Origin: Thalassotalea sp. LPB0316
Lineage (GTDB): Bacteria > Pseudomonadota > Gammaproteobacteria > Enterobacterales > Alteromonadaceae
DNA: 64,000 bases
Direction of reading: 5' to 3'
Assembly (NCBI RefSeq): GCF_014898095.1
Contig: NZ_CP062946.1
Coordinates: forward strand, 992,001 to 1,056,000
In this document: in pieces, positions 1 to 64,000 of the stretch
Numbering within the stretch: the first letter of the stretch is position 1
Layout of the letters: every line of letters begins with the position of its first letter
Made by a program: the position numbers and the translations under genes
Notes under the pieces: generated by a model
The model's input: the letters and a program-made list of their open reading frames with translations, nothing else
The model's database searches: none
Told to the model about the DNA's origin: nothing

Positions 1-1331
1 TACTAGCGCTAGAAGAAGAGATCAGCGAGCAAAAACTTAAGCTGCAGGCTGCGGTGACCAGCAAAGTCAAGATGAGGCAAAATGCGCTCGAGCATGCCCA
101 GCTTCAGTTAGAAGAATTTAAACAAGAGTGTGATGCTGAGCGATTTGACCGCCATCGCCACTTCCTCGAGATCGCCAGAGAAGTGATTAGTTTAACTGAA
201 GGTGAGAGTTTTGAAGAAACTGTCCGAAAATCTTCGCTACTACTTGGTACGATTCAGCTGCTAAGCCCTAACGAGGGCAGTAAAATAGCTGAAAAAAACG
301 AAAAGCATAAACCGTTATACAAAGCCGTACTGAGCTTGCGCTTACTCGATGAGTTGTTGGCTGAAGAAGATCTTAATGATGAGTTTATTAGTCGCTATCT
401 AGGGGATATCCCTGCTGATCGCTATCACGAATTTCAAAGTGTTAATCCAGAAGCATATCAATACTTTTGTGAGCAGGTAAAAATTAGTGTTGTTACTGCA
501 GCAATAGTGCAAGACATTGGTAATTTTCACCCTGAAGCTCGCGCTATTTTATGCGGTGATAGCGGTAAAGAAAGTCCGTATCGAATGCTCGAAATTGAGC
601 AACGCAAAGAGCTGTTGCAGGTTTCATTTAGAGAAATGATGAAATATGTCAATGAAGGATTGGGTACTTTAAACTATATAGGGAATTCAAAAGAAGATCG
701 CGATCGCTTTATCAAAGATGAGAAAGCCAAACAGGTGTTTATTAAAAAGTTGCTCAAGCGCGCGGTTAATCCTCAACAAAGCATTGGTAACTTACTTAAA
801 GTACCGCAGATATATGCATCTATCGTACTGTCGACGAAAGATAACTATAACTACAAGGTGTTGCCCAAGGTGTTTAGTGTGTTAAATACCAATGCTGAGC
901 GCGGTGCTTGCCATCAAAGAGTTGTCGATAGCTTTTATAAAGTTGTTGGTATGTTTCCGCAAGGATACGGCGTGACCTATATTCCAAAAGCGTCTGATGG
1001 TAATTATATGGACAGTTATGAATATGCCATCGTGTGTTCTTTATATCCGAATAATCCAGAAGAACCGATTTGTCGGCCAGCAACTCGAGGACTCACTTTT
1101 ATTAGTCATGGCCAAGATACAACAATAGAAAAAGCCAGCAACCTCCACTTTACTCAAACGGCAAAACGATTAGCGAGGGTGAGTAAAAAGCGATTACTTG
1201 AGATCCTTGAAGTTATTGCGTCAAATTATGAAGAGCGAAAAGAGCTCGACGTATTGCCACGTTGTTGGTACCCCAATGATTATTTCTCAATTAAAAATCA
1301 TCAAAAGCTTTGGAATCGGTCAGTTTATTAA
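1..1331 (+). CDS. Unrecognised coiled-coil protein, 5' end outside the window
   Basis: The reading frame is open to the left edge, so the gene very probably begins upstream; the first internal GTG near base 54 has no ribosome-binding site and is not a convincing start. The visible N-terminal part is charged and heptad-like (LEEEISEQKLKLQ, ALEHAQLQLEEF), suggesting a coiled coil. The middle and C-terminal parts are soluble. A helical stretch followed by segments such as VQDIGNFHPEA and ICRPATRG faintly recalls degenerate HD/HD-GYP regulators, but no intact HD or GYP motif is visible. I do not recognise the family. It points the same way as the arg operon but is separated from it by about 375 bases, so it is probably an independent unit. 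Confidence 0.6.
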   Translation, partial: LALEEEISEQKLKLQAAVTSKVKMRQNALEHAQLQLEEFKQECDAERFDRHRHFLEIAREVISLTEGESFEETVRKSSLLLGTIQLLSPNEGSKIAEKNEKHKPLYKAVLSLRLLDELLAEEDLNDEFISRYLGDIPADRYHEFQSVNPEAYQYFCEQVKISVVTAAIVQDIGNFHPEARAILCGDSGKESPYRMLEIEQRKELLQVSFREMMKYVNEGLGTLNYIGNSKEDRDRFIKDEKAKQVFIKKLLKRAVNPQQSIGNLLKVPQIYASIVLSTKDNYNYKVLPKVFSVLNTNAERGACHQRVVDSFYKVVGMFPQGYGVTYIPKASDGNYMDSYEYAIVCSLYPNNPEEPICRPATRGLTFISHGQDTTIEKASNLHFTQTAKRLARVSKKRLLEILEVIASNYEERKELDVLPRCWYPNDYFSIKNHQKLWNRSVY

Positions 1332-1505
1332 TTGGGCTGAATTCGATGTTATCTTCAAAGCGTTATTTTAAGTTTTTATTCAAAAAATTTTCTCATCTTA
1401 CTAACTCGTCATTATAACGAGCCATCAATCCCCCCTGTTCATCTGCAGAAACCGCCATGAAAAGCGTTGTCAGCTAATCGTTGATTAACGATGAGTAAAA
1501 TTACA

Positions 1506-1523
1506 TGTAAATAATTATGCTAA
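1506..1523. promoter_or_regulatory. Candidate ARG box 1 (ArgR operator)
   Basis: TGTAAATAATTATGCTAA matches about 10 of the 12 constrained positions of the ArgR consensus (WNTNAATWWWWATTNANW), by my own reading. It is followed after 3 bases by a second similar box, the tandem spacing known for hexameric ArgR. Its position about 200 bases before argC suits arginine repression of the operon. This is inferred by eye from a degenerate AT-rich consensus. Confidence 0.4.
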
Positions 1524-1526
1524 ATT

Positions 1527-1544
1527 ATTGCATTTATATTTTTA
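1527..1544. promoter_or_regulatory. Candidate ARG box 2 (ArgR operator)
   Basis: ATTGCATTTATATTTTTA matches about 10 of the 12 constrained consensus positions and lies 3 bases after the first candidate box, the usual tandem geometry of ArgR sites. Each box alone could arise by chance in AT-rich DNA; the spacing is the main support. Confidence 0.35.
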
Positions 1545-1677
1545 TGCTGTTATCTTCTCTCCTAATTGTTACATAGCCCAATATTAGGTATTTAAAATGC
1601 ATTCACCTGTTTTACGACGAAGATAGTTAATTTCCCCGTCTTTTTGAAGTTTTAGGAAAACTTCAGTTGTTATTAAT

Positions 1678-1695
1678 AGTGAATAAAATTGCATT
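1678..1695. promoter_or_regulatory. Candidate third ARG box next to the argC ribosome-binding site
   Basis: AGTGAATAAAATTGCATT has a perfect left half-site (TGAAT) and a weaker right half. It lies just before the argC Shine-Dalgarno sequence (TTAGAGG), so ArgR bound here would block transcript elongation or initiation near the gene. It is a single site and the match is partial. Confidence 0.3.
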
Positions 1696-1707
1696 TTAGA
1701 GGTTGCC

Positions 1708-2748
1708 GTGAAGAAAGTTGCAATTATTGGTGCCAGTGGTTATGTCGGTGCTGAGTTGGCAGGATTGTTAGCTCAACACTCACAAGTTTCGATAGAACAC
1801 CTAGTGATATCGGAAAACAGTACTTCCTATGGAAAACATTTTGCGGACTTACATGCTCGCTGGCAGGGGGTTATAGATGTACCTCTGTTTACTTTTTCCG
1901 CACAATGGTTTGAGCAATATGGAAGTCAATTAGACGCGGTGTTTTTTGCCACACCCCATGAATTTAGTGCCCAATGGGCGGCTAAATTCGTCGAAGCAGG
2001 CGTGAAAGTATTTGATCTTTCTGGTGGCTTTCGCCTTAAATCATGCGATCAATATCCGCAGTATTACGGCTTTGAACATCAATTTCCTGAGTATGTTAAG
2101 CAAGCGGTTTACGGTTTGGCTGAGTTTAATGAGCAAACGATTAGTCAAGCCTCGTTAATTGCCGTTCCCGGCTGTTACCCAACAGCTAGTTTATTAGCGA
2201 TCAAGCCTTTAGCCGATAGTCAGCTAATTGATGAAAGCCAGCTTATCGTGGTTAACGGTATCAGTGGTGTTAGTGGTGCTGGCAGAAACGCTAATTTGGC
2301 AACAAGCTTTAACGAAGTGAGCTTAAAACCCTACAATATTCTGCAGCACAGGCATCAACCAGAAATTTCTCAAGAAGCTGGTTGTCAGGTTATTTTCAAT
2401 CCACATCTTGCGCCGTTTAAGCGCGGTTTATTATCGACAGTTACTTTGTCAGTTCAATCGGGTGTTAGTAGTCAAGATGTGCAACAAGCTTATCTAACGG
2501 CCTATCAAGATAAACCGTTGATTCGACTCAAGCAATCGTGGCCGCAAATAGATCACGTAGCGCACACGCCGTTTGCCGATATTTATTGCCAAGTCGATGA
2601 GCAAAAGCAAGTCGCTGTGGTTAGTTGCGCGATTGACAACTTGTTGAAAGGTGCAGCTGCCCAAGCCGTTCAATGCTTTAATTTAAGCTATGGTTGGGCA
2701 AGTCACCTTCACTTACTCCCTAAAACTATTAGCTTAGGAGCTGCTTAA
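1708..2748 (+). CDS. argC: N-acetyl-gamma-glutamyl-phosphate reductase ArgC
   Basis: Catalyses the third step of arginine synthesis: NADPH-dependent reduction of N-acetylglutamyl-5-phosphate to the semialdehyde. The protein (346 residues, normal for the family) opens with the Rossmann motif GASGYVGAEL and carries the active-site cysteine in VPGCYPTA at residue 156. The GTG start is supported by TTAGAGG shortly upstream and by the family-typical MKKVAIIGASGY beginning. It is the first gene of the operon argC-B-F-G-H-A; its stop codon overlaps the argB start by one base (TAATG), implying translational coupling. Arginine repression through ArgR is probable from the upstream boxes. Confidence 0.96.
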   Translation: MKKVAIIGASGYVGAELAGLLAQHSQVSIEHLVISENSTSYGKHFADLHARWQGVIDVPLFTFSAQWFEQYGSQLDAVFFATPHEFSAQWAAKFVEAGVKVFDLSGGFRLKSCDQYPQYYGFEHQFPEYVKQAVYGLAEFNEQTISQASLIAVPGCYPTASLLAIKPLADSQLIDESQLIVVNGISGVSGAGRNANLATSFNEVSLKPYNILQHRHQPEISQEAGCQVIFNPHLAPFKRGLLSTVTLSVQSGVSSQDVQQAYLTAYQDKPLIRLKQSWPQIDHVAHTPFADIYCQVDEQKQVAVVSCAIDNLLKGAAAQAVQCFNLSYGWASHLHLLPKTISLGAA

Positions 2749-3521
2749 TGAAACAGCCATTAGTGATTAAAGTCGGTGGCGCAATATTGACCAATGAACA
2801 AGCGCTAGCAGCGCTTTTTCAAGTGATCAAACAAGCCAAAGATCAGCAAATTGTCTTAGTACATGGCGGCGGTTATGTCGTTGATAACATGCTGTGCCAA
2901 GCCGGTTATAGTACGAAAAAAATTGATGGTCTAAGGGTAACACCGAAAAAGCAAATTCCGACCATTACCGGCGCATTAGCAGGCTATGTTAACAAAACAC
3001 TGGTCGCTAAAGCCTCACAGCAAGCGCTAGTCGCGGTGGGTTTATCACTTGCTGATGGTCAAATGACCCGTTGCCAACTTGCTAATCCGAAACTTGAAGC
3101 GGTTGGACAAGTCAGTGCTCATTCATCTCAGTTATTAGATACTTTATTAAAATCGGGTTGTTTACCGATCATTTCATCCATTGGTGCGCTCGATGACGGT
3201 CAGCTAGTTAATGTTAATGCAGATGATGCGGCAGTGGTCATTTGTCAATTGCTCAATGCTCAGCTGTTGTTATTAACCGACGTTAATGGTGTGAAAGGCG
3301 CTGATGGTCAATATCTATCAGCGTTAACTCAAGGACAAGCCAATCAACTTATTGAACAAGGCATTATTGCTGGCGGTATGACTGCCAAGGTTCATGCGGC
3401 ATTTGCAGCAGCAAATCATTTACGACGAAGCATCGCGGTTGCTAGCTGGCAATCGCCCGAGCAAATTTTATCGCTCGTTGCAGGACAAGCAGTCGGCACA
3501 CAAATTCAGCCCAACTGTTAG
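2748..3521 (+). CDS. argB: Acetylglutamate kinase ArgB
   Basis: Phosphorylates N-acetylglutamate with ATP, the second step of arginine synthesis, in the cytoplasm. Its length (257 residues) matches the short, arginine-insensitive enterobacterial type. Amino-acid-kinase signatures are visible: VKVGGA near the N-terminus, the substrate-binding HGGG near residue 40, and NVNADDAA before the ATP-binding region with GGMTAK near the C-terminus. It overlaps argC by one base and is followed by about 50 bases and argF. With the short ArgB form, feedback control in this pathway would normally act on the N-acetylglutamate synthase. Confidence 0.96.
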   Translation: MKQPLVIKVGGAILTNEQALAALFQVIKQAKDQQIVLVHGGGYVVDNMLCQAGYSTKKIDGLRVTPKKQIPTITGALAGYVNKTLVAKASQQALVAVGLSLADGQMTRCQLANPKLEAVGQVSAHSSQLLDTLLKSGCLPIISSIGALDDGQLVNVNADDAAVVICQLLNAQLLLLTDVNGVKGADGQYLSALTQGQANQLIEQGIIAGGMTAKVHAAFAAANHLRRSIAVASWQSPEQILSLVAGQAVGTQIQPNC

Positions 3522-3570
3522 TTACTTAGTTTTCAATTTTCGTTGTAAAAGTTTTATTTAAGGAAGCACA

Positions 3571-4485
3571 ATGTCGTTTTCACATTTTTTGGCGGATGAT
3601 CAACAAACTCAACCGCAAGTTAGCCAATTAATCACCTTGGCAAAACAGATCAAAGCAAATCCTGAACAATACACTAATGCGTTAGCGGGCAAATCAATCG
3701 TTATGCTGTTTGAGAAGCCGTCACTGCGCACTCACATCAGCTTTGATATCGGTATCCAAAAGCTAGGTGGCCATGCGTTGTATATCGGCCAACAAAACGG
3801 GCAATTAGGCGAGCGTGAACGCGTGGTTGACGTTGCCAAAAATTTAGCCTGTTGGTCTGATGCGATAGTCGCTCGGGTATTTGAGCATCAAGTACTTGAA
3901 GAGTTGGCCGAGCATGCCGGCATTCCCGTGATTAATGCCCTGTGTAACCTTTATCATCCTTGCCAAGCTCTTGCTGATTATTTAACCGTTGCCGAGCATT
4001 TTGATGATTTGAGCCAAGTGAATTTTGCCTATGTCGGCGATGGCAATAACGTGTCAAATTCACTGATGTTAAGTGCAGCAGTATTGGGTATTAACTTCAC
4101 ATTAGCCAGCCCGATGGGCTACTCAGGTGAGGCACATATTCTCGCCCAAGCACAAAAAATCGCCGAGCAAAGCGGTGCGAACATTACCTTAGTGAACGAC
4201 ATTAATGATCTTGGTCAGCAAGATGTCATCTACACTGATACTTGGGTGTCGATGGGCGATGAGGCAAAAGGCGCGAAAGTGTTGGAAAAATTTGCGCCCT
4301 TTCAAGTCAATCACGATCTCATGCAAGCGTGCCAGGCTAAATTTGTTATGCATTGTCAGCCGGCGCATTTAGGTCATGAAATCACACAAGAATTATTCGA
4401 TAGTGACTACTCACTTGCTCAGCAACAAGCTGAAAACAGAATGTGGGCACAAAATGCTGTATTAGTTAGCTTATTTGGCAACTAA
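3571..4485 (+). CDS. argF: Ornithine carbamoyltransferase ArgF
   Basis: Transfers the carbamoyl group to ornithine to give citrulline. The 304-residue protein has the carbamoyl-phosphate motif as KPSLRTH, typical of shorter OTCases, the HPCQALAD motif, and the ornithine-side motif DTWVSMGDE. The motif usually written HCLPA reads HCQPA here (residues 261-265), with glutamine in place of leucine. Since the SMG loop is of OTC type, I keep the OTC call over acetyl- or succinyl-ornithine carbamoyltransferase. A good ribosome-binding site (AAGGAAGC) precedes the ATG. It sits between argB and argG in the biosynthetic operon. Confidence 0.92.
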   Translation: MSFSHFLADDQQTQPQVSQLITLAKQIKANPEQYTNALAGKSIVMLFEKPSLRTHISFDIGIQKLGGHALYIGQQNGQLGERERVVDVAKNLACWSDAIVARVFEHQVLEELAEHAGIPVINALCNLYHPCQALADYLTVAEHFDDLSQVNFAYVGDGNNVSNSLMLSAAVLGINFTLASPMGYSGEAHILAQAQKIAEQSGANITLVNDINDLGQQDVIYTDTWVSMGDEAKGAKVLEKFAPFQVNHDLMQACQAKFVMHCQPAHLGHEITQELFDSDYSLAQQQAENRMWAQNAVLVSLFGN

Positions 4486-4527
4486 TACCGAAGTAACAGA
4501 TTAAGTAAAGAATTTAGGTAAAAGAAA

Positions 4528-5763
4528 ATGGCTTTAGCAAAAAATAAACAAGTAAAAAAAGTAGTTCTGGCATATTCAGGTGGTTTAGATACTTCGGCAA
4601 TTATTCCGTGGTTAAAAGAGAATTACGATGGCTGTGAAGTCATCGCATTTTGCGCTGATGTTGGGCAAGGTGAAGAAGAGTTAGCCGGTATTGAAGCAAA
4701 AGCGATTGCTTCTGGCGCGAGTGAATGTCACGTAGTTGATTTAAAAGAAGCGTTCGTTAACGACTATATATATCCTATCGTTAAAACAGGTGCTGTTTAC
4801 GAAGGCCAATATCTCCTTGGTACATCGATGGCGCGTCCTGTTATCGCTAAAGCTCACGTTGAAGTAGCGCGCAAAGTTGGCGCAGATGCCCTTTGTCACG
4901 GTTGTACTGGTAAAGGTAATGATCAGGTGCGCTTTGAGGCGTGCTTCGCCGCACTTGCACCTGAATTGACCGTAATCGCACCTTGGCGTGAGTGGGATAT
5001 GGTATCACGTGAAGATTTACTCGATTATTTGGCTGAGCGCGATATTCCATGCTCTGCATCACTTACTAAAATTTATTCTCGCGATGCCAACGCGTGGCAC
5101 ATCTCTCATGAAGGTGGTGAATTAGAAGATCCTTGGTGCCAGCCGTCAAAAGAAGTTTGGACAATGACCGTAGATCCGCTTGATGCACCAAACACACCAG
5201 ACTACGTCACCTTAAGTTTTGAGCAAGGTGTACTGACCCAAGTTGATGGCAAAGCACTATCGCCATTTCAGGCCTTGATGTACCTCAATGATAAAGCTGG
5301 CGCTCATGGTGTTGGCCGTATCGATATTGTTGAAAATCGCTTGGTTGGTATGAAATCAAGAGGCTGTTACGAAACGCCAGGTGGTACAGTGCTAATGGCT
5401 GCCTATAAAGGGTTAGAGAGCCTAATTTTAGATAAAGAATCGTTAAAGTTTAGAGAGTCTATTGGCCTGGAGTTTTCACATGTCATTTACGATGGTCGTT
5501 GGTTTACGCCACTAGCTAAGGCGCAATTAGCGGCAGCTCAATCACTCGCTGAAAATGTCACTGGTGATGTCGTTGTTCAATTATACAAGGGCCAAGCCAC
5601 GGTTACTCAGCGTCAATCGCCAAACAGCCTATACTCTGAAGCGTTTGCCACCTTTGGTGAAGACGATGTTTACGATCAAAAACACGCCGAAGGTTTCATT
5701 CGTTTATATAGCTTATCAAGCCGAATTGCGGCATTGTCTAAGCAGGCGAAAGTGGAGAAATAG
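4528..5763 (+). CDS. argG: Argininosuccinate synthase ArgG
   Basis: Condenses citrulline and aspartate with ATP to give argininosuccinate. The protein (411 residues) has the N-type ATP pyrophosphatase loop AYSGGLDTS at residues 15-23, followed by the family's [13 protein letters not shown] segment and [10 protein letters not shown]. Its size and motifs are those of the common bacterial ArgG type 1. The stop is only two bases before the argH start, so the two genes are co-transcribed and probably translationally coupled. Confidence 0.97.
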
Positions 5764-5765
5764 TT

Positions 5766-7697
5766 ATGGCATTGTGGGGCGGTCGCTTTAAAGAGCAGGC
5801 AAGTGCGCAGTTTAAGAAGTTTAATGATTCATTGCCGGTTGATTATCGACTCGCGGTTCAAGACATTGTTGGCTCGATTGCGTGGGCTGGTGCGTTAAAT
5901 CAAGTCGGTGTCTTGAGCGACCAAGAGGTCGCGACGCTTGAATCAGCATTACTTGAATTAAAGACATCCGTTGAGCAAAACCCGAAACAGATTTTGGTAT
6001 CCGACGCTGAAGATATTCACAGTTGGGTTGAGCTCCAACTTATCGAAAAAACCGGTGATCTCGGCAAAAAACTGCACACAGGGCGTAGCCGTAATGATCA
6101 GGTAGCGACCGACTTAAAGCTTTGGTGTAAAGAAACGGGTGGTGAGTTGTTATTTGCCTTAGTGAATTTACAACAAGCATTAATGAACTTGGCAGAGCGC
6201 GAGAGCAATACCGTATTGCCTGGCTATACTCATTTACAACGCGCTCAACCGGTAACTTTTGGTCATTGGTGTTTAGCTTATGTTGAGATGTTTAACCGCG
6301 ATATCGGCCGGTTAAAAGATGCTTTATATCGCGCCGATACGTCGCCGCTTGGCTCTGGTGCGCTAGCCGGTACCGCTTACCCGATTGATCGCAATTTGTT
6401 GGCGCAAAACTTAGGTTTTAGAACGGCGACAATTAACAGTCTTGACGCGGTTTCTGACAGAGATCATGTGATCGAATTACTCGCAACCGCGAGCGTCAGT
6501 ATGATGCATTTATCGCGCTTTGCCGAAGATTTGATTTTTTACAACTCTGGCGAAGCTGGCTTTGTAGAAATGAGTGATCTAGTCAGCTCAGGCTCCTCGT
6601 TAATGCCGCAAAAGAAAAATCCTGATGCCTGTGAATTAATTCGCGGTAAAGCAGGGCGTGTCTTTGGCTCATTAACCGGCATGTTGACTACGATGAAGGC
6701 TTTAGCACTTGCCTATAACAAAGATATGCAAGAAGACAAAGAAGGCTTATTCGACGCGCTTGATACTTGGCAAGAATGTATGGAAATGGCGGTTTTGGTT
6801 GCACAAGGTTTAAAGGTTAATAGCGCGAGAACGTTAGCGGCAGCACAGCAAGGTTACGCCAACGCGACTGAGCTTGCCGATTATTTAGTGAGTAAAGACG
6901 TGCCGTTTCGCGAAGCCCATCACATTGTTGGTGAAGTGGTATTAACGGCGATTGAACAAGGCGTGCCGCTTGAAGATTTAACGCTCACGCAGCTCCAACA
7001 ATTTAGCGATAAGATTGAGCAAGATGTCTATCAGCACTTAACCATTGAGTCGACGCTCGATAAACGCGAAGCGCTCGGCGGTACTTCACGTGCCCAAGTG
7101 AAAAAAGCGATTGCCGATATTCAAAGTGATCACCAACAAATACTCAACACCCAAGTCGTCGGTGCGCCGGGTAAAAAACAAATTGAGTTTGCTTTAAGAC
7201 AAGTACAACAACGCTTGAACGCTCAGCGGGCGGCGGCGATGTCGGTGCGGCGAGCAAAAATGTCAGACGTCGATAAGATTGAAGAGCTCGTTAGTTATTG
7301 GGCGCAAAAAGGTGAGATATTACCGAGAACTCGTGACAACATTATTCACGATATTCAAAACTTTGTTGTTGCCGAGCTCGACGGTGTAGTGGTCGGTTGT
7401 GCTTCGCTTTATATTTATCAAACCGATCTTGCTGAGATTCGCTCAGTGGTGATTGATAAAGCGTTTCACAAGCAAGGTCAAGGGCAAGCACTCGTGCAAT
7501 ATTTACTCGAATTTGCTCATCAAATGGAGTTAGGCAAAATCATCGTTTTGACCTACATTCCAGAATATTTTAAGCAGTTAGGCTTTGATTTGATCGATAA
7601 AAACTCATTACCAGAAAATATCATTGAAGACAGTGAGCCGAGCCCGTTTAAAAATGAAGATGACGAAGTTGCCATGCAATATTTAGTCGGTGCGTAA
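5766..7697 (+). CDS. argH: ArgH(A): argininosuccinate lyase fused to a GNAT acetyltransferase domain
   Basis: The first 460 or so residues are argininosuccinate lyase, which splits argininosuccinate into arginine and fumarate. [13 protein letters not shown] and the signature [20 protein letters not shown] are intact. From about residue 490 a GNAT domain follows ([17 protein letters not shown], then a core with [11 protein letters not shown] and a C-terminal [12 protein letters not shown]). This matches the ArgH(A) fusion described for Moritella and Vibrio relatives, where the extra domain supplies N-acetylglutamate synthase activity, the first step of the pathway. At 643 residues it is about 180 longer than plain ArgH. 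A separate full-length argA follows at once, so two possible NAGS activities lie next to each other. Confidence 0.95.
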
Positions 7698-7707
7698 GAG
7701 AGCTTTA

Positions 7708-9030
7708 ATGAACACACCCAATATTGATCAGCCTAGTTATGTAAAGTGGTTTCGCCACGCAGCGCCTTATATCAATGCTCATCGCGGTAAAACCGTGGTG
7801 ATGATGTTTGGCGGCGAGGCGGTGTTAGATCAAAATTTTTCAAATATTATTCACGATATTGCGCTGTTGCGAAGTTTGGGCGTGAAGCTAGTTTTGGTTC
7901 ATGGCGCGAGACCGCAAATCGACCAACGGATGCAACTACTTGGCGCAGAACAAACGTTTGAAAATAATTTGCGCATTACCGATAGTGATAGCTTAATGGC
8001 AGTAAAAGATGCTACCGGTGCACTGCGCCTTCACATTGAGGCGCTGCTGACCATGGGGCTAGCCAATTCGCCAATGCACGGCAGTGAAATTCGAGTAAGT
8101 TCAGGTAATTTTGTGATCGCAAAGCCAATTGGTGTTAAGCAAGGTGTTGATTATAAACACACCGGACTAGTTCGCCGTATCGACACCAAGGGGATTGAGA
8201 ATCAGCTGGAGCTAGGCTCGATTGTCTTGCTTTCACCCGTTGGTTATTCACCGACAGGTGAGGTTTTTAATTTGGCGTTGGAAGATGTCGCGACGCAAGC
8301 GGCTATTGCATTACAAGCTGATAAGCTCATTGCTTTTACCAAAGGGCAAGGCTTACTCGATGAAACTGGTCAGTTAATTCGAAGCTGCAGTGTTGGTACG
8401 GTAAAAAGCTTGTTAGATAACAGCAGTGATTACAATCAGCAATTACTGTTGCAGGCGATTATCCAAAGTGGTGAAAACGGCGTTGAACGCTGTCACTGTG
8501 TGAGCTATCAAAGCGATACTGCACTATTACAAGAATTGTTTACTCGTGATGGCGCAGGCACGTTAATCGCCAAAGATCACAAAGAGCAAATTTCAACGGC
8601 GACGATTGATGATGTCGGTGGCATTTTGGAGTTGATCGAGCCGCTTGAAGCCGAAGGCGTGTTAGTAAAGCGCTCCCGCGAATTACTCGAGCTCGAAATC
8701 GATCGCTTTTTAGTATTGAAAAAAGAAGACGTCATTATTGCCTGTGCCGCATTATATCCCTACCCTGAAGTTGGTTGTGGCGAACTAGCCTGTGTTGCCA
8801 TCCATCCCGATTACCGCAAGGGTAATCGAGGCGAACACTTACTCAGTGCGGTAGAGGCCTTTGCTAAGCGACAAAAACTCAATGAGCTCTTTGTGTTAAC
8901 AACTGTTAGTGCTCATTGGTTTTTAGAAAAAGGTTTTGTTGAGAGCTCAGTTGATTACTTACCTGAAGGTAAAAAGCAAATTTACAACTTACAACGCAAA
9001 TCAAAAGTCTTTGTTAAACGCATCGTTTAA
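7708..9030 (+). CDS. argA: N-acetylglutamate synthase ArgA
   Basis: Acetylates glutamate with acetyl-CoA, the committed and feedback-regulated first step of arginine synthesis. The 440-residue protein has an N-terminal amino-acid-kinase-like domain (VMMFGGEAVLD, LVLVHGARPQID), which in this family binds arginine rather than doing catalysis. A C-terminal GNAT domain (CGELACVAIHPDYRKGNRGEHLL) follows. I chose the ATG giving MNTPNIDQPSY because AAGAGAGC lies just upstream; the longer GTG start at 7690 would overlap argH and has no better site. It is the last gene of the operon, close behind ArgH(A), which may duplicate its acetyltransferase activity. Confidence 0.94.
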   Translation: MNTPNIDQPSYVKWFRHAAPYINAHRGKTVVMMFGGEAVLDQNFSNIIHDIALLRSLGVKLVLVHGARPQIDQRMQLLGAEQTFENNLRITDSDSLMAVKDATGALRLHIEALLTMGLANSPMHGSEIRVSSGNFVIAKPIGVKQGVDYKHTGLVRRIDTKGIENQLELGSIVLLSPVGYSPTGEVFNLALEDVATQAAIALQADKLIAFTKGQGLLDETGQLIRSCSVGTVKSLLDNSSDYNQQLLLQAIIQSGENGVERCHCVSYQSDTALLQELFTRDGAGTLIAKDHKEQISTATIDDVGGILELIEPLEAEGVLVKRSRELLELEIDRFLVLKKEDVIIACAALYPYPEVGCGELACVAIHPDYRKGNRGEHLLSAVEAFAKRQKLNELFVLTTVSAHWFLEKGFVESSVDYLPEGKKQIYNLQRKSKVFVKRIV

Positions 9031-9036
9031 TCTATT

Positions 9037-9234
9037 TAACCTGAACTCGGGATAAGAAGTTAGCTAACCTATTAAAAGTAAAAACTTATAATCACTGTCA
9101 ACTGTTCTAGCGAGGGATTTTTTCTTAGTACTAGACAAATTTGTTTGGAATAGCCCGCTATTGCACACAAATTTAACAACGTAATAAGGAAAAATAACCG
9201 CTAGAAAGCAATTTGTTATCCCGAGTTCAGGTTA
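9037..9234. mobile_element. Palindromic MITE-like element
   Basis: A 198-base non-coding element has perfect 19-base terminal inverted repeats, TAACCTGAACTCGGGATAA at 9037-9055 and its complement at 9216-9234. Inside lies a second, imperfect palindrome. Arms from TTCTAGCG (9105) and CGCTAGAA (ending 9206) continue through T-rich/A-rich stretches and AAATTTGT pairs to a centre near 9155 (AATAGC, two bases, GCTATT). Size, terminal repeats and lack of coding capacity are those of a miniature inverted-repeat transposable element. TTTAAT occurs at 9026 and 9235, but 5 bases separate the left copy from the repeat, so a target duplication is uncertain. It sits between the convergent arg and glucosylglycerate operons and could fold to end transcription from either side. 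Confidence 0.65.
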
Positions 9235-9245
9235 TTTAATTGAGC

Positions 9246-11000
9246 TTACTCGCTGACTGAGTTAGTTAGCCATACAGTTTGGTATGGCGCTAACTCGAGA
9301 TGCTCGCTAAAGTCATTAATTGCTTGCTCACTAATTAAGTCATACCAGTTTTCTGTGATGATCAAATTCAACTCACTCACCGGTACTACTTGTTGTTGAT
9401 TGGTGATATTAGAAATACAAAAAATACTTTGTTTTCGATCGAGCGACTGACGCCAAAAGCCAAACAGCGATAAACCGACATTTAAGGTAAATTGTGTCGC
9501 ATTAGGATGAAACGCAGGTTGTGCTTTTCTTAGGTCAATCAGTTTAAGCAACGTCGATAATATTTTCGCGTGCTGGCTATCTTCATTATTGAGGTGTTCA
9601 TCGAGTAAGTCTTGGTACCAACGACGGCGATTAATCGCACGGTTGTGATGGGTGTGATTGAGTTTCTCATAGTCATTGGTTGTGCCCAGTAAACTGTGAA
9701 TATAGATACCCGGTATCCCTTCAAGGGCGAGCATAATAGCATGAGCGCAAATAAAGCGTTCAAAACCCAACTCGTCGGCTCCCTCAACCGTACCTTTTAA
9801 GGCATCAACTAAAGCAATATTCATTTCATAGGCTTTTTGCTGACCATCTGGCGTTGAGCGCCAAGAGATAACACCGCCAAAACTTTGCATCGTTGATATC
9901 AAACTATCGACTTCTTCTTCCGATAAAATACCCTCAACTGGGCGCAAGCCAACGCCATCGTGTGAGGCGATAAAATTAAAATACGTGGTGCCGTTTTGCG
10001 CTGGCGGCATACTCATTAACCAGCGTTTTAAGTGTAAACAATTGCCGGTAATCAAGGTGTTAATTAACAAGGGTGGCAGTGAAAAGTTATAAATACAGTG
10101 AGCTTCGTTAGCGTTACCGAAATAGGTTAAGTTTTGGGTGTTGGGAATATTGGTTTCGGTAATGATCACCGCATTAGGCTCGGCGTGTTCGATTAAACTT
10201 CGCAACAATCGGATAATTTCATGGGTTTGAGCCAAGTTAATGCAGGTCGTGCCCAGTTTTTTCCAGAGAAAGGCAACGGCGTCTAGGCGAAAAATTGTCA
10301 CGCCGGCGTCGAGGTACTGACGGAATATTTTAACAAACTGCGCCAGTACGGCGGGGTTGCTGAAATCAAAATCTACTTGGTCGTGGCTAAAGGTACACCA
10401 AACGTGCTTTTCACCATTGGCTGTCATGGTTGGCCTGAGCAGTGGCGAGGTTCTTGGTCGAACAACCTCACTGGTATCAGCACTGGGATCGCAAGTAAAA
10501 AAGTAATCGTGGCCTGGACCTTCGCCTTTAATGAAGTTTTCAAACCACATACTTCTGCTAGAGCAGTGATTGATGACAACGTCAGCCATTAACCGCCGCT
10601 CGTTTGCGATAGCTCTAATATCGAACCAGCTACCATGTGCTTCATTAACGCTTGAATAATCAATCACTGAAAAGCCGTCATCTGAACTATAGGGGAAAAA
10701 GGGCAAAATATGCACGCCGTTGATAGAAGCGCCAAGATATTGGTTCATAAAGCTACGCAACGTTACTAACGGCAATTCATTTTCACTGATCACGCTATCG
10801 GCATAGGTGATCATAATGATATCTTGCTCAGACCAATGGTTTTGGTAGGGCTCTGGGCTTTGCACCGAAACTGAGATTTGCATTAAATCAATGAGTTCTT
10901 GAGCAAAGGCCAAATAATCTAACTCGATATCGACATCTTGGTAGATGATCGCTAATTGGCCACTAATTTTTAGGGCTAAATTATCTAAAACCGCCGTCAT
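9246..11000 (-). CDS. GH13 sucrose-phosphorylase-like enzyme, probable glucosylglycerate phosphorylase
   Basis: A glycoside hydrolase family 13 enzyme of the sucrose phosphorylase type (584 residues, no signal peptide). The catalytic residues are visible: nucleophile Asp240 in IFRLDAVAF, acid/base Glu282 in IITETN and transition-state Asp348 in ASHDGVG. The subfamily (GH13_18) includes sucrose, glucosylglycerol and 2-O-alpha-glucosylglycerate phosphorylases. Specificity cannot be read with certainty, but it is the last gene of a minus-strand operon holding GpgS, an MPGP-type phosphatase and a glycerate kinase. Phosphorolysis of glucosylglycerate to glucose-1-phosphate and D-glycerate is therefore the best prediction. 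It starts 17 bases after gpgS ends. Sucrose phosphorylase is the main alternative. Confidence 0.85.
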
Positions 11001-11017
11001 ATTCGCTCCTAGTCGCT

Positions 11018-12238
11018 TTAGCTAAATTCTATGTGATCTTGCTCTACCGCATCTTTTAATTCTTCAAGAATGTCAGGTACTGCGCTTTGTACTCTGTTCC
11101 ACGTAGGCATAAATGGCGTTTCCATCGGTCGGTCGAGGAACATTTGGCCGGCGGCAACGATATTTTTAGCAAACATTTCTATGGCTTTTTCTTCGTTGTG
11201 AACGTCGAGGGTTAAGCCATTCATCAAGGCATCGTGACGATAGGCTTCCACGTAATCCAGTGCAATGCGAAAGTAAGTCGCTTTAATTGAACGGAAGGTT
11301 TCGGTGCTGAAGGTTTGCCCTTGGGTTGCCAGTTTTCGGAAAAAGGCTTTGGTAATATCAATCGACATTTTTGATAAGCCGGCATTTTGGTTATCAAGTG
11401 ATAAATCTTGGTGTTTGTGATCGTAAACATCAGCGATATCAACCTGACAAATTCTATTGTGGGCATAGTTGCGTTGCATTTCGCTTAACACACCAATTTC
11501 AAGCCCCCAGTCGCTTGGAATGCGTAAATCCGACAAGACATCGCGGCGGAATGAAAACTCGCCAGCTAGCGGATATCTAAAGCTATCCATATAATCTAAA
11601 TATTCGTTGCAACCGACAGTGCGTTTTAACGCTTTGATCAAAGGCGTAACCAATAAACGCGAAACGCGGCCATTGATTTTGCCGTCAGCGATACGGGCAT
11701 AAAAGCCTTTGCTAAATTCATAGTTAAACTGAGGATGAGCAACAGGATAGAGCAGGCGAGCCAGTAACGATTTTTCATAGGTGACGATATCGCAATCGTG
11801 CAGCGCCACGGATTCTGCTTTATTGGTTGCGAGAATATAGCCCATGCAATACCAAACATTACGGCCTTTACCAAGCTCTTTGGGGGCGAGGCCGAGTTTT
11901 TCTAATTTGGCATCGATTGCTTGCAGCCTAGGACCATCGTTCCACAAAATTCGATGATGTTGCGGTAGTTTATTAAAAAACTTCAAAGCGTGTTGATATT
12001 GCTGTTGGTCTGCTCTATCTAAACCGATCACGATTTGGTTTAAGTAGGGCACCGTTGTTAGTTCATCGACAATAGCCGGCAGCGCTTCCCCCTCAAGTTC
12101 GGAGAATAGCGAAGGCAGAATTAAACCTAGCGGACGTTGCTTGGTGAATTTTAGCAAGTCTTTTTCGAGAGATTCGTGACTGCGCTTTGACAGGTTGTGT
12201 AAGGTTGTCACCACACCATTTTGATAAAAATCAGCCAT
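11018..12238 (-). CDS. gpgS: Glucosyl-3-phosphoglycerate synthase GpgS
   Basis: A cytosolic GT-A fold glycosyltransferase of 406 residues, expected to join glucose from an NDP-glucose donor to 3-phosphoglycerate, giving glucosyl-3-phosphoglycerate. The metal-binding DxD is visible as DCD at residues 148-150 ([10 protein letters not shown]), preceded by a nucleotide-binding region with [12 protein letters not shown] and followed by the acceptor region [15 protein letters not shown]. The length agrees with known GpgS proteins. Its start overlaps the end of the upstream phosphatase gene by eight bases. A mannosyl-3-phosphoglycerate synthase is a related alternative, but the glycerate kinase and phosphorylase partners favour the glucosyl form. 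Confidence 0.88.
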
Positions 12239-13103
12239 ATTTTCTCTCCTTTGTCGTGCTACAGTTGTTGTTTGTTGACCAAATACTGGGTATTAAAAAT
12301 GCTAGCGCTTCTGACCAGCCTGCCGGGCCATAAGCTTGGCTTTGGTAGGTAAACTGGCTTGTTGATAATTTCGGAAAGCCATGAGCTGGTGAGCGAATTT
12401 GAATGGCAATACTTGCTGCCTCTAGCATGGCGTTGTCGTTTTCACCGTCACCCAGTGCTAGCGTAGTTATTGGCGCACTATTTGATTTTTGATAAAGCGC
12501 CGTTAACCATTGCAGTGCTTTGCCCTTGTCGGTGAAATCGCCAATGTGAATAAAGCGTCCACCTCTAAGTACATTGGCACCGCGGTTTTTCATATGATTG
12601 ATAAAGGCTTGAGCTTTTTGTGCCGTGTCATGCCATAACACTGGCTCGTTAAATAGTCGCTGATTCGCTTTTTCAGCTTGCGATAATGATAAGCCGGTTA
12701 AGTTGGCGATGGTTTTCGTTGATAATTCTGAAAATCCTTGAAATTGGTCTTGATATTCCTGTGCTTCATTTTTAAGTAGTGTTAGCCAATAGGCCCTTGG
12801 TTGGCTAAAGCTTTTAAGCCAGTAATTTTGGAAGTCAACACAGCCGGTAGGGCAGGCCTTAAACTGCGACTTTGGTAGGAAAATCGCAGCGCCGTTTTCA
12901 ACAATAAAGGGCGCCTCTATATCGAGCGAGCCCTGAATATCGACAACTTCAGCAAACGTTTTACTGGTGTTAATAATAATCGGAATATTAGCTGCTTGTA
13001 ACTTCACCATCATAGGCATTGCCGCTTCATGGCTATAGCTAAAGTGATCGAGCAAGGTGCCGTCTAAATCGGTAAAAACTAAACAAGGGGGATTAAATGG
13101 CAT
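12231..13103 (-). CDS. HAD phosphatase of the mannosyl/glucosyl-3-phosphoglycerate phosphatase family
   Basis: A HAD-superfamily phosphatase of 290 residues. Motif I is FTDLDGTLLD with nucleophile Asp12 and Asp14; motif IV is LGDGENDNAML around residue 219. The large insert between them is a C2-type cap as in MPGP/YedP proteins. Beside gpgS it most likely removes the phosphate from glucosyl-3-phosphoglycerate to release glucosylglycerate, a compatible solute. It overlaps glycerate kinase upstream and gpgS downstream, so it is tightly coupled in the operon. The annotation mannosyl-3-phosphoglycerate phosphatase would come from homology; context favours the glucosyl substrate. Confidence 0.85.
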   Translation of the reverse strand: MPFNPPCLVFTDLDGTLLDHFSYSHEAAMPMMVKLQAANIPIIINTSKTFAEVVDIQGSLDIEAPFIVENGAAIFLPKSQFKACPTGCVDFQNYWLKSFSQPRAYWLTLLKNEAQEYQDQFQGFSELSTKTIANLTGLSLSQAEKANQRLFNEPVLWHDTAQKAQAFINHMKNRGANVLRGGRFIHIGDFTDKGKALQWLTALYQKSNSAPITTLALGDGENDNAMLEAASIAIQIRSPAHGFPKLSTSQFTYQSQAYGPAGWSEALAFLIPSIWSTNNNCSTTKERKYG

Positions 13104-13962
13104 GCATACTCCTTAGTGCGTTGATTGCGCGGTCACTTGCTAATTCAAAAACGTAATCACACTCAACAGGTAATCTTGCGATAGCGTGGCTGGTTAAGCG
13201 TTCAAAATGCTGAATAAAGCGAGCAATTTGCTGCTCGTTCATCACTTTGCTGTTGTTTGGCTTTGCGACTTTTTGACGCAATTTTTGCTCTTGTTGCCAG
13301 CGCCACTGCGCGACGCAGTCGAAATTGGGGGCCTTAAGCATTAACCAGCAGTGCATTTGCTTGTAAAAAGGCAGGAAATTGGTTAATTGTTGATTAACGT
13401 AATTGCGCCACTTGCCATCAATATCTTCATTTTCCTCAAGCGCATTGATTGGCGAGGCTAATTGAAGCTGGCTTTGTGGTTTGACTCCCCAACACCAACC
13501 TTCAAATATAACTATTTCTGGCTGTGTTATTTCTGGCCATTGGCTTTGTGGTAGCGGATCGTCTGTAGCTTTATCAAAACGCGGTAATTTCGTGGTTTGT
13601 CTGTTTGATAAAGTATCAAAGACCTTTTTCATTAAGGTTACATTGTGTGTGCCCGGTACGCCGCGTGTTGCAAGTAAGGGGTGGATAGTGTCAGCGAGTT
13701 CGGCTCGCTTAGCTGATGGCAGATAGAAGTCATCTAAAGACAGTACCGCAACGCTTAAGTTTAATCGCTGCTTAAAATAAGTTGATAGAAAATCCGCTAA
13801 GGTTGACTTACCTGAGCCTTGACAGCCGTTAATACCAATAAAAAATGGTGACTGCTCAGGCCGTTGTGAACTGAGCTGCTTGGCAACAGGGATAAACCAT
13901 TGCTCAGCTGTTCGTGCAAAGCCTTCTGGTAATTGGTGTTGTTGAATGAACTGTTCAAGCAT
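13093..13962 (-). CDS. P-loop D-glycerate kinase (GLYK-like)
   Basis: A P-loop kinase of 289 residues with Walker A GCQGSGKST (Gly46 to Ser53). It also has LSLDDFYLPSAKR, the region HPLLATRGVPGTHN and LPRFDKATDDP, features of plant-type D-glycerate 3-kinases. VIFEGWCWGV is the Walker B-like strand. Expected product: 3-phosphoglycerate from D-glycerate and ATP. It is the first gene of the operon; AAGAGAGG precedes its ATG. Next to a putative glucosylglycerate phosphorylase its job would be to recover the glycerate. A related uridine- or pantothenate-kinase-like activity is less likely. Confidence 0.85.
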   Translation of the reverse strand: MLEQFIQQHQLPEGFARTAEQWFIPVAKQLSSQRPEQSPFFIGINGCQGSGKSTLADFLSTYFKQRLNLSVAVLSLDDFYLPSAKRAELADTIHPLLATRGVPGTHNVTLMKKVFDTLSNRQTTKLPRFDKATDDPLPQSQWPEITQPEIVIFEGWCWGVKPQSQLQLASPINALEENEDIDGKWRNYVNQQLTNFLPFYKQMHCWLMLKAPNFDCVAQWRWQQEQKLRQKVAKPNNSKVMNEQQIARFIQHFERLTSHAIARLPVECDYVFELASDRAINALRSMHAI

Positions 13963-14116
13963 TTCAGTCGCCTCTCTTGACCTACCAATAGTTAAGTCAT
14001 TGGTGTAAGTATGAGAAGAATCAACTAATATGCCACTAATTAAATAGTGTTATAAATCAGTTTGTTAGCCATTATTTGTTGTTTTGGTTAGCTTAATTTG
14101 ACTGATTTTTGTACCT

Positions 14117-14141
14117 GGCTTGCACCGAGTTGGTGCAAGCC
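14117..14141. terminator. Perfect 10-bp hairpin downstream of mrcA
   Basis: GGCTTGCACC and GGTGCAAGCC form a perfect stem with a 5-base loop, a few bases after the mrcA stop on the minus strand and before the glycerate kinase promoter region. There is no clear U-tract on either strand, so it may be a weak or Rho-assisted terminator, or it may protect the mRNA 3' end. Confidence 0.5.
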
Positions 14142-14147
14142 TTGGGC

Positions 14148-16754
14148 TTAGAAAATATCGTCAGCTGGCGTGGTTTCAAATATTTCACTACTGGTATCTT
14201 TGCGGACAAACTCTGTTGGCTCACTGCCGAGTTTAAAATATTCAAACATTGTTGTTTTATCCGTTTTCTTGGTTAGCTTACCCGTTGCTTTATCGATTCT
14301 AACCGTGACGATATCGACCGGCTGACTAAATGGTTCATAGGGGTAATTGTTCAACGCTTGTTCCATAAAAGTAATCCAAGCTGGTTGTGCTGATTTTGCG
14401 CCAAACTCTTTGCCCGTGATCTGATCTTTACCTAAATTGCGATTGTAGACGGTTTGACCTAAATCGCGCGCTGGATCGTCAAAACCTATCCAACTGGTTG
14501 CCACGATTCTACGGCTGAAGCCAGAAAACCAAGCATCTTTGGCTGAGTTCGTCGTCCCTGTTTTACCAGCAATATCGCGACGTTTTAACGAACGAGCTCT
14601 AAAACCAGTACCTTGCCAACCCGGTTTTATTGACCAATCAGCGCCCCAAATGGCACTGTTGAGCGCTTCTGTCATCAAATAAGCGTTTTGTGCACTAATC
14701 ACTCGCTCTGCTTGAACAATTGGTTGAGTTGGTTGTACCTCGGTTGAATTTGATATGTCACTTAGCTGTGTCACCATCGCGGCTGGCGTTTTAATTTGCT
14801 CAACAGATGCGACTGATGTCGATAGTTCAGATTGCTCACTTAGTTGCGCTTGGCTTTCTTCTACCAAACATGGATCACAGGCTTGTGCAGGATTAGCTTG
14901 GAAAATTACGTCGCCAAATGAGTCTTCTATGCGTTCAATCAAATACGGTTTAACTAAAAAACCGCCATTGGCGAAGGTTGCAAACCCCGTTGCGACTTCT
15001 AATGGTGTTAATGAAGCTGAGCCTAGGGCTAGCGATTCATTTCGCGGTAAATCGTCTGGTGAAAAACCAAAGAGTGATAAATAGTCGATAGTGTTACTGA
15101 TACCGACTTCGCGCAATAAGCGGACTGCGATAACGTTTTTCGACTCAGCAAGCGCCTGACGAATGCGAATAGGGCCAGCGTATACTGGCGGTGAGTTTTT
15201 CGGGCGCCACGCAACACCTGATGTTCTATCCCATTTATTGATCGGCGCATCGTTAACCAATGACGCCAAGGTCATGCCTTTTTCAAGCGCAGCTGAATAG
15301 ATAAAAGGTTTAATATTTGAACCGACTTGGCGCTTGGCCTGGGTAACGCGGTTAAACTCACTTTGTTTAAAACTAAAACCACCAACGGTTGCTAAAATGG
15401 CACCGTTATCAGGGTTTAACGCGACTAAAGCACTTGAAACTTGTGGTAGCTGACTCAGTGCAAATTGCTGCTCGTTGATTGATTTGACAAAAACCACGTC
15501 ACCGCGCTTGATGATATCGTCAGGCGTTTGAGGCGGAGGTCCTTGCTTGTAGTCACTAATAAATTCACGTGCCCAACTCATGCCTTGCCACGGAATTTCA
15601 CCGGTTGATAAATCCTCAAAAGTCACCATCGCCATGTGTTCATCGACATAGGTCACTACCGCCGGTATAAGTGATTGGAAGCCAGTCATCTCACTTAAGG
15701 TTTCAACTATTTCTTCTTCGGTAACTGGCGTATCAGGGGTTATTTCAAGCGTTTGACCGACTTCAAGTGAATCAGGTAACGGGCGTAACTCTTTTATTGG
15801 TCCGCGGTAGCCGTGACGTAAATCGTAATCAAACAGGTTTTTAACAACAGCGTGTTGAGCGGCGAGTTGGAGATCAGATGGTACGGTTAAGTACACTTTG
15901 TAACCGCCGGTGTAAGCTTCTTCGCGACCGTAACGCGTTAACATTTCTTGGTGGGCCATTTCCGCAACATAAGGCGCATTCACTTCAATTTCAGCACCGT
16001 GGCGTTTACCGGTAATTGGCGCATTTTTGGCTTCTTCGTATTGTGCTTGGCTAATTTTTTCAGTGACTAACATGCGCTCTAGAACAACAGCTCGGCGATC
16101 TCTGGCGCGCTCCGGCGAGCGAATTGGATTCATGGTCGATGGCGCTTTTGGCAGGCCAGCAAGTACTGCAATTTGGGCAAGCGTTAACTCTTTAACGTCC
16201 TTACCGTAATATACTTGCGCGGCGGCACCAAAACCAAATGAGCGATGCCCGAGGGCAATTTTGTTCATGTACAATTCTAGAATTTCATCTTTTGTCAGTA
16301 TGCTTTCTATGTGCAGAGAAATAAAAATTTCACGAATTTTACGGGTGTAAGTTTGTTCTCGTGATAAGAAAAAGTTACGTGCAACTTGCATGGTAATGGT
16401 TGAACCACCACCTTTGTTCTGGCCGATAATTTGACCGACAACAGCACGGGCCAAACCAATTGGGTCGATACCAAAGTGATAATAGAAGCGCTCGTCTTCG
16501 GTGGCGAGAATAGCGTCGATGAGTTGTTGCGGCATTTCATCTAAAGAAAGAGGTATGCGTTTTTTCTCACCGAATTGTGAGATCAGCTTGCCATCGGCAG
16601 TAAAAATTTGCATCGGCGTTTGCCAATTCACTTCTTTAAGTGACTCAACACTTGGCAATTCATCGCGCATACTGATATAAATTATTATCAATGCGATAAC
16701 GCCAGCGAAAAATCCTATTAACGCTAATTTAAATAAGTTTTTTAACGAAAACAC
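14148..16754 (-). CDS. mrcA: Penicillin-binding protein 1A, bifunctional peptidoglycan synthase
   Basis: A class A penicillin-binding protein (868 residues) anchored in the inner membrane by an N-terminal helix (residues about 8-28). The glycosyltransferase 51 domain shows TEDERFYYHFGID with catalytic Glu86, GGSTITMQVARNFFLS and KDEILELYMNKI. The transpeptidase domain shows GSNIKPF with active-site Ser479, SKN in ALAESKNVI and KTGTTN (Lys731). An OB-like insert lies between the two. A stretch near residues 625-690 (ACDPC, then Ser/Gln/Thr-rich sequence) looks like a flexible insert. It is divergent from pilM, the standard arrangement in gammaproteobacteria. Confidence 0.97.
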   Translation of the reverse strand: MFSLKNLFKLALIGFFAGVIALIIIYISMRDELPSVESLKEVNWQTPMQIFTADGKLISQFGEKKRIPLSLDEMPQQLIDAILATEDERFYYHFGIDPIGLARAVVGQIIGQNKGGGSTITMQVARNFFLSREQTYTRKIREIFISLHIESILTKDEILELYMNKIALGHRSFGFGAAAQVYYGKDVKELTLAQIAVLAGLPKAPSTMNPIRSPERARDRRAVVLERMLVTEKISQAQYEEAKNAPITGKRHGAEIEVNAPYVAEMAHQEMLTRYGREEAYTGGYKVYLTVPSDLQLAAQHAVVKNLFDYDLRHGYRGPIKELRPLPDSLEVGQTLEITPDTPVTEEEIVETLSEMTGFQSLIPAVVTYVDEHMAMVTFEDLSTGEIPWQGMSWAREFISDYKQGPPPQTPDDIIKRGDVVFVKSINEQQFALSQLPQVSSALVALNPDNGAILATVGGFSFKQSEFNRVTQAKRQVGSNIKPFIYSAALEKGMTLASLVNDAPINKWDRTSGVAWRPKNSPPVYAGPIRIRQALAESKNVIAVRLLREVGISNTIDYLSLFGFSPDDLPRNESLALGSASLTPLEVATGFATFANGGFLVKPYLIERIEDSFGDVIFQANPAQACDPCLVEESQAQLSEQSELSTSVASVEQIKTPAAMVTQLSDISNSTEVQPTQPIVQAERVISAQNAYLMTEALNSAIWGADWSIKPGWQGTGFRARSLKRRDIAGKTGTTNSAKDAWFSGFSRRIVATSWIGFDDPARDLGQTVYNRNLGKDQITGKEFGAKSAQPAWITFMEQALNNYPYEPFSQPVDIVTVRIDKATGKLTKKTDKTTMFEYFKLGSEPTEFVRKDTSSEIFETTPADDIF

Positions 16755-16880
16755 AAATTAAGCCTAAAAATTTGTTAAAAAAAGTTGATATATCGCTAGT
16801 ATATCGTGTTAAACCATGTAATAAATGTATTTATACATATAAAATGTCATAAATAATTATAAAAAAGCTAGTAGGACGTT

Positions 16881-17960
16881 ATGCTAAGCAGCCTATGGAA
16901 AAAGAAAGCACCTATGATGGTTGGCATTGATATTGGCTCTCACAGTATCAAAGCCGTATTACTAGGGCAAGATGCTAGCGGCTATACCCTTGAGGCGATA
17001 GCCGTTGAAGCAATGCCCAGAGGCGCAGTTATCGACAGAGAAATTCAAGATATTGAAGCTGTTGGTAAGATTCTATCGAAAGTGCGAAAAAAAATAGCCA
17101 GTAAAATTAACCAAGCAGCGGCGGCTGTCTCAGGGCAAACCGTAATCACGAAAGTGATCTACATGGATGTTAATTTGACTGAAGAAGAATTAGCAAACCA
17201 AATCGAAATTGAAGCTGACAGCTTAATTCCATACCCCCTCGATGAAGTGAGTCTAGATTTTGAAACACTAGACGTAAATGAGTCAGATCCTAGTAAAGTC
17301 AATGTTTTGTTAAGTGCAGCTCGTACCGAGTCAGTCGAGGCGCGGGTTTCGGCACTTGAAGCCGGCGGTTTCCAAACTAAAGTCATCGATATTGAGTCTT
17401 ATGCGGTGAGCCGCTCATACGACTTATCGCTGCCGTTATTACCAAGCGATGCTAATGAGAAAGTCGTTGCTTTGGTCGATATTGGTGCAACCATGATGCT
17501 GTTTTCGGCGACTGATAAAGGTCAGCATATTTATAGTCGTGACCAAATGTTTGGTGGCGAGCAATACACGCGATCGATTGTTTCTTACTACAATAAATCA
17601 TTTGAAGAAGCTGAATTAGCAAAAATATCTAAAGAGTTACCGCCTAATTACACGTTTGAAGTGTTGGCACCGTTCCACACGACCTTGGTTCAACAAGTGC
17701 GCAGAGCTATTCAAATGTTTTTAACTTCTAGTGGTAAAAGTAAAGTCGATTACTTGGTAGTGTCTGGTGGTACGGCGATGGTCGAAGGGCTGCAAAACCT
17801 ATTATCAGAAGAGTTGGGTATTCATACGGTAATAGCCCAACCATTTAAAGAGATGGTGATCGCCGATACGGTTGATAAAGAATTATTGGCCAATGTTGAG
17901 CCACAATTAATGGTGGCTGCTGGTTTAGCGATGAGGAGTTTTAGCCCATGGCATATATAA
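16881..17960 (+). CDS. pilM: Type IV pilus inner-membrane platform protein PilM
   Basis: An actin-like ATPase-fold protein (359 residues) on the cytoplasmic side of the type IV pilus alignment complex, where it binds the short N-terminus of PilN. GIDIGSHSIKAVLL is the phosphate-1 motif, LVDIGATMMLFSA the second, and VSGGTAMVEGL the adenosine-binding motif. AGGACG lies before the ATG. It is the first gene of pilMNOPQ and overlaps pilN by 13 bases. The 126-base divergent gap with mrcA holds the promoters of both. Confidence 0.96.
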   Translation: MLSSLWKKKAPMMVGIDIGSHSIKAVLLGQDASGYTLEAIAVEAMPRGAVIDREIQDIEAVGKILSKVRKKIASKINQAAAAVSGQTVITKVIYMDVNLTEEELANQIEIEADSLIPYPLDEVSLDFETLDVNESDPSKVNVLLSAARTESVEARVSALEAGGFQTKVIDIESYAVSRSYDLSLPLLPSDANEKVVALVDIGATMMLFSATDKGQHIYSRDQMFGGEQYTRSIVSYYNKSFEEAELAKISKELPPNYTFEVLAPFHTTLVQQVRRAIQMFLTSSGKSKVDYLVVSGGTAMVEGLQNLLSEELGIHTVIAQPFKEMVIADTVDKELLANVEPQLMVAAGLAMRSFSPWHI

Positions 17961-18526
17961 ACCTGCTACCTTGGCGTGAAGAAGCCCAAAAAGCGAAACA
18001 GCGCGAATATTTTACTGTCTTAGCCGCGGTGGTTTTTGGTGCGTTAATTATTGTGTGGTTGATTGGCGAATTCTATCAACTTCGTATCGACGGGCAAGCA
18101 AAACGCAACCAATATTTGCAAGCTGAAATTCAAAAGCTCGACGCACGGATTGGTCAAATTCAAACGTTGAAAGAGAAAAAATCTGAGCTTGAAAAGCGGA
18201 TAGCAGTTATCGAACAGTTGCAGTTGAGCCGTAATGTAGGTACTCAGGTACTTGATGAGTTGGCAAAAATCGTTCCCAATGGGATTTATTTGACCAGCCT
18301 TGAGAAAAAAGCAAACATGCTTGAAGTTATAGGCAAGAGTGAATCGAATAACCACTTGGCAAACATGATGCGCGCGATTGAGCGCTCGGATTTACTTACC
18401 GATGCAAATTTGGAGTCGATTGTTAATGACGACAAGAAGAGTAAATTGCTAAGTAACTTCAAGATGAAAATCCGTATTAAAGGCATTACGGAAAACCAAC
18501 CTCAGCCTCAAGGAGATAAAGTGTGA
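17948..18526 (+). CDS. pilN: Type IV pilus assembly protein PilN
   Basis: A bitopic inner-membrane protein of 192 residues. It begins with the conserved PilM-binding motif INLLPWREE, then one transmembrane helix (about residues 22-42, VLAAVVFGALIIVWLIG). A coiled coil (residues about 55-95, rich in KEKKSELEKRI) and a periplasmic ferredoxin-like domain follow. It pairs with PilO to form the alignment complex linking PilM to PilP/PilQ. Its start lies inside pilM and its end overlaps pilO by four bases. Confidence 0.95.
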   Translation: MAYINLLPWREEAQKAKQREYFTVLAAVVFGALIIVWLIGEFYQLRIDGQAKRNQYLQAEIQKLDARIGQIQTLKEKKSELEKRIAVIEQLQLSRNVGTQVLDELAKIVPNGIYLTSLEKKANMLEVIGKSESNNHLANMMRAIERSDLLTDANLESIVNDDKKSKLLSNFKMKIRIKGITENQPQPQGDKV

Positions 18527-19116
18527 ATATAGATCTGTCACAATTTGATAACCTTGAACTCGACAATATTGGTCAGTGGCCCAAAGCTGCGAAAATCCTA
18601 CTAGCCGTCTTTTTGAGTGTTTTAACGTTAGCGCTAGGCTTTTTTCTCGTGGTTAGTGACAAAATCGGCAACTTAGAGTCGATTACGAATCAAGAGCAAA
18701 CCTTAAAGCAAGAGTTTCAAGCAAAGTATCACGTTGCTGCTAATTTAGAAGCGTTTCAACAGCAGATGATTGATGCTGAGGCGATGTTCGCAACCCAGTT
18801 GAAAAGTTTACCAGAAAGCCATGAAACGCCGGGATTACTCGACGATATCACTTTTGTTGGCACAACCAGTGGGCTTAATTTTAAACATATCAACTGGCAG
18901 CCAGAAATCGTCCAAGAAATTTATATTGAATTACCTATTGATATTGAAGTTGTTGGTGACTATCACGACTTCGGTAGCTTTGTCTCTAAGATAGCGGGCT
19001 TGCCGCGTATTGTAACTATTCAAGACTTTAAAATGACGATTAACAATGAGTCGAAAAACTTACTGACGCTGAAGTTACAAGCAAAAACCTACCGCTATAG
19101 GGAGAGTCAATCATGA
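18523..19116 (+). CDS. pilO: Type IV pilus assembly protein PilO
   Basis: A bitopic inner-membrane protein of 197 residues, partner of PilN. After a short cytoplasmic part (LSQFDNLELDNIGQWP) comes one transmembrane helix (about residues 25-45, AAKILLAVFLSVLTLALG). A coiled-coil segment and a periplasmic PilO domain (PGLLDDITFVGTTSGL) follow. The GTG start overlaps the pilN stop by four bases and the end overlaps pilP, as expected for stoichiometric coupling. Confidence 0.95.
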   Translation: MNIDLSQFDNLELDNIGQWPKAAKILLAVFLSVLTLALGFFLVVSDKIGNLESITNQEQTLKQEFQAKYHVAANLEAFQQQMIDAEAMFATQLKSLPESHETPGLLDDITFVGTTSGLNFKHINWQPEIVQEIYIELPIDIEVVGDYHDFGSFVSKIAGLPRIVTIQDFKMTINNESKNLLTLKLQAKTYRYRESQS

Positions 19117-19649
19117 AAAAACTGATGGCACTTGCGGTAGCGCTGACACTCAGTGGTTGTTTCTCTGATACAAGCGACTTGCAGGCCTATACTGAGCAGG
19201 TAAAAGAAAACACCACAAATTACGTTGCGCCAATGCCGGAAATTTTGCCGTTTAACCATTTCGAATATTCGGCACAGCAACTGCGCAGCCCGTTTGTTGA
19301 ACCTCAACCCGAAGCGATTCAAGAAAAAATGCAACAAATGGCTGGCTGTCTAAGCCCTGATCCTCGCCGCCGTAAACAACCGCTAGAAAAGTATGCGCTA
19401 AGTAGCTTGACCATGCGTGGCACATTAGGTGAATTAGGGGTTACTTGGGCACTAGTTGAAGCGTCCGATGCAACATTGCATCGCGTGACAATTGATAGTT
19501 ATTTAGGTTTATACCACGGTCGCATTATCGATGTGACTGATGATTATGTTAAAGTGATTGAACTAATACCTGATGGCACAGGTTGTTGGTCTGAACGAGA
19601 GACTACCATCGCAATGAGCGATGGAGCGTCACAAGGGCAAGGGAAGTAA
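19113..19649 (+). CDS. pilP: Type IV pilus lipoprotein PilP
   Basis: An inner-membrane lipoprotein of 178 residues that connects PilN/PilO to the secretin PilQ. The signal peptide ends in a lipobox (TLSGCFSD, Cys16). Family motifs include the RSPFVEP segment and LSSLTMRGTLGE, with a C-terminal beta domain (VTIDSYLGLYHGRIIDV). It overlaps pilO by four bases; pilQ begins two bases after its stop. Confidence 0.95.
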   Translation: MKKLMALAVALTLSGCFSDTSDLQAYTEQVKENTTNYVAPMPEILPFNHFEYSAQQLRSPFVEPQPEAIQEKMQQMAGCLSPDPRRRKQPLEKYALSSLTMRGTLGELGVTWALVEASDATLHRVTIDSYLGLYHGRIIDVTDDYVKVIELIPDGTGCWSERETTIAMSDGASQGQGK

Positions 19650-19651
19650 AC

Positions 19652-21703
19652 TTGTTAGAAAATATTATGAATAAGAATAATTTAAACTACAAAATTCAAG
19701 GCTTACGCGCGCTGTTAGTGGCGACGTTGTTATTACCGTTTTCTCTGGTAGCAGCCCAATTAACAGGTCTTTCCTACAATACGTTGCAAAACGATGAAAT
19801 AGAGTTGCGCTTCAGTTTATCTGACGTAATTACTGTGCAACCGAGTGTCAAAACGTCGATGTCTCCTGCGCAAATTAGTATTACTTTTGAGGCTGACAGC
19901 TATGATCCTCAGTTAGCTAAAACTGTCGTTGAACACGCGGGTGTCGATCACGTATCCGTCGAAAAGTTAGCAGGTAAAGTTGTCGCGACGATTCATTTAG
20001 ATTCTCTGAGCATATTTGATGTCAAGCAATCACAAAATCAATTTTCACTCTTGTTGAACAAAGCCGTTGAGAATTCGCCGGTCACTAAAATAAGCCCAGT
20101 GGGTAGTAACTTTATCAACCGAGTCGATAATATTGATTTTCGCAAAGGTCGTAATGACGAAGCTCAAGTATTAGTGTTTTTAGAAGACTCAATGGTAGCC
20201 GTTGATGTCAGCGATAAGCTTGGCAAGTTGTTTATCGAGTTTCACAACACACAAATTGCCGAAGATCTGTTATACAAGCTCGACGTTACAGATTTTGGTA
20301 CTGTGGTTTCGGGTATTGAAACCTTCAAAGATGGTCGTAACGCGCGTTTAGTCGTAGATATTGATGGTGCATTTACCTTTAAGCATCAGCAAGTGGGTAA
20401 CGTTTTTTCACTTGCTGTCGTTAAGAAAGTTGAAGTACCTGGTTATTTAGGTGACAGCGATGACTTCACGGGACGTGCAATTTCACTTAACTTCCAAGAT
20501 ATTTCAGTACGTACTGTTTTACAGATCATTGCCGATTATAACGGCTTTAACTTAGTTACCAGTGATACAGTCAATGGCAATATAACATTGCGACTCGATG
20601 GTGTACCTTGGGATCAGGCGCTTGATATTATTTTGAAAGTAAAAGGTCTTGATAAGCGCATGGAAGGCAACATTTTAATGGTTGCACCAAGTGATGAATT
20701 GGCCGCTCGAGAAGCGCGCGATTTACAAGCTAAACAGCAAGTTGCTGAGCTAGCACCACTGTACTCTGAATATGTGCAGGTTAATTACGCCAAGGCAGCC
20801 GACATTGCTAATCTTGTTAAAACTGAAGAAAACAGTATTTTATCATCGCGCGGCAGTGTCAGTGTTGATGAGCGAACTAATACCTTATTAATCCGCGATA
20901 CAGCAAAGAGTATTGAAGATATTAAGCGCATGGTGACAGTGCTTGATATTCCAATTCGCCAAGTGGTTATTGAGTCGCGTATGGTCACGGTTAAGGATAA
21001 CATCAATGAAGAGTTAGGGATCCGCTGGGGTGTAACAAGCACAAATGGTGAAAATAGCTCTTCTGGTAGTTTAACTGGGGCTGATTCAGCAGGTGCTGGC
21101 GCAGTGCCGAGCATCAACGATCGCATGAATGTTAATTTACCGGTGGCAAATCCAGCCGGTAGCATTGCATTTCAGGTTGCTCGTTTAGCTGATGGCACGA
21201 TTCTCGACCTGGAGCTAAGTGCACTAGAGCGTGAAAACAAAGGCGAAATTATTGCTAGTCCGCGCATTACTACATCAAATCAAAAGCAAGCGTATATTGA
21301 ACAAGGTGTCGAGATTCCATACCAAGAAGCGGCGTCAAGTGGTGCCACTTCAACCCAATTCAAAAAAGCGGTACTAAGCTTAACGGTAACACCACATATC
21401 ACACCTGATGATAGAATCATTCTCGATTTAGTGGTTACCCAAGATACGGTCTCTGAAGTACAAAATGGCAGTGCACCGGCGATTGATACGCAGCGAATTG
21501 GCACACAGGTGCTAGTGAATAACGGTGAGACGATTGTTTTAGGTGGTATCTATCAGCAATCGATCATCAATTCAGTATCTAAAGTACCAGTACTTGGTGA
21601 CATTCCATACTTTGGCTGGGCATTTAGAAACACTAATAATTTTAGCGAGAAAAAAGAACTGCTTATTTTCGTAACACCGCGCATTGTTACAGAGCGTTTC
21701 TAA
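19652..21703 (+). CDS. pilQ: Type IV pilus outer-membrane secretin PilQ
   Basis: The outer-membrane channel through which the pilus passes (683 residues). Two N-terminal AMIN domains bind peptidoglycan (first starting near residue 40, LSYNTLQNDEIELRF). An STN/N0 domain (ISLNFQDISVRTVLQIIAD) and N1 repeat follow, then the secretin core ending in LLIFVTPRIVTERF. The TTG start is supported by AGGGAAG shortly upstream; a downstream ATG (giving MNKNNLNYK) has no such site. Either start leaves a signal peptide (ALLVATLLLPFSLVAAQ). It is the last gene of the pil operon, followed by a hairpin. Confidence 0.95.
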   Translation: MLENIMNKNNLNYKIQGLRALLVATLLLPFSLVAAQLTGLSYNTLQNDEIELRFSLSDVITVQPSVKTSMSPAQISITFEADSYDPQLAKTVVEHAGVDHVSVEKLAGKVVATIHLDSLSIFDVKQSQNQFSLLLNKAVENSPVTKISPVGSNFINRVDNIDFRKGRNDEAQVLVFLEDSMVAVDVSDKLGKLFIEFHNTQIAEDLLYKLDVTDFGTVVSGIETFKDGRNARLVVDIDGAFTFKHQQVGNVFSLAVVKKVEVPGYLGDSDDFTGRAISLNFQDISVRTVLQIIADYNGFNLVTSDTVNGNITLRLDGVPWDQALDIILKVKGLDKRMEGNILMVAPSDELAAREARDLQAKQQVAELAPLYSEYVQVNYAKAADIANLVKTEENSILSSRGSVSVDERTNTLLIRDTAKSIEDIKRMVTVLDIPIRQVVIESRMVTVKDNINEELGIRWGVTSTNGENSSSGSLTGADSAGAGAVPSINDRMNVNLPVANPAGSIAFQVARLADGTILDLELSALERENKGEIIASPRITTSNQKQAYIEQGVEIPYQEAASSGATSTQFKKAVLSLTVTPHITPDDRIILDLVVTQDTVSEVQNGSAPAIDTQRIGTQVLVNNGETIVLGGIYQQSIINSVSKVPVLGDIPYFGWAFRNTNNFSEKKELLIFVTPRIVTERF

Positions 21704-22044
21704 GCAAACTTCAATTGAGTGGTCGCTTGAACAAGCCACATGCCTCGTTCAAACGACCGCTAGCTAAATCTTCTAGGCTAATTCGTTATTTTAAATAATA
21801 CCAATTTCATTCTCGCTGAATGACCAAATATTTAGTGAACTTGATATAACATATTGATAAATAATTGAATTGTTGTGCTTGTAAGTACAAGGCTGGCTTG
21901 AGTTAACAGGTAAGTAAGTACTTTTATTAACACCTACTTGCATTTTACCCTCAACAATTGCGATAATTGCGCCCTTGAAAAAATCGCGAGGGAGTTCCCT
22001 CTTACCCTAAATCAAATTATTTAAGAGTTGTAAGTAAGTCGAAA
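21704..22044. other. Intergenic region between pilQ and aroK
   Basis: About 340 bases without a supported gene. After the hairpin downstream of pilQ there is an AT-rich part with a small palindrome (TCATTC, 5-base loop, GAATGA at 21807-21823). Nearer aroK lies a short GC-rich stem (GAGGGA, 2 bases, TCCCTC at 21988-22001) in what would be the aroK leader. The aroK promoter must lie in this stretch; I cannot fix its -35/-10 hexamers. Confidence 0.5.
21718..21761 (+). terminator. Hairpin after pilQ
   Basis: Arms of 15 bases (AGTGGTCGCTTGAAC and GTTCAAACGACCGCT, two mismatches) separated by a 14-base loop lie just after the pilQ stop. There is no long U-tract, so efficiency as an intrinsic terminator is uncertain; position suggests the end of the pil operon. 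Confidence 0.5.
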
Positions 22045-22563
22045 ATGGCAGAGAAGCGTAATATTTTCCTTGTTGGCCCAATGGGCGCCGGCAAAAGTAC
22101 CATTGGTAGAGAATTAGCAGATAAGTTGCATTTAGAATTTTTTGATTCTGACCAAGAAATCGAACGCCGTACCGGTGCTGATATTTCTTGGGTATTTGAT
22201 CTTGAAGGTGAAGAAGGATTTCGCAAAAGAGAAGAATCGGTAATTGATGACTTAACTGGTAAGCAAGGTATTGTTCTAGCAACCGGTGGCGGCTCAGTAA
22301 TTAGCAGCCTTGTGCGCAACCGTTTATCGGCTCGCGGCATTGTTGTATATCTTGAAACAACTATCGACAAGCAAGTGGCTCGTACACAGCGCGATCGTCG
22401 TCGTCCTCTTTTACAAACGAAAGAAGACCCACGCACTGTTTTAGAGAACTTAGCAAAAGATCGCAATCCACTTTATGAAGAAGTTGCTGATGTTGTCGTT
22501 CAAACGGATGACCAAAGCGCTAAAGTTGTTGCGAACAAAATTGTTGAGCGATTAGACTTTTAA
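22045..22563 (+). CDS. aroK: Shikimate kinase I
   Basis: Phosphorylates shikimate with ATP in the aromatic amino acid pathway. The 172-residue protein has Walker [10 protein letters not shown] at residues 11-19, the shikimate-binding [17 protein letters not shown] and the lid RDRRRPLLQ. The N-terminus ([18 protein letters not shown]) is the typical AroK form. It is three bases from aroB, and the order aroK-aroB-damX-dam is conserved in gammaproteobacteria. Confidence 0.97.
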
Positions 22564-22566
22564 TAA

Positions 22567-23634
22567 ATGGCTAATTTAGTTGTTGATCTGGACGATCGCA
22601 GTTACCCCATTTATATCGATTCAGGGCTATTATCTGACAATAGCCCAATAACCTCACACATCAAATCAAAGCGAGTTTGCATAGTCACCAATGACGTTGT
22701 AGCGCCTTTGTATTTAGCCAAATTAAAAACACAACTAGCTGACTTTAGTGTTGATGAGGTGGTTTTACCTGACGGTGAAGCTGAAAAAACACTGGCTAAT
22801 TTTGAAAAAATCTTATCTCACATGCTTGCTGGTGCACATGGTCGCGATACGACTATGATAGCCCTTGGTGGCGGCGTGATTGGCGATATTACAGGTTTCG
22901 CCGCTGCTTGTTACCAACGCGGCGTGCCGTTTATTCAAGTGCCAACAACATTGCTTTCACAAGTTGACTCTTCAGTTGGCGGAAAAACCGCGGTTAATCA
23001 CCCATTGGGTAAAAACATGATAGGCGCGTTTTACCAACCACAGGCAGTGATTATCGATACCGATAGCTTAGCGACATTACCCGTTAGAGAATTTAACGCT
23101 GGCATGGCGGAAGTTATTAAGTACGGCATTTTAGGCGATGGTGAGTTCTTTACTTGGTTAGAGCAAAACAAAACACACATAAAGGCGGGTGACAAAGCGG
23201 TTTTAGCGACAATGATCGAACGTTGTTGTCAATGTAAGGCCGATATTGTGGCAAGCGACGAAACTGAGGCCGGTGTACGAGCACTGCTGAATTTGGGTCA
23301 TACCTTTGGCCATGCGATTGAAGCCGAAATGGGATATGGCGTTTGGCTTCATGGTGAAGCTGTTGCTACTGGCATGGTACTTGCCTCTACCTTAGCTGAA
23401 ACGTTAAATTTGTTGAGCCCGTCAGATTGTCGACGCATCGAAGCATTAATTGCTTATTTTGATTTACCGATACACGCGCCAGAAACCATGGATTTTGAAG
23501 CGTTTATCAAACACATGCGCCGTGATAAAAAGAATCTTGCTGGCAAAGTACGCCTCATTGTACCAACGGCGATTGGTCATTCTGAAATTCGAGACGATAT
23601 AAGTGAGGATGTGCTAAAACAAATTTTATCTTAA
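22567..23634 (+). CDS. aroB: 3-dehydroquinate synthase
   Basis: Converts DAHP to 3-dehydroquinate, the second shikimate-pathway step, using NAD and a divalent metal. The 355-residue protein has [10 protein letters not shown] and the NAD loop [11 protein letters not shown]. It also carries [20 protein letters not shown] and the metal-binding [11 protein letters not shown] with a second histidine in LHGEAVATG. Co-transcribed with aroK upstream and damX 13 bases downstream. Confidence 0.97.
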
Positions 23635-23647
23635 TAGAAGGTTTGTT

Positions 23648-24979
23648 ATGTCAGCACTGAAAAACTTTACACATATTGCTCAAGCTACCGCGCCAAACTC
23701 TGGCCAGGGCAATCAACCTGTTACAAATATTAGTGTCCACGCACGTGTTGATTATACGTTGAGATTTTCAACACCTGCGGTTTATGTTTTGGGTGAAAAC
23801 CCTCAGGCATACAGCCACGTTGCATCACATTACATCGAATCTTTAGACAGCGATCGCAATATTGCCTTTATTGCCTGTGCTAGTCAGTTAAATAATATTC
23901 AAATGCGCTGCCGGATAATTGAACAATTATTTGGTGAGCAACTCTTTGATCCCGAAGAGCCGTTGTCTGTCAGCATTATCAATTTAATGAAAAAGCAGTC
24001 GCAGCCGTTGTCGATTGTTTTAGAACACAGCCAGTTTCTTTCATTGCAAGTAACCCATGAGGTTTGTCAATTAGCGCAAATTGCCAAAAAGCGTGAACTC
24101 GATATCCAAGTGTTATTAGTTGGCAATCCCGAAACCGGCTACTTAATGGCAGATAACGCACTGCTATTTAAAGATAAGGTTGCGATTGTTCAAGCGAACA
24201 ACGCGCAACTGATCAACTTGCAATCTAAAGTATTAAAACGGCCATCTACTTTTTTCTCTATACCAAAAGGCGTTAAGGTCTTTGCTTTGTTTACACTCCT
24301 TTCAGGCATATTGCTAGCAGGCGTTTATAGCTTATGGCAAATGGATGTTGTCAACTTTTCGTCACTTCCAAGTAAGCCGGTAACACAAATCGCAGACACC
24401 TCTGAGAAAATGGTCACTAGTCAAGCGAAAGAAGCACAAGTAAATGAGCCGAGTAACCAAAAATTAATGACGTTAGCGACAGCGTCTGATGTCCTAAATG
24501 CGTTACATGGTAATACAGAGCAAGTAGCGTCTGTGGAAATAGAGCAGGCAACGCCAAATGATGTGCTCATGGCTATTACTACTGAGCTGCAAACACCTCA
24601 AGTAACACCAGTGCAAAACACCGAACTGACGGTTAGGGAAGTTGTAGAGCCAACTGTTAACGAATCACCAAAATGGCCTGAACACCAAATTTTTAAAGGC
24701 ACTGAAAGTGGCTTTGTTATTCAATTTGGTGGCTTTACTAAAGAGGCAGTGAAAGCGAACTTTTTAGCGCGATACCGAATCACCGATTATTTGACTTATC
24801 AGCGCGTATTAGCACAAGGCGTGATGCAGGTGATTACATCACCAGTGTTTGAAACCCGAGAGCAAGCACAGGATGCTTTGGATAAACTGCCAACAGATCT
24901 GAAGGAAAGAGGTATCTGGGTCAAAAACATCAGTGCAATAAAAGTTGAAATCTCTGCTTTTGAAAGCTCGCATTTATAG
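23648..24979 (+). CDS. damX: DamX-like SPOR-domain cell-division protein
   Basis: A bitopic inner-membrane protein of 443 residues. The N-terminal 200 residues resemble the degenerate AAA-like region of DamX, without a Walker A motif. One transmembrane helix follows (residues about 210-230, VFALFTLLSGILLAGVYSLW), then a Gln/Thr/Val-rich periplasmic linker and a C-terminal SPOR domain (from about residue 355, SGFVIQFGGFTKEAV). SPOR domains bind denuded glycan at the septum. AGAAGG precedes the ATG. Its place between aroB and dam matches DamX in relatives, though only the SPOR domain is strongly diagnostic. Confidence 0.88.
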   Translation: MSALKNFTHIAQATAPNSGQGNQPVTNISVHARVDYTLRFSTPAVYVLGENPQAYSHVASHYIESLDSDRNIAFIACASQLNNIQMRCRIIEQLFGEQLFDPEEPLSVSIINLMKKQSQPLSIVLEHSQFLSLQVTHEVCQLAQIAKKRELDIQVLLVGNPETGYLMADNALLFKDKVAIVQANNAQLINLQSKVLKRPSTFFSIPKGVKVFALFTLLSGILLAGVYSLWQMDVVNFSSLPSKPVTQIADTSEKMVTSQAKEAQVNEPSNQKLMTLATASDVLNALHGNTEQVASVEIEQATPNDVLMAITTELQTPQVTPVQNTELTVREVVEPTVNESPKWPEHQIFKGTESGFVIQFGGFTKEAVKANFLARYRITDYLTYQRVLAQGVMQVITSPVFETREQAQDALDKLPTDLKERGIWVKNISAIKVEISAFESSHL

Positions 24980-25024
24980 ATACAATCTACGCTTTGTGGT
25001 TAACGGTAGGCAGTTAAGGCTGTA

Positions 25025-25855
25025 ATGAAGAAAAAACAGCGGGCATTTCTGAAGTGGGCTGGTGGTAAATACAGCTTAAGTGATGTGATCAACAAAATGC
25101 TGCCTCGTGGTGAGCGCTTAATCGAGCCATTCGTTGGTGCCGGTTCTATTTTTCTTAATAGCGACTACGATAACTATTTGCTCAACGATATTAACCAAGA
25201 TCTTATCAACCTCTATCAAATCCTCAAAGAAAGCCCTGATAGCTTTATCGACGACGCTCGAAAGTTTTTCACGCCAGAAAACAATGACTCACAAGTGTAT
25301 TATCAACTGCGAAAAGCATTTAACGACAGCGATGATAAATACTTTCGTTCGTTAATGTTTCTCTATATGAACCGCCATGGTTATAACGGCTTATGTCGAT
25401 ACAATAAATCTGGCGGTTTTAATGTGCCCTTTGGTAAATACAAGAAGCCTTATTTTCCCGAGCAAGAATTGAACTTTTTTGCTGAAAAAGCGCAAAAAGC
25501 CACGTTTGTTTGTGAAGGCTATCGTCAAACCTTTACTCGCGTAGAAAACGGTGATGTGGTTTATTGCGATCCACCTTATGTGCCATTGAGTAAAACGGCA
25601 AGCTTTACCAGTTATGCGGGTAATGGCTTTGGATTGGACGAGCAGGCAGACCTTGCCAATGTTGCAGAAGAAGTGACTAATGCTTTGTCTAGCGCCTCAG
25701 TGCTCATCAGTAACCACGATACGATTTGGACGCGAAAAATCTACGAACATGCCACTAAAATTAAAAAGCTAAAAGTGGCAAGAACGATCAGCCAAAAAGG
25801 TAGTAACCGCAAAAAAGTTGGTGAACTTTTAGCACTTTACCGCTCGGCTAAGTAG
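25025..25855 (+). CDS. dam: DNA adenine methyltransferase Dam (GATC)
   Basis: Methylates adenine in GATC, serving mismatch repair, replication timing and gene regulation. The 276-residue protein has the alpha-class order: SAM-binding motif I (FLKWAGGKY and EPFVGAGSIFLN) near the N-terminus and catalytic motif IV DPPY at residues 182-185. NRHGYNGLCRYNKSGGFNVP is the segment typical of Dam. It is the last gene of the aroK-aroB-damX-dam run; its stop lies one base from the stop of the convergent DUF2970 gene. Confidence 0.96.
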   Translation: MKKKQRAFLKWAGGKYSLSDVINKMLPRGERLIEPFVGAGSIFLNSDYDNYLLNDINQDLINLYQILKESPDSFIDDARKFFTPENNDSQVYYQLRKAFNDSDDKYFRSLMFLYMNRHGYNGLCRYNKSGGFNVPFGKYKKPYFPEQELNFFAEKAQKATFVCEGYRQTFTRVENGDVVYCDPPYVPLSKTASFTSYAGNGFGLDEQADLANVAEEVTNALSSASVLISNHDTIWTRKIYEHATKIKKLKVARTISQKGSNRKKVGELLALYRSAK

Positions 25856-25856
25856 A

Positions 25857-26048
25857 TCAGTTGAGCACTAGGTTGACAATTAAAACCAGTGACAAGATAA
25901 AAACAACTACGGCTATTAGCCCTACCACAATAAAAGTCACGGGGTTACCATGGTTAAAATCCTGCGCGCGGTTGTTTTCACTTTGTACACCAAGTAATGC
26001 CCATAATACACTTTGAATTGTTTTTATTAATCGCAGGTTGTTTTTCAT
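25857..26048 (-). CDS. Small DUF2970-type membrane protein
   Basis: A protein of about 63 residues with one C-terminal transmembrane helix (VTFIVVGLIAVVVFILSLVLIVNLVL). The N-terminal part (LIKTIQSVLWALLGVQSE) fits the DUF2970 family of small proteobacterial membrane proteins, whose function is unknown. I used the ATG giving MKNNLRL; a GTG two codons upstream is also possible, and neither has a well-spaced ribosome-binding site. It faces dam tail to tail. Confidence 0.75.
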   Translation of the reverse strand: MKNNLRLIKTIQSVLWALLGVQSENNRAQDFNHGNPVTFIVVGLIAVVVFILSLVLIVNLVLN

Positions 26049-26253
26049 ATCCACCCATCAGTGCCGTTCATTATAATTGTGCAAGTGCATAGCTAAATTT
26101 TGTCTGTTTTTAAGCCTAGTTATATGAAATAAGGAAAAAATGTGCAAATTTTCCCCATTAGCTATTGTTAAAATGTTGTAAAAATGAGATAAAACGCACC
26201 ATTGAAGTTGTACCAGATCAACAAATAACAATAATTTAGGCTGGAGAGCATAA

Positions 26254-26889
26254 ATGAAAAAGTTCGTCTTAGCGATAGTCGCGTGTTTGAGTATGTCTGC
26301 TAATGCAGGGTTAATTGCTGAATCAAATTACGTTATCGATACTGACCAAGGTTTAGATTGGTTAAGGTGGGATGAAACTAACAACCGTTCATATAATGAT
26401 GTTGTCAGCAACTTGTCAGCAGGTGGTGATTATGATGGCTGGCAATATGCCACTGCTGAGCAGGCGGAAACTTTTTTAGCTAGCTTTGGCTTAGTTGGCT
26501 ATTCATCTGTTACTAAACAAACGACCGATAGTGCTTTTAAAGATTTAACGTCCTTGATGGGGGTTGAATCAACATCATCGCAAGCCTGGATCTATGGGAT
26601 GGTTGAAAGTGAGGGGACTAAAGCCAGAACTTATAGTCACTATGACTATTCTTGGAGAGTATCGCCAGAGTTTAAAATATTTAATTTAAGCAAGACATCA
26701 GTAGCTGGGTATTTAGGTAGCTTCCTTGTCCGAGATACTAGCTATGTTGCACCGAGCGCCAAGCAAGACCAATTACCTATTTCTAGTGGCCCACTTAACG
26801 CTATTGTTCAGGTAAGTGAGCCGTCGACAATTATATTAATGACACTTACCTTAGGTGGCCTATTAATGATGAGAAGACGCCAGCAATAA
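26254..26889 (+). CDS. Secreted protein with PEP-CTERM-type sorting signal
   Basis: A 211-residue exported protein. The signal peptide (MKKFVLAIVACLSMSANA) is followed by a globular part (YVIDTDQGLDWLRWDETNN) like many PEP-CTERM and DUF1566-type extracellular proteins. The C-terminus reads SEPSTIILMTLTLGG then a short hydrophobic run and RRRQQ: motif, membrane helix and basic tail, the layout recognised by exosortases. Serine replaces the first proline of the usual PEP. No exosortase is in this window. GGAGAG lies before the ATG and a strong terminator follows, so it is monocistronic. Function beyond surface or matrix sorting is unknown. Confidence 0.8.
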   Translation: MKKFVLAIVACLSMSANAGLIAESNYVIDTDQGLDWLRWDETNNRSYNDVVSNLSAGGDYDGWQYATAEQAETFLASFGLVGYSSVTKQTTDSAFKDLTSLMGVESTSSQAWIYGMVESEGTKARTYSHYDYSWRVSPEFKIFNLSKTSVAGYLGSFLVRDTSYVAPSAKQDQLPISSGPLNAIVQVSEPSTIILMTLTLGGLLMMRRRQQ

Positions 26890-26924
26890 ACTAATATTCT
26901 TTAATGAAATAGAGAATATCGATT

Positions 26925-26950
26925 AAAAAAGTAGCTTCGGCTACTTTTTT
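26925..26950. terminator. Intrinsic terminator after the PEP-CTERM gene
   Basis: AAAAAAGTAGC, a TTCG tetraloop and GCTACTTTTTT form a perfect 11-bp stem. The U-tract and the A-tract on the other side make it potentially bidirectional. Confidence 0.9.
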
Positions 26951-27007
26951 GCTTTTTGGCTCACTAGATATGGTATGGTGGCACTTTATTTACCTTGATA
27001 TTTTGTC

Positions 27008-28114
27008 ATGTATAAGTTTGTTATCTGCATCACTTTACTCACAATATTTTTTTCGCCAGTTAATCGTGCTGGCACTTTTATCAAACAAAATTCCTTTAAC
27101 ATTGCACCGTTTACAACAAACCATAGCGAACAGCTGTGTCAGGTTGCGCGCAGTGTATTAAAGTATCAAGCCGTAGAGGCGGCCGATTATGCTTGGTCGA
27201 CAAAGCCCGCACTGCCCGTTGAAGTGAGCGAACAAAGAGTAAAGGCAACTTTGAGCTATCTCTGTCAATTGGTGGAGCAAGGACAGGGCGAGCGATTAAC
27301 TGATCCTCAATTCTTAGAAAAAAACTTTGATCTTTACCAGTGGCAGCCTGATCTAAAGACTGCTCATAGCCTAGCTAAAGCAAGCAATAACCAGCGAAAA
27401 TCTGACATGCTGATGGCGATACCCAGCGATAAAATTTTCCTCACGAAATACTATACCAAGCGTTTGAAAGGGAGCGAGCGACAAACTAACGAGTATTCGG
27501 TAGCACTGTATCAGTTGCCAGAAGATGAGCAAGGTTTGAGTAAGGCACAGGCACTTAAGCAAAAATCTGCCTTGACGCGATTTAAATATACTCGCCAACA
27601 AATTATTGCTGGTGCGCTAGATAAGCAACAATTAGCCAAGCCACTAATTTGGCTTTCTGAGGATAGTTTACACGATGTCTTGTTACAAGGGACCGGGGTG
27701 TTAGAGGTTGACGGTAAACTGCGCTACTTTAATGTTCATCGCAACAATGGTATTGCCTATGACTACACCCTAGGTAAGCGTGAACAAGCGCGTTATTGGT
27801 ACTTTAAAGAGGTTAATGGCATAAAAGGCTATGGTCACTCGATAGAGAGCAAGATCGATTTGCAGCCGCGTGTCAGCTTTGCCGGCAATATAAAGCAAAT
27901 TGGTTTAGGGAAGTTGTTTTTAATTAGTTTTGAACAAGTGAGTTTCAGGCAGTCACACCTTGGTATCTTAGCTGATGAAGGTGGTGCTTTTGACGATAAC
28001 TTATTTCAATTAGATTGGCTGGTAGAAAGCTATTTTGGTTGGCAAGATTATTACCAAGCGAATAAGCAGTACCCCGACTACGCCAGTGCTTGGTTGTTAC
28101 TTAAAAAACAATGA
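27008..28114 (+). CDS. Hypothetical exported protein
   Basis: A 368-residue protein I cannot assign. An N-terminal hydrophobic segment (FVICITLLTIFFSPVNRAG) looks like a signal peptide, so it probably acts in the periplasm or outer membrane. The second half contains LLQGTGVLEVDGKLRYF and HRNNGIAYDYTLG, a beta-rich pattern that distantly recalls MltA-type lytic transglycosylase domains; the resemblance is weak and no catalytic aspartate is assignable. It starts about 60 bases after a terminator with a poor ribosome-binding site and ends just before a bidirectional terminator shared with the glycan arm. Confidence 0.7.
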   Translation: MYKFVICITLLTIFFSPVNRAGTFIKQNSFNIAPFTTNHSEQLCQVARSVLKYQAVEAADYAWSTKPALPVEVSEQRVKATLSYLCQLVEQGQGERLTDPQFLEKNFDLYQWQPDLKTAHSLAKASNNQRKSDMLMAIPSDKIFLTKYYTKRLKGSERQTNEYSVALYQLPEDEQGLSKAQALKQKSALTRFKYTRQQIIAGALDKQQLAKPLIWLSEDSLHDVLLQGTGVLEVDGKLRYFNVHRNNGIAYDYTLGKREQARYWYFKEVNGIKGYGHSIESKIDLQPRVSFAGNIKQIGLGKLFLISFEQVSFRQSHLGILADEGGAFDDNLFQLDWLVESYFGWQDYYQANKQYPDYASAWLLLKKQ

Positions 28115-28135
28115 GATAGGTATACTAATAAGATA

Positions 28136-28169
28136 AAAGCCGCATTGTCCTCTTTTAACATGCGGCTTT
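28136..28169. terminator. Bidirectional terminator between convergent genes
   Basis: AAAGCCGCAT and ATGCGGCTTT form a perfect 10-bp stem around a 14-base loop, between the exported protein gene (plus) and the dehydratase gene (minus). Short T and A runs at the stem ends suit both directions. Confidence 0.7.
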
Positions 28170-28185
28170 ACATGTTGCATGTTAA

Positions 28186-30183
28186 TTAACGTTGCTGAAA
28201 AGCTATAACGTTTGATGAAAAGCTAGACACTGCTTTCAGTTTGGCTTCGGTTTCTTCAAGTCGTTTTTCCTCCGACTCTTTGAACGCCTGAAGGTCACTA
28301 GCTTTTGTTTCACTTTGAGCGGTTTTCTCGCTGTCTTTGGGTTGATAACCTAAAGGCGCATCCATCAACAGCTGTTTAATTTTACTAATGTCCTCTTCTT
28401 CCATGGCTTCGGTTAAGCGTAAAAGAATACGAGAAACTTCCATCCAGCTAATTGATTGCTCATTAGCTGTTAAGATCCGTTGGTGGTAGGTTTCTTGAGC
28501 ATTGTCGTCAATCAATAACTCTTCATAAAGCTTTTCACCAGGACGCAGGCCAGAGAATTTTATCTCGATTTCACCTTCTGGATTGTCTTTGTCCTTAATC
28601 GTTAAGCCCATCAAATGGGTCATTTTGTAGGCCAAATCAACAATTTTTACTGGTTCACCCATATCGAGCAGAAATACATCACCACCTTTACCCATAGCGC
28701 CAGCTTGGATGACTAATTGTGCAGCTTCTGGAATGGTCATGAAGTATCGAATAATGTCTGGGTGGGTAACTGTGATAGGCCCACCAGCGCGTATTTGTTT
28801 CTTAAACAGTGGTACCACTGAACCGGAGGAACCAAGCACGTTGCCAAAACGCACCATAACAAATCGGGTATTGTGATCGCGTTTTGCCAAACCTTGCAAG
28901 ACTAATTCGGCCATACGTTTGGTTGCACCCATAACATTCGTTGGCCTAACGGCTTTGTCCGTAGAAATTAAAACAAACGTTTCCACCTCGCAAAAAACAG
29001 CAGCTTGGGCTATTTCATAAGTGCCCAAAATATTATTAGTGATACCAGCGATAACGTTGTTTTCAACCATAGGTACGTGCTTATAGGCGGCTGCGTGATA
29101 TATCGTTTGTACCTGATGATGGTTAAAGATACGCGTCATCAACATACCATTTTGGACATTACCAATAAGTGGCACGAGTGGTATATTGATTGATTGCTCT
29201 ACGAGATACTCGGTAAGCTCTTGGTTTATTTCATATAAAAATGCTTCACTAACATCAAGCAAGATGAGTTTAGCAGGTTTTTGGCCAATAATTTGTCGAC
29301 AAAGCTCTTTACCAATTGAGCCGCCAGCTCCTGATACCATGACCACTTTTTGGTAAATGTTTTCAGCTAACAACTCTGGGATTGGCGTGACCGTTTCTCG
29401 GCCAAGTAACTCATCGACACTAACCTCGCGTAATTCATCAATTTTGCGCTTGCCAGAAACGATCTCTTGCATGCTTGGAATAGTTAATAACTCTAAAGCG
29501 TATGGCTCAAGTGTCGCAATAATGTCGTGAACCCGAGAAGGTTCGACATTACTCAATGCAAGTAAAACTTTAAACTGGCCATGCTTTTTGATTAGTTTAT
29601 TAAGTTTATCTGGTGAATAGGTTTTTAAGCCATTAAGAGAGCGACCGTGAAAGCGACTTTTTTGATCGATAAAAGCAAGCGGCTGATATTTTTTCCCCTG
29701 AATTAATGTTTCAGCCAGTTGGCGACCGGTTGAAGTTGCGCCATAAATAACAACACCTTCGCGTTCTTCTAACCATTTTTTTTCCGCAGCTAAACCAACT
29801 AAAGCACGAGCGCCAGCAATCAGTAGGAAAGATAACACGAAGAATGTTATCGGTACTGAACGCGGTACAAAGGCATCAAAAATGAAACCGGTTGAAAAGA
29901 AAACAACGGTTGTGAACAATAGTAAAAAAAGTAACTGTACTGTGTTTTTTGCGTTGAAATAGCGCACGACGGCGCTATATATGCCGGTAAAATAAAACAG
30001 GCCTATAGCGGTTAATGCGGTAACCGAGAAGGTCAGTATCTCGGCACTGGTAAATGTTACTTCGGCAATCCCTAGCCTAATTATATAAGCTGAAAAAAAT
30101 GCTAACGTTAGCGCAAATAAGTCGTAGCTAATCGCCAACGTTAATTTTATTGAGCTTGGAATTAAATCAATTGGTCTTGCCAT
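28186..30183 (-). CDS. Membrane-bound nucleotide-sugar 4,6-dehydratase (WbpM/PglF/CapD type)
   Basis: A 665-residue polysaccharide biosynthesis protein. Four N-terminal transmembrane helices (residues about 15-130) precede a CoA-binding-like Rossmann domain (VVIYGATSTGRQLAETL). A short-chain dehydratase domain with NAD motif VSGAGGSIGKEL follows. The catalytic segment NVMGATKRMAEL has methionine where short dehydratases have tyrosine, as in large WbpM-type enzymes. Expected reaction: UDP-GlcNAc to UDP-4-keto-6-deoxy-GlcNAc, feeding the aminotransferase upstream. The last 50 or so residues are a highly charged coiled-coil tail (SEEKRLEETEAKLK) not needed for the core fold. It is the last gene of the minus-strand arm. 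Confidence 0.92.
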   Translation of the reverse strand: MARPIDLIPSSIKLTLAISYDLFALTLAFFSAYIIRLGIAEVTFTSAEILTFSVTALTAIGLFYFTGIYSAVVRYFNAKNTVQLLFLLLFTTVVFFSTGFIFDAFVPRSVPITFFVLSFLLIAGARALVGLAAEKKWLEEREGVVIYGATSTGRQLAETLIQGKKYQPLAFIDQKSRFHGRSLNGLKTYSPDKLNKLIKKHGQFKVLLALSNVEPSRVHDIIATLEPYALELLTIPSMQEIVSGKRKIDELREVSVDELLGRETVTPIPELLAENIYQKVVMVSGAGGSIGKELCRQIIGQKPAKLILLDVSEAFLYEINQELTEYLVEQSINIPLVPLIGNVQNGMLMTRIFNHHQVQTIYHAAAYKHVPMVENNVIAGITNNILGTYEIAQAAVFCEVETFVLISTDKAVRPTNVMGATKRMAELVLQGLAKRDHNTRFVMVRFGNVLGSSGSVVPLFKKQIRAGGPITVTHPDIIRYFMTIPEAAQLVIQAGAMGKGGDVFLLDMGEPVKIVDLAYKMTHLMGLTIKDKDNPEGEIEIKFSGLRPGEKLYEELLIDDNAQETYHQRILTANEQSISWMEVSRILLRLTEAMEEEDISKIKQLLMDAPLGYQPKDSEKTAQSETKASDLQAFKESEEKRLEETEAKLKAVSSFSSNVIAFQQR

Positions 30184-30284
30184 TACATCCAGCCTCTTAT
30201 TTTTATTTAATTATCGATAAGGCTACTACCTAAAAGCATTGTGACAATGTTTTGTTACAAAGTCATTAACTGATTCGTTTTATC

Positions 30285-31463
30285 TTATAATTTTGTTAAT
30301 TCGGCGCAAATTTTACCGATCGCGTTACAAGTTTTGTCTATTTCTTGCTGTGTTAATGTTGGGTGAACTAAAAACATTAAACTCGTTTCGCCAAGTTTGA
30401 CAGCATTCGGCAATGGTTGCGCTGGGCGGTAGTTTGTATTGTCGAACGCTTTTTCTTTGTAAACTTCTGAGCAACTGCCGCTATAACAAGGAATACCGGC
30501 TTGGTTTAACTTATCGATAATCTGGTCTCGACAAATTCCTTGCGGTAATCGCTCAGGTTTTACTTGGACATAACACTTGTAAAAAGCATGCTCAACATCG
30601 TTTGGGACTTCAGGCACATCGATAAAATCAAACGAACGACAACTCGCAAAAATTTGTTGTGCATAACGGTTTCTTGTTTCGAACCATTGAGGCATGCGCT
30701 TGGTTTGAATGCGGCCAATAGCCGATTGCATTTCAGTTAAGCGCCAATTGGTACCAAAAGATTCGTGTAACCAACGGTAGCCCGGTGGGTGCTCTTTTTC
30801 ATAGACGGCGGCGTACGATTTTCCGTGATCTTTGTACGCCCATGCTTTGCGCCATAACTTTTCGTTGTTTGTCGTTAGCATACCGCCTTCGCCGCCGGTG
30901 GTCATAATTTTGTCTTGGCAAAACGACCAAGCGCCGACATCACCGATTGAGCCAACAGAGCGACCTTTGTATTTGGCACCATGTGCTTGCGCACAATCTT
31001 CAACAACAAAAATATTATGTTGCTTGGCAAGTTCAATAATAGGATCCATATCACACGGCCAACCGGCGAGATGAACACAAACTATAGCTTTTGTTTTTGG
31101 CGTAAGCACCTCACTAATCGTACGGGCACTAATATTTTGGCTATCAAGCTCAACATCAGCAAAAACTGGCGTTGCACCGGCATTGATAATTGAACTGACA
31201 GAGGCAATAAAAGTTCGCGAGGTTACTATCACTTCATCGCCCTCGCCAAGTGCTAATGCAGCAAATGCCAGATCCAGAGCTAACGTACCATTGGCCACGG
31301 CAACGGCGTATTTACTGTCGGTATATTCGGCAAATTCTTTTTCGAATTGACGACCTTCTTGGCCAGTCCAGTAGTTGACCTTATTTGAAGCAAGTACAGC
31401 GCTAACCGCATCGATTTCTTCTTGGCTAAAGCTTGGCCATGGAGAGAAAGGAGTATTTAACAT
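30285..31463 (-). CDS. DegT/DnrJ/EryC1 sugar aminotransferase (PglE-like)
   Basis: A PLP-dependent aminotransferase of 392 residues. The PLP lysine is Lys185 in SFCQDKIMTTGGEGGM, with VVEDCAQAHGA and ANGTLALDLA as further family signatures. Beside a WbpM/PglF-type dehydratase and a PglC-like transferase it most likely aminates the 4-keto sugar to UDP-4-amino-4,6-dideoxy-GlcNAc. A perosamine-type or other keto-sugar substrate is possible. It stands between the initiating transferase (24 bases upstream) and the dehydratase (about 100 bases downstream). Confidence 0.9.
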   Translation of the reverse strand: MLNTPFSPWPSFSQEEIDAVSAVLASNKVNYWTGQEGRQFEKEFAEYTDSKYAVAVANGTLALDLAFAALALGEGDEVIVTSRTFIASVSSIINAGATPVFADVELDSQNISARTISEVLTPKTKAIVCVHLAGWPCDMDPIIELAKQHNIFVVEDCAQAHGAKYKGRSVGSIGDVGAWSFCQDKIMTTGGEGGMLTTNNEKLWRKAWAYKDHGKSYAAVYEKEHPPGYRWLHESFGTNWRLTEMQSAIGRIQTKRMPQWFETRNRYAQQIFASCRSFDFIDVPEVPNDVEHAFYKCYVQVKPERLPQGICRDQIIDKLNQAGIPCYSGSCSEVYKEKAFDNTNYRPAQPLPNAVKLGETSLMFLVHPTLTQQEIDKTCNAIGKICAELTKL

Positions 31464-31487
31464 AATGGATAACTCTTAGAACATCAT

Positions 31488-32096
31488 TTATTGAGGTTGT
31501 GAACCGGTAAATTTTGGCATGGTCACTTCGCCCTGAGCGCTGATCCCTTCTTTAATAAAGACCTTTTTAACGGTTAAAAACAGTATTTTTATATCAAGCC
31601 ATAACGACATATTTTCTACATACCAAACGTCGTATTCGAACTTTTCTTCCCAAGTTAAGGTGTTGCGGCCATTGACTTGCGCCCAACCGGTAATGCCTGG
31701 CTTGACATCGTGACGCTTAGCTTGGCGTTCGTTGTAAAGTGGCAGGTACTCAACTAATAACGGACGGGGGCCGACTAAGCTCATATTACCTTTAAGTACA
31801 TTCCACAGACCAGGTAATTCATCGGCGCTTGAATTGCGCAATTTATGGCTAAATGGGGTCATACGCTGTTCATCAGGTAATGGATTGCCCTGTGCATCGG
31901 TTGCATTTTTCATACTGCGAAACTTGTACATATTAAAGACTTTTCCATTAAGCCCTGGTCTAGGTTGAGTAAAAATTACGGGGCTGCCTAGGTTGCGCTT
32001 CACTTTTATATAAACAATGAGGAAAACTGGAGAAAGTAAGGTTAATGCACTAGCTGAAATGATGATATCAAGCAGGCGCTTAAACAATGGATACAT
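31488..32096 (-). CDS. Initiating sugar phosphate transferase (PglC/WbaP-family)
   Basis: A small monotopic phosphoglycosyl transferase (202 residues) that transfers a sugar-1-phosphate to undecaprenyl phosphate at the inner membrane, starting glycan assembly. An N-terminal re-entrant hydrophobic helix (LLDIIISASALTLLSPVFLIVYI) is followed by FTQPRPGLNGKVF, MYKFRSM, the catalytic region DELPGLWNVLKGNMSLVGPR and GITGWAQVNGRN. The short size without extra transmembrane domains is the PglC type, suggesting an amino-acetamido sugar substrate. It is the first gene of the minus-strand arm, divergent from the acetyltransferase. Confidence 0.93.
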   Translation of the reverse strand: MYPLFKRLLDIIISASALTLLSPVFLIVYIKVKRNLGSPVIFTQPRPGLNGKVFNMYKFRSMKNATDAQGNPLPDEQRMTPFSHKLRNSSADELPGLWNVLKGNMSLVGPRPLLVEYLPLYNERQAKRHDVKPGITGWAQVNGRNTLTWEEKFEYDVWYVENMSLWLDIKILFLTVKKVFIKEGISAQGEVTMPKFTGSQPQ

Positions 32097-32224
32097 GATT
32101 TACTCTTTTTATTGTTATATCGATTTTCATCGGTTGTTCGCTTGTTTTACATCGTTTTTACTTTATTTTCCAGCATAACCAGAGTAAATTGGCTAAACAA
32201 TAATAAAAAGCTTCTCGATTCAAC
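32097..32224. promoter_or_regulatory. Divergent promoter region of the glycan locus
   Basis: A 128-base AT-rich gap separates the two oppositely transcribed arms, so promoters for both should lie here. I saw no JUMPstart/ops element and cannot place the promoter hexamers with confidence. Confidence 0.4.
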
Positions 32225-32662
32225 ATGCATGCTGTAGTTCGTTGGTATTACCTTTCTCGTCGCCTTTATTTAAAGGGCGTTCCATTATTACCAGTCATTA
32301 TTTGGAAACTTATCCGCATTATTTTTGCCTGTGATGTTAAATACACCGCCAAGATAGGTGAAAACGTTGGCTTTTTTCACAATGGTTTAGGCGTGGTAAT
32401 TCACAAAAATGCAGAAATCGGTGACGGTAGTGTTATTTATCAAAATGTCACTATTGGCGGTAATGGTAAATCTGGTGATGAAAATGGCGCGCCCATCATT
32501 GGCAGAAATGTCTTTATCGGCGCAGGTGCAGTTATTCTTGGCCCTATAAAGGTTGGCGATGGTGCAAAAATAGGTGCTAACTCAGTGGTCTTACAGGATG
32601 TACCCGCAGGTACTACGGTGGTTGGTATACCAGCCAAAGTGGTAAAAAAGCATGACGAATAA
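32225..32662 (+). CDS. Left-handed beta-helix O/N-acetyltransferase (serine acetyltransferase-like)
   Basis: A 145-residue hexapeptide-repeat acyltransferase. Imperfect repeats (IGENVGFFHNGLGVVIH, IGDGSVIYQNVTIGGNG, IGRNVFIGAGAVILG, VGDGAKIGANSVVLQDV) resemble the catalytic C-terminal half of CysE and end in GIPAKVVKK. It lacks the CysE helical domain, so it is more likely a glycan acetyltransferase, perhaps acting as PglD does on the amino sugar or O-acetylating the repeat unit. No strong ribosome-binding site is visible before the ATG. It overlaps the next gene by 11 bases. Confidence 0.85.
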   Translation: MHAVVRWYYLSRRLYLKGVPLLPVIIWKLIRIIFACDVKYTAKIGENVGFFHNGLGVVIHKNAEIGDGSVIYQNVTIGGNGKSGDENGAPIIGRNVFIGAGAVILGPIKVGDGAKIGANSVVLQDVPAGTTVVGIPAKVVKKHDE

Positions 32663-33776
32663 TCAACCAACAAAGCCAAAGCGCGTCCTTCATATCCTCG
32701 TTACGTTGAATTTGGGAGGAGCAGAGAGTCGCGTGATGGACTTGTTTCGAAATCAAGACCCCGCACTATTGATTCATGATTTTGCTATCATGACGCCTGA
32801 AAAATGTTACTACAGCGATGAAGTGGCAAAAGCGAATGGTGTAGTACATGTAGTTCGCAACCCAAGAGAGAGCTTGTTTGGCCATATAATAGATTTATAT
32901 CGAGTTTTTACGACGCAGCCTCAGTACAATGCGGTGCATGCTCATACATCATTTCACGCGGGATTATGTTTGCTGTTGGCTAAAATAGCAGGGATAAAAG
33001 CGCGTATCAGCCATGCCCGAAATACCAGTACTAGCACGCCTTCTATATTTGTTAAAGCTATGCTTCTACTTGGGCGAAGTTTGATCAGATATAGCTCGAC
33101 TCATCGATATGCGATATCCAATGATGCTGGCAATTATCTCTATGGCAAGACTAACTTTGAAGTTATTCCCAATGCATTCAATTATCAGTTGATAAAGCAT
33201 AAATCTGAAACAACAGATAGCGAAAAAGCAGCGCTAGGCATTCCACAAGCCCTTAATATTGTTGCTGTAGCTCGTTTTTATCCTGTGAAAAATCACGCGT
33301 TTATGCTGAAAGTTGTTGATGAATTAAAAAAAGTAAGAAGTGATGTGGTTCTTCATTTGATCGGCGACGGGGAGTTAAAGGAAGAAATTAGTAGAGCAGC
33401 GAATAAGCTTGGTCTGTCTCAAAATGTTGTTTTTTGGGGGAGGCGTAATGATGTTTATCAATTACTTCCTTATTTTGATGTGATGTTGATGCCAAGTATT
33501 ACCGAGGGATTAGGGGTTGCGGCTCTTGAAGCGCAAAAAGCAGGCGTTCCTTGTTTAGTCTCAGATGCTTTACCTGTGGAGGCAGACATTAATGCAGGGC
33601 TTTTTTATAAATTATCGATAAATGAACCGCCTAAACTATGGGCTGAACGCTGTTTGTCGCTAATAGAGGTAGCTGTGCCTTCAAAAGAAGGTCTTGACAC
33701 ATTATTTGAGCAAAAAGGTTACTCCTTAAAATATAGTGAAGAAAAATTTTACAAGGCATATTGTTACGATGGCTAA
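32652..33776 (+). CDS. Glycosyltransferase family 4 protein (EpsF-like)
   Basis: A GT-B fold glycosyltransferase of 374 residues, cytoplasmic. The N-terminal domain begins RVLHILVTLNLGGAESRVMDLF, the C-terminal domain has LHLIGDGELKEEI and the donor-binding ExxxxxxxE element in EGLGVAALEAQKAG. It should add one sugar to the lipid-linked repeat unit. It overlaps the acetyltransferase upstream and the next glycosyltransferase downstream. Donor and acceptor cannot be told from sequence. Confidence 0.9.
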   Translation: MTNNQPTKPKRVLHILVTLNLGGAESRVMDLFRNQDPALLIHDFAIMTPEKCYYSDEVAKANGVVHVVRNPRESLFGHIIDLYRVFTTQPQYNAVHAHTSFHAGLCLLLAKIAGIKARISHARNTSTSTPSIFVKAMLLLGRSLIRYSSTHRYAISNDAGNYLYGKTNFEVIPNAFNYQLIKHKSETTDSEKAALGIPQALNIVAVARFYPVKNHAFMLKVVDELKKVRSDVVLHLIGDGELKEEISRAANKLGLSQNVVFWGRRNDVYQLLPYFDVMLMPSITEGLGVAALEAQKAGVPCLVSDALPVEADINAGLFYKLSINEPPKLWAERCLSLIEVAVPSKEGLDTLFEQKGYSLKYSEEKFYKAYCYDG

Positions 33777-34881
33777 AGCGATTCGAGTGCTCCAAGTGAT
33801 TCCTCAGTTAGGTCCAGGTGGTATTTCATCAGTTGTAATGAATTGGCTGAGAGAGTCTAATGAAGAGAGAGTAAAGTTCGACTTTATTTGTTTTAATGAT
33901 GGCCCACTAAGAGCAGAGCTCGAAAAGTCAGGTTCTCAGGTTTTTTGTATTCCAACCTTTAGACAATCACCTAAACAACATATCACTCAAGTACAGGCTA
34001 TTTTTAAGGCTAAGCAAGGTGGTTATGATGTTATTCATGTGCATAATAGTTTTAAAAACTTTGTGATGCTCGGCTTAGCTAAGCGCCACGGTATACCCGT
34101 TAGAGTTTGTCATTCTCATACTTCTGGCCTTGAAAGTACTTGGTTAGCGCCAGTATTTAGTGTGATTAAGCAACTTACTAAAAAATTTAGCAATCAATTT
34201 GTTGCCTGTGGTGATAAGGCTGGCAAGTTCTTGTTTGGTGATGACGATTTTCTGATCCTTAATAACGCGATTAAAGTAGAAAAGTTTTTACCTTCAAAGG
34301 AGAGGCAAGCTGAGATATCTTCTGTTTTAACCAAGTATCATTTGCCTTCTGACAAGCAGTTGATTATTCACGTTGGCCGGTTTAGTGAGGTGAAAAATCA
34401 TCAGTTTTTATTAACCTTGGCCAGTCATGTTAATTTAAATAAAAACATCCACTTTGTTTGTGTAGGCGATGGTCCTTTAAAGCAAGCACTTGCTAACGAC
34501 ATTATTGAAATGCGGCAAACAGAACGCTTTTCGTTATTACCAGCTAATAATGATATTGCGAGCTTATTAAACGCAGCTTCGGCATTTATCATGCCTTCAT
34601 TATTTGAGGGCATATCTGTTGCATTACTCGAGGCTCAAGCGGCAAAGCTGCCTTGTTATATTTCAGATACAATTTCGCTAGAAGCGGATATTGGCCTAGC
34701 GTTAGTCGAGTTTTTACCTTTAGATACGCCTGACGACTGGGTGGAACAACTCAATCACCTGCAACCGTCTTTGCTAGACAACGATACAGTGAAACAAGCC
34801 TTTAATTATAGAAAGTACAGTATAGATACGGTAGTTGAGCAACTGCTGTCTATGTATGAGCAAGGATTGAAGGCAAAGTAA
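33769..34881 (+). CDS. Glycosyltransferase family 4 protein (EpsF-like)
   Basis: A second GT-B glycosyltransferase (370 residues from the chosen start) similar in plan to its neighbour: VLQVIPQLGPGGISSVV at the N-terminus, HVGRFSEVKNH, VCVGDGPLKQAL and EGISVALLEAQAAKLP. I chose the ATG giving MAKAIRVLQ because it fits the family start and overlaps the previous gene by only eight bases; an ATG 33 bases upstream would extend it. The two tandem enzymes look like an old duplication. Substrates unknown. Confidence 0.88.
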   Translation: MAKAIRVLQVIPQLGPGGISSVVMNWLRESNEERVKFDFICFNDGPLRAELEKSGSQVFCIPTFRQSPKQHITQVQAIFKAKQGGYDVIHVHNSFKNFVMLGLAKRHGIPVRVCHSHTSGLESTWLAPVFSVIKQLTKKFSNQFVACGDKAGKFLFGDDDFLILNNAIKVEKFLPSKERQAEISSVLTKYHLPSDKQLIIHVGRFSEVKNHQFLLTLASHVNLNKNIHFVCVGDGPLKQALANDIIEMRQTERFSLLPANNDIASLLNAASAFIMPSLFEGISVALLEAQAAKLPCYISDTISLEADIGLALVEFLPLDTPDDWVEQLNHLQPSLLDNDTVKQAFNYRKYSIDTVVEQLLSMYEQGLKAK

Positions 34882-34884
34882 GTG

Positions 34885-36198
34885 ATGATCAGGCGTTTAC
34901 TGCATTGCCCTGAGTTGATCGTGTGTGGGCTGTTGATCTTGCTATTTGGTATGACTCAAGCTCACGTTTTATTACTTTTAGTTGTACTATTAGGTGTACT
35001 TGTCAGTTTTGCCTTACCATTTTACCGGTCTGTTCAATTGGCATTTTTTCTCATCCCATGTTTAAACGTGTTTGTAGGCTCGCCATATATCTCTATTTCA
35101 TTGGCCACACTAATATATTTGGCGATATTTGCCCGATATATTATGACCCAACTATTTTACACTCAGTATTACATTCCTGGGGTGATTGCGACGATTGTTG
35201 TTGTTGGCTTTGAACTCTCCCATTTGATCAATAACCCTGTGATGTATTCAACACAAACTGTGCGTTGGATGATTCTGTTTGTTTTTGTCGCATTACTGTT
35301 ATTTGATAAGCGTAAATATATTAACTTCGAGCAACTGCGCTTCGTGTTACTGTTGGGGTTTATTACCTCAACGGGCTATGGTTTGTTGAAAGATATTTTT
35401 CATCCCGCTGAATTTTTTCACGCTGATGCTATTGCGCGATTTGCAGGTGGTGCTGGCGATCCCAATAACTTCGGCTTATTGTGTTTGTTGTTAATTTTCT
35501 TTTATTTGCCCAGTGTCCCGAAACAGCCGATTAAAGCAAGCCAGTTGGTCATTGTCGCGGGTTTATTAGGGGCTGGCGCATTGACGGTTTCAAGAAGCTT
35601 TTTTTTGGTGTCGTTTTTTAGCTTGTTTCTCTATTTTTTATTGTATTTTAGAGCTGCATTAGGCGAAATCTTTTTTAGAGCACTATTCGGCTTATCGCTT
35701 GCGATTTTAGCAGGCATATTTGTTTTGCTCTCAGGAGCAATGGAGCATGTCAATTTAGATATAATGTCGCGCTTTGACACTGATAATTTGTCAGACCTAA
35801 CAGGTGCGCGCAGTGATATTGCGAAAGAATATTTTAAAATGTATTTGGCACAAGAGCCTGATTTCATGTTACTTGGAGCCGGAATCAACGGTTATCTTGG
35901 TTATTACAATTATTATTTTGGTGTCGATAAAATATTTGAAGAAGTTGTCGGGCCTCACAATACCTTTTTAGAAATGTTGGTAAGCGTCGGTATAATCGGG
36001 AGTTTTTTGTTTACCTATTTTGTTTATGCTGGCTTTAAAGCCGAGAAAATTCGCACGCAAAATTTTACTTTTTACCGATTATCCTACTTACCTATTATTG
36101 TTTTTCTTTTGTATTGTTTAAGTCTTCAAAATTTAGGTAAATACAGTAGTTACTTTATCGTCATGATGATCATTTACAACACCTACCGGAAAGCGTGA
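34885..36198 (+). CDS. O-antigen polymerase/ligase-like membrane protein (Wzy/WaaL type)
   Basis: A polytopic inner-membrane protein of about 437 residues with ten or more predicted hydrophobic helices. A longer periplasmic loop lies in the second half (MSRFDTDNLSDLTGARSDI, GPHNTFLEMLVSVG). The GARSDI and PHNTFLE segments are typical of the Wzy_C/O-antigen ligase family. In this locus, with a flippase and glycosyltransferases, a Wzy-type polymerase is likely; a ligase is the alternative. A GTG one codon upstream is an equally possible start. Confidence 0.88.
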   Translation: MIRRLLHCPELIVCGLLILLFGMTQAHVLLLLVVLLGVLVSFALPFYRSVQLAFFLIPCLNVFVGSPYISISLATLIYLAIFARYIMTQLFYTQYYIPGVIATIVVVGFELSHLINNPVMYSTQTVRWMILFVFVALLLFDKRKYINFEQLRFVLLLGFITSTGYGLLKDIFHPAEFFHADAIARFAGGAGDPNNFGLLCLLLIFFYLPSVPKQPIKASQLVIVAGLLGAGALTVSRSFFLVSFFSLFLYFLLYFRAALGEIFFRALFGLSLAILAGIFVLLSGAMEHVNLDIMSRFDTDNLSDLTGARSDIAKEYFKMYLAQEPDFMLLGAGINGYLGYYNYYFGVDKIFEEVVGPHNTFLEMLVSVGIIGSFLFTYFVYAGFKAEKIRTQNFTFYRLSYLPIIVFLLYCLSLQNLGKYSSYFIVMMIIYNTYRKA

Positions 36199-36199
36199 C

Positions 36200-37711
36200 A
36201 TGGAAGCCCAACAACAGCGAAAACTTGGCGTCTTACTTGGCTATTTCTCGATAGCTATCCGCAATATCCTAGGCCTACTGCTTATTCCCTTTATTATCCA
36301 CCATGTTGGCGTCGAGCAATACGGTGTTTATAGCTTAGTTTCATCGATCATTTTATATCTGATTATCTTAGAGATGGGCTTAGCTAATACTGCGATTCGC
36401 TTTCTATCAAAATATCAGGCAACAGGAGACTTTACAGGTCAAGCGCGGTTTATCGGCTTGATGTTAATTATTTACTCTGTTGTAACCCTAGTCGCGATGC
36501 TAGTAGGTGGTTTGTTGTATCAGCAATTACCTGCGATATTTTCGCACTCGATGTCGGTTGAAGAGATTAGCCTGTTACAGCAAACTTTTTTAATTTTGAT
36601 GGTTAATATCGCCATCACATTGATGAGTAATACGTTTACCGGAGTGATTACCGCTAAAGAAAAGTTTGTTTTCGAAACGGGTAGCCAGATTGTCTTATTT
36701 TTGCTTCGCTGCACCGTTGTTGTATTGGTACTTTATCGCGGCGGCGATATTGTTGATATCGTGATTATTGATACGCTGATTAATCTGACTCAGTTGATTG
36801 TGCGACTGTTTTTCGTTTTCGGTCGTTTAAAAATTCAGGTGTCGTTCGAAGGTATCAACAAAGATTTGATCAAAGAAGTTTTTGGCTACACCCTGTTTAT
36901 TGGTCTCAATGTGATTGTTAATCAAATTAATTGGCGGGTAGATAACTTTATTATTGGCGTGATGGTCAGTAGTGCTGCAGTTGCGGTATACAATATTGGC
37001 AATCAGCTGATCCTGAGTTTTATTGCTTTTGCCAGCGCAATCTCAAATGTTTTTGTTCCTAAAATTGTCAAAATGGTGACCCTAGATGAGTCACTTAGCC
37101 GAGTGACTGATGAGCTGATACGCATTGCTCGTATGCAAATGATGGTACTAGGCTTTGTTTTGTCAGCTTTTGTTGTTTTTGGACCACTGTTTATCGAGTT
37201 GTTTGTTGGTCAAGACTTTAAGCAAGCTTATTATGTCGCTTTACTGCCAATGCTGCCGTTTATTTTTGTCCTTGCACAAAGTTCTACCAATGCCGTGTTA
37301 CAGGCGATGAATAAACACAAAGTTCGCAGTTTGATTTTGCTTGCAACCGCATTAATGAACATTGTTTTATCAATTATTTTAGTTGACCTTTATGGTCTGC
37401 TAGGCGCAGCACTAGGTACCATGATTACTTTACTGCTTGGCGAGTTGATCGGCGTTGGTATTTATCTATCTCGGGTTATTGGTTTAGAAATGAAGCGTTT
37501 TTACCGCCAAGGTTTTGGTTTTATCATACCAACACTACTTGTGGTAATTGGCTTTGGCTCCTTTGTTGAGAGTTACTTTACCCGTACTTGGTTTGGCTTG
37601 ATCTCTGGGGTGTTTAGCTTATTGGTGGTTTATTTGGCTTTGGTTTTATTAGTCGCAGTAAACTCAACTGAGCGCCGAATTATATTCTCTATTTTTCAGC
37701 GAGTTAAGTGA
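36200..37711 (+). CDS. Lipid-linked oligosaccharide flippase (Wzx/MATE-like)
   Basis: A polytopic membrane protein of 503 residues with 12-14 hydrophobic helices and the family start GVLLGYFSIAIRNILGLLLIPFIIHHVGVEQYGVYSLV. This is the plan of polysaccharide exporters (Wzx, RfbX, MurJ superfamily). It should flip the completed lipid-linked repeat to the periplasm for the neighbouring polymerase. It begins two bases after the previous stop and its stop overlaps the start of the next gene. Confidence 0.9.
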   Translation: MEAQQQRKLGVLLGYFSIAIRNILGLLLIPFIIHHVGVEQYGVYSLVSSIILYLIILEMGLANTAIRFLSKYQATGDFTGQARFIGLMLIIYSVVTLVAMLVGGLLYQQLPAIFSHSMSVEEISLLQQTFLILMVNIAITLMSNTFTGVITAKEKFVFETGSQIVLFLLRCTVVVLVLYRGGDIVDIVIIDTLINLTQLIVRLFFVFGRLKIQVSFEGINKDLIKEVFGYTLFIGLNVIVNQINWRVDNFIIGVMVSSAAVAVYNIGNQLILSFIAFASAISNVFVPKIVKMVTLDESLSRVTDELIRIARMQMMVLGFVLSAFVVFGPLFIELFVGQDFKQAYYVALLPMLPFIFVLAQSSTNAVLQAMNKHKVRSLILLATALMNIVLSIILVDLYGLLGAALGTMITLLLGELIGVGIYLSRVIGLEMKRFYRQGFGFIIPTLLVVIGFGSFVESYFTRTWFGLISGVFSLLVVYLALVLLVAVNSTERRIIFSIFQRVK

Positions 37712-38823
37712 TGAAAGTTGTTGTTATTGGCGCATATCCTAATTCTATTGTCAGCTTTCGCGGCGCTATGATCAAAGCCATGGTGGATGCAGGCCATCAA
37801 GTGTTAGTAATGTCGGCCCCAGCTTCTGAGCAAGTGATTCAAGCGGTTGAATCACTTGGCGCAAGCTTTCAAAGTTATCAGGTTGAGCGCAATGGCTTGA
37901 ATCCCTTTGCCGACCTTAGAACTTTTTGGCAATTGCGAAAAATGCTCAAAAGCTTCAAGCCAGATAAAGTACTCGCCTACACGATTAAACCGGTCATTTG
38001 GGGTGGTTTGGCTTGTCGACTCACCAAAGGTGTTGAGTTTTACGGCTTAATTACCGGTCTTGGCTATGCGTTTGAAACCGGTTCATTATTGCGCAATACG
38101 GTTAATGCTTTGGTTAAGCAGCTTTATCGCATCAGCTTGCGGCCAGCTAAACAGGTTATTTTCCAAAATAATGACAACTTAGCGTTGTTTGTCAGGTTAA
38201 AGCTGTGCACGCAATCACAAGCTCGGCGAGTACATGGCTCAGGGGTGAGTTTACGTCACTACCCGCAGACGCCTTTACCTGAGGAAACGCCAACGTTTTT
38301 GTTAATTGCTCGGCTACTTGGCGATAAAGGCATACGTGAGTATGTTTATGCCGCCCAGCAAGTAAAACAATTACATCCTGATTGCCGGTTTTTATTAGTA
38401 GGCCCAGAGGATAGCTCTCCAGACAAAATCGACATGAGCCAAATAGAACAATGGCATCAGCGTGGAACGATTGAATATTTAGGGGAAACCAACAATGTCG
38501 TACCCTTTATTCAAGCGTGCCATATTTATACCTTGCCGTCTTATCACGAGGGACTGCCACGCACTGTATTAGAGGCGATGTCTGTTGGGCGGCCGATTTT
38601 AACTACTGATGCCGTAGGCTGTAGGGATACGGTTATCGATAATAAAAATGGTCGTTTGGTTAAGGTAAAAGACGCCAATGCTTTAGCTCAAGCGATGCTG
38701 TGGTTTATCGCAAATCAAGCGCAATGGCCTGCAATGGCTCAAGCGAGCCGAGAGTTTGCAACCGAGTTGTTTGATGTTGATAAGGTTAATCGGGATATTT
38801 TGCAGATCATGGCGCTCGATTAA
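37711..38823 (+). CDS. Glycosyltransferase family 4 protein (PglA/WbpU-like)
   Basis: A GT-B glycosyltransferase of about 371 residues. VVVIGAYPNSIVSFRG at the N-terminus, AYTIKPVIWGGLAC, FYGLITGLGYAFE and the C-terminal ARLLGDKGIREYV and EGLPRTVLEAMSVGRP are typical of enzymes adding GalNAc or GlcNAc to a lipid-linked diacetamido sugar, such as PglA. That fits the PglC/E/F-like genes of the opposite arm. The ATG overlaps the flippase stop (ATGA). It is the last recognisable glycan gene here. Confidence 0.88.
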   Translation: MKVVVIGAYPNSIVSFRGAMIKAMVDAGHQVLVMSAPASEQVIQAVESLGASFQSYQVERNGLNPFADLRTFWQLRKMLKSFKPDKVLAYTIKPVIWGGLACRLTKGVEFYGLITGLGYAFETGSLLRNTVNALVKQLYRISLRPAKQVIFQNNDNLALFVRLKLCTQSQARRVHGSGVSLRHYPQTPLPEETPTFLLIARLLGDKGIREYVYAAQQVKQLHPDCRFLLVGPEDSSPDKIDMSQIEQWHQRGTIEYLGETNNVVPFIQACHIYTLPSYHEGLPRTVLEAMSVGRPILTTDAVGCRDTVIDNKNGRLVKVKDANALAQAMLWFIANQAQWPAMAQASREFATELFDVDKVNRDILQIMALD

Positions 38824-38847
38824 TCAGATAATTTCAAGGAATAGCAA

Positions 38848-39567
38848 TTGAAACAAAAATTTCACGTGATGCTTAAAGGCGCACAGCAATCTACCCCGTT
38901 GATTGTTGCGGCGATGCCTTTTGGTGTTATCTACGGTGCCTTGGGGCAATCGGCTGGTTTGTCAGACTGGGCGATTATTGCTATGTCTATTTTTGTTTTT
39001 GCAGGCAGTTCCCAGTTTATTGCTATTGGTCTACTTGCTGCCGGCGCTAGTGTCCCTGTGATCATAGTGACAACGTTTTTTGTTAATATTCGTCATATGC
39101 TATACGCGGCTAATCTTTTGCCTTTTGTTAGGGAATATAGTCAGAAAATACGATTGCCAATGGCATTTTTACTGACCGATGAAACCTTTGCTGTCTCTTC
39201 AGATTACTTGAGAAAGCACCCTCAAGCGCCATTTTTTAGTTGGTATTACTTTGGCTCAGCACTCTTTATGTATAGCAATTGGATTGTCTGTACACTGATT
39301 GGTTTGTACTTGTCACAAACCATGCCGAATATGGCTGATTGGGGGTTAGATGTTGCGATGGCCGTCGCCTTTATCGGTATCGTTGTGCCGAGCATATACA
39401 ACAAACCTACCTTGATGTGTGCTTTGGTTGCTGCGGTGTTGTCGGTATTAACTTATCACTGGCCAAATAAAGTTGGTTTATTGTTTTCGTCTGTATGTGC
39501 CATTGGCGTTGCTTTATATCTTGAAAAGCAAACCACTAAACAGCAACCACAGGAGCAAATATCGTGA
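38848..39567 (+). CDS. azlC: AzlC-type branched-chain amino acid exporter, large subunit
   Basis: An inner-membrane protein of 239 residues with several helices. ATPLIVAAMPFGVIYGAL-like sequence near the N-terminus, FVFAGSSQFIAIGLLAAGA, FFVNIRHMLYA and FLLTDETFAVS are hallmark AzlC segments. With AzlD it exports branched-chain or related amino acids. The start is TTG, supported by AAGGA seven bases upstream and by the family start. It overlaps azlD by four bases. Confidence 0.92.
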   Translation: MKQKFHVMLKGAQQSTPLIVAAMPFGVIYGALGQSAGLSDWAIIAMSIFVFAGSSQFIAIGLLAAGASVPVIIVTTFFVNIRHMLYAANLLPFVREYSQKIRLPMAFLLTDETFAVSSDYLRKHPQAPFFSWYYFGSALFMYSNWIVCTLIGLYLSQTMPNMADWGLDVAMAVAFIGIVVPSIYNKPTLMCALVAAVLSVLTYHWPNKVGLLFSSVCAIGVALYLEKQTTKQQPQEQIS

Positions 39568-39881
39568 ATGAATGGTTGTTGATTATTGGTATGATGGCGG
39601 TGACGTTTTCGAGTCGTTATATTTTATTTGCACTTGCGAATAAAATTGCTTTACCACATGGCTTACAGCGCGCCTTGAACTATGTACCTATTGCTGTACT
39701 GTCAGCAATCATTGCGCCGGCAGTTTTAATGCCTAAGTCGGCAATTTTTATTTCGTATGACAACCCCTATTTAATTGCCGCGATCGTTGCCATTATAGTG
39801 AGTTGGTACAAGCGCAATATGCTATTAACGGTCGTTTTTGGCCTATTGGCTTTTGCCTTAGCAAAATATCTTATAAGCTAA
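39564..39881 (+). CDS. azlD: AzlD-type branched-chain amino acid exporter, small subunit
   Basis: A 105-residue protein with four hydrophobic helices, the small partner of AzlC. Family signatures are GMMAVTFSSRYILFAL, LNYVPIAVLSAIIAP and YLIAAIVAIIVSWYKRN. The GTG start overlaps the azlC stop (GTGA), and GGAG is well placed upstream. Confidence 0.92.
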   Translation: MNEWLLIIGMMAVTFSSRYILFALANKIALPHGLQRALNYVPIAVLSAIIAPAVLMPKSAIFISYDNPYLIAAIVAIIVSWYKRNMLLTVVFGLLAFALAKYLIS

Positions 39882-39910
39882 GCGTTAATATATTATCTGG
39901 AGAGTGAGAC

Positions 39911-40468
39911 ATGAGACTATTAGTCGTAGCAGCGGTTGCTTTGTTATTACAGGCTTGTCAGTCAACGGGTGATGATTTAACCCCTGCGCAAGAGCGCGCC
40001 GAGATTCGCCTAATGCGACATAACGTACTTAATGAGCTCACTAAAGTATCACCGCAAGCCAAGCAAGAAATAGAGCGCAGTGCTGGCTACGCTGTGTTTA
40101 GTAACGCGCAAATTAATATTATTTTATTTGCTGCTGGTACGGGTTACGGTGTCGTTAAAAATAACCTGACAGGCAAAGAAACCTTTATGGAAATGGGCGA
40201 AGCTGGAGTAGGTCTTGGGCTTGGTGCGAAAGATTTCAGAGCTGTGTTCGTGTTCCATACTGAAAAAGCCTTAAACCAATTTGTTGAGCAGGGTTGGGCG
40301 TTTGGTGCTGAAGCTGACGCGGCGGCCAAATCTAATGAAAAAGGCGGGCAAAAAAGTTACGGTGTTACCCTGGGCAATATTACCGTTTACCAACTCACTG
40401 AAAATGGTTTAGCACTGCAAGCCACGGTAAAAGGCACGAAGTATTGGCAATCATCTCGCCTTAATTAA
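39911..40468 (+). CDS. SYLF/YSC84-domain lipoprotein
   Basis: A predicted lipoprotein of 185 residues: the signal peptide ends in LLLQACQS (lipobox Cys16). The body (RSAGYAVFSNAQINIILFAAG, TGYGVVKNN, TFMEMGEAGVGLGLGAKDF, FVFHTEKALNQF) is the SYLF/YSC84 domain, implicated in lipid binding. It is separated from azlD by 29 bases with GGAGAG before the ATG, so it may be co-transcribed, though the functions appear unrelated. Confidence 0.87.
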   Translation: MRLLVVAAVALLLQACQSTGDDLTPAQERAEIRLMRHNVLNELTKVSPQAKQEIERSAGYAVFSNAQINIILFAAGTGYGVVKNNLTGKETFMEMGEAGVGLGLGAKDFRAVFVFHTEKALNQFVEQGWAFGAEADAAAKSNEKGGQKSYGVTLGNITVYQLTENGLALQATVKGTKYWQSSRLN

Positions 40469-40573
40469 TCTTTTTTGGTGTTGTGCTGAAACGATAGCAT
40501 GTAAATCAAAGTACAACACCGCAATCACTCCGTGTTAGAATTAACCTAGTACCTCGTTATTTTGGAGATATCA

Positions 40574-41077
40574 ATGAAAAGGAATGCATTGATCTGCCTA
40601 ACTGTAATCGTTGGGCTTTCATTTGCCATTAAGCCGGCACTTAGCCAACAAACTGCACCTGAGTCTAAAACACTTACCGAACAAGAGTATCAGGATTGGC
40701 TAAGAGATAAATTTGCCAATCAACACGAGCAACTTATTCCTGTAGTTGCCGTTGCTGATATGTTTTTCGCCTGTAATAAAGCAAAGAAAATGGAACCTGT
40801 TCCTTATCGGGTCAAAGATTTAATCACGGTCATGGATCGTGATCAGCTCGCCGAGAAGCTGATTGAATGCCTAGGTGATAACGATATCCAGTCAGACACT
40901 GCGATCAATTTTGGCTTAGAGGGGTGCTTTTATGAGCAACTTGCCGACAAACCGCAAGATGAACGAGATGAAAAAATGAAGTTGGTTAAGCGGGCTATTG
41001 CATCACTGTCGCGCGAGGAGAGGCAAAAAAGTTTAACGCAATGTGTGACGGATCAAGCGATAGATTACTTAAAGTAA
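40574..41077 (+). CDS. Small hypothetical exported protein
   Basis: A 167-residue protein with a signal peptide (ALICLTVIVGLSFAIKPALSQ) and a mature part with four cysteines (FFACNKAKK, IECLGDND, EGCFYEQL, TQCVTDQ), which could form two disulfides in the periplasm. I chose the ATG giving MKRNALIC since TTTGGAG lies seven bases upstream; a TTG 12 bases earlier is inside that site. I do not recognise the family. Confidence 0.75.
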   Translation: MKRNALICLTVIVGLSFAIKPALSQQTAPESKTLTEQEYQDWLRDKFANQHEQLIPVVAVADMFFACNKAKKMEPVPYRVKDLITVMDRDQLAEKLIECLGDNDIQSDTAINFGLEGCFYEQLADKPQDERDEKMKLVKRAIASLSREERQKSLTQCVTDQAIDYLK

Positions 41078-41095
41078 GTTTTATAGGTTGGCTTG

Positions 41096-41261
41096 ATGAA
41101 AACGTTGATATTAGTGCTATTGATAACCGCGGCACTTTACCTCTCACATTGAATATTTTCCGCAAAAGCCGCTATCGTATTTAACGCCAAGTTATCGAGA
41201 TGGCCTATATCAGCTTGAAGAAGCGCTTATAACCCATTGTATGGTAAATAAGAGCTTCTAA
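41096..41261 (+). pseudogene. Probable frameshifted small membrane/secreted protein gene
   Basis: An ATG opens an 18-residue peptide, MKTLILVLLITAALYLSH, that stops at TGA (41150). Dropping one T just before that stop continues in frame for 36 more codons (EYFPQKPLSYLTPSYRDGLY and on to VNKSF) to TAA at 41261. That gives a protein of about 54 residues with a signal-anchor helix and a soluble tail. It lies 18 bases after the preceding exported-protein gene. The frameshift reading is an inference; the open 3' frame could be chance, and a real 18-residue peptide is the other option. Confidence 0.35.
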
Positions 41262-41342
41262 CTCACTGATGGTTTGTCCAATTTAACTAATTGTAAACTG
41301 CCTCATAAATGATAATATGGTTTAAAAAAATGGATTTTCTTC

Positions 41343-43358
41343 GTGAAGACAGTTACTTTCAAAACCCTATTACTCCTTGTATTCTTTTATATTCCTACTT
41401 TTTTGGTTGCCGCTGATATACCAGACGTAAAATTCGCAAAAACAGAGAGCTGGATTAGTGACACTAAACCCCATGATGTACCACAATCAGTTAATGATGC
41501 GAGTGTTAATTATTTACTCTTCGATAACCAAGTAGATATCAGAACCTCAATTAAAAAGCAGTTTTTTAGATATTCTTCTCAACCAATAAGTGAGCAAGGT
41601 CTTCAGCATGTCTCGCAAATTGAAGTTATATTCGCCCCTCAATATGAAACGTTAACGTTTCACACTATCGATATTGTAAGAAATGGGAAGTTAATTAACA
41701 AAATAGATAAATCTAAGTTAAAGGTATTTCAACAAGAAGAACAATTAAAAGAAAATATTTATAGTGAAAATTGGGTAGCCTTATTTATTTTGGAAGACGT
41801 TCGAGTCGGTGACATTATTAACTATAGTTACACAATTACAGGATCAAATCCTGTTTTGGGTAAGAAGAGTTTTGGCTATAGTCCCTTAAACTGGGGGGTG
41901 CCCGTTGCATTAACCCAATTTAGATTGGTCACCAATGCCAATGAATTAACTGAGGTTAATGTCCATAATAGTAGTAAAAAAATAGTGGAGAAGAGAGCAG
42001 GCGATTTTAGCGAATACTCTTTAATTCAACGCAACGTTGCTGCGGTAACGGAAGATGATTATATGCCGGCTTGGTATACCCCCTATGCATATGTCACTTA
42101 TTCACAATATCGAGGGTGGGAAGATGTTAATGATTGGGCAATGGAGTTGTATGATACATCGCTAACGCTACCTAAAGAGTTAATTCGCCTCATTGAAAGC
42201 AGTAAAACCTCAAACACCTTGCAGACAGCAACATTAATGACCCAATGGGTTCAAGATAACATTAGATACTTTGGCATAGAGATGGGAGTAAACTCCCATT
42301 TACCAAGCTCGCCATCAGAAACGTTTAACCGAAGGTTTGGTGATTGTAAGGATAAGGCCGTACTGCTTATTGCCGTTTTAAAGCAATTAAACATCGACGC
42401 TTACCCTGTACTTGTATCCACAACAACTTCCAAAAATTTGCCAAATGAGACCCCGTCGCCTGGAGCATTTAACCACGTCATAGTGACTTTTGAGATAGAT
42501 GAAAAAAGCTACTGGGTTGATGCTACAGTTTCCAACCAAAGAGGAAGTTTAGAGCAGATGTCGTTTCCTGATTATTATTGGGGGCTTGTAGTTAAGGATA
42601 ACACCAGTCGCTTAACCTCAATTGAGCCCCACGATAACAATCAACTTAGGAGTAGTATAAATGTTACGAAAAAATTAATACTCGATGATGACTCTGGTAG
42701 AAATCAACTTATTGTTGAAACTGAGTATTCAGGTTGGCAAGCAGAACTAGTGCGTAATTATATTGATGGTGTGGGAATTAACATTTTAACTAAAGATCAG
42801 CTCAACTATTTTTCAAAATATTTCCCAAAGATAGAAACAGCAAAGCCGATAGTAGTAAAAGAGCACGAAAGTCTTAATAAACTAACTACGACTGAGAGCT
42901 ATTATATTTTGAAGTTGGCTAATCAGTCTTCGCAAAACCAAAACATCTTTGTATACGCTCATCAGATTTTAGATAACATTTGGTTGCCCAATACCCGTAA
43001 CAGAAGTGCGCCATTTATATTACCGTACTATCTAGACATTAATATGGATATTCAAATTATAGTGCCAGCAGCTAAAAACATTCTCTGGTACGAGGATGTA
43101 GAAATAACAAATAATGATAATAAATGGTTTACGTACGAGCGTCGGATTGAGAAGCGAGAAAATAGTATTTTCGTTAACTATGGATACCGATCACTTTTGC
43201 CTGAAGTGTCTGCAAGTGAATTTCATGAGTATGCCAGTTTACTTGAAGGTATTGAAAGTTCGTTAACTTATCCACTATTACTCAGGCAAAATTTGTCTGA
43301 ATCAGATAAGACGACTAGAGCTAAAAATTTAGTAAAAATGCTAATGAAAAATCAATAA
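41343..43358 (+). CDS. DUF3857/transglutaminase-like exported protein
   Basis: A 671-residue protein with a signal peptide (FKTLLLLVFFYIPTFLVAA), a DUF3857-type beta domain and a transglutaminase-like core. The putative catalytic triad is visible: cysteine in FGDCKDKAVLL (near residue 337), histidine in FNHVIV and aspartate in YWVDATV. It should act in the periplasm or at the cell surface; such domains can be peptidases, transglutaminases or inactive binders. The GTG start has a weak ribosome-binding site. Base composition is more AT-rich than the housekeeping genes. The Sel1 lipoprotein gene follows after 11 bases. Confidence 0.87.
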   Translation: MKTVTFKTLLLLVFFYIPTFLVAADIPDVKFAKTESWISDTKPHDVPQSVNDASVNYLLFDNQVDIRTSIKKQFFRYSSQPISEQGLQHVSQIEVIFAPQYETLTFHTIDIVRNGKLINKIDKSKLKVFQQEEQLKENIYSENWVALFILEDVRVGDIINYSYTITGSNPVLGKKSFGYSPLNWGVPVALTQFRLVTNANELTEVNVHNSSKKIVEKRAGDFSEYSLIQRNVAAVTEDDYMPAWYTPYAYVTYSQYRGWEDVNDWAMELYDTSLTLPKELIRLIESSKTSNTLQTATLMTQWVQDNIRYFGIEMGVNSHLPSSPSETFNRRFGDCKDKAVLLIAVLKQLNIDAYPVLVSTTTSKNLPNETPSPGAFNHVIVTFEIDEKSYWVDATVSNQRGSLEQMSFPDYYWGLVVKDNTSRLTSIEPHDNNQLRSSINVTKKLILDDDSGRNQLIVETEYSGWQAELVRNYIDGVGINILTKDQLNYFSKYFPKIETAKPIVVKEHESLNKLTTTESYYILKLANQSSQNQNIFVYAHQILDNIWLPNTRNRSAPFILPYYLDINMDIQIIVPAAKNILWYEDVEITNNDNKWFTYERRIEKRENSIFVNYGYRSLLPEVSASEFHEYASLLEGIESSLTYPLLLRQNLSESDKTTRAKNLVKMLMKNQ

Positions 43359-43369
43359 AAGGAATTTCT

Positions 43370-45523
43370 ATGTTATCCCCTAGGTATTTTATCTTTGTTA
43401 TTTACTTTATTTTGTCAGGATGCGCATCGACTTCAAGTGATAGTAAACAAGAAAATTTCGACAAAAATAAAAACTTTTACCAGTTGTTAAATCAGTTTAA
43501 ATCGTCACCAGATTCAGTTTCCTATGATGAACTTTGGTTTGCGTATTTAAAGTCAGATCAAATAGAAAACTCGGGTATTAAGCAAGATGAGTATCATCAA
43601 GTGACTCAAAAGCTATTTAGTGGAGAGGCTAAATGTGAAGATATCAACTGGGAAGAAATCACACAGCTAAATTTTTGGTCTATTAAGCCTCATATTTCGG
43701 CTCAAACTTGTTATGAATCTATGGGCGTTTCAGATAAAGCTGATTTTCATGCGGCTAGTATAGATTTTTTATTAACGGGTATTCTTTCGAACGGTGATGG
43801 ACGAAACTATTATTCTGCATATGAAATTGCTACCTGGGGTGATGCTTCAGATATCGTTGAGCTAGCTGGTTATGAAATTGTTGATAGCTACTATGAATTA
43901 AAACATTTTGGTCAAGCTTTGTACTTCATCTATATTGTTAATGACCCCGAAACAGGTTTTCAAAAAGAAATATATTTTGAAAACAATAAGTTCCTTCATG
44001 AAATACTTGATATTCAATATCCGTTTGCTTCTCTCAATAATTTACTACAAACAGAAGTTATAGACTTTTTCTCTCAAACAGACACAAACGCCAAAATTGC
44101 TAAGGCTAAAATATTAGTGTTAGAGGAGAAATATGATGATGCGGTGGTTTTATACTTAGATGCGATTCAAGATGGAAGCATTGTCGCAAATTATCTCCTT
44201 GGTATGTTATGTCACAGTGATAAACAAACGATACTTTTGCGATCTGAGTGTACAAGCTTTTTCTTTCAGGCTGCAGAAATGGGGTATGTCGATGCTAGTA
44301 TCGCATTAGCATTTATCTATATGGAAGGCCTTGAAGTTGAAAAAAGTAAACAACTCGGCCTGCAGCTCATGTCTTCAATTGAAGGCAAACTCGAACCTGG
44401 TCAGGCATGGCATAAACTGGCATATTTTTACAATGATGTTTTGGGAATTCAAGATAAAGAAAAATATCGATATTACCTAAATCAAGCTGCAGCGCATGGT
44501 GATCAAGAAGCTCAAGCAACAACTGTTTTGTTAGATATACAGACAGTCGATGAAAATGATTTAGGAAAAATAGAAGCAATTATTCAACGCTTGAAAGGGA
44601 TCGCAGAAAATGGCTTAGACACTGCTCAAGTAAGTTATGCAAATTTTCTTTTAACAACAAGCCAGAAGGGGAGCGAGAATTGGAATGAGGCAAAACTTTG
44701 GCTTGAGAAATCAGCAAATCAAGGCAATCCATTGGCCAACCATTTACTCGGGAATGCCTATCAATATGGCTACTTTGGCGAGAAAAATTTATTAAAAGCC
44801 TACTTTGCATATAACGATGCTGCGTTAAATTATTACCCTGATTCACAACTTCAAATCGGGTATTTTAATGACATCGGTAGAGTTGTCGAAGAAGACAAGC
44901 AGCTCGCAATCTCATGGTACTTTTTGTGTGCAAAAGCTTCTAATTTGAATTGTCTAAGAAATCTAGCTGTCTTTTTTCAAAATGGTATTGCTGTTGAGCA
45001 AAATTATGAAGCAGCGCTTCACTATTACACGATGGCAGCAAATTTAGGCCATGCACAGAGCATTACTGATTTAGCATTAATGTATCTCTTTGGAAATGGT
45101 ACAGAACAAGATGTTGAGAAATCTAATGAGCTGTTTAAAAAAAGTTGTGATCTGAAGGATGGAAAAGCTTGCATGAACTTAGGTAACAACTACGTCAATG
45201 GTGAAGGTTTTAGCAAAAACATTGATAAAGCCAACGAACTCTTTGATAAAGCATGCCAGTATGGATTTACGGGTGGCTGTAATAACTTGGCTAATTCCTA
45301 TGAACAAGGCAGGGGGGTTAGTAAAGATTATGGCCAAGCCGCTAAGCTTTATAAGCAAGCTTGCGATGCCGGTAATTCGATGAGCTGTTCTAATTTGGGT
45401 TATATGTATAGACATGGTAATGGTATGCCGCAAAACATTTCTAAAGCAAAAGAGCTATATTTGAAAGCTTGTAGTGGCGGTTACGATATCGGCTGTTCAA
45501 ATTATCGAGGGTTACTTCAGTAA
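43370..45523 (+). CDS. Large Sel1-repeat lipoprotein with CX7C motifs
   Basis: A 717-residue predicted lipoprotein: signal peptide with lipobox ILSGCAS (Cys18). From about residue 240 there are tandem Sel1-like helical repeats (36 residues each), for example LGNNYVNGEGFSKNIDKA. The C-terminal third has at least five CX7C pairs (LCAKASNLNC, SCDLKDGKAC, ACQYGFTGGC, ACDAGNSMSC, ACSGGYDIGC). This is the pattern of disulfide-bridged Helicobacter Hcp proteins and implies an oxidising location. AAGGAATT precedes the ATG. It is probably co-transcribed with the DUF3857 gene. A protein-protein scaffold role is likely; the partner is unknown. Confidence 0.88.
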   Translation: MLSPRYFIFVIYFILSGCASTSSDSKQENFDKNKNFYQLLNQFKSSPDSVSYDELWFAYLKSDQIENSGIKQDEYHQVTQKLFSGEAKCEDINWEEITQLNFWSIKPHISAQTCYESMGVSDKADFHAASIDFLLTGILSNGDGRNYYSAYEIATWGDASDIVELAGYEIVDSYYELKHFGQALYFIYIVNDPETGFQKEIYFENNKFLHEILDIQYPFASLNNLLQTEVIDFFSQTDTNAKIAKAKILVLEEKYDDAVVLYLDAIQDGSIVANYLLGMLCHSDKQTILLRSECTSFFFQAAEMGYVDASIALAFIYMEGLEVEKSKQLGLQLMSSIEGKLEPGQAWHKLAYFYNDVLGIQDKEKYRYYLNQAAAHGDQEAQATTVLLDIQTVDENDLGKIEAIIQRLKGIAENGLDTAQVSYANFLLTTSQKGSENWNEAKLWLEKSANQGNPLANHLLGNAYQYGYFGEKNLLKAYFAYNDAALNYYPDSQLQIGYFNDIGRVVEEDKQLAISWYFLCAKASNLNCLRNLAVFFQNGIAVEQNYEAALHYYTMAANLGHAQSITDLALMYLFGNGTEQDVEKSNELFKKSCDLKDGKACMNLGNNYVNGEGFSKNIDKANELFDKACQYGFTGGCNNLANSYEQGRGVSKDYGQAAKLYKQACDAGNSMSCSNLGYMYRHGNGMPQNISKAKELYLKACSGGYDIGCSNYRGLLQ

Positions 45524-45571
45524 CAGAGTGGTTAAAGCTGTTTGTTACATAGAGGAGGTAGTACCGATTAA

Positions 45572-45640
45572 ATGTTTCATATTAAGATGATTTTTATCTT
45601 AATATCGATGCCCTTATTCGCTAAAGTTTATATTTTGTAA
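45572..45640 (+). CDS. Possible 22-residue hydrophobic small protein
   Basis: ATG opens MFHIKMIFILISMPLFAKVY and two more residues, then stops. The peptide is signal-peptide-like. A perfect AGGAGG lies upstream, but 13 bases from the ATG, longer than ideal. It sits between the Sel1 gene and the terminator ahead of ompR. It could be a leader remnant or chance. Confidence 0.2.
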   Translation: MFHIKMIFILISMPLFAKVYIL

Positions 45641-45646
45641 CAATTT

Positions 45647-45670
45647 GCCGGAGTCAAATCCGGCTTTGTT
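45647..45670 (+). terminator. Intrinsic terminator upstream of ompR
   Basis: GCCGGA, a 6-base loop and TCCGGC form a GC-rich stem followed by TTTGTT, ending transcription from the Sel1 side before the ompR promoter. Confidence 0.75.
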
Positions 45671-45735
45671 GTTTCTGCAATTCATGTTTTTCACTTATAG
45701 TGTGAAGTAATAATAAACAACTTAATGGATAAGTT

Positions 45736-46461
45736 ATGGGTCAAGAAACGCCAAAAATACTCGTTGTTGACGACGATATGCGCCTCAGAGCTTTACTAGA
45801 GCGCTACTTAGTGGAGCAGGGCTTTGTGGTACGAAGTGCGGCAAATGCTGAACAAATGGATCGCTTGCTAGAGCGCGAAAATTTCCACTTACTTGTACTT
45901 GATTTAATGCTACCGGGTGAAGATGGTTTGTCTATCTGTCGTCGTTTACGCCAACACAATAATGATATTCCTATCGTCATGTTAACGGCAAAAGGTGATG
46001 AGGTTGACCGTATCATAGGCTTAGAGTTAGGTGCCGATGATTATATGCCAAAGCCGTTTAATCCGCGTGAGTTACTCGCCCGTGTAAAAGCGGTATTAAG
46101 ACGCCGAGTTCAAGAAGCACCAGGCGCGCCTTCACTTGAAGAAAATATCGTCACCTTTGGTGACTACCAACTCAATCTGGCAACGCGTGAAATGCGAAAT
46201 GGCGATACCAATATGCCATTAACTAGCGGTGAATTTGCCGTTTTAAAAGCACTTGTTCAACATCCGCGTGAACCTTTATCTCGTGATAAGTTAATGAACC
46301 TTGCACGCGGCCGTGATTATTCTGCCCTAGAACGCAGTATCGACGTTCAAGTGTCGCGTTTGCGAAGAATGTTAGAAGACGATCCTGCCAAACCACGCTA
46401 CATACAAACGGTTTGGGGTTTGGGTTATGTGTTTGTTCCTGACGGGCAAAAAGTGGCATAG
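45736..46461 (+). CDS. ompR: OmpR response regulator
   Basis: The DNA-binding response regulator paired with EnvZ, controlling porins and osmotic responses. The receiver domain has the acidic pair at VVDDDMRLR, phospho-acceptor Asp56 in LVLDLMLPGEDG, and the lysine in YMPKPFNPREL. The C-terminal winged helix is of OmpR type (LTSGEFAVLKALVQHPREPL, VQVSRLRRMLEDD). Length (241) and sequence match OmpR closely. envZ follows after 29 bases. Confidence 0.97.
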   Translation: MGQETPKILVVDDDMRLRALLERYLVEQGFVVRSAANAEQMDRLLERENFHLLVLDLMLPGEDGLSICRRLRQHNNDIPIVMLTAKGDEVDRIIGLELGADDYMPKPFNPRELLARVKAVLRRRVQEAPGAPSLEENIVTFGDYQLNLATREMRNGDTNMPLTSGEFAVLKALVQHPREPLSRDKLMNLARGRDYSALERSIDVQVSRLRRMLEDDPAKPRYIQTVWGLGYVFVPDGQKVA

Positions 46462-46490
46462 TTGAGCCAGTATTTTAATAAGGTATCCTG

Positions 46491-47783
46491 ATGAAGTTAA
46501 TGCCGCGCAGTGCATTTGGCCAAACTGTATCGTTAATCGGTGTGTTGTTGTTGGTCAATCAAATTGTCGCTTATGCCTCGATGGCTATTTACATCATTCA
46601 ACCGAGCTCACAGCAAATTAACCAGTTACTGGCAAAACAAATTCGCGTCGTTTTTATTGATATTAAAGACGTGGTGATGAGCCCGCAAATGGCGCAGGCA
46701 TTTCATCGAGAAACGGGTATTGGTGTTTATCGCGAACACGAAGCTATGCAGTTGGGGTTAGCCAATGCTGACTATTACCCTTATCGCTCGATGGAAATGA
46801 GTAAACTACTCAATGGCCCTGCCGAAGTGCGGATTTCTCAAGGCGAAGAATACCTGTTTTGGATCAGACCGCCACAAGCGCCATCACTCTGGGTAAAAAT
46901 ACCATTATCTGGGCTAGAAGAAGCAAACCTGTTGCCATTGATTGTGGTCTTGATGGTGATCGGTGGTATGAGTGTGGTCGGTGGTTGGCTGTTTGTTCGG
47001 CAACTCAATAGGCCTTTGCGGGCACTTCAGCGGGCGGCAAATCAAGTGGGTAGAGGTGAATTTCCCGAGCCTCTAGAAGCACAGGGAACGAGTGAAGTTG
47101 TTGCCGTGACGCATGCGTTTAATCATATGTCTAAGGGCATTAAACGCTTGGAAGAAGATCGCAACTTATTAATGGCGGGGATTTCTCATGATTTGCGAAC
47201 GCCGCTCACGAGAATTCGTCTTGCAACAGAAATGATGTCCGATCAAGAGTCCTTCTTAAAGGAAGGTATCGAAAGCGATATCGAGGATATGAATAATATT
47301 ATCGATCAGTTTATTGATTATATCCGCCACGATACACTAGACAAACGCGAGCTTGCCAATGTTAATGAACTCGTCGATGAAGTGGTGCTAGCTGAGCGTA
47401 TTTCAGGTCGTGAGTTTGTTGTAAATCTGGCGCAAACCCCGTTGGTGCCAATCAAGTACATCGCTATCAAACGCGCTTTAGTCAACTTAGTACAAAATGC
47501 ACTGCGTTATACTCAAGGTACCATCTATATCTCTACCCGTTATGATAAAGTAGCCAAAATGGTCGCGATCGATGTCGAAGATGAAGGCGAGGGCATGAAC
47601 CCAGAGGATATTGAGCTGTTATTTAAACCGTTTACCCAAGGTGACAAAGCGCGCGGTACAGAAGGTTCAGGTTTGGGTTTGGCAATTATCAAACGTATTG
47701 TTGATTCTCACGGTGGCCAAATTACGCTAGCCAATCGCCAACAAGGTGGCTTACAAGCGACAATAAAACTGCCGATAAAATAG
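46491..47783 (+). CDS. envZ: EnvZ osmosensor histidine kinase
   Basis: A membrane histidine kinase of 430 residues. The first transmembrane helix (about residues 14-36) is followed by a periplasmic part and a second helix ([20 protein letters not shown]). A HAMP domain ([20 protein letters not shown]), the HisKA box with phospho-acceptor His233 in [20 protein letters not shown], and the ATPase domain ([25 protein letters not shown]) complete it. It controls OmpR phosphorylation. A strong terminator follows. Confidence 0.97.
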
Positions 47784-47817
47784 TTAGTAGACAGAGTCGC
47801 GAGTTTAACTAGAAACA

Positions 47818-47842
47818 AAAAAGCCGCATAATGCGGCTTTTT
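47818..47842. terminator. Bidirectional terminator between envZ and pckA
   Basis: AAAAAGCCGCA, a 3-base loop and TGCGGCTTTTT form a perfect 11-bp stem with A and T runs at its ends. It serves envZ on the plus strand and pckA on the minus strand. Confidence 0.92.
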
Positions 47843-47860
47843 GTCTTTAACAGGTGTGTC

Positions 47861-49471
47861 TTATAACTGAGGGCCAGCAGACACTAATGATTGACCGTGC
47901 TGCGTATCAGTAAACTTCTCAAAGTTATTAACGAAACGCCCTGCTAAGTCTTTAGCTTTGCTTTCCCAATCTGCCGCGTTGTCATAAGTGTTACGCGGAT
48001 CAAGAATGTTGCTATCACAGTCGTGTAATGCTGTAGGTACGCTTAAGTTAAACATTGGCAGTTCAACCATTTCGGCATGCTCGATTGAACCGTCTAAAAT
48101 GGCATCGATAATAGCGCGGGTATCTTTAATTGAGATACGTTTGCCTGAGCCATTCCAACCAGTATTTACTAAGTATGCTTCTGCACCAGCCGCTTCCATA
48201 CGCTTGCGTAGAACGTCAGCGTATTGTGTTGGATGTAAGCTTAAGAACGCCGCACCGAAACAGCTAGAAAATGTTGGTGTCGGTTCAGTAATACCGCGCT
48301 CAGTACCGGCTAATTTAGCCGTGAAGCCAGATAAGAAATAGTACTCAGTTTGCTCAGGTGTTAGCTTGGCAACTGGCGGTAACACACCGAAGGCATCGGC
48401 TGTTAAGAAGATTACTTTCTTGGCATGGCCGGCGCGAGATACTGGCTTAACAATGTTTTCAATGTGGTGAATTGGGTAAGAAACACGGGTGTTTTCTGTT
48501 TTTGAGTTGTCGTCAAAATCAATTTTGCCGTTTTCATCTACTGTCACGTTTTCTAGTAACGCATCGCGACGAATAGCGTTGTAAATGTCTGGCTCGTTTT
48601 CTTTTGAAAGATTGATTGTTTTTGCGTAACAACCACCTTCAAAATTGAATACGCCATTGTCGTCCCAACCGTGCTCATCATCACCAATTAATTCGCGCTT
48701 AGGATCGGTAGAAAGTGTCGTTTTACCCGTACCTGATAAACCGAAGAATACGGCTACATCGCCATCTTTACCTACGTTTGCACTACAGTGCATTGAGGCA
48801 ATACCTTTCAGTGGTAACAAGTAGTTCATCATTGAGAACATACCTTTTTTCATCTCACCACCGTACCACGTACCACCGATTAACTGCATTTTTTCAGTTA
48901 AGTTAAACGCAACAAAGTTTTCTGAGTTTAAGCCTTGTTCTTGCCAGTTAGGGTTCGTTGTTTTGGCACCATTCATAACAACGAAGTCTGGCTCGTAGTT
49001 TTCTAACTCTGCGTCAGTTGGGCGAATGAACATATTTTTTACGAAGTGAGCTTGCCAAGCAACCTCAGTGATAAAGCGAACTTTTAAACGCGTATCTTCG
49101 TTTGCGCCACAGAAAGTATCAACAACGAATAAACGCTTGCCAGATAATTGAGTAACCACTAAATCTTTTAAACTAGCCCAAGTTTCAGGTGTCATTGGCT
49201 TGTTATCGTTTTTGCCTTGATCTGCCCACCATACTGTGTCGCGTGTTACGTCATCGCGAACAATGTATTTATCTTTTGGTGAGCGACCAGTAAAAATACC
49301 GGTGTCAACTGAAACAGCGCCGAGCTCTGTAACATAACCTTTGTCATAACCTTCGAGGCTAGATTTCGTTTCTTCTTCAAACAATAAATCGTAAGACGGA
49401 TTGTAAACAACCTCAGATACGTTGGTGATGCCGTATTGAGTTAAATCAATCGTTTTTGCCACAGTTGACAT
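47861..49471 (-). CDS. pckA: Phosphoenolpyruvate carboxykinase (ATP)
   Basis: Converts oxaloacetate and ATP to phosphoenolpyruvate, the entry step of gluconeogenesis. The 536-residue protein has the substrate loop [28 protein letters not shown], the kinase-1a P-loop [12 protein letters not shown], the metal-binding LIGDDEHGW and the adenine-side [14 protein letters not shown] lies nine bases before the ATG. It is monocistronic and convergent with envZ, as in many gammaproteobacteria. Confidence 0.97.
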
Positions 49472-49724
49472 AGTTCATACTCTCCAATGGGTATAAATAA
49501 AAGTAATGGTTATGTTCCAGAGATTTCTAATCTCTCTGAGGGCGCCAATTCTAGGGGATTATTTGTTAAAAAAAAAGCAATAATTTTTTGTGACTGAAAG
49601 TTTTCATCTTTTACAACAAAGTTTGCTTGATTTGCATATTTTTGTATGTAAAAAAACTACAAACTGAATAATTTTACTTGAAATTCTAATTTCAGAAAGT
49701 GCTCAAATGACAAGGCTTGAGAAA

Positions 49725-49751
49725 TAAAAAAGGACGCAAAAAGCGCCCTTT
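49725..49751 (-). terminator. Intrinsic terminator after hslO
   Basis: On the minus strand AAGGGCGC and GCGTCCTT form a stem (one G-T pair) with a T-rich loop, followed by a T run. It ends the hslR-hslO transcript. The rest of the 299-base gap to pckA (49472-49724) holds only the pckA leader and promoter, with a small AGAGAT/ATCTCT stem at 49519-49535. Confidence 0.75.
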
Positions 49752-49770
49752 ATGCAAAATGAGTGAATAA

Positions 49771-50631
49771 CTAATGTTTTTTGTCACTAAAGTATTGAGC
49801 AAAGTGGCTTTGATCAAAACGATAAGTTGTTAAACAAAAGTCACAGTTTGTCGTGATTTCGCCTTGTTCAGCTAAGATATCTGCGATCTCTTCTTGACCG
49901 AGTTGACTGATCGCCGTTAAGACCTTTTCTTCAGAACAAGAGCAGCGGAACTTAACCGTTTGTGGTTCAAAGATTCGCACTTCTTCTTGATGATATAAGC
50001 GATAAAGTAACTCGTGCGCCTCTAGTGAGAAAATTTCATCTTGCTTAATGGTTTGAGTTAACTGACACAAGTGGTTGTAATCAGCTAACTGTTGTTCTTT
50101 ATCTTCGCTATCGGGTAATAGCTGCACTAATGCGCCCGCAGCTTTGCCCTGCTCAATATCGGTAAATAACCACACAGACGTAGGAATTTGATCTGAGGTT
50201 TCAAAATAATTCGCTAAGCAATCGGCTAAGGTATCTTTTTCTAATGCGACAATCCCCTGATATGGCTCACCCGCTTTCGGGCGAATGGTGATCACCATAG
50301 TGCCTTTGCCTATCAGCGCCTTTAAGCCTGTGGCTTGAGTTGTTTGTGCTAGCTTGGCAACACCGCGCATATTTTGTTGGTCATCGCCATTGATCGCTAA
50401 ATAACTTACTGGCCCATCACCTTGTAACTGCACAGTAATTTCACCTTCAAATTTTAAGGTTGCGGTGAGTAAACAGGTTGCCGATAACATTTCACCTAAC
50501 AAGGCTTTTACACCCGCAGGATAGTTGTGGTCTGCAATAATGTCTTGATAGGTCTTTTCTAATTGCACTAGCTCGCCACGAGCGTGCATGTTGTCGAATA
50601 AATAACGGTGTAAAACGTCTTGCGTTGACAT
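49771..50631 (-). CDS. hslO: Redox-regulated chaperone Hsp33
   Basis: A cytoplasmic holdase of 286 residues that is activated when its zinc cysteines are oxidised. The C-terminal zinc centre shows CSCSEEK (near residue 233) and CDFC (near residue 265). The N-terminal chaperone domain has GLKALIGKGTMVITIRPK. The gene starts five bases after hslR ends, the usual heat-shock pair. Confidence 0.96.
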   Translation of the reverse strand: MSTQDVLHRYLFDNMHARGELVQLEKTYQDIIADHNYPAGVKALLGEMLSATCLLTATLKFEGEITVQLQGDGPVSYLAINGDDQQNMRGVAKLAQTTQATGLKALIGKGTMVITIRPKAGEPYQGIVALEKDTLADCLANYFETSDQIPTSVWLFTDIEQGKAAGALVQLLPDSEDKEQQLADYNHLCQLTQTIKQDEIFSLEAHELLYRLYHQEEVRIFEPQTVKFRCSCSEEKVLTAISQLGQEEIADILAEQGEITTNCDFCLTTYRFDQSHFAQYFSDKKH

Positions 50632-50636
50632 AACGG

Positions 50637-51050
50637 CTATATCCTGTCTTTCAATTGTCGAATTTGTCGACGTTGCTTTTTATCGGGTTTGGTTTCACTT
50701 GCGGGGCTAAATAATATCCCCTGTTTGCGAGCAAGTGCGTTATCTTCTCGCGTTTTTATACTTGCGTCAGTTTCTTGGTATAAGGTTTGGGCAAATGTTG
50801 CATTACTTCGCTTATCGGCGAGTGCAACGATGATCACTTCTCTTTCATCATAGCCTTGGCGTATTCTTACTTTGTCGCCAATCGCTACGTTTTTGCCTGA
50901 TTTAGTGCGTTGGCCATTATAAAACACTTTACCGCCATCGATCATTTGTTTGGCAATCGCACGGGTTTTATAAAACCGCGCTGCCCACAACCATTTATCG
51001 AGGCGAGTCGGTGTATTTTCAATGGCGTTATTGGGATTATTTTTAGCCAT
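50637..51050 (-). CDS. hslR: Hsp15, S4-domain ribosome-associated heat shock protein
   Basis: A 137-residue RNA-binding protein that rescues 50S subunits carrying nascent chains. The S4 domain is RLDKWLWAARFYKTRAIAKQ followed by GGKVFYNGQRTKSGKNVAIG; the basic C-terminal tail (KKQRRQIRQLKDRI) is typical. GAGG precedes the ATG. It heads the hslR-hslO pair and is divergent from gspC across about 145 bases. Confidence 0.95.
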   Translation of the reverse strand: MAKNNPNNAIENTPTRLDKWLWAARFYKTRAIAKQMIDGGKVFYNGQRTKSGKNVAIGDKVRIRQGYDEREVIIVALADKRSNATFAQTLYQETDASIKTREDNALARKQGILFSPASETKPDKKQRRQIRQLKDRI

Positions 51051-51195
51051 AAATCCTCATGTCGAAATTTGTTAATATTGCTGTCACTTTGTTTTGATAC
51101 ACTCGAAATAATCGTTAATAGGTGCTTGTTGATACGTAAAACGTCAAGTATTATCAAAGCGGCATAAAGACAATAAATATGAACTATTATAAGAA

Positions 51196-52125
51196 ATGTC
51201 ACTCCAACAAACCATTAAACCTTTATTATCTGCATTTGAAAAAGTGCCACAGAAAACACTTGCTAATGTCATTAGTGGTGCCTTGTTGGTCTACATTGCT
51301 TTTGTCTTTGCCAAAATGACTTGGCAGTTGGTGCCAAATGACACTACCACTAATCAATTGCCCGTAGCCAAATCATATAGCACTGCACAGTCGTCTGATG
51401 CTGCTGTCGATGTTGGTAGTATTAAAGCGCTAAACTTGTTTGGTCAATTTAATCGCCAAGATGAAAAGCCGAAAGTGGTTGAAGTACAAGATGCACCGCA
51501 AACTCGCCTCAATTTAACCCTTACAGGCGTGGTTGCCAGTAGTGATGAGCGTTATGCCTCAGCAATAATTGAAAGCGGTGGTAGTCAATATACTTATGGC
51601 ATCGGCGATAAAATTGAAAAAACAAGGGCAACTTTAGAGCAAGTATACAGTGATCGAGTTTTGATTAAACAGTCGGGCACACTGGAAACACTGATGCTCG
51701 ATGGTGTTAAATACAACAAAACGCCGGCGTCAGCAACACGCCCATCAGCGCCAGTTCGCAAACCATCAAGGCAAGCAGGCCAAGTCATTGATCAACGTGA
51801 GAATCAAGCACTCGCCGAACAAGCAACGGTGTTAAAGCAAGACTTAACAAAAGATCCTGCAAAAATTGTCGACTATTTGACCATTGCACCACAGCGCCAA
51901 GGTGGCCAATTACTTGGCTATCGTTTGAATCCAGGGAAAAACCCTGAATTTTTTAAATCATCAGGCCTGCGCCCAGGTGATATTGCCGTACAGATGAACG
52001 GCTTAGACTTAACCTCGCCACAAGAAGCGAGTGATGCTTTAAAAGCATTGAGAACAGAATCAGAAATCACCTTGCTCGTCGACCGAGGCGGTGAATTAAC
52101 TGAAATTCTATTTAGTATTAATTGA
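51196..52125 (+). CDS. gspC: Type II secretion protein GspC
   Basis: The bitopic inner-membrane protein linking the platform to the secretin. One transmembrane helix (residues about 23-43) precedes the HR domain (LNLTLTGVVASSDERYASAI), which binds GspD. A C-terminal PDZ domain (GYRLNPGKNPEFFKSSGLRP) helps substrate choice. At 309 residues it is of normal size. It heads the gspC-N operon. Confidence 0.95.
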   Translation: MSLQQTIKPLLSAFEKVPQKTLANVISGALLVYIAFVFAKMTWQLVPNDTTTNQLPVAKSYSTAQSSDAAVDVGSIKALNLFGQFNRQDEKPKVVEVQDAPQTRLNLTLTGVVASSDERYASAIIESGGSQYTYGIGDKIEKTRATLEQVYSDRVLIKQSGTLETLMLDGVKYNKTPASATRPSAPVRKPSRQAGQVIDQRENQALAEQATVLKQDLTKDPAKIVDYLTIAPQRQGGQLLGYRLNPGKNPEFFKSSGLRPGDIAVQMNGLDLTSPQEASDALKALRTESEITLLVDRGGELTEILFSIN

Positions 52126-52147
52126 TTTCAAGAAAAGGATTAGATCA

Positions 52148-54262
52148 ATGCGCACAGCTAATCGCGCAAGTTTGTTAAAAGCTATGGCCTGTTCGGCACT
52201 GACTGCAATTTCAGTAAGTGCGGTATCATTGAGTTTGCCGTTACAAGCAGCAGAGCCGACCACGTTTTCGCCAAACTTTAGAAATACCAAAATAACTGAA
52301 TTTATTAATACCGTTGGCAAAAACTTGCAAAAAACCATGATCGTCGACCCACAAGTTAAAGGGACGGTCAATGTTCGCAGTTATGATTTACTGACCGAAG
52401 AGCAATATTACCAGTTTTTCCTTAATGTCCTTGAAGTCCACGGTTTCTCTGCTGTCGAAATGGACAACAATATCGTTAAAATCATTCGCCAAAAAGATGC
52501 CAAAAGTTCATCAATACCGGTTGTTGATGAAGTTAATGCCGGCATGGGTGATGAAATGATCACGCGTGTGGTTGAAGTGAAAAATGTTACCGTGCGTGAA
52601 CTAGTGCCATTGCTGCGTCAGTTAAATGACCAAGCCAGTGGTGGTAACGTGACCAACTACGACCCAGCTAATGTCATTATGATCACAGGCACAGCTGCTG
52701 TGGTTAATCGCATCGTTAAAATCATTGAAAAAGTTGACAAAGCCGGTGACCAAGACGTCCAGATTATTCGCTTACAGCATGCCTCTGCTGGCGATATGGT
52801 ACGCATTATTGAATCGATGAATAAGGTTACTGCAAGTAAAGCGGCTTCAACGCCGACTTTCCTGATCCCAAAAATTGTCGCGGACGACAGAACAAATAGC
52901 GTCATTATTTCTGGTGAAGTGAAAGCGCGTGATCGCGTGGTTAAATTGGTTCAGCGTTTAGACGCTGAACTTGAAACTAACGGCAACACCCGCGTCTATT
53001 ATTTAAAGTATGCCAAAGCTGAAGATATAGTGCCCGTTTTAAAAGGCGTTAGTGAGTCAATTGAGGCTGATGAAAATGCCAGTAAGTCAACCACTAGTCG
53101 TTCGGGTAAAAAGCGCAATATTTCAATCGAAGCACATGCTGATACCAATACTGTCGTCATTACTGCCCAGCAAGACATGTTGCGTTCACTAGAAGCGGTT
53201 ATTCGTCAATTAGACGTTAGACGTGCTCAGGTATTAGTTGAAGCGATTATCGTCGAAGTCTTCGAAGCAGATGGCATCAACTTAGGTGTTCAGTGGTATA
53301 CCGAAGAGGGTGGCTTTACTCAGTTTAATAATGGTCCTGCAACCATCTCACAAGTTGCCGCAGGTGTTGAGGCTGCTCAGTCTACCCCAGGTAAATACAC
53401 GCCACCCGTTTTACACCCAGATACCGGTAATATTATTTCTCCAGGTGTCCAAGAGCCTGATATTAAAGGTGATTACTCATTGTTAGCCCAAGCGTTAGGC
53501 TCTGTTAGTGGTATGATGTTTGGTATTATGAAAGACGATTGGGGCGCTATAATTCAAGCGGTCAGCACTGACACCAATTCAAACATCTTAGCAACACCAA
53601 GTATTACAACGTTAGATAACGAAGAAGCCTACTTTATTGTCGGTCAAGAAGTACCAATCATTACTGGCTCAACAACGGGGAATAATAACGACAACCCGTT
53701 TCAAACCGTTGATCGACAAGAAGTTGGTATTAAGCTCAAAGTAACCCCGCAAGTCAATGAAGGCTCTGGTGTTCAACTAACCATTGAGCAAGAGGTTTCA
53801 TCGGTTAGCGGTGCCACGGGAGTTGATATTGCAATCAACAAACGCGAAATAAAAACAACCGTTATGGCTGATCACGGCGATACTGTAATTTTAGGTGGTT
53901 TAATTGACGAAGACGTTCAAGAAAGTCAGCAAAAAGTGCCGTTATTAGGTGATATTCCACTTATTGGTCATCTGTTTAAATCGACCGGTAACACTGTCCG
54001 CAAACGCAATTTAATGGTGTTCTTACGTCCAACAATTCTTCGTGATGGCGACAGCATGAATGAAGTGACTAAGAACAAATACAACTTCATGCGAGCGCAG
54101 GAAATTTTGCAGCGTGAAAAAGGGCTGTCTTTAATGGATGACGAAAAGCTACCATTACTCCAAAAGTGGGAAGAGCAAGATAAACTGACCTTGCCACCGT
54201 CGTTTGACGAATATATGGAAGACAAAGCGCAAGAAAAAGCCGCAGATAAGAAAAAGCAATAG
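52148..54262 (+). CDS. gspD: Type II secretion outer-membrane secretin GspD
   Basis: The outer-membrane pore of the type II system (704 residues). A signal peptide (ACSALTAISVSAVSLSLPLQA) is followed by N0 (FRNTKITEFINTVGKN), repeats N1 to N3 (TRVVEVKNVTVRELVPLLRQ) and the secretin core (VPLLGDIPLIGHLFKST, then RNLMVFLRPTIL). A charged C-terminal tail follows; no pilotin gene (gspS) is nearby. AAAGGA precedes the ATG. Confidence 0.97.
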   Translation: MRTANRASLLKAMACSALTAISVSAVSLSLPLQAAEPTTFSPNFRNTKITEFINTVGKNLQKTMIVDPQVKGTVNVRSYDLLTEEQYYQFFLNVLEVHGFSAVEMDNNIVKIIRQKDAKSSSIPVVDEVNAGMGDEMITRVVEVKNVTVRELVPLLRQLNDQASGGNVTNYDPANVIMITGTAAVVNRIVKIIEKVDKAGDQDVQIIRLQHASAGDMVRIIESMNKVTASKAASTPTFLIPKIVADDRTNSVIISGEVKARDRVVKLVQRLDAELETNGNTRVYYLKYAKAEDIVPVLKGVSESIEADENASKSTTSRSGKKRNISIEAHADTNTVVITAQQDMLRSLEAVIRQLDVRRAQVLVEAIIVEVFEADGINLGVQWYTEEGGFTQFNNGPATISQVAAGVEAAQSTPGKYTPPVLHPDTGNIISPGVQEPDIKGDYSLLAQALGSVSGMMFGIMKDDWGAIIQAVSTDTNSNILATPSITTLDNEEAYFIVGQEVPIITGSTTGNNNDNPFQTVDRQEVGIKLKVTPQVNEGSGVQLTIEQEVSSVSGATGVDIAINKREIKTTVMADHGDTVILGGLIDEDVQESQQKVPLLGDIPLIGHLFKSTGNTVRKRNLMVFLRPTILRDGDSMNEVTKNKYNFMRAQEILQREKGLSLMDDEKLPLLQKWEEQDKLTLPPSFDEYMEDKAQEKAADKKKQ

Positions 54263-54272
54263 GTGTTGAGAT

Positions 54273-55859
54273 ATGAGTGATACATCACAGCCAACACCTG
54301 ATGAAGAGTTAGCAGCGATTGAGCAAAGTGTTGAGGCCTTTAGCGATGATGGCGAATTTTCTGAGTCAGTCGAGCTAGCAGATGCTCATCAGATTACCTA
54401 TCGTTTGCCGTTTGGTTTTGCCAAACGAAATAGTGTTTTGGTTAAACAGCAAGCAACAGGGTTTGAAGTCTACTGTTTGGCGCAAACAAAAGTCAACGTG
54501 CTCAATGAAGTGCGTCGCGTGTTAAAGCAGCCTTTTGTTATCCACTATTTGTCAGCTGATGAGTTTGAGGCAATGTTGACACAGGCTTACCAACGAGACT
54601 CTTCTGAAGCACAGCAAATGATGGAAGATATTGGCAATGAAGTCGATTTGTATTCATTAGCCGACGAAGTAGGCGAAACGCAAGACTTATTGGAAAATGA
54701 GGATGATGCCCCGATCATCAAAATGATCAATGCTATGCTCTCAGAAGCGATAAAAGAGAACGCCTCTGATATTCATATTGAAACCTTTGAATCGAGCTTG
54801 CAAATTCGTTTCCGCGTAGATGGTGTCTTACGTGAAGTCCTTAAACCGAATCGCAAATTGGCGTCTTTATTGGTCTCGCGTATCAAGGTTATGGCCAAGC
54901 TCGATATTGCCGAAAAGCGCATTCCACAAGATGGTCGTATTTCGTTGCGAATTGCTGGTCGCGCGGTAGATGTTCGTGTATCAACTATGCCTACAGGGCA
55001 CGGTGAGCGTGTAGTGCTGCGTTTGTTAGACAAAAATGCTGCGCGCCTAGATTTACAAGATTTAGGTATGACGGATAAAAACCGCGCCTTATTCTCAGAA
55101 CTCATCGACAAGCCTCACGGTATTATTTTGGTAACCGGCCCAACGGGCTCGGGTAAATCAACCACCTTGTATGCTGGCTTGAGCCAAATTGATTCGCGCG
55201 AGCGCAATGTTTTAACCGTTGAAGATCCCATTGAATTTGCCATTGAAGGCATTGGTCAAACGCAAGTAAACACGAAAGTAGATATGACTTTTGCGCGTGG
55301 CTTACGCGCGATACTACGTCAAGATCCCGATGTTGTTATGGTCGGTGAAATTCGTGACTTAGAAACGGCGCAAATAGGTGTGCAGGCCAGTTTAACGGGG
55401 CACTTAGTGTTATCAACGCTACATACCAATACCGCCGCCGGTGCGATTACTCGCATGGAAGATATGGGCGTTGAGCCATTCTTACTCTCCTCGAGTTTAC
55501 TCGGTGTGTTAGCGCAACGTCTTGTTCGTACCTTGTGCCCTGAGTGTCGAGAAAGCCATCAGCCTGATAGTGAAGAGCGCAAACTTCTGCAGTTAGCAGA
55601 TAATGATCAACGACCCATCTATCGTGCCACAGGTTGCAGTGAGTGCAACTTTAAAGGGTTTAAAGGTCGAACCGGTATCCATGAATTACTGGTTGTCGAC
55701 GATAGAGCGAGAGAGCTGATTCACAATGGGCAAGGTGAGCAAGCGATAGAAAAACACATTCGCAAAACCACGCCAAGTATTCGTCAAGACGGCTTTGAAA
55801 AAGTGATGGCGGGTATAACCACCATCGAAGAAGTTTTGCGCGTCACTCGAGAAGATTAA
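54273..55859 (+). CDS. gspE: Type II secretion ATPase GspE
   Basis: The cytoplasmic hexameric ATPase that drives pseudopilus assembly (528 residues). Walker A is [10 protein letters not shown] with Lys295, the Asp box is LTVEDPIEF and the Walker B region [13 protein letters not shown] four-cysteine zinc site (LCPEC and CSEC) lies near residues 425-460. The N-terminal domain binds GspL. GspF follows after nine bases. Confidence 0.97.
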
Positions 55860-55868
55860 CCGTACGTT

Positions 55869-57089
55869 ATGGCAGCATTCGATTACCAAGCGGTTGATAG
55901 TCGCGGGAAAAATAAAAAAGGCGTATTGGAAGGCGATAGCGCGAAACAAGTGCGCGGCTTATTGCGAGAGCAGGGGTTAATCCCGCTTGAAGTAACTCCA
56001 GTACTTGATAAAGCCAAAACCAGTGATACCAAAACACGCTTTAGCCGTGGCAAAATATCGGCTAGTGACTTAGCCTTGATCACCCGTCAATTATCAACGT
56101 TAGTTGAATCGGGCTTACCCATTGAAGAATCCTTGGTTGCTGTTGCGCAGCAGTGCGACAAAAATAGAATAAAAAGTATGATCATGGCGGTCCGAACTAA
56201 GGTCACCGAAGGTTATAGTTTGGCGGAAAGTATGGCGGAATATCCGCAAATTTTTAATCGTTTGTTCCGCGCCATGGTAGCCGCCGGTGAAAAGTCAGGT
56301 CATCTCGATAAAGTGCTCAGTCGCTTAGCGGATTACACCGAGCAGCGTCAGCAAATGCGTTCTGCGTTAATCCAAGCGCTAGTCTATCCGATTATTATGA
56401 CGGTGATCGCCATTTCAGTTATTGCCATATTACTCACCTATGTGGTGCCAGATATCGTTGGCCAGTTTGAGCATATGGGGCAGAATCTGCCGAGTACGAC
56501 TCAGTTTTTGATCGCATCAAGTGACTTCTTACGCGATTATGGCTTAGTCATAATACTGCTGATCTTCGCGAGTATTTTCGTCTTTGGGCAACTCATGAAA
56601 AAGCCAACAATTCGATTAAAAGTACACGAAAAACTGCTTACCTTGCCGTTTGTTGGTCGAGTTGCTAAAGGGATCAACACTGCCCGATTTGCGCGGACAC
56701 TGAGTATTTTAACGGCCTCGGCAGTGCCGCTATTAGAGAGTATGCGTATTGCGGGTGAAGTGTTAGACAATTTATATATTAAACAAAAAATCAAAGAAGC
56801 AGGCGATAAGGTCCGCGAAGGTACGAGTTTGCGCGTTTCTTTAGAGCAAACGAAATTATTTCCGCCCATGATGTTACATATGATAGCTAGTGGTGAAAAA
56901 AGCGGACAGCTCGAGCATATGCTTGGTCGTGCTGCCGATAACCAAGATCGAGACTTTGAAGCCTTGGTCAATATTTCGTTAAAGGCGTTTGAGCCAGCAT
57001 TGATGGTCACGATGGCCGGTATCGTACTATTTATTGTACTGGCGATTTTACAACCAATCTTACAATTAAATACTATGATCGGCGGCTAA
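55869..57089 (+). CDS. gspF: Type II secretion inner-membrane platform protein GspF
   Basis: A polytopic platform protein (406 residues). It starts MAAFDYQAVDSRGKNKKGVLEGDS, as in the family, has two homologous GspF domains (LALITRQLSTLVESGLPIEESL and FARTLSILTASAVPLLESM) and three transmembrane segments. It works with GspE, GspL and GspM. Confidence 0.97.
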   Translation: MAAFDYQAVDSRGKNKKGVLEGDSAKQVRGLLREQGLIPLEVTPVLDKAKTSDTKTRFSRGKISASDLALITRQLSTLVESGLPIEESLVAVAQQCDKNRIKSMIMAVRTKVTEGYSLAESMAEYPQIFNRLFRAMVAAGEKSGHLDKVLSRLADYTEQRQQMRSALIQALVYPIIMTVIAISVIAILLTYVVPDIVGQFEHMGQNLPSTTQFLIASSDFLRDYGLVIILLIFASIFVFGQLMKKPTIRLKVHEKLLTLPFVGRVAKGINTARFARTLSILTASAVPLLESMRIAGEVLDNLYIKQKIKEAGDKVREGTSLRVSLEQTKLFPPMMLHMIASGEKSGQLEHMLGRAADNQDRDFEALVNISLKAFEPALMVTMAGIVLFIVLAILQPILQLNTMIGG

Positions 57090-57160
57090 TAACTTGCTAA
57101 TTTAGTTAAGCCTTATAAATCAGACATAGTGATTAAAGATTTACTAGCATAGAGGATGTT

Positions 57161-57604
57161 ATGAAAGTTAAAAACTCTCCGAAAAAAGTCCAAGGTTTTA
57201 CCTTGTTAGAAGTGATGGTCGTTATCGTTATCTTAGGTATTTTAGCTAGCTTAGTCGTACCTAATTTAATGGGTAGCCAAGAGCGTGCAAATATTCAAAA
57301 AGCAGTGTCTGATATCACTGCCTTAGAAACCTCGCTGAGCATGTACAAAATGGATAATTACAACTACCCAACGACTGAGCAAGGTTTAGAAGCATTGGTG
57401 TCTCAAACCGATGTTGATCCTGTGCCTCGCCGTTTTCCTGAAGGTGGTTATGTCAAGCGTTTACCGAAAGATCCATGGGGTAATGATTACCAATTACTAA
57501 ATCCAGGTGAGCGCGGTACAATTGACGTATTTTCTGTCGGCCCAGACGGCGAAGCAGGCACTGACGACGATATCGGCAACTGGAATTTAGGTGATTACCA
57601 GTAA
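57161..57604 (+). CDS. gspG: Major pseudopilin GspG
   Basis: The main subunit of the type II pseudopilus (147 residues). The prepilin cleavage site is QG/FTLLEVMVVIVILGIL with the conserved Glu5, and the calcium-binding C-terminal part is present (PWGNDYQLLNPGE, DGEAGTDDDIGNW). It is processed by a prepilin peptidase encoded outside this window. GAGG precedes the ATG. Its stop overlaps the gspH start by one base. Confidence 0.97.
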   Translation: MKVKNSPKKVQGFTLLEVMVVIVILGILASLVVPNLMGSQERANIQKAVSDITALETSLSMYKMDNYNYPTTEQGLEALVSQTDVDPVPRRFPEGGYVKRLPKDPWGNDYQLLNPGERGTIDVFSVGPDGEAGTDDDIGNWNLGDYQ

Positions 57605-58197
57605 TGCGCAAGAGACAATCACAATCTAAATCAACGGGGTTTACTCTGATTGAAGTCATGCTTGTGATTGTCTTAATTGGCATTTTTGTTACCACTGTCC
57701 AATTTAACTTCTTATCTAATAAGCCTGAAAAGCAACTCGAGCAGCAGGCGCAAAAGTTCTACGCCTTGTTCACACTCGCTGCTGAATACGCTTTGCTGAA
57801 CAATATCGAATTGGGCATTCTCTTTACCAAAAATAGTTATCAATTCGTCGGTTTTGACGGCAGCGACTGGGTTGCTATCCCCGAGCAAGAGCAACTGCGC
57901 TTGATTGAGCTACCAGAAGAAATGCAGTTAACACTCAAGCTCGATGATTTGCCGCTTGACGATGGTCCATTGTTATTTGATCCCAAAGCCTTAATGCCAG
58001 AAGAAGATGATTTTCGAGCACAGGAAAAACCACCAACACCTCAGGTTTTTATCTTATCTGGTGGCGATATTAGCCCTTTTGCACTGACCTTTGCTTTTGA
58101 TCCGACTGCCGATATTGATTTTGAGCCATACTACCGTGTAACAGGCTTATACAGTTTACCTATTACGCTTGAGGGGCCATTGACCAATGATGGCTAA
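57604..58197 (+). CDS. gspH: Minor pseudopilin GspH
   Basis: A minor pseudopilin (197 residues) with the cleavage motif TG/FTLIEVMLVIVLIGIF. The rest is a beta-rich globular domain (YALLNNIELGILFTKNSYQFVG). It helps form the tip of the pseudopilus. It overlaps both gspG and gspI. Confidence 0.93.
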   Translation: MRKRQSQSKSTGFTLIEVMLVIVLIGIFVTTVQFNFLSNKPEKQLEQQAQKFYALFTLAAEYALLNNIELGILFTKNSYQFVGFDGSDWVAIPEQEQLRLIELPEEMQLTLKLDDLPLDDGPLLFDPKALMPEEDDFRAQEKPPTPQVFILSGGDISPFALTFAFDPTADIDFEPYYRVTGLYSLPITLEGPLTNDG

Positions 58198-58561
58198 ATC
58201 CTCAGGCTTTACCCTAATCGAAGTGTTATTAGCGATGGCGCTGTTTGCTATTGCCGGCGTTGCCTTGCTAGGTACTGCAGGTAACAGTAGTGGAAATTTG
58301 CTGTATCTACAGCAGAAAACCTATGCTAATTGGGTCGCATCAAACCAATTGACGGAAGCTGTACTCAGTGAGCAATGGCCACCACAAAATAATAAGAAGG
58401 GTAAGCTAGAATTAGCCAAGCGCGATTGGTTTTGGCAACAAAAAGTCTTAAAGACCACGGATAATAATTTACGCGCGATTATTATCGAAGTTCGTTTAAA
58501 AGAAAACGACGAACTACCCAGTGCTAGCATGATGACCTACGTAGCGAAGCCAAGCAAATGA
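58187..58561 (+). CDS. gspI: Minor pseudopilin GspI
   Basis: A minor pseudopilin (124 residues) with the cleavage motif SG/FTLIEVLLAMALFAIAG and family segments NWVASNQLTEAVL and DWFWQQKV. It forms the tip complex with GspJ and GspK. Either of two adjacent ATGs could be the start; GAGGGG lies upstream. It overlaps gspH by 11 bases and gspJ by four. Confidence 0.94.
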   Translation: MMAKSSGFTLIEVLLAMALFAIAGVALLGTAGNSSGNLLYLQQKTYANWVASNQLTEAVLSEQWPPQNNKKGKLELAKRDWFWQQKVLKTTDNNLRAIIIEVRLKENDELPSASMMTYVAKPSK

Positions 58562-59223
58562 AGCTAGCGTATTATCAATCCACAGGTCAAGCACAACGCA
58601 GAGGCCAACGAGGTTTTACTTTACTTGAATTGTTGCTAGCGATGGCAATTTTCGCCTTGGTGAGTTTAGCCGGCTTGTCGGTGTTCGATACCGTGCGCAA
58701 TTCTGATGAACTCACCAAGCGATCATTAAAAGAGTTAAATCAGCTGCAAACACTGTTCTTGTTAATGGAGCGGGATTTTACCCAAATAGCGCGCCGCCAC
58801 GTGCGATTAGATGGCAACGAGTCGAGCGAAAACTTTATTCACACCCAATCGCTGAACTTCGCAAGCCAAACCGATGCGATTGCGTTTGTCCGTCATGGCT
58901 GGACTAACCCAAACCTTGTGATTGCCCGCAGTTCACTGCAGTCGGTCGCTTACCGCGTTGAAAATAGCACGCTTGAGCGTTTGTACTTTAACCATGTCGA
59001 TGCAGTACCGGGTGAAGTGCCTAAAGTTCGTCAGTTACTCAGTGATGTTTCCGACCTGCGGTTTAAGTTTTACTATCAAAACAAATGGCAAGAAAGTGCA
59101 CCTAAAGGCAGTTTACCTAAAGCTATTGAGGTCGAGATTGTTAGTGAACAACTAGGCACTATTAGCCGAAAATTTTTAGTCGCTGGCGATGAGAGCAGCA
59201 CGAGTAGCGGGGAGGATAACTAA
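58558..59223 (+). CDS. gspJ: Minor pseudopilin GspJ
   Basis: A minor pseudopilin (221 residues) with the cleavage motif RG/FTLLELLLAMAIFALVS after a basic leader of about 20 residues, and the conserved LLMERDFTQIARR segment. It forms the tip complex with GspI and GspK. Its ATG overlaps the gspI stop, and its stop overlaps the gspK start by one base. Confidence 0.95.
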   Translation: MKLAYYQSTGQAQRRGQRGFTLLELLLAMAIFALVSLAGLSVFDTVRNSDELTKRSLKELNQLQTLFLLMERDFTQIARRHVRLDGNESSENFIHTQSLNFASQTDAIAFVRHGWTNPNLVIARSSLQSVAYRVENSTLERLYFNHVDAVPGEVPKVRQLLSDVSDLRFKFYYQNKWQESAPKGSLPKAIEVEIVSEQLGTISRKFLVAGDESSTSSGEDN

Positions 59224-60218
59224 TGTCAGCCCCTGCCTTTAAGCGCCAACAAGGTGTCGTGTTAATTTCTGTGTTGTTGATTATCGCGCTGGCGACCATT
59301 GTCGCTAGTCAAATGAGCAATCGCATTATGGGGCAACTTCAAAGGGCATCGAATATCGAGGTTAACCAGCAGGCCTATTGGTATGCGATGGGCGCAGAAG
59401 CATTTGCTAAACGAGTTATTGAAACCGTGGTTGATCAAGATCCTGATTTTATCAACTTGTCGCAAATTTGGGCGCAAGGAGAGACCACTTATCCGGTAGA
59501 CAATGGTCAAATTGTCGGTGAAATTAGTGATCTACAGGCATGCTTTAACTTAAACGCCTTGCGTCCTTTAGCTGATGATAGTGATAATAATGAAAAGTCA
59601 GTCCAGCGTTTGGGGTTTGAGCGCCTATTAGTGAATTTAGCCATGGAAGATGTCGATCAATTTACTGCCGAATATATGGTCGATGCACTGATTGATTGGC
59701 TAGATGAAAACTCGAGTATTGTGAGCGCTGGCGGCGCAGAAGATAATGACTATGCTGGTCGTGAATTTCCATATTTAGCAGCCAATCATTATTTAGCCGA
59801 TATTTCTGAGTTACGCGTTATTGAGCACTTTACGATGTCGGCTATCAATCAATTAAAAGATTATGTCTGCGTATTGCCCAATACTAATTTACACAAGCTC
59901 AATGTGAATACGATTAGCGAAGAACACGCTGTGCTGCTGCAATCATTCTTGGATATTTCATTAGAAGATGCCCAAGAGATCATTAGCGAGCGCGGTGAAT
60001 CAGGTTTTGAAAAAATTGATGATGTGTTAGCGTTGCAGGTACTAACTAACGCAAAGTTAACAAGCCAAGAGAAAGAGCAACTCACGGTCGATAGTGATTA
60101 CTTTCAATTATCTAGTCGTGCCAGTTTTAATAATAGCTTCTTTACGTTAGTGTCTACCTTAAAAGTTGAAAACAATAAACGGGTCGATGTGATACGAAGA
60201 AGTGTAGGGAAAAATTAA
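59223..60218 (+). CDS. gspK: Minor pseudopilin GspK
   Basis: The large tip pseudopilin (331 residues). The leader is QQG/VVLISVLLIIALATIVA; position 5 is not glutamate, the normal state for GspK, which caps the pseudopilus. The large alpha-domain insertion contains LQACFNLNALRP and DALIDWLDEN, typical of the family. Confidence 0.95.
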   Translation: MSAPAFKRQQGVVLISVLLIIALATIVASQMSNRIMGQLQRASNIEVNQQAYWYAMGAEAFAKRVIETVVDQDPDFINLSQIWAQGETTYPVDNGQIVGEISDLQACFNLNALRPLADDSDNNEKSVQRLGFERLLVNLAMEDVDQFTAEYMVDALIDWLDENSSIVSAGGAEDNDYAGREFPYLAANHYLADISELRVIEHFTMSAINQLKDYVCVLPNTNLHKLNVNTISEEHAVLLQSFLDISLEDAQEIISERGESGFEKIDDVLALQVLTNAKLTSQEKEQLTVDSDYFQLSSRASFNNSFFTLVSTLKVENNKRVDVIRRSVGKN

Positions 60219-60220
60219 TA

Positions 60221-61432
60221 GTGGAAACCTTATATATCAGATTGGGGAGTCAGGTACAGGACTCGATATCTTGGTTGGTTTACTCAACCCGTGAACAAGC
60301 CATTATTGCCAGTGGCGAACTGCCAGATGCCAATGCTTTGCATGAACTATCACCTAAAGCAGCCGAGCGCAAAGTGGTGGTTTTTGTCAACGCAAGTGAT
60401 GTCAGTTTGCACGCGCTTAAAGTACCAGCAAAATCACAAAGAGCTATGCACCAAGCTGCGCCATATATGGTTGAAGAGTTATTAGCACAAGACGTTGAAA
60501 CCATGTTTTTTGCTTATGGTCAGTTGCCTGACGATGCAGCGGGACACAATTGTTATCTCGCCGGTGTTGCTCGCAGCCAAATGGCGCTTTGGCAAACTTG
60601 GTTATCTGCGGCAGAAATCACTACTGATACTATGATACCCGACGCCCTTGCCTTACCTTTTGAGCAAGACAAGTGGAGCTTGATCAGCATTGGCGAACAA
60701 GTGTTAATTAAACAAAGCGCTTGGCAGGCAATGACACTAGATCAGCAAACTTTTGATCACGCTTTAAGCCTATGGCAGCAAGATGAGAGTTTAACGCTAG
60801 CAACTTATTCACCGTTTGCTTTTACCGAGCAAGCAACAGCGTGTGCAATTGAGCCTCAGCAAGAGGAGTTACCGTTAGCATTACTAGCTCAACATGCTAA
60901 CCATGCCGCTGTAAACTTATTACAAGGCGAATATCAAGTTAAATTGAAAAAGTCGAATAGCAAGCAGCACTGGTTGATTGCTGCGAGCTTAGCTGGTGTC
61001 GCGCTTATCGCTCACCTTTCGTATACCGCGATCACGTTATACCAAGTACAGCAAGAGCAACAAGCAACTGAGCAAACGATTATTGCGACCTACAAAAAAG
61101 CGTTTCCAGAAGCCAAACGAGTTAGCGTGGCAACCGTTCGTTCACAAATGAATCGCAAATTGGCAGAGCTCGGTGAAGGTGGTCAGGATGCGAGCTTTTT
61201 AAGGTTACTCGATAAAATTGAACCGGCGTTCGCCCGAGTACCTCAAATCAAGCCTGAATCTGTTAAATACGACGGCAAGCGCAACGAGTTGCGATTAACC
61301 GCTGTGGCACAAAATTATCAAGCCTTCGATCAGTTTAAGGCGGCTTTGGAAGCACTTAACTTGGAGGTTGACATTGGTTCTCAAAACAACCAAGGTCAGC
61401 AAGTCGTTGGCTCAATGAGTATTAAGGGATAA
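60221..61432 (+). CDS. gspL: Type II secretion protein GspL
   Basis: A bitopic inner-membrane protein (403 residues). The cytoplasmic actin-like part starts METLYIRLGSQVQDSISWLV and binds GspE. One transmembrane helix (residues about 248-270, LIAASLAGVALIAHL) precedes a periplasmic ferredoxin-like domain. The GTG start gives the family N-terminus; AGGGA lies upstream. Confidence 0.95.
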   Translation: METLYIRLGSQVQDSISWLVYSTREQAIIASGELPDANALHELSPKAAERKVVVFVNASDVSLHALKVPAKSQRAMHQAAPYMVEELLAQDVETMFFAYGQLPDDAAGHNCYLAGVARSQMALWQTWLSAAEITTDTMIPDALALPFEQDKWSLISIGEQVLIKQSAWQAMTLDQQTFDHALSLWQQDESLTLATYSPFAFTEQATACAIEPQQEELPLALLAQHANHAAVNLLQGEYQVKLKKSNSKQHWLIAASLAGVALIAHLSYTAITLYQVQQEQQATEQTIIATYKKAFPEAKRVSVATVRSQMNRKLAELGEGGQDASFLRLLDKIEPAFARVPQIKPESVKYDGKRNELRLTAVAQNYQAFDQFKAALEALNLEVDIGSQNNQGQQVVGSMSIKG

Positions 61433-61434
61433 CG

Positions 61435-61905
61435 ATGAAAGAAAAATGGCAGGCACTACAGCCTCGGGAGCAACAATTAGTTGCCTTAATGACGATCGTT
61501 ATGGCGATATTTTTATTTGTCACATTAATTTGGCAACCATTGCACAACAATTTAGCACAGAGCCAACAGAAGTTATCTCGTCAACAAGAGTTACTGGTGT
61601 GGCTACAAGATAAAACGGCACTTTATCAGCAAAGTATTGGACAAAGTAGCAATCGCCCTTCAACCGGCAGTTTATCGAGTATTACAAACCGCAGCGCGGC
61701 AAAGTTTCAAATTACCATAACGCGAATCCAACCAACAGGTGATGATTTACAAGTATGGATAGATGAAGTGAGCTTTGACAGTTTAATGGATTGGTTAGCT
61801 ACGTTGTCGGCTTCTGAAGGTATCCGTGTCAAAGGCATAGACCTTGCCAATAGTGATACCAGTGGTGTTGTTAAAGTGCGCAGATTACAATTAGGGAAGC
61901 GTTAA
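61435..61905 (+). CDS. gspM: Type II secretion protein GspM
   Basis: The small bitopic partner of GspL (156 residues): MKEKWQALQPREQQL, one transmembrane helix (about residues 17-37) and a periplasmic ferredoxin-like domain (WLATLSASEGIRVKGIDL). It begins two bases after gspL ends. Confidence 0.94.
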   Translation: MKEKWQALQPREQQLVALMTIVMAIFLFVTLIWQPLHNNLAQSQQKLSRQQELLVWLQDKTALYQQSIGQSSNRPSTGSLSSITNRSAAKFQITITRIQPTGDDLQVWIDEVSFDSLMDWLATLSASEGIRVKGIDLANSDTSGVVKVRRLQLGKR

Positions 61906-61910
61906 CAGAG

Positions 61911-62654
61911 ATGAAAAAGTGGTTGGGATTTAGTCTTATTTTTATTGTTTGTTATCTTGCTTTCCTGTTAGCTACAGCACCGGCGAGTTTGATTTTAAAT
62001 CAGGTGAAGTTACCCAGTAATGTGGTTATTCAAGGGGTCTCTGGCTCGATTTGGCACGCGAAAGCGAAAACGGTTTACGCGCAAAATGTGGTGATTCATC
62101 AAGTGAGTGCCAAACTTGATTGGCTTTCACTATTGAGTTTTAATCCGCGTCTTAATGTCAGTTTTGGCGACGACTTATTACCCGGCCCCGAAGGCTACTT
62201 AACGATGACTATGCAAGGTGGTTTGCTTCATATCGATAATGCCAACGCGATGTTATCGGCAGATATTATCGCACAGCAACTGCCTTTGCCGATTCCGATG
62301 ACGGCTCAAGGTATCGTTGAATTAGATATCGTTAATTATCAGCAGGGTGCACCATTGTGCCAAGCACTCACGGGCCAAGTGACTTGGCGTCAAGCAAAAA
62401 TCAATGCCTTAGATGAAAACGTTACCTTAGGTCGCATCAATGGTGACTTGAGATGTGATCAAGGTGCAATCGCGTTAGAGATCAAGCCAGATAATCAACT
62501 GGGGCTGTCATATAACGCTTTTGTTGGTGCAAACTTAAAAGTATCGGGCAATGGTTATTTGCAACCGGGTGATAACTTTCCAGCACAATTGCGCGGTGTT
62601 TTACCTTTCTTAGGTTCGCCAGATCGCCAAGGTCGCTATCGTTTAAGGCTGTAG
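61911..62654 (+). CDS. gspN: Type II secretion protein GspN
   Basis: An inner-membrane-anchored protein (247 residues) with an N-terminal helix (LGFSLIFIVCYLAFLLATAP) and a beta-rich periplasmic part (VVIQGVSGSIWHAKAK). GspN is present only in some type II systems and is often dispensable. It ends one base from the stop of the convergent yrfG. Confidence 0.92.
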   Translation: MKKWLGFSLIFIVCYLAFLLATAPASLILNQVKLPSNVVIQGVSGSIWHAKAKTVYAQNVVIHQVSAKLDWLSLLSFNPRLNVSFGDDLLPGPEGYLTMTMQGGLLHIDNANAMLSADIIAQQLPLPIPMTAQGIVELDIVNYQQGAPLCQALTGQVTWRQAKINALDENVTLGRINGDLRCDQGAIALEIKPDNQLGLSYNAFVGANLKVSGNGYLQPGDNFPAQLRGVLPFLGSPDRQGRYRLRL

Positions 62655-62655
62655 C

Positions 62656-63330
62656 TTAAGATACGGGATTAGCGTTCACCTGATCTAATAATACTGAAAA
62701 ATCATCAATAGCCGGAAACTGACTAATCTTCCGGCTATTTTTTTTGCTATCAGGATTGGCAACCGCGAGTAAATGCTTAATACCAAAGGTTTTGGCAGAG
62801 CGAAGGATCTCGAGGTTGTCATCGACAAATAAAGTACTCTCGCAATCAAATGGTTGCTTTGCTTGCAATCTTTGCCACAAGACTTGTTGCTCTTTGGTCG
62901 CGCCAAAATCGTGAGTTGAATAAAGCTTATCAAAATAGCGATCAAGCGACGTGCGTTCAATTTTTAACGACAGGCTTTGGGGATGAGCATTGGTCACTAA
63001 AATGACTTCGCGACCAGTATTTCGCAAGCTAGTAAGAAAGTCGTGAGCATCGTCACGCAATTGAATTAAGTGCTGTACTTCGCGTTTGAGTTCGGTAATC
63101 GGCAATTGCGTTTGTTCAGCCCAGTAGTCTAAGCAATACCAAGCGATAGTCCCCGATACTTGCTCATAGTGAGCGGTTAATTCAGTTTGGGCTTGTTCAA
63201 AGGAAATCTGCTTTTGCTCGGCATAGCGTTTGGGTAAATGTTCTAGCCAAAAATGATTGTCATAATGCAAATCGAGTATTGTGCCATCCATATCGAGTAA
63301 CACAGTTTTGATTTCTGACCATTCAAGCAT
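62656..63330 (-). CDS. yrfG: GMP/IMP nucleotidase YrfG (HAD superfamily)
   Basis: A soluble HAD phosphatase of 224 residues, of the YrfG family that dephosphorylates purine mononucleotides. Motif I is LLDMDGTILDLHYDNHFW with the nucleophile in DMD, motif II is VTNAH and motif IV is TLFVDDNLEIL. I chose the ATG giving MLEWSEIK, preceded by TAGGA at good spacing; a TTG 21 bases upstream would place that site inside the gene. Its 3' coding end contains a strong terminator for the opposite strand. Confidence 0.92.
   Translation of the reverse strand: MLEWSEIKTVLLDMDGTILDLHYDNHFWLEHLPKRYAEQKQISFEQAQTELTAHYEQVSGTIAWYCLDYWAEQTQLPITELKREVQHLIQLRDDAHDFLTSLRNTGREVILVTNAHPQSLSLKIERTSLDRYFDKLYSTHDFGATKEQQVLWQRLQAKQPFDCESTLFVDDNLEILRSAKTFGIKHLLAVANPDSKKNSRKISQFPAIDDFSVLLDQVNANPVS
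62707..62745 (+). terminator. Intrinsic terminator of the gsp operon inside yrfG
   Basis: AATAGCCGGAA and TTCCGGCTATT form a perfect 11-bp stem with an 11-base loop, followed by eight T residues on the plus strand. It lies about 50 bases after the gspN stop, within the last codons of the convergent yrfG. Confidence 0.88.
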
Positions 63331-63428
63331 AGATTTATTCCTAAAAAACAATTTATGATAGACATTATATCGAACATGTTCATTGAGTGTGGCATATTCT
63401 TATAAGAACAGATCATTAGCTGGATGTT

Positions 63429-63989
63429 ATGACGAAAAATAAAACACTGCCAACCATTACCGATACCGAACAACTTGTGCAAACACGGTTTTTCGCTGTT
63501 GAGCAACTCGCTCTGACTTTTTCTAATGGCGAGAAACGCCTTTATGAGCGAATGAAAGGGGGTGGCCGAGGTGCAGTTATGGTTGTGCCTTTTAAAGATC
63601 CTGAAACCGTTTATCTCGTTAGAGAGTATTGTGCAGGTACCCATAGCTATGAGCTAGGTTTTCCAAAAGGATTGATCGATCCGGGCGAGCTCGCTGAAGA
63701 ATCGGCAAACCGAGAACTCAAAGAAGAAATTGGTTATGGTGCTAAAGCATTTGAACATATCCAGCAGGTCATGTTAGCGCCGGCATTTTTTAACGCTAAA
63801 ATGGATATATTTATTGCCAATCAGCTTTATCCGGAGCAGTTAGTTGGCGATGAACCAGAGCCTTTAGAGTTAGTCGAGTGGCCGATTGCTGATTACCACG
63901 CTTTATTGGCACAACCCGATTTTAACGAAGCCAGAAGTATAGCCGCACTAATGCTCGTCGTTGATCGGCTAAGGGGGGCTAATGAGTAA
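63429..63989 (+). CDS. nudE: ADP-compounds hydrolase NudE
   Basis: A Nudix hydrolase (186 residues) acting on ADP-ribose, Ap3A and NADH-like substrates. The complete Nudix box is visible: GLIDPGELAEESANRELKEE followed by IGYG, near residues 80-105. The N-terminal VQTRFFAVEQLALTFSNGEK and VYLVREYCAG are typical of NudE. It is divergent from yrfG, and its end overlaps the next gene. Confidence 0.94.
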   Translation: MTKNKTLPTITDTEQLVQTRFFAVEQLALTFSNGEKRLYERMKGGGRGAVMVVPFKDPETVYLVREYCAGTHSYELGFPKGLIDPGELAEESANRELKEEIGYGAKAFEHIQQVMLAPAFFNAKMDIFIANQLYPEQLVGDEPEPLELVEWPIADYHALLAQPDFNEARSIAALMLVVDRLRGANE

Positions 63990-64000
63990 CGAAAAATACC
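63982..64000 (+). CDS. Start of a downstream gene, probably cysQ
   Basis: ATG within the nudE stop region opens MSNEKY to the window edge. The overlap with nudE (ATGAGTAA) suggests coupling. In related genomes cysQ (3'(2'),5'-bisphosphate nucleotidase) follows nudE; the assignment rests on that synteny alone. Confidence 0.4.

Follow-up and report, generated by a model that had tools for sequence, protein, structure and literature searches.

What do the four adjacent minus-strand genes at 9246-13962 of the window (the 64-kb stretch of the Thalassotalea sp. LPB0316 genome analysed here) achieve together, and which signal sets them in motion? They appear to make and take apart glucosylglycerate (GG), a protective sugar-acid. 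The compact block described in an earlier sequence-only reading was confirmed by the ORF coordinates (Table 1): GpgP shares 11 nt with GLYK on one side and 8 nt with GpgS on the other, and GpgS is separated from GGaP by 17 nt. No Rfam element reached the gathering threshold in 8900-14400, and a scan for sigma-70 promoters found 4 matches against 10.6 expected.

Table 1. Features of the predicted GG operon and of its upstream DNA (window coordinates).
Feature	Position	Strand	Basis
GLYK, P-loop kinase of the D-glycerate 3-kinase type, 289 aa	13093..13962	-	ORF; first gene of the operon
GpgP, MPGP-type HAD phosphatase, 290 aa	12231..13103	-	ORF; NF001218, TIGR01486
GpgS, predicted glucosyl-3-phosphoglycerate synthase, 406 aa	11018..12238	-	ORF; NF040724 match below cut-off
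GGaP, predicted GH13_18 glucosylglycerate phosphorylase, 584 aa	9246..11000	-	ORF; triad, TETN, loop A Glu392
sigma-54-like -24/-12 promoter element TGGCATATTAGTTGAT	14020..14035	-	-24 part and spacing as in the consensus, -12 GC with A for C
NtrC-box-like palindrome TGCACCAACTCGGTGCA	14121..14137		agrees with the published 17-bp box TGCACCAnnnTGGTGCA at 13 of its 14 fixed positions

The first three genes had been read as glycerate kinase, MPGP-type phosphatase and GpgS, and PDB and profile matches bear these names out. GLYK passed PF00485 narrowly (23.6 for a threshold of 22) and exceeded the cut-off of no NCBIfam model; its best PDB sequence matches were the D-glycerate 3-kinases 7xpc (1.8e-20) and 6ckg (1.9e-19), 1odf was matched as well, and its Walker A motif reads GCQGSGKS. 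GpgP scored over the cut-offs of both NF001218 (373.9 vs 362 bits) and TIGR01486 (212.4 vs 164.75) and matched the PDB entries 1xvi and 3ztw. GpgS had no Pfam match and remained below the cut-off of NF010496 (70.9 vs 262). It aligned with NF040724 over residues 3-404 of 406 at 374.8 bits, under the cut-off of 700, so that its assignment follows from this full-length match, from the match to the PDB GpgS 7pdo (E 2.1e-5) and from context rather than from membership in NF040724.

The fourth gene was expected to encode a GH13 sucrose-phosphorylase-like enzyme with an intact Asp240/Glu282/Asp348 triad. The protein indeed matches PF00128, and the triad occupies these very positions and is invariant across an alignment of 12 sequences. 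According to passages of a 2020 review (PMC7178133), a TETN motif and a Glu in loop A, replaced by Gln in most other clades, tell GGaP from sucrose phosphorylase. TETN is found at residues 281-284, and the alignment assigns the loop A residue to Glu392 in AYEMN, where three sucrose-phosphorylase-like paralogs carry Gln. Both signatures are shared by the window protein, all 26 GGaP-type sequences from relatives and E. coli YcjM, and by none of the three paralogs. Because both are present, we assign the protein as a GGaP, which narrows the original family call to the predicted glucosylglycerate phosphorylase type. It is highly improbable that the enzyme is instead a sucrose or glucosylglycerol phosphorylase merely adjoining GG genes: phosphorylases of these two kinds are among its best PDB sequence matches and some databases label its homologues 'sucrose phosphorylase', but besides carrying both signatures it scores only 191.8 bits with TIGR03852 (sucrose phosphorylase), far under the cut-off of 334.4, and over its own residues 53-578 it is 40% identical to YcjM, compared to about 29-30% for the three paralogs. 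A sucrose phosphorylase identity was ruled out by the TIGR03852 cut-off together with the motifs. A FastTree analysis of 31 GH13 sequences placed the three paralogs apart, on a long branch joining beside YcjM.

Taken together, the four enzymes would complete a cycle. GpgS would join NDP-glucose to 3-phosphoglycerate, and GpgP would remove the phosphate to yield GG, a nitrogen-free anionic osmolyte. GGaP would then convert GG and phosphate reversibly into glucose 1-phosphate and D-glycerate, while GLYK would spend ATP to regenerate 3-phosphoglycerate for GpgS, this product being the one expected from its relation to D-glycerate 3-kinases. The closed cycle put forward in the sequence-only reading thus stands at sequence level as regards gene identities and pathway; its novelty does not, as the cycle already figures in portions of PMC7178133 and PMC11631117. 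The review passages state that GGaP is recognised from just such neighbours, namely glycerate kinase, GpgS or GpgP. Known GH13_18 2-O-glucosylglycerate phosphorylases include, in the relevant part of PMC8950772, Meiothermus silvanus Mesil_0665, Spirochaeta thermophila Spith_0877 and E. coli YcjM, the last being the one that we compared by sequence. What is described of them resembles our locus in the TETN motif, the loop A Glu and the neighbouring glycerate kinase, GpgS or GpgP genes; the full four-gene set, with its predicted enzymes, differs in forming one compact block. The mycobacterial GG hydrolase route, as outlined in sections of PMC11009771, likewise breaks GG down upon recovery from nitrogen starvation, but it hydrolyses GG to glucose and glycerate, in contrast to the phosphorolysis predicted here.

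In a neighbourhood survey such as the sequence-only reading had called for, the order GLYK-GpgP-GpgS-GGaP was shared by 22 of 26 relative loci and by 50 of 80 named ones; the four-gene arrangement is beyond chance. GpgP-GpgS-GGaP without GLYK was found at 1 further relative locus and 27 further named loci, and the flank of locus L125 is too short to judge its order. GLYK is not the first gene at 32 of the 103 loci, and no substitute glycerate kinase was recognised by eye in the first 40 residues of the ORFs flanking GLYK-less operons. Within the genus, identity reaches 96-98% for GpgS and 55-64% for GLYK and GpgP. Recent exchange of gpgS was rejected because divergence at four-fold sites is similar in all four genes (0.63-0.72); GLYK or GpgP may have been replaced at an older date.

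GGaP could also serve chiefly to degrade imported GG, for instance from cyanobacteria, rather than the cell's own. Such a role might suit the E. coli ycjM-ycjT cluster (locus L031), where the GGaP homologue adjoins putative ABC transporter genes and a kojibiose phosphorylase gene, and where gpgS, gpgP and glycerate kinase are lacking in the 12 kb covered. The GG operon of Prochlorococcus, whose GG recycling is treated in a 2024 paper (PMC11631117, in the sections concerned), resembles ours in uniting compatible-solute genes in one operon and in recycling to glucose 1-phosphate and 3-phosphoglycerate; compared by description, it contains or adjoins a putative transporter gene. In contrast, the Thalassotalea operon contains no transporter ORF, its neighbours being ponA/pilM and an argA-like gene (named from translations). 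Moreover, GGaP occurs only together with GpgS (27 of 27): across 59 genomes, 27 hold both, 31 neither, 1 GpgS only and 0 GGaP only (Fisher 6e-16, kinship ignored). We therefore regard a chiefly import-fed GGaP as very unlikely.

The DNA upstream of the operon shows NtrC-like and sigma-54-like sites, which shifts the proposed trigger from the quick osmolyte turnover suggested in the sequence-only reading to nitrogen control; the accessible text on the Mesil_0665, Spith_0877 and YcjM neighbourhoods makes no mention of such sites. The palindrome is the only perfect copy of TGCACCN5GGTGCA in the genome, and 102 nt downstream of it follows the -24/-12 element. The latter reads TGGCAT-N5-TTGAT and matches the consensus in its -24 part and spacing; the -12 GC, here with A for C, is weakly conserved in NtrC-dependent promoters of E. 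coli, as stated in part of PMC8743547. Taken by itself, the sigma-54-like element is at chance level in the window (0.85 expected), and the exact consensus has 8 matches genome-wide, 14020-14035 not among them, against 4 in a reversed control. Ordered box-element pairs 40-160 nt apart are represented in the 64-kb window by that of the operon only. The genome encodes both NtrC (755.8 for a cut-off of 558.6) and RpoN (519.9 for 277.35). A box and a sigma-54 element in a similar layout also precede glnA and glnK-amtB, the -12 of glnK-amtB likewise lacking the C (TTGTA), while a one-mismatch box is located 10 nt before ntrB with no sigma-54 element between the two.

Since the motifs were first noticed in the window, the 102 other upstream regions serve as the test. 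The sigma-54 element (up to 1 mismatch) was present in 63 of them, compared to about 1.35 per 103 control segments, and the NtrC box (up to 2 mismatches) in 31, compared to 2.1 per 103, the controls being random real segments. Ordered pairs (40-160 nt) were found upstream in 15 relatives' loci versus 6 pairs elsewhere in 1.42 Mb. At these thresholds the box is absent from 71 of the 103 loci and the element from 39.

The GG cycle operon could be real and yet escape NtrC and sigma-54: the palindrome would then be a ponA terminator or RNA hairpin, TGGCAY-N5-TTG the site of another DNA-binding protein, and expression osmotically controlled or constitutive. The palindrome begins 10 nt past the ponA stop and its arms can be extended by 4 pairs (3 at locus L033), making a hairpin possible. 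Of the 32 boxes, two have 7 T among the next 10 nt (L035, L036) and four have 6 (L066, L068, L106, L119), and all 9 named Alteromonas loci with upstream sequence carry the TGGCAY element while none of the 9 has an NtrC box at up to 2 mismatches. However, a single T occurs in the 10 nt that follow the palindrome in the window, and the palindrome is absent from the terminator scan list. The arms show no extension in 18 of the 32 boxes (including L057, whose flank is missing) and one pair in 5, and the box recurs upstream of two Shewanella loci (L066, L069) that start with GpgP. Its motif and spacing also resemble those of glnA and glnK-amtB in the same genome. On balance, this explanation seems unlikely, though less so than the two weighed above. 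At L036 the motif resembles part of a true terminator.

Induction of the whole GG cycle by nitrogen limitation is therefore the likely reading of these sites. Parts of PMC11009771 report that low nitrogen favours GG production; against this reading, a computed network for Synechococcus WH8102 groups GG synthesis with sigma-38 osmoregulation (PMC2874817, in the portion dealing with it). NtrC/sigma-54 control of GG genes was not reported in the titles of the literature matches listed; PMC3870243 contributes a single mention, which is a reference.

On this basis, we propose with reasonable confidence that the operon encodes a complete intracellular GG cycle on one predicted transcript, which NtrC and sigma-54 would switch on under nitrogen limitation. 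Substrate specificity, the single transcript, NtrC/RpoN binding and the osmolyte role are inferred here. Because both halves of the cycle stand under one promoter, this model predicts futile cycling unless flux is otherwise controlled; the balance between build-up and breakdown would be set by metabolite levels or protein regulation and not by separate transcription. More tentatively, and at slightly less than even chances, marine Gammaproteobacteria may hold the entire GG operon in their sigma-54 regulon, with NtrC as activator in at least part of them (Thalassotalea, Colwellia and Shewanella loci). Nitrogen shortage would then swap nitrogen-bearing osmolytes for GG, and the co-expressed GGaP-GLYK arm would be a valve that opens either way according to phosphate, glucose 1-phosphate and glycerate, so that one transcript would serve both to build GG in famine and to spend it on relief, with no need for new transcription.

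As the closed cycle is already known, what our analysis adds is regulatory. Through the upstream sites, a protectant that contains no nitrogen would be coupled to a lack of this element. What GGaP does in vivo is presented as an open question in the passages of PMC7178133, and a predicted nitrogen-control promoter ahead of both synthesis and recovery genes makes it directly testable. Such a promoter would also offer a mechanism by which marine heterotrophs regulate GG accumulation when nitrogen is limiting.

The four minus-strand genes proposed in the sequence-only reading were borne out when their ORF coordinates were re-derived, and the catalytic triad that it had placed in the GH13 protein (D240/E282/D348) was correct. 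The genome forms one contig of 3.55 Mb, with the window at 992001-1056000. The kinase (GLYK) and phosphatase (GpgP) genes overlap by 11 nt, and the phosphatase and synthase (GpgS) genes by 8 nt; between the synthase and phosphorylase (GGaP) genes lie 17 nt.

Coordinates of the operon genes and of the predicted regulatory sites upstream of them
Feature	Coordinates	Strand	Description
GLYK	13093-13962	minus	ORF, D-glycerate 3-kinase type
GpgP	12231-13103	minus	ORF, MPGP-type phosphatase
GpgS	11018-12238	minus	ORF, glucosyl-3-phosphoglycerate synthase
GGaP	9246-11000	minus	ORF, GH13_18 glucosylglycerate phosphorylase
NtrC-like box	14121-14137		palindrome upstream of operon
Putative -24/-12 sigma-54 element	14020-14035		102 nt from NtrC-like box

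GGaP matched PF00128 in profile searches and scored 191.8 bits against the sucrose phosphorylase model TIGR03852, under the cut-off of 334.4. According to passages of a GH13_18 review (PMC7178133), a (T/S)ETN motif and a Glu in loop A separate GGaPs from sucrose phosphorylases. The window protein has both signatures, as do E. coli YcjM and 26 GGaP-type sequences of relatives, and three sucrose phosphorylase-like paralogs (loci L028-L030) have neither; the E. coli enzyme is counted as a strict GGaP in those passages, and YcjM is listed as a GGaP in an excerpt of PMC8950772. The protein had a single match in the whole genome at E <= 0.001, and its closest organism-named counterpart among the matches listed was from Thalassotalea eurytherma (85%). 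GpgP scored above the cut-offs of NF001218 and TIGR01486 and the kinase was akin to solved D-glycerate 3-kinases in the PDB. GpgS was matched by NF040724 over residues 3-404 of 406, with a score under the cut-off, and weakly by PDB GpgS chains (2.1e-5); the profile search gave it no Pfam match.

Judging from these enzyme families, GpgS and GpgP would consume one NDP-glucose per glucosylglycerate (GG) made, GGaP would retain the glucosyl bond as Glc1P and GLYK would consume one ATP. If the kinase product is 3-phosphoglycerate, as we infer, the GpgS acceptor would be regenerated in one step. The sequence-only reading had offered this closed cycle as its own inference; the gene identities hold at sequence level but the novelty does not, since PMC7178133 reports such neighbours of GGaP (glycerate kinase, GpgS or GpgP) and a partial text of PMC11631117 already describes GG recycling to Glc1P and 3PG, together with a GG metabolism operon, in Prochlorococcus.

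We searched 59 genomes (our own and 58 relatives) for GGaP, GpgS and GLYK. A strong GGaP type (>500 bits) was present in 27 and GpgS in 28; 27 genomes had both, 31 neither, one GpgS only and none GGaP only (Fisher P = 6e-16, uncorrected for the ancestry these genomes share). GLYK (>100 bits) occurred in 25 of the 27 GGaP genomes compared to 7 of the 32 others (P 4e-8). A survey of the four-gene neighbourhood, which the earlier reading had suggested, found the order GLYK-GpgP-GpgS-GGaP in 22 of 26 loci of relatives; one of the others lacked GLYK, two had GGaP oppositely oriented and one had GGaP alone. Among the named loci (the best 80 of the 590 that a scan listed, two of them duplicating loci of relatives), the order was seen in 50, and 27 held GpgP-GpgS-GGaP only (one, L125, with a flank too short to judge), two ended at a contig edge and one had GLYK last. 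GLYK was scored with the window's kinase as query at a threshold of at least 40 bits, so that a divergent kinase may be overlooked. In L055 and L057, GGaP (45-46% identity) is oriented opposite to gpgS-gpgP, an alternative layout of the same gene set. GpgS is broken across two reading frames near residue 59 in L052 (genome G004), by a frameshift or a sequencing error.

Protein divergence is very uneven inside the operon (11018-13962 against L032 and L033): identity to the same-genus genomes G001 and G002 is 96-98% for GpgS, 85-90% for GGaP, 64% for GpgP and 55-60% for GLYK, with four-fold sites diverging about equally (0.63-0.72). This near-equal divergence argues against gpgS having been exchanged recently and in favour of constraint that differs among the operon proteins.

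Upstream regions of 300 nt, each adjoining the operon's first gene, were collected from 103 loci. These were the window, the 26 loci of relatives and 76 of the 80 named loci (L075, L077, L093 and L097 were excluded for short flanks). The first gene was GLYK in 71, GpgP in 29 and GGaP in 3, with start codons extrapolated from tblastn. As the motifs were first noticed in the window, the other 102 loci serve as a test set. The sigma-54 pattern TGGCAY-N5-TTGCW (<=1 mismatch) was found in 64/103 regions (63/102 without the window); the control rates per 103 were 1.35 for real segments drawn at random from these loci and 0.8 for two-base-block shuffles. For the NtrC core TGCACC-N5-GGTGCA (<=2 mismatches) the count was 32/103 (31/102), compared to control rates of 2.1 and 1.05, and the remaining 71 had no such match. 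Removing duplicates left 101 loci, 63 with the sigma-54 pattern, 32 with the NtrC core and 23 with both; these counts are not independent because the loci share ancestry. For the window and the 26 relatives the figures were 21/27 for the sigma-54 element and 11/27 for the NtrC box. A four-way alignment (window, L032, L033, L036) shows a diverged spacer in which the sigma-54 element forms the longest conserved stretch. All 9 named Alteromonas loci with upstream sequence carry the element and none the NtrC box; a promoter function of the element would there call for a different activator or for weaker sites.

The window palindrome sits 10 nt past ponA and could instead form a hairpin. Its arms can be extended by 4 more pairs, but only 1 T occurs in the following 10 nt. 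Among the 32 boxes of the survey, arms extend by at least 2 pairs in 9 and by one pair in 5, and not at all in 18 (one, L057, without flank to judge); 7 T follow within 10 nt in L035 and L036 and 6 T in four others, the L036 box resembling a true terminator.

Returning to NtrC, the window box is the genome's only perfect core match, and the box/element pair (<=2 and <=1 mismatches, 40-160 nt apart) is unique in the 64-kb window. Over 1.42 Mb of relatives' loci the pair lies upstream of the operon in 15 loci, with 6 pairs elsewhere. The window's sigma-54 element alone is unremarkable (0.85 expected by shuffles); the exact consensus has 8 genome matches compared to 4 in a reversed control, the operon site not being one of them. 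The case for a putative nitrogen-type promoter rests on the recurrence and pairing of the motifs.

The genome encodes both NtrC and RpoN. Four sites match the NtrC core with one mismatch: one lies 10 nt before the ORF adjoining ntrC (ntrB by position), with no sigma-54 element between box and gene; two fall within ORFs that we take by eye to be murE-like and tatD-like; the fourth was assigned no location. As positive controls from the same genome, the region upstream of glnA holds two 2-mismatch boxes and TGGCACACTTTTGGCT, and that upstream of glnK-amtB holds AGCACCAACATGGTGCG and, 79 nt on, TGGCACAGGGTTTGTA; glnA and glnK are presumed identities, read by eye from translations, and amtB scored 332.1 bits against TIGR00836, slightly under the cut-off of 343.3. 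The -12 GC is without its C in the operon element and likewise in the glnK-amtB element, and a C stands there in 7 of the 50 GLYK-first loci having a sigma-54 element. Weak -12 conservation is described for NtrC-dependent promoters of E. coli in an excerpt of PMC8743547. No report of NtrC/sigma-54 control of GG genes was found in the part of the literature matches that was listed.

Several features were noted nearby or in other loci. Locus L101 has, at 2045-4554, an NtrC-box/sigma-54 pair in front of an ORF of 726 aa that itself lies upstream of the GG genes; judging from its first residues, this ORF may resemble a type III glutamine synthetase. In the window, a 196-bp MITE-like element (9038-9233) lies between GGaP and a convergent argA-like gene; its inverted ends span 25 nt and are 92% complementary, and 4-bp direct flanks ATTT were read by eye. 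Among 21 end matches in the genome, end pairs at the same spacing recur twice (1544752, 273843), the former almost identical and in reverse orientation. From their translations, we take 5766-7697 to be an argH-type ORF that carries an acetyltransferase-like extension at its C-terminus, and the ORF following it, at 7690, to be argA-like.

Should a single promoter drive both arms of the cycle, metabolites or control at the protein level would have to decide the cycle's direction. Under nitrogen limitation GG stands in for glutamate as counter-ion, according to part of PMC11009771, and such a replacement would fit NtrC control of the operon. A computed network of Synechococcus WH8102 (PMC2874817) places GG synthesis under sigma-38 osmoregulation instead.
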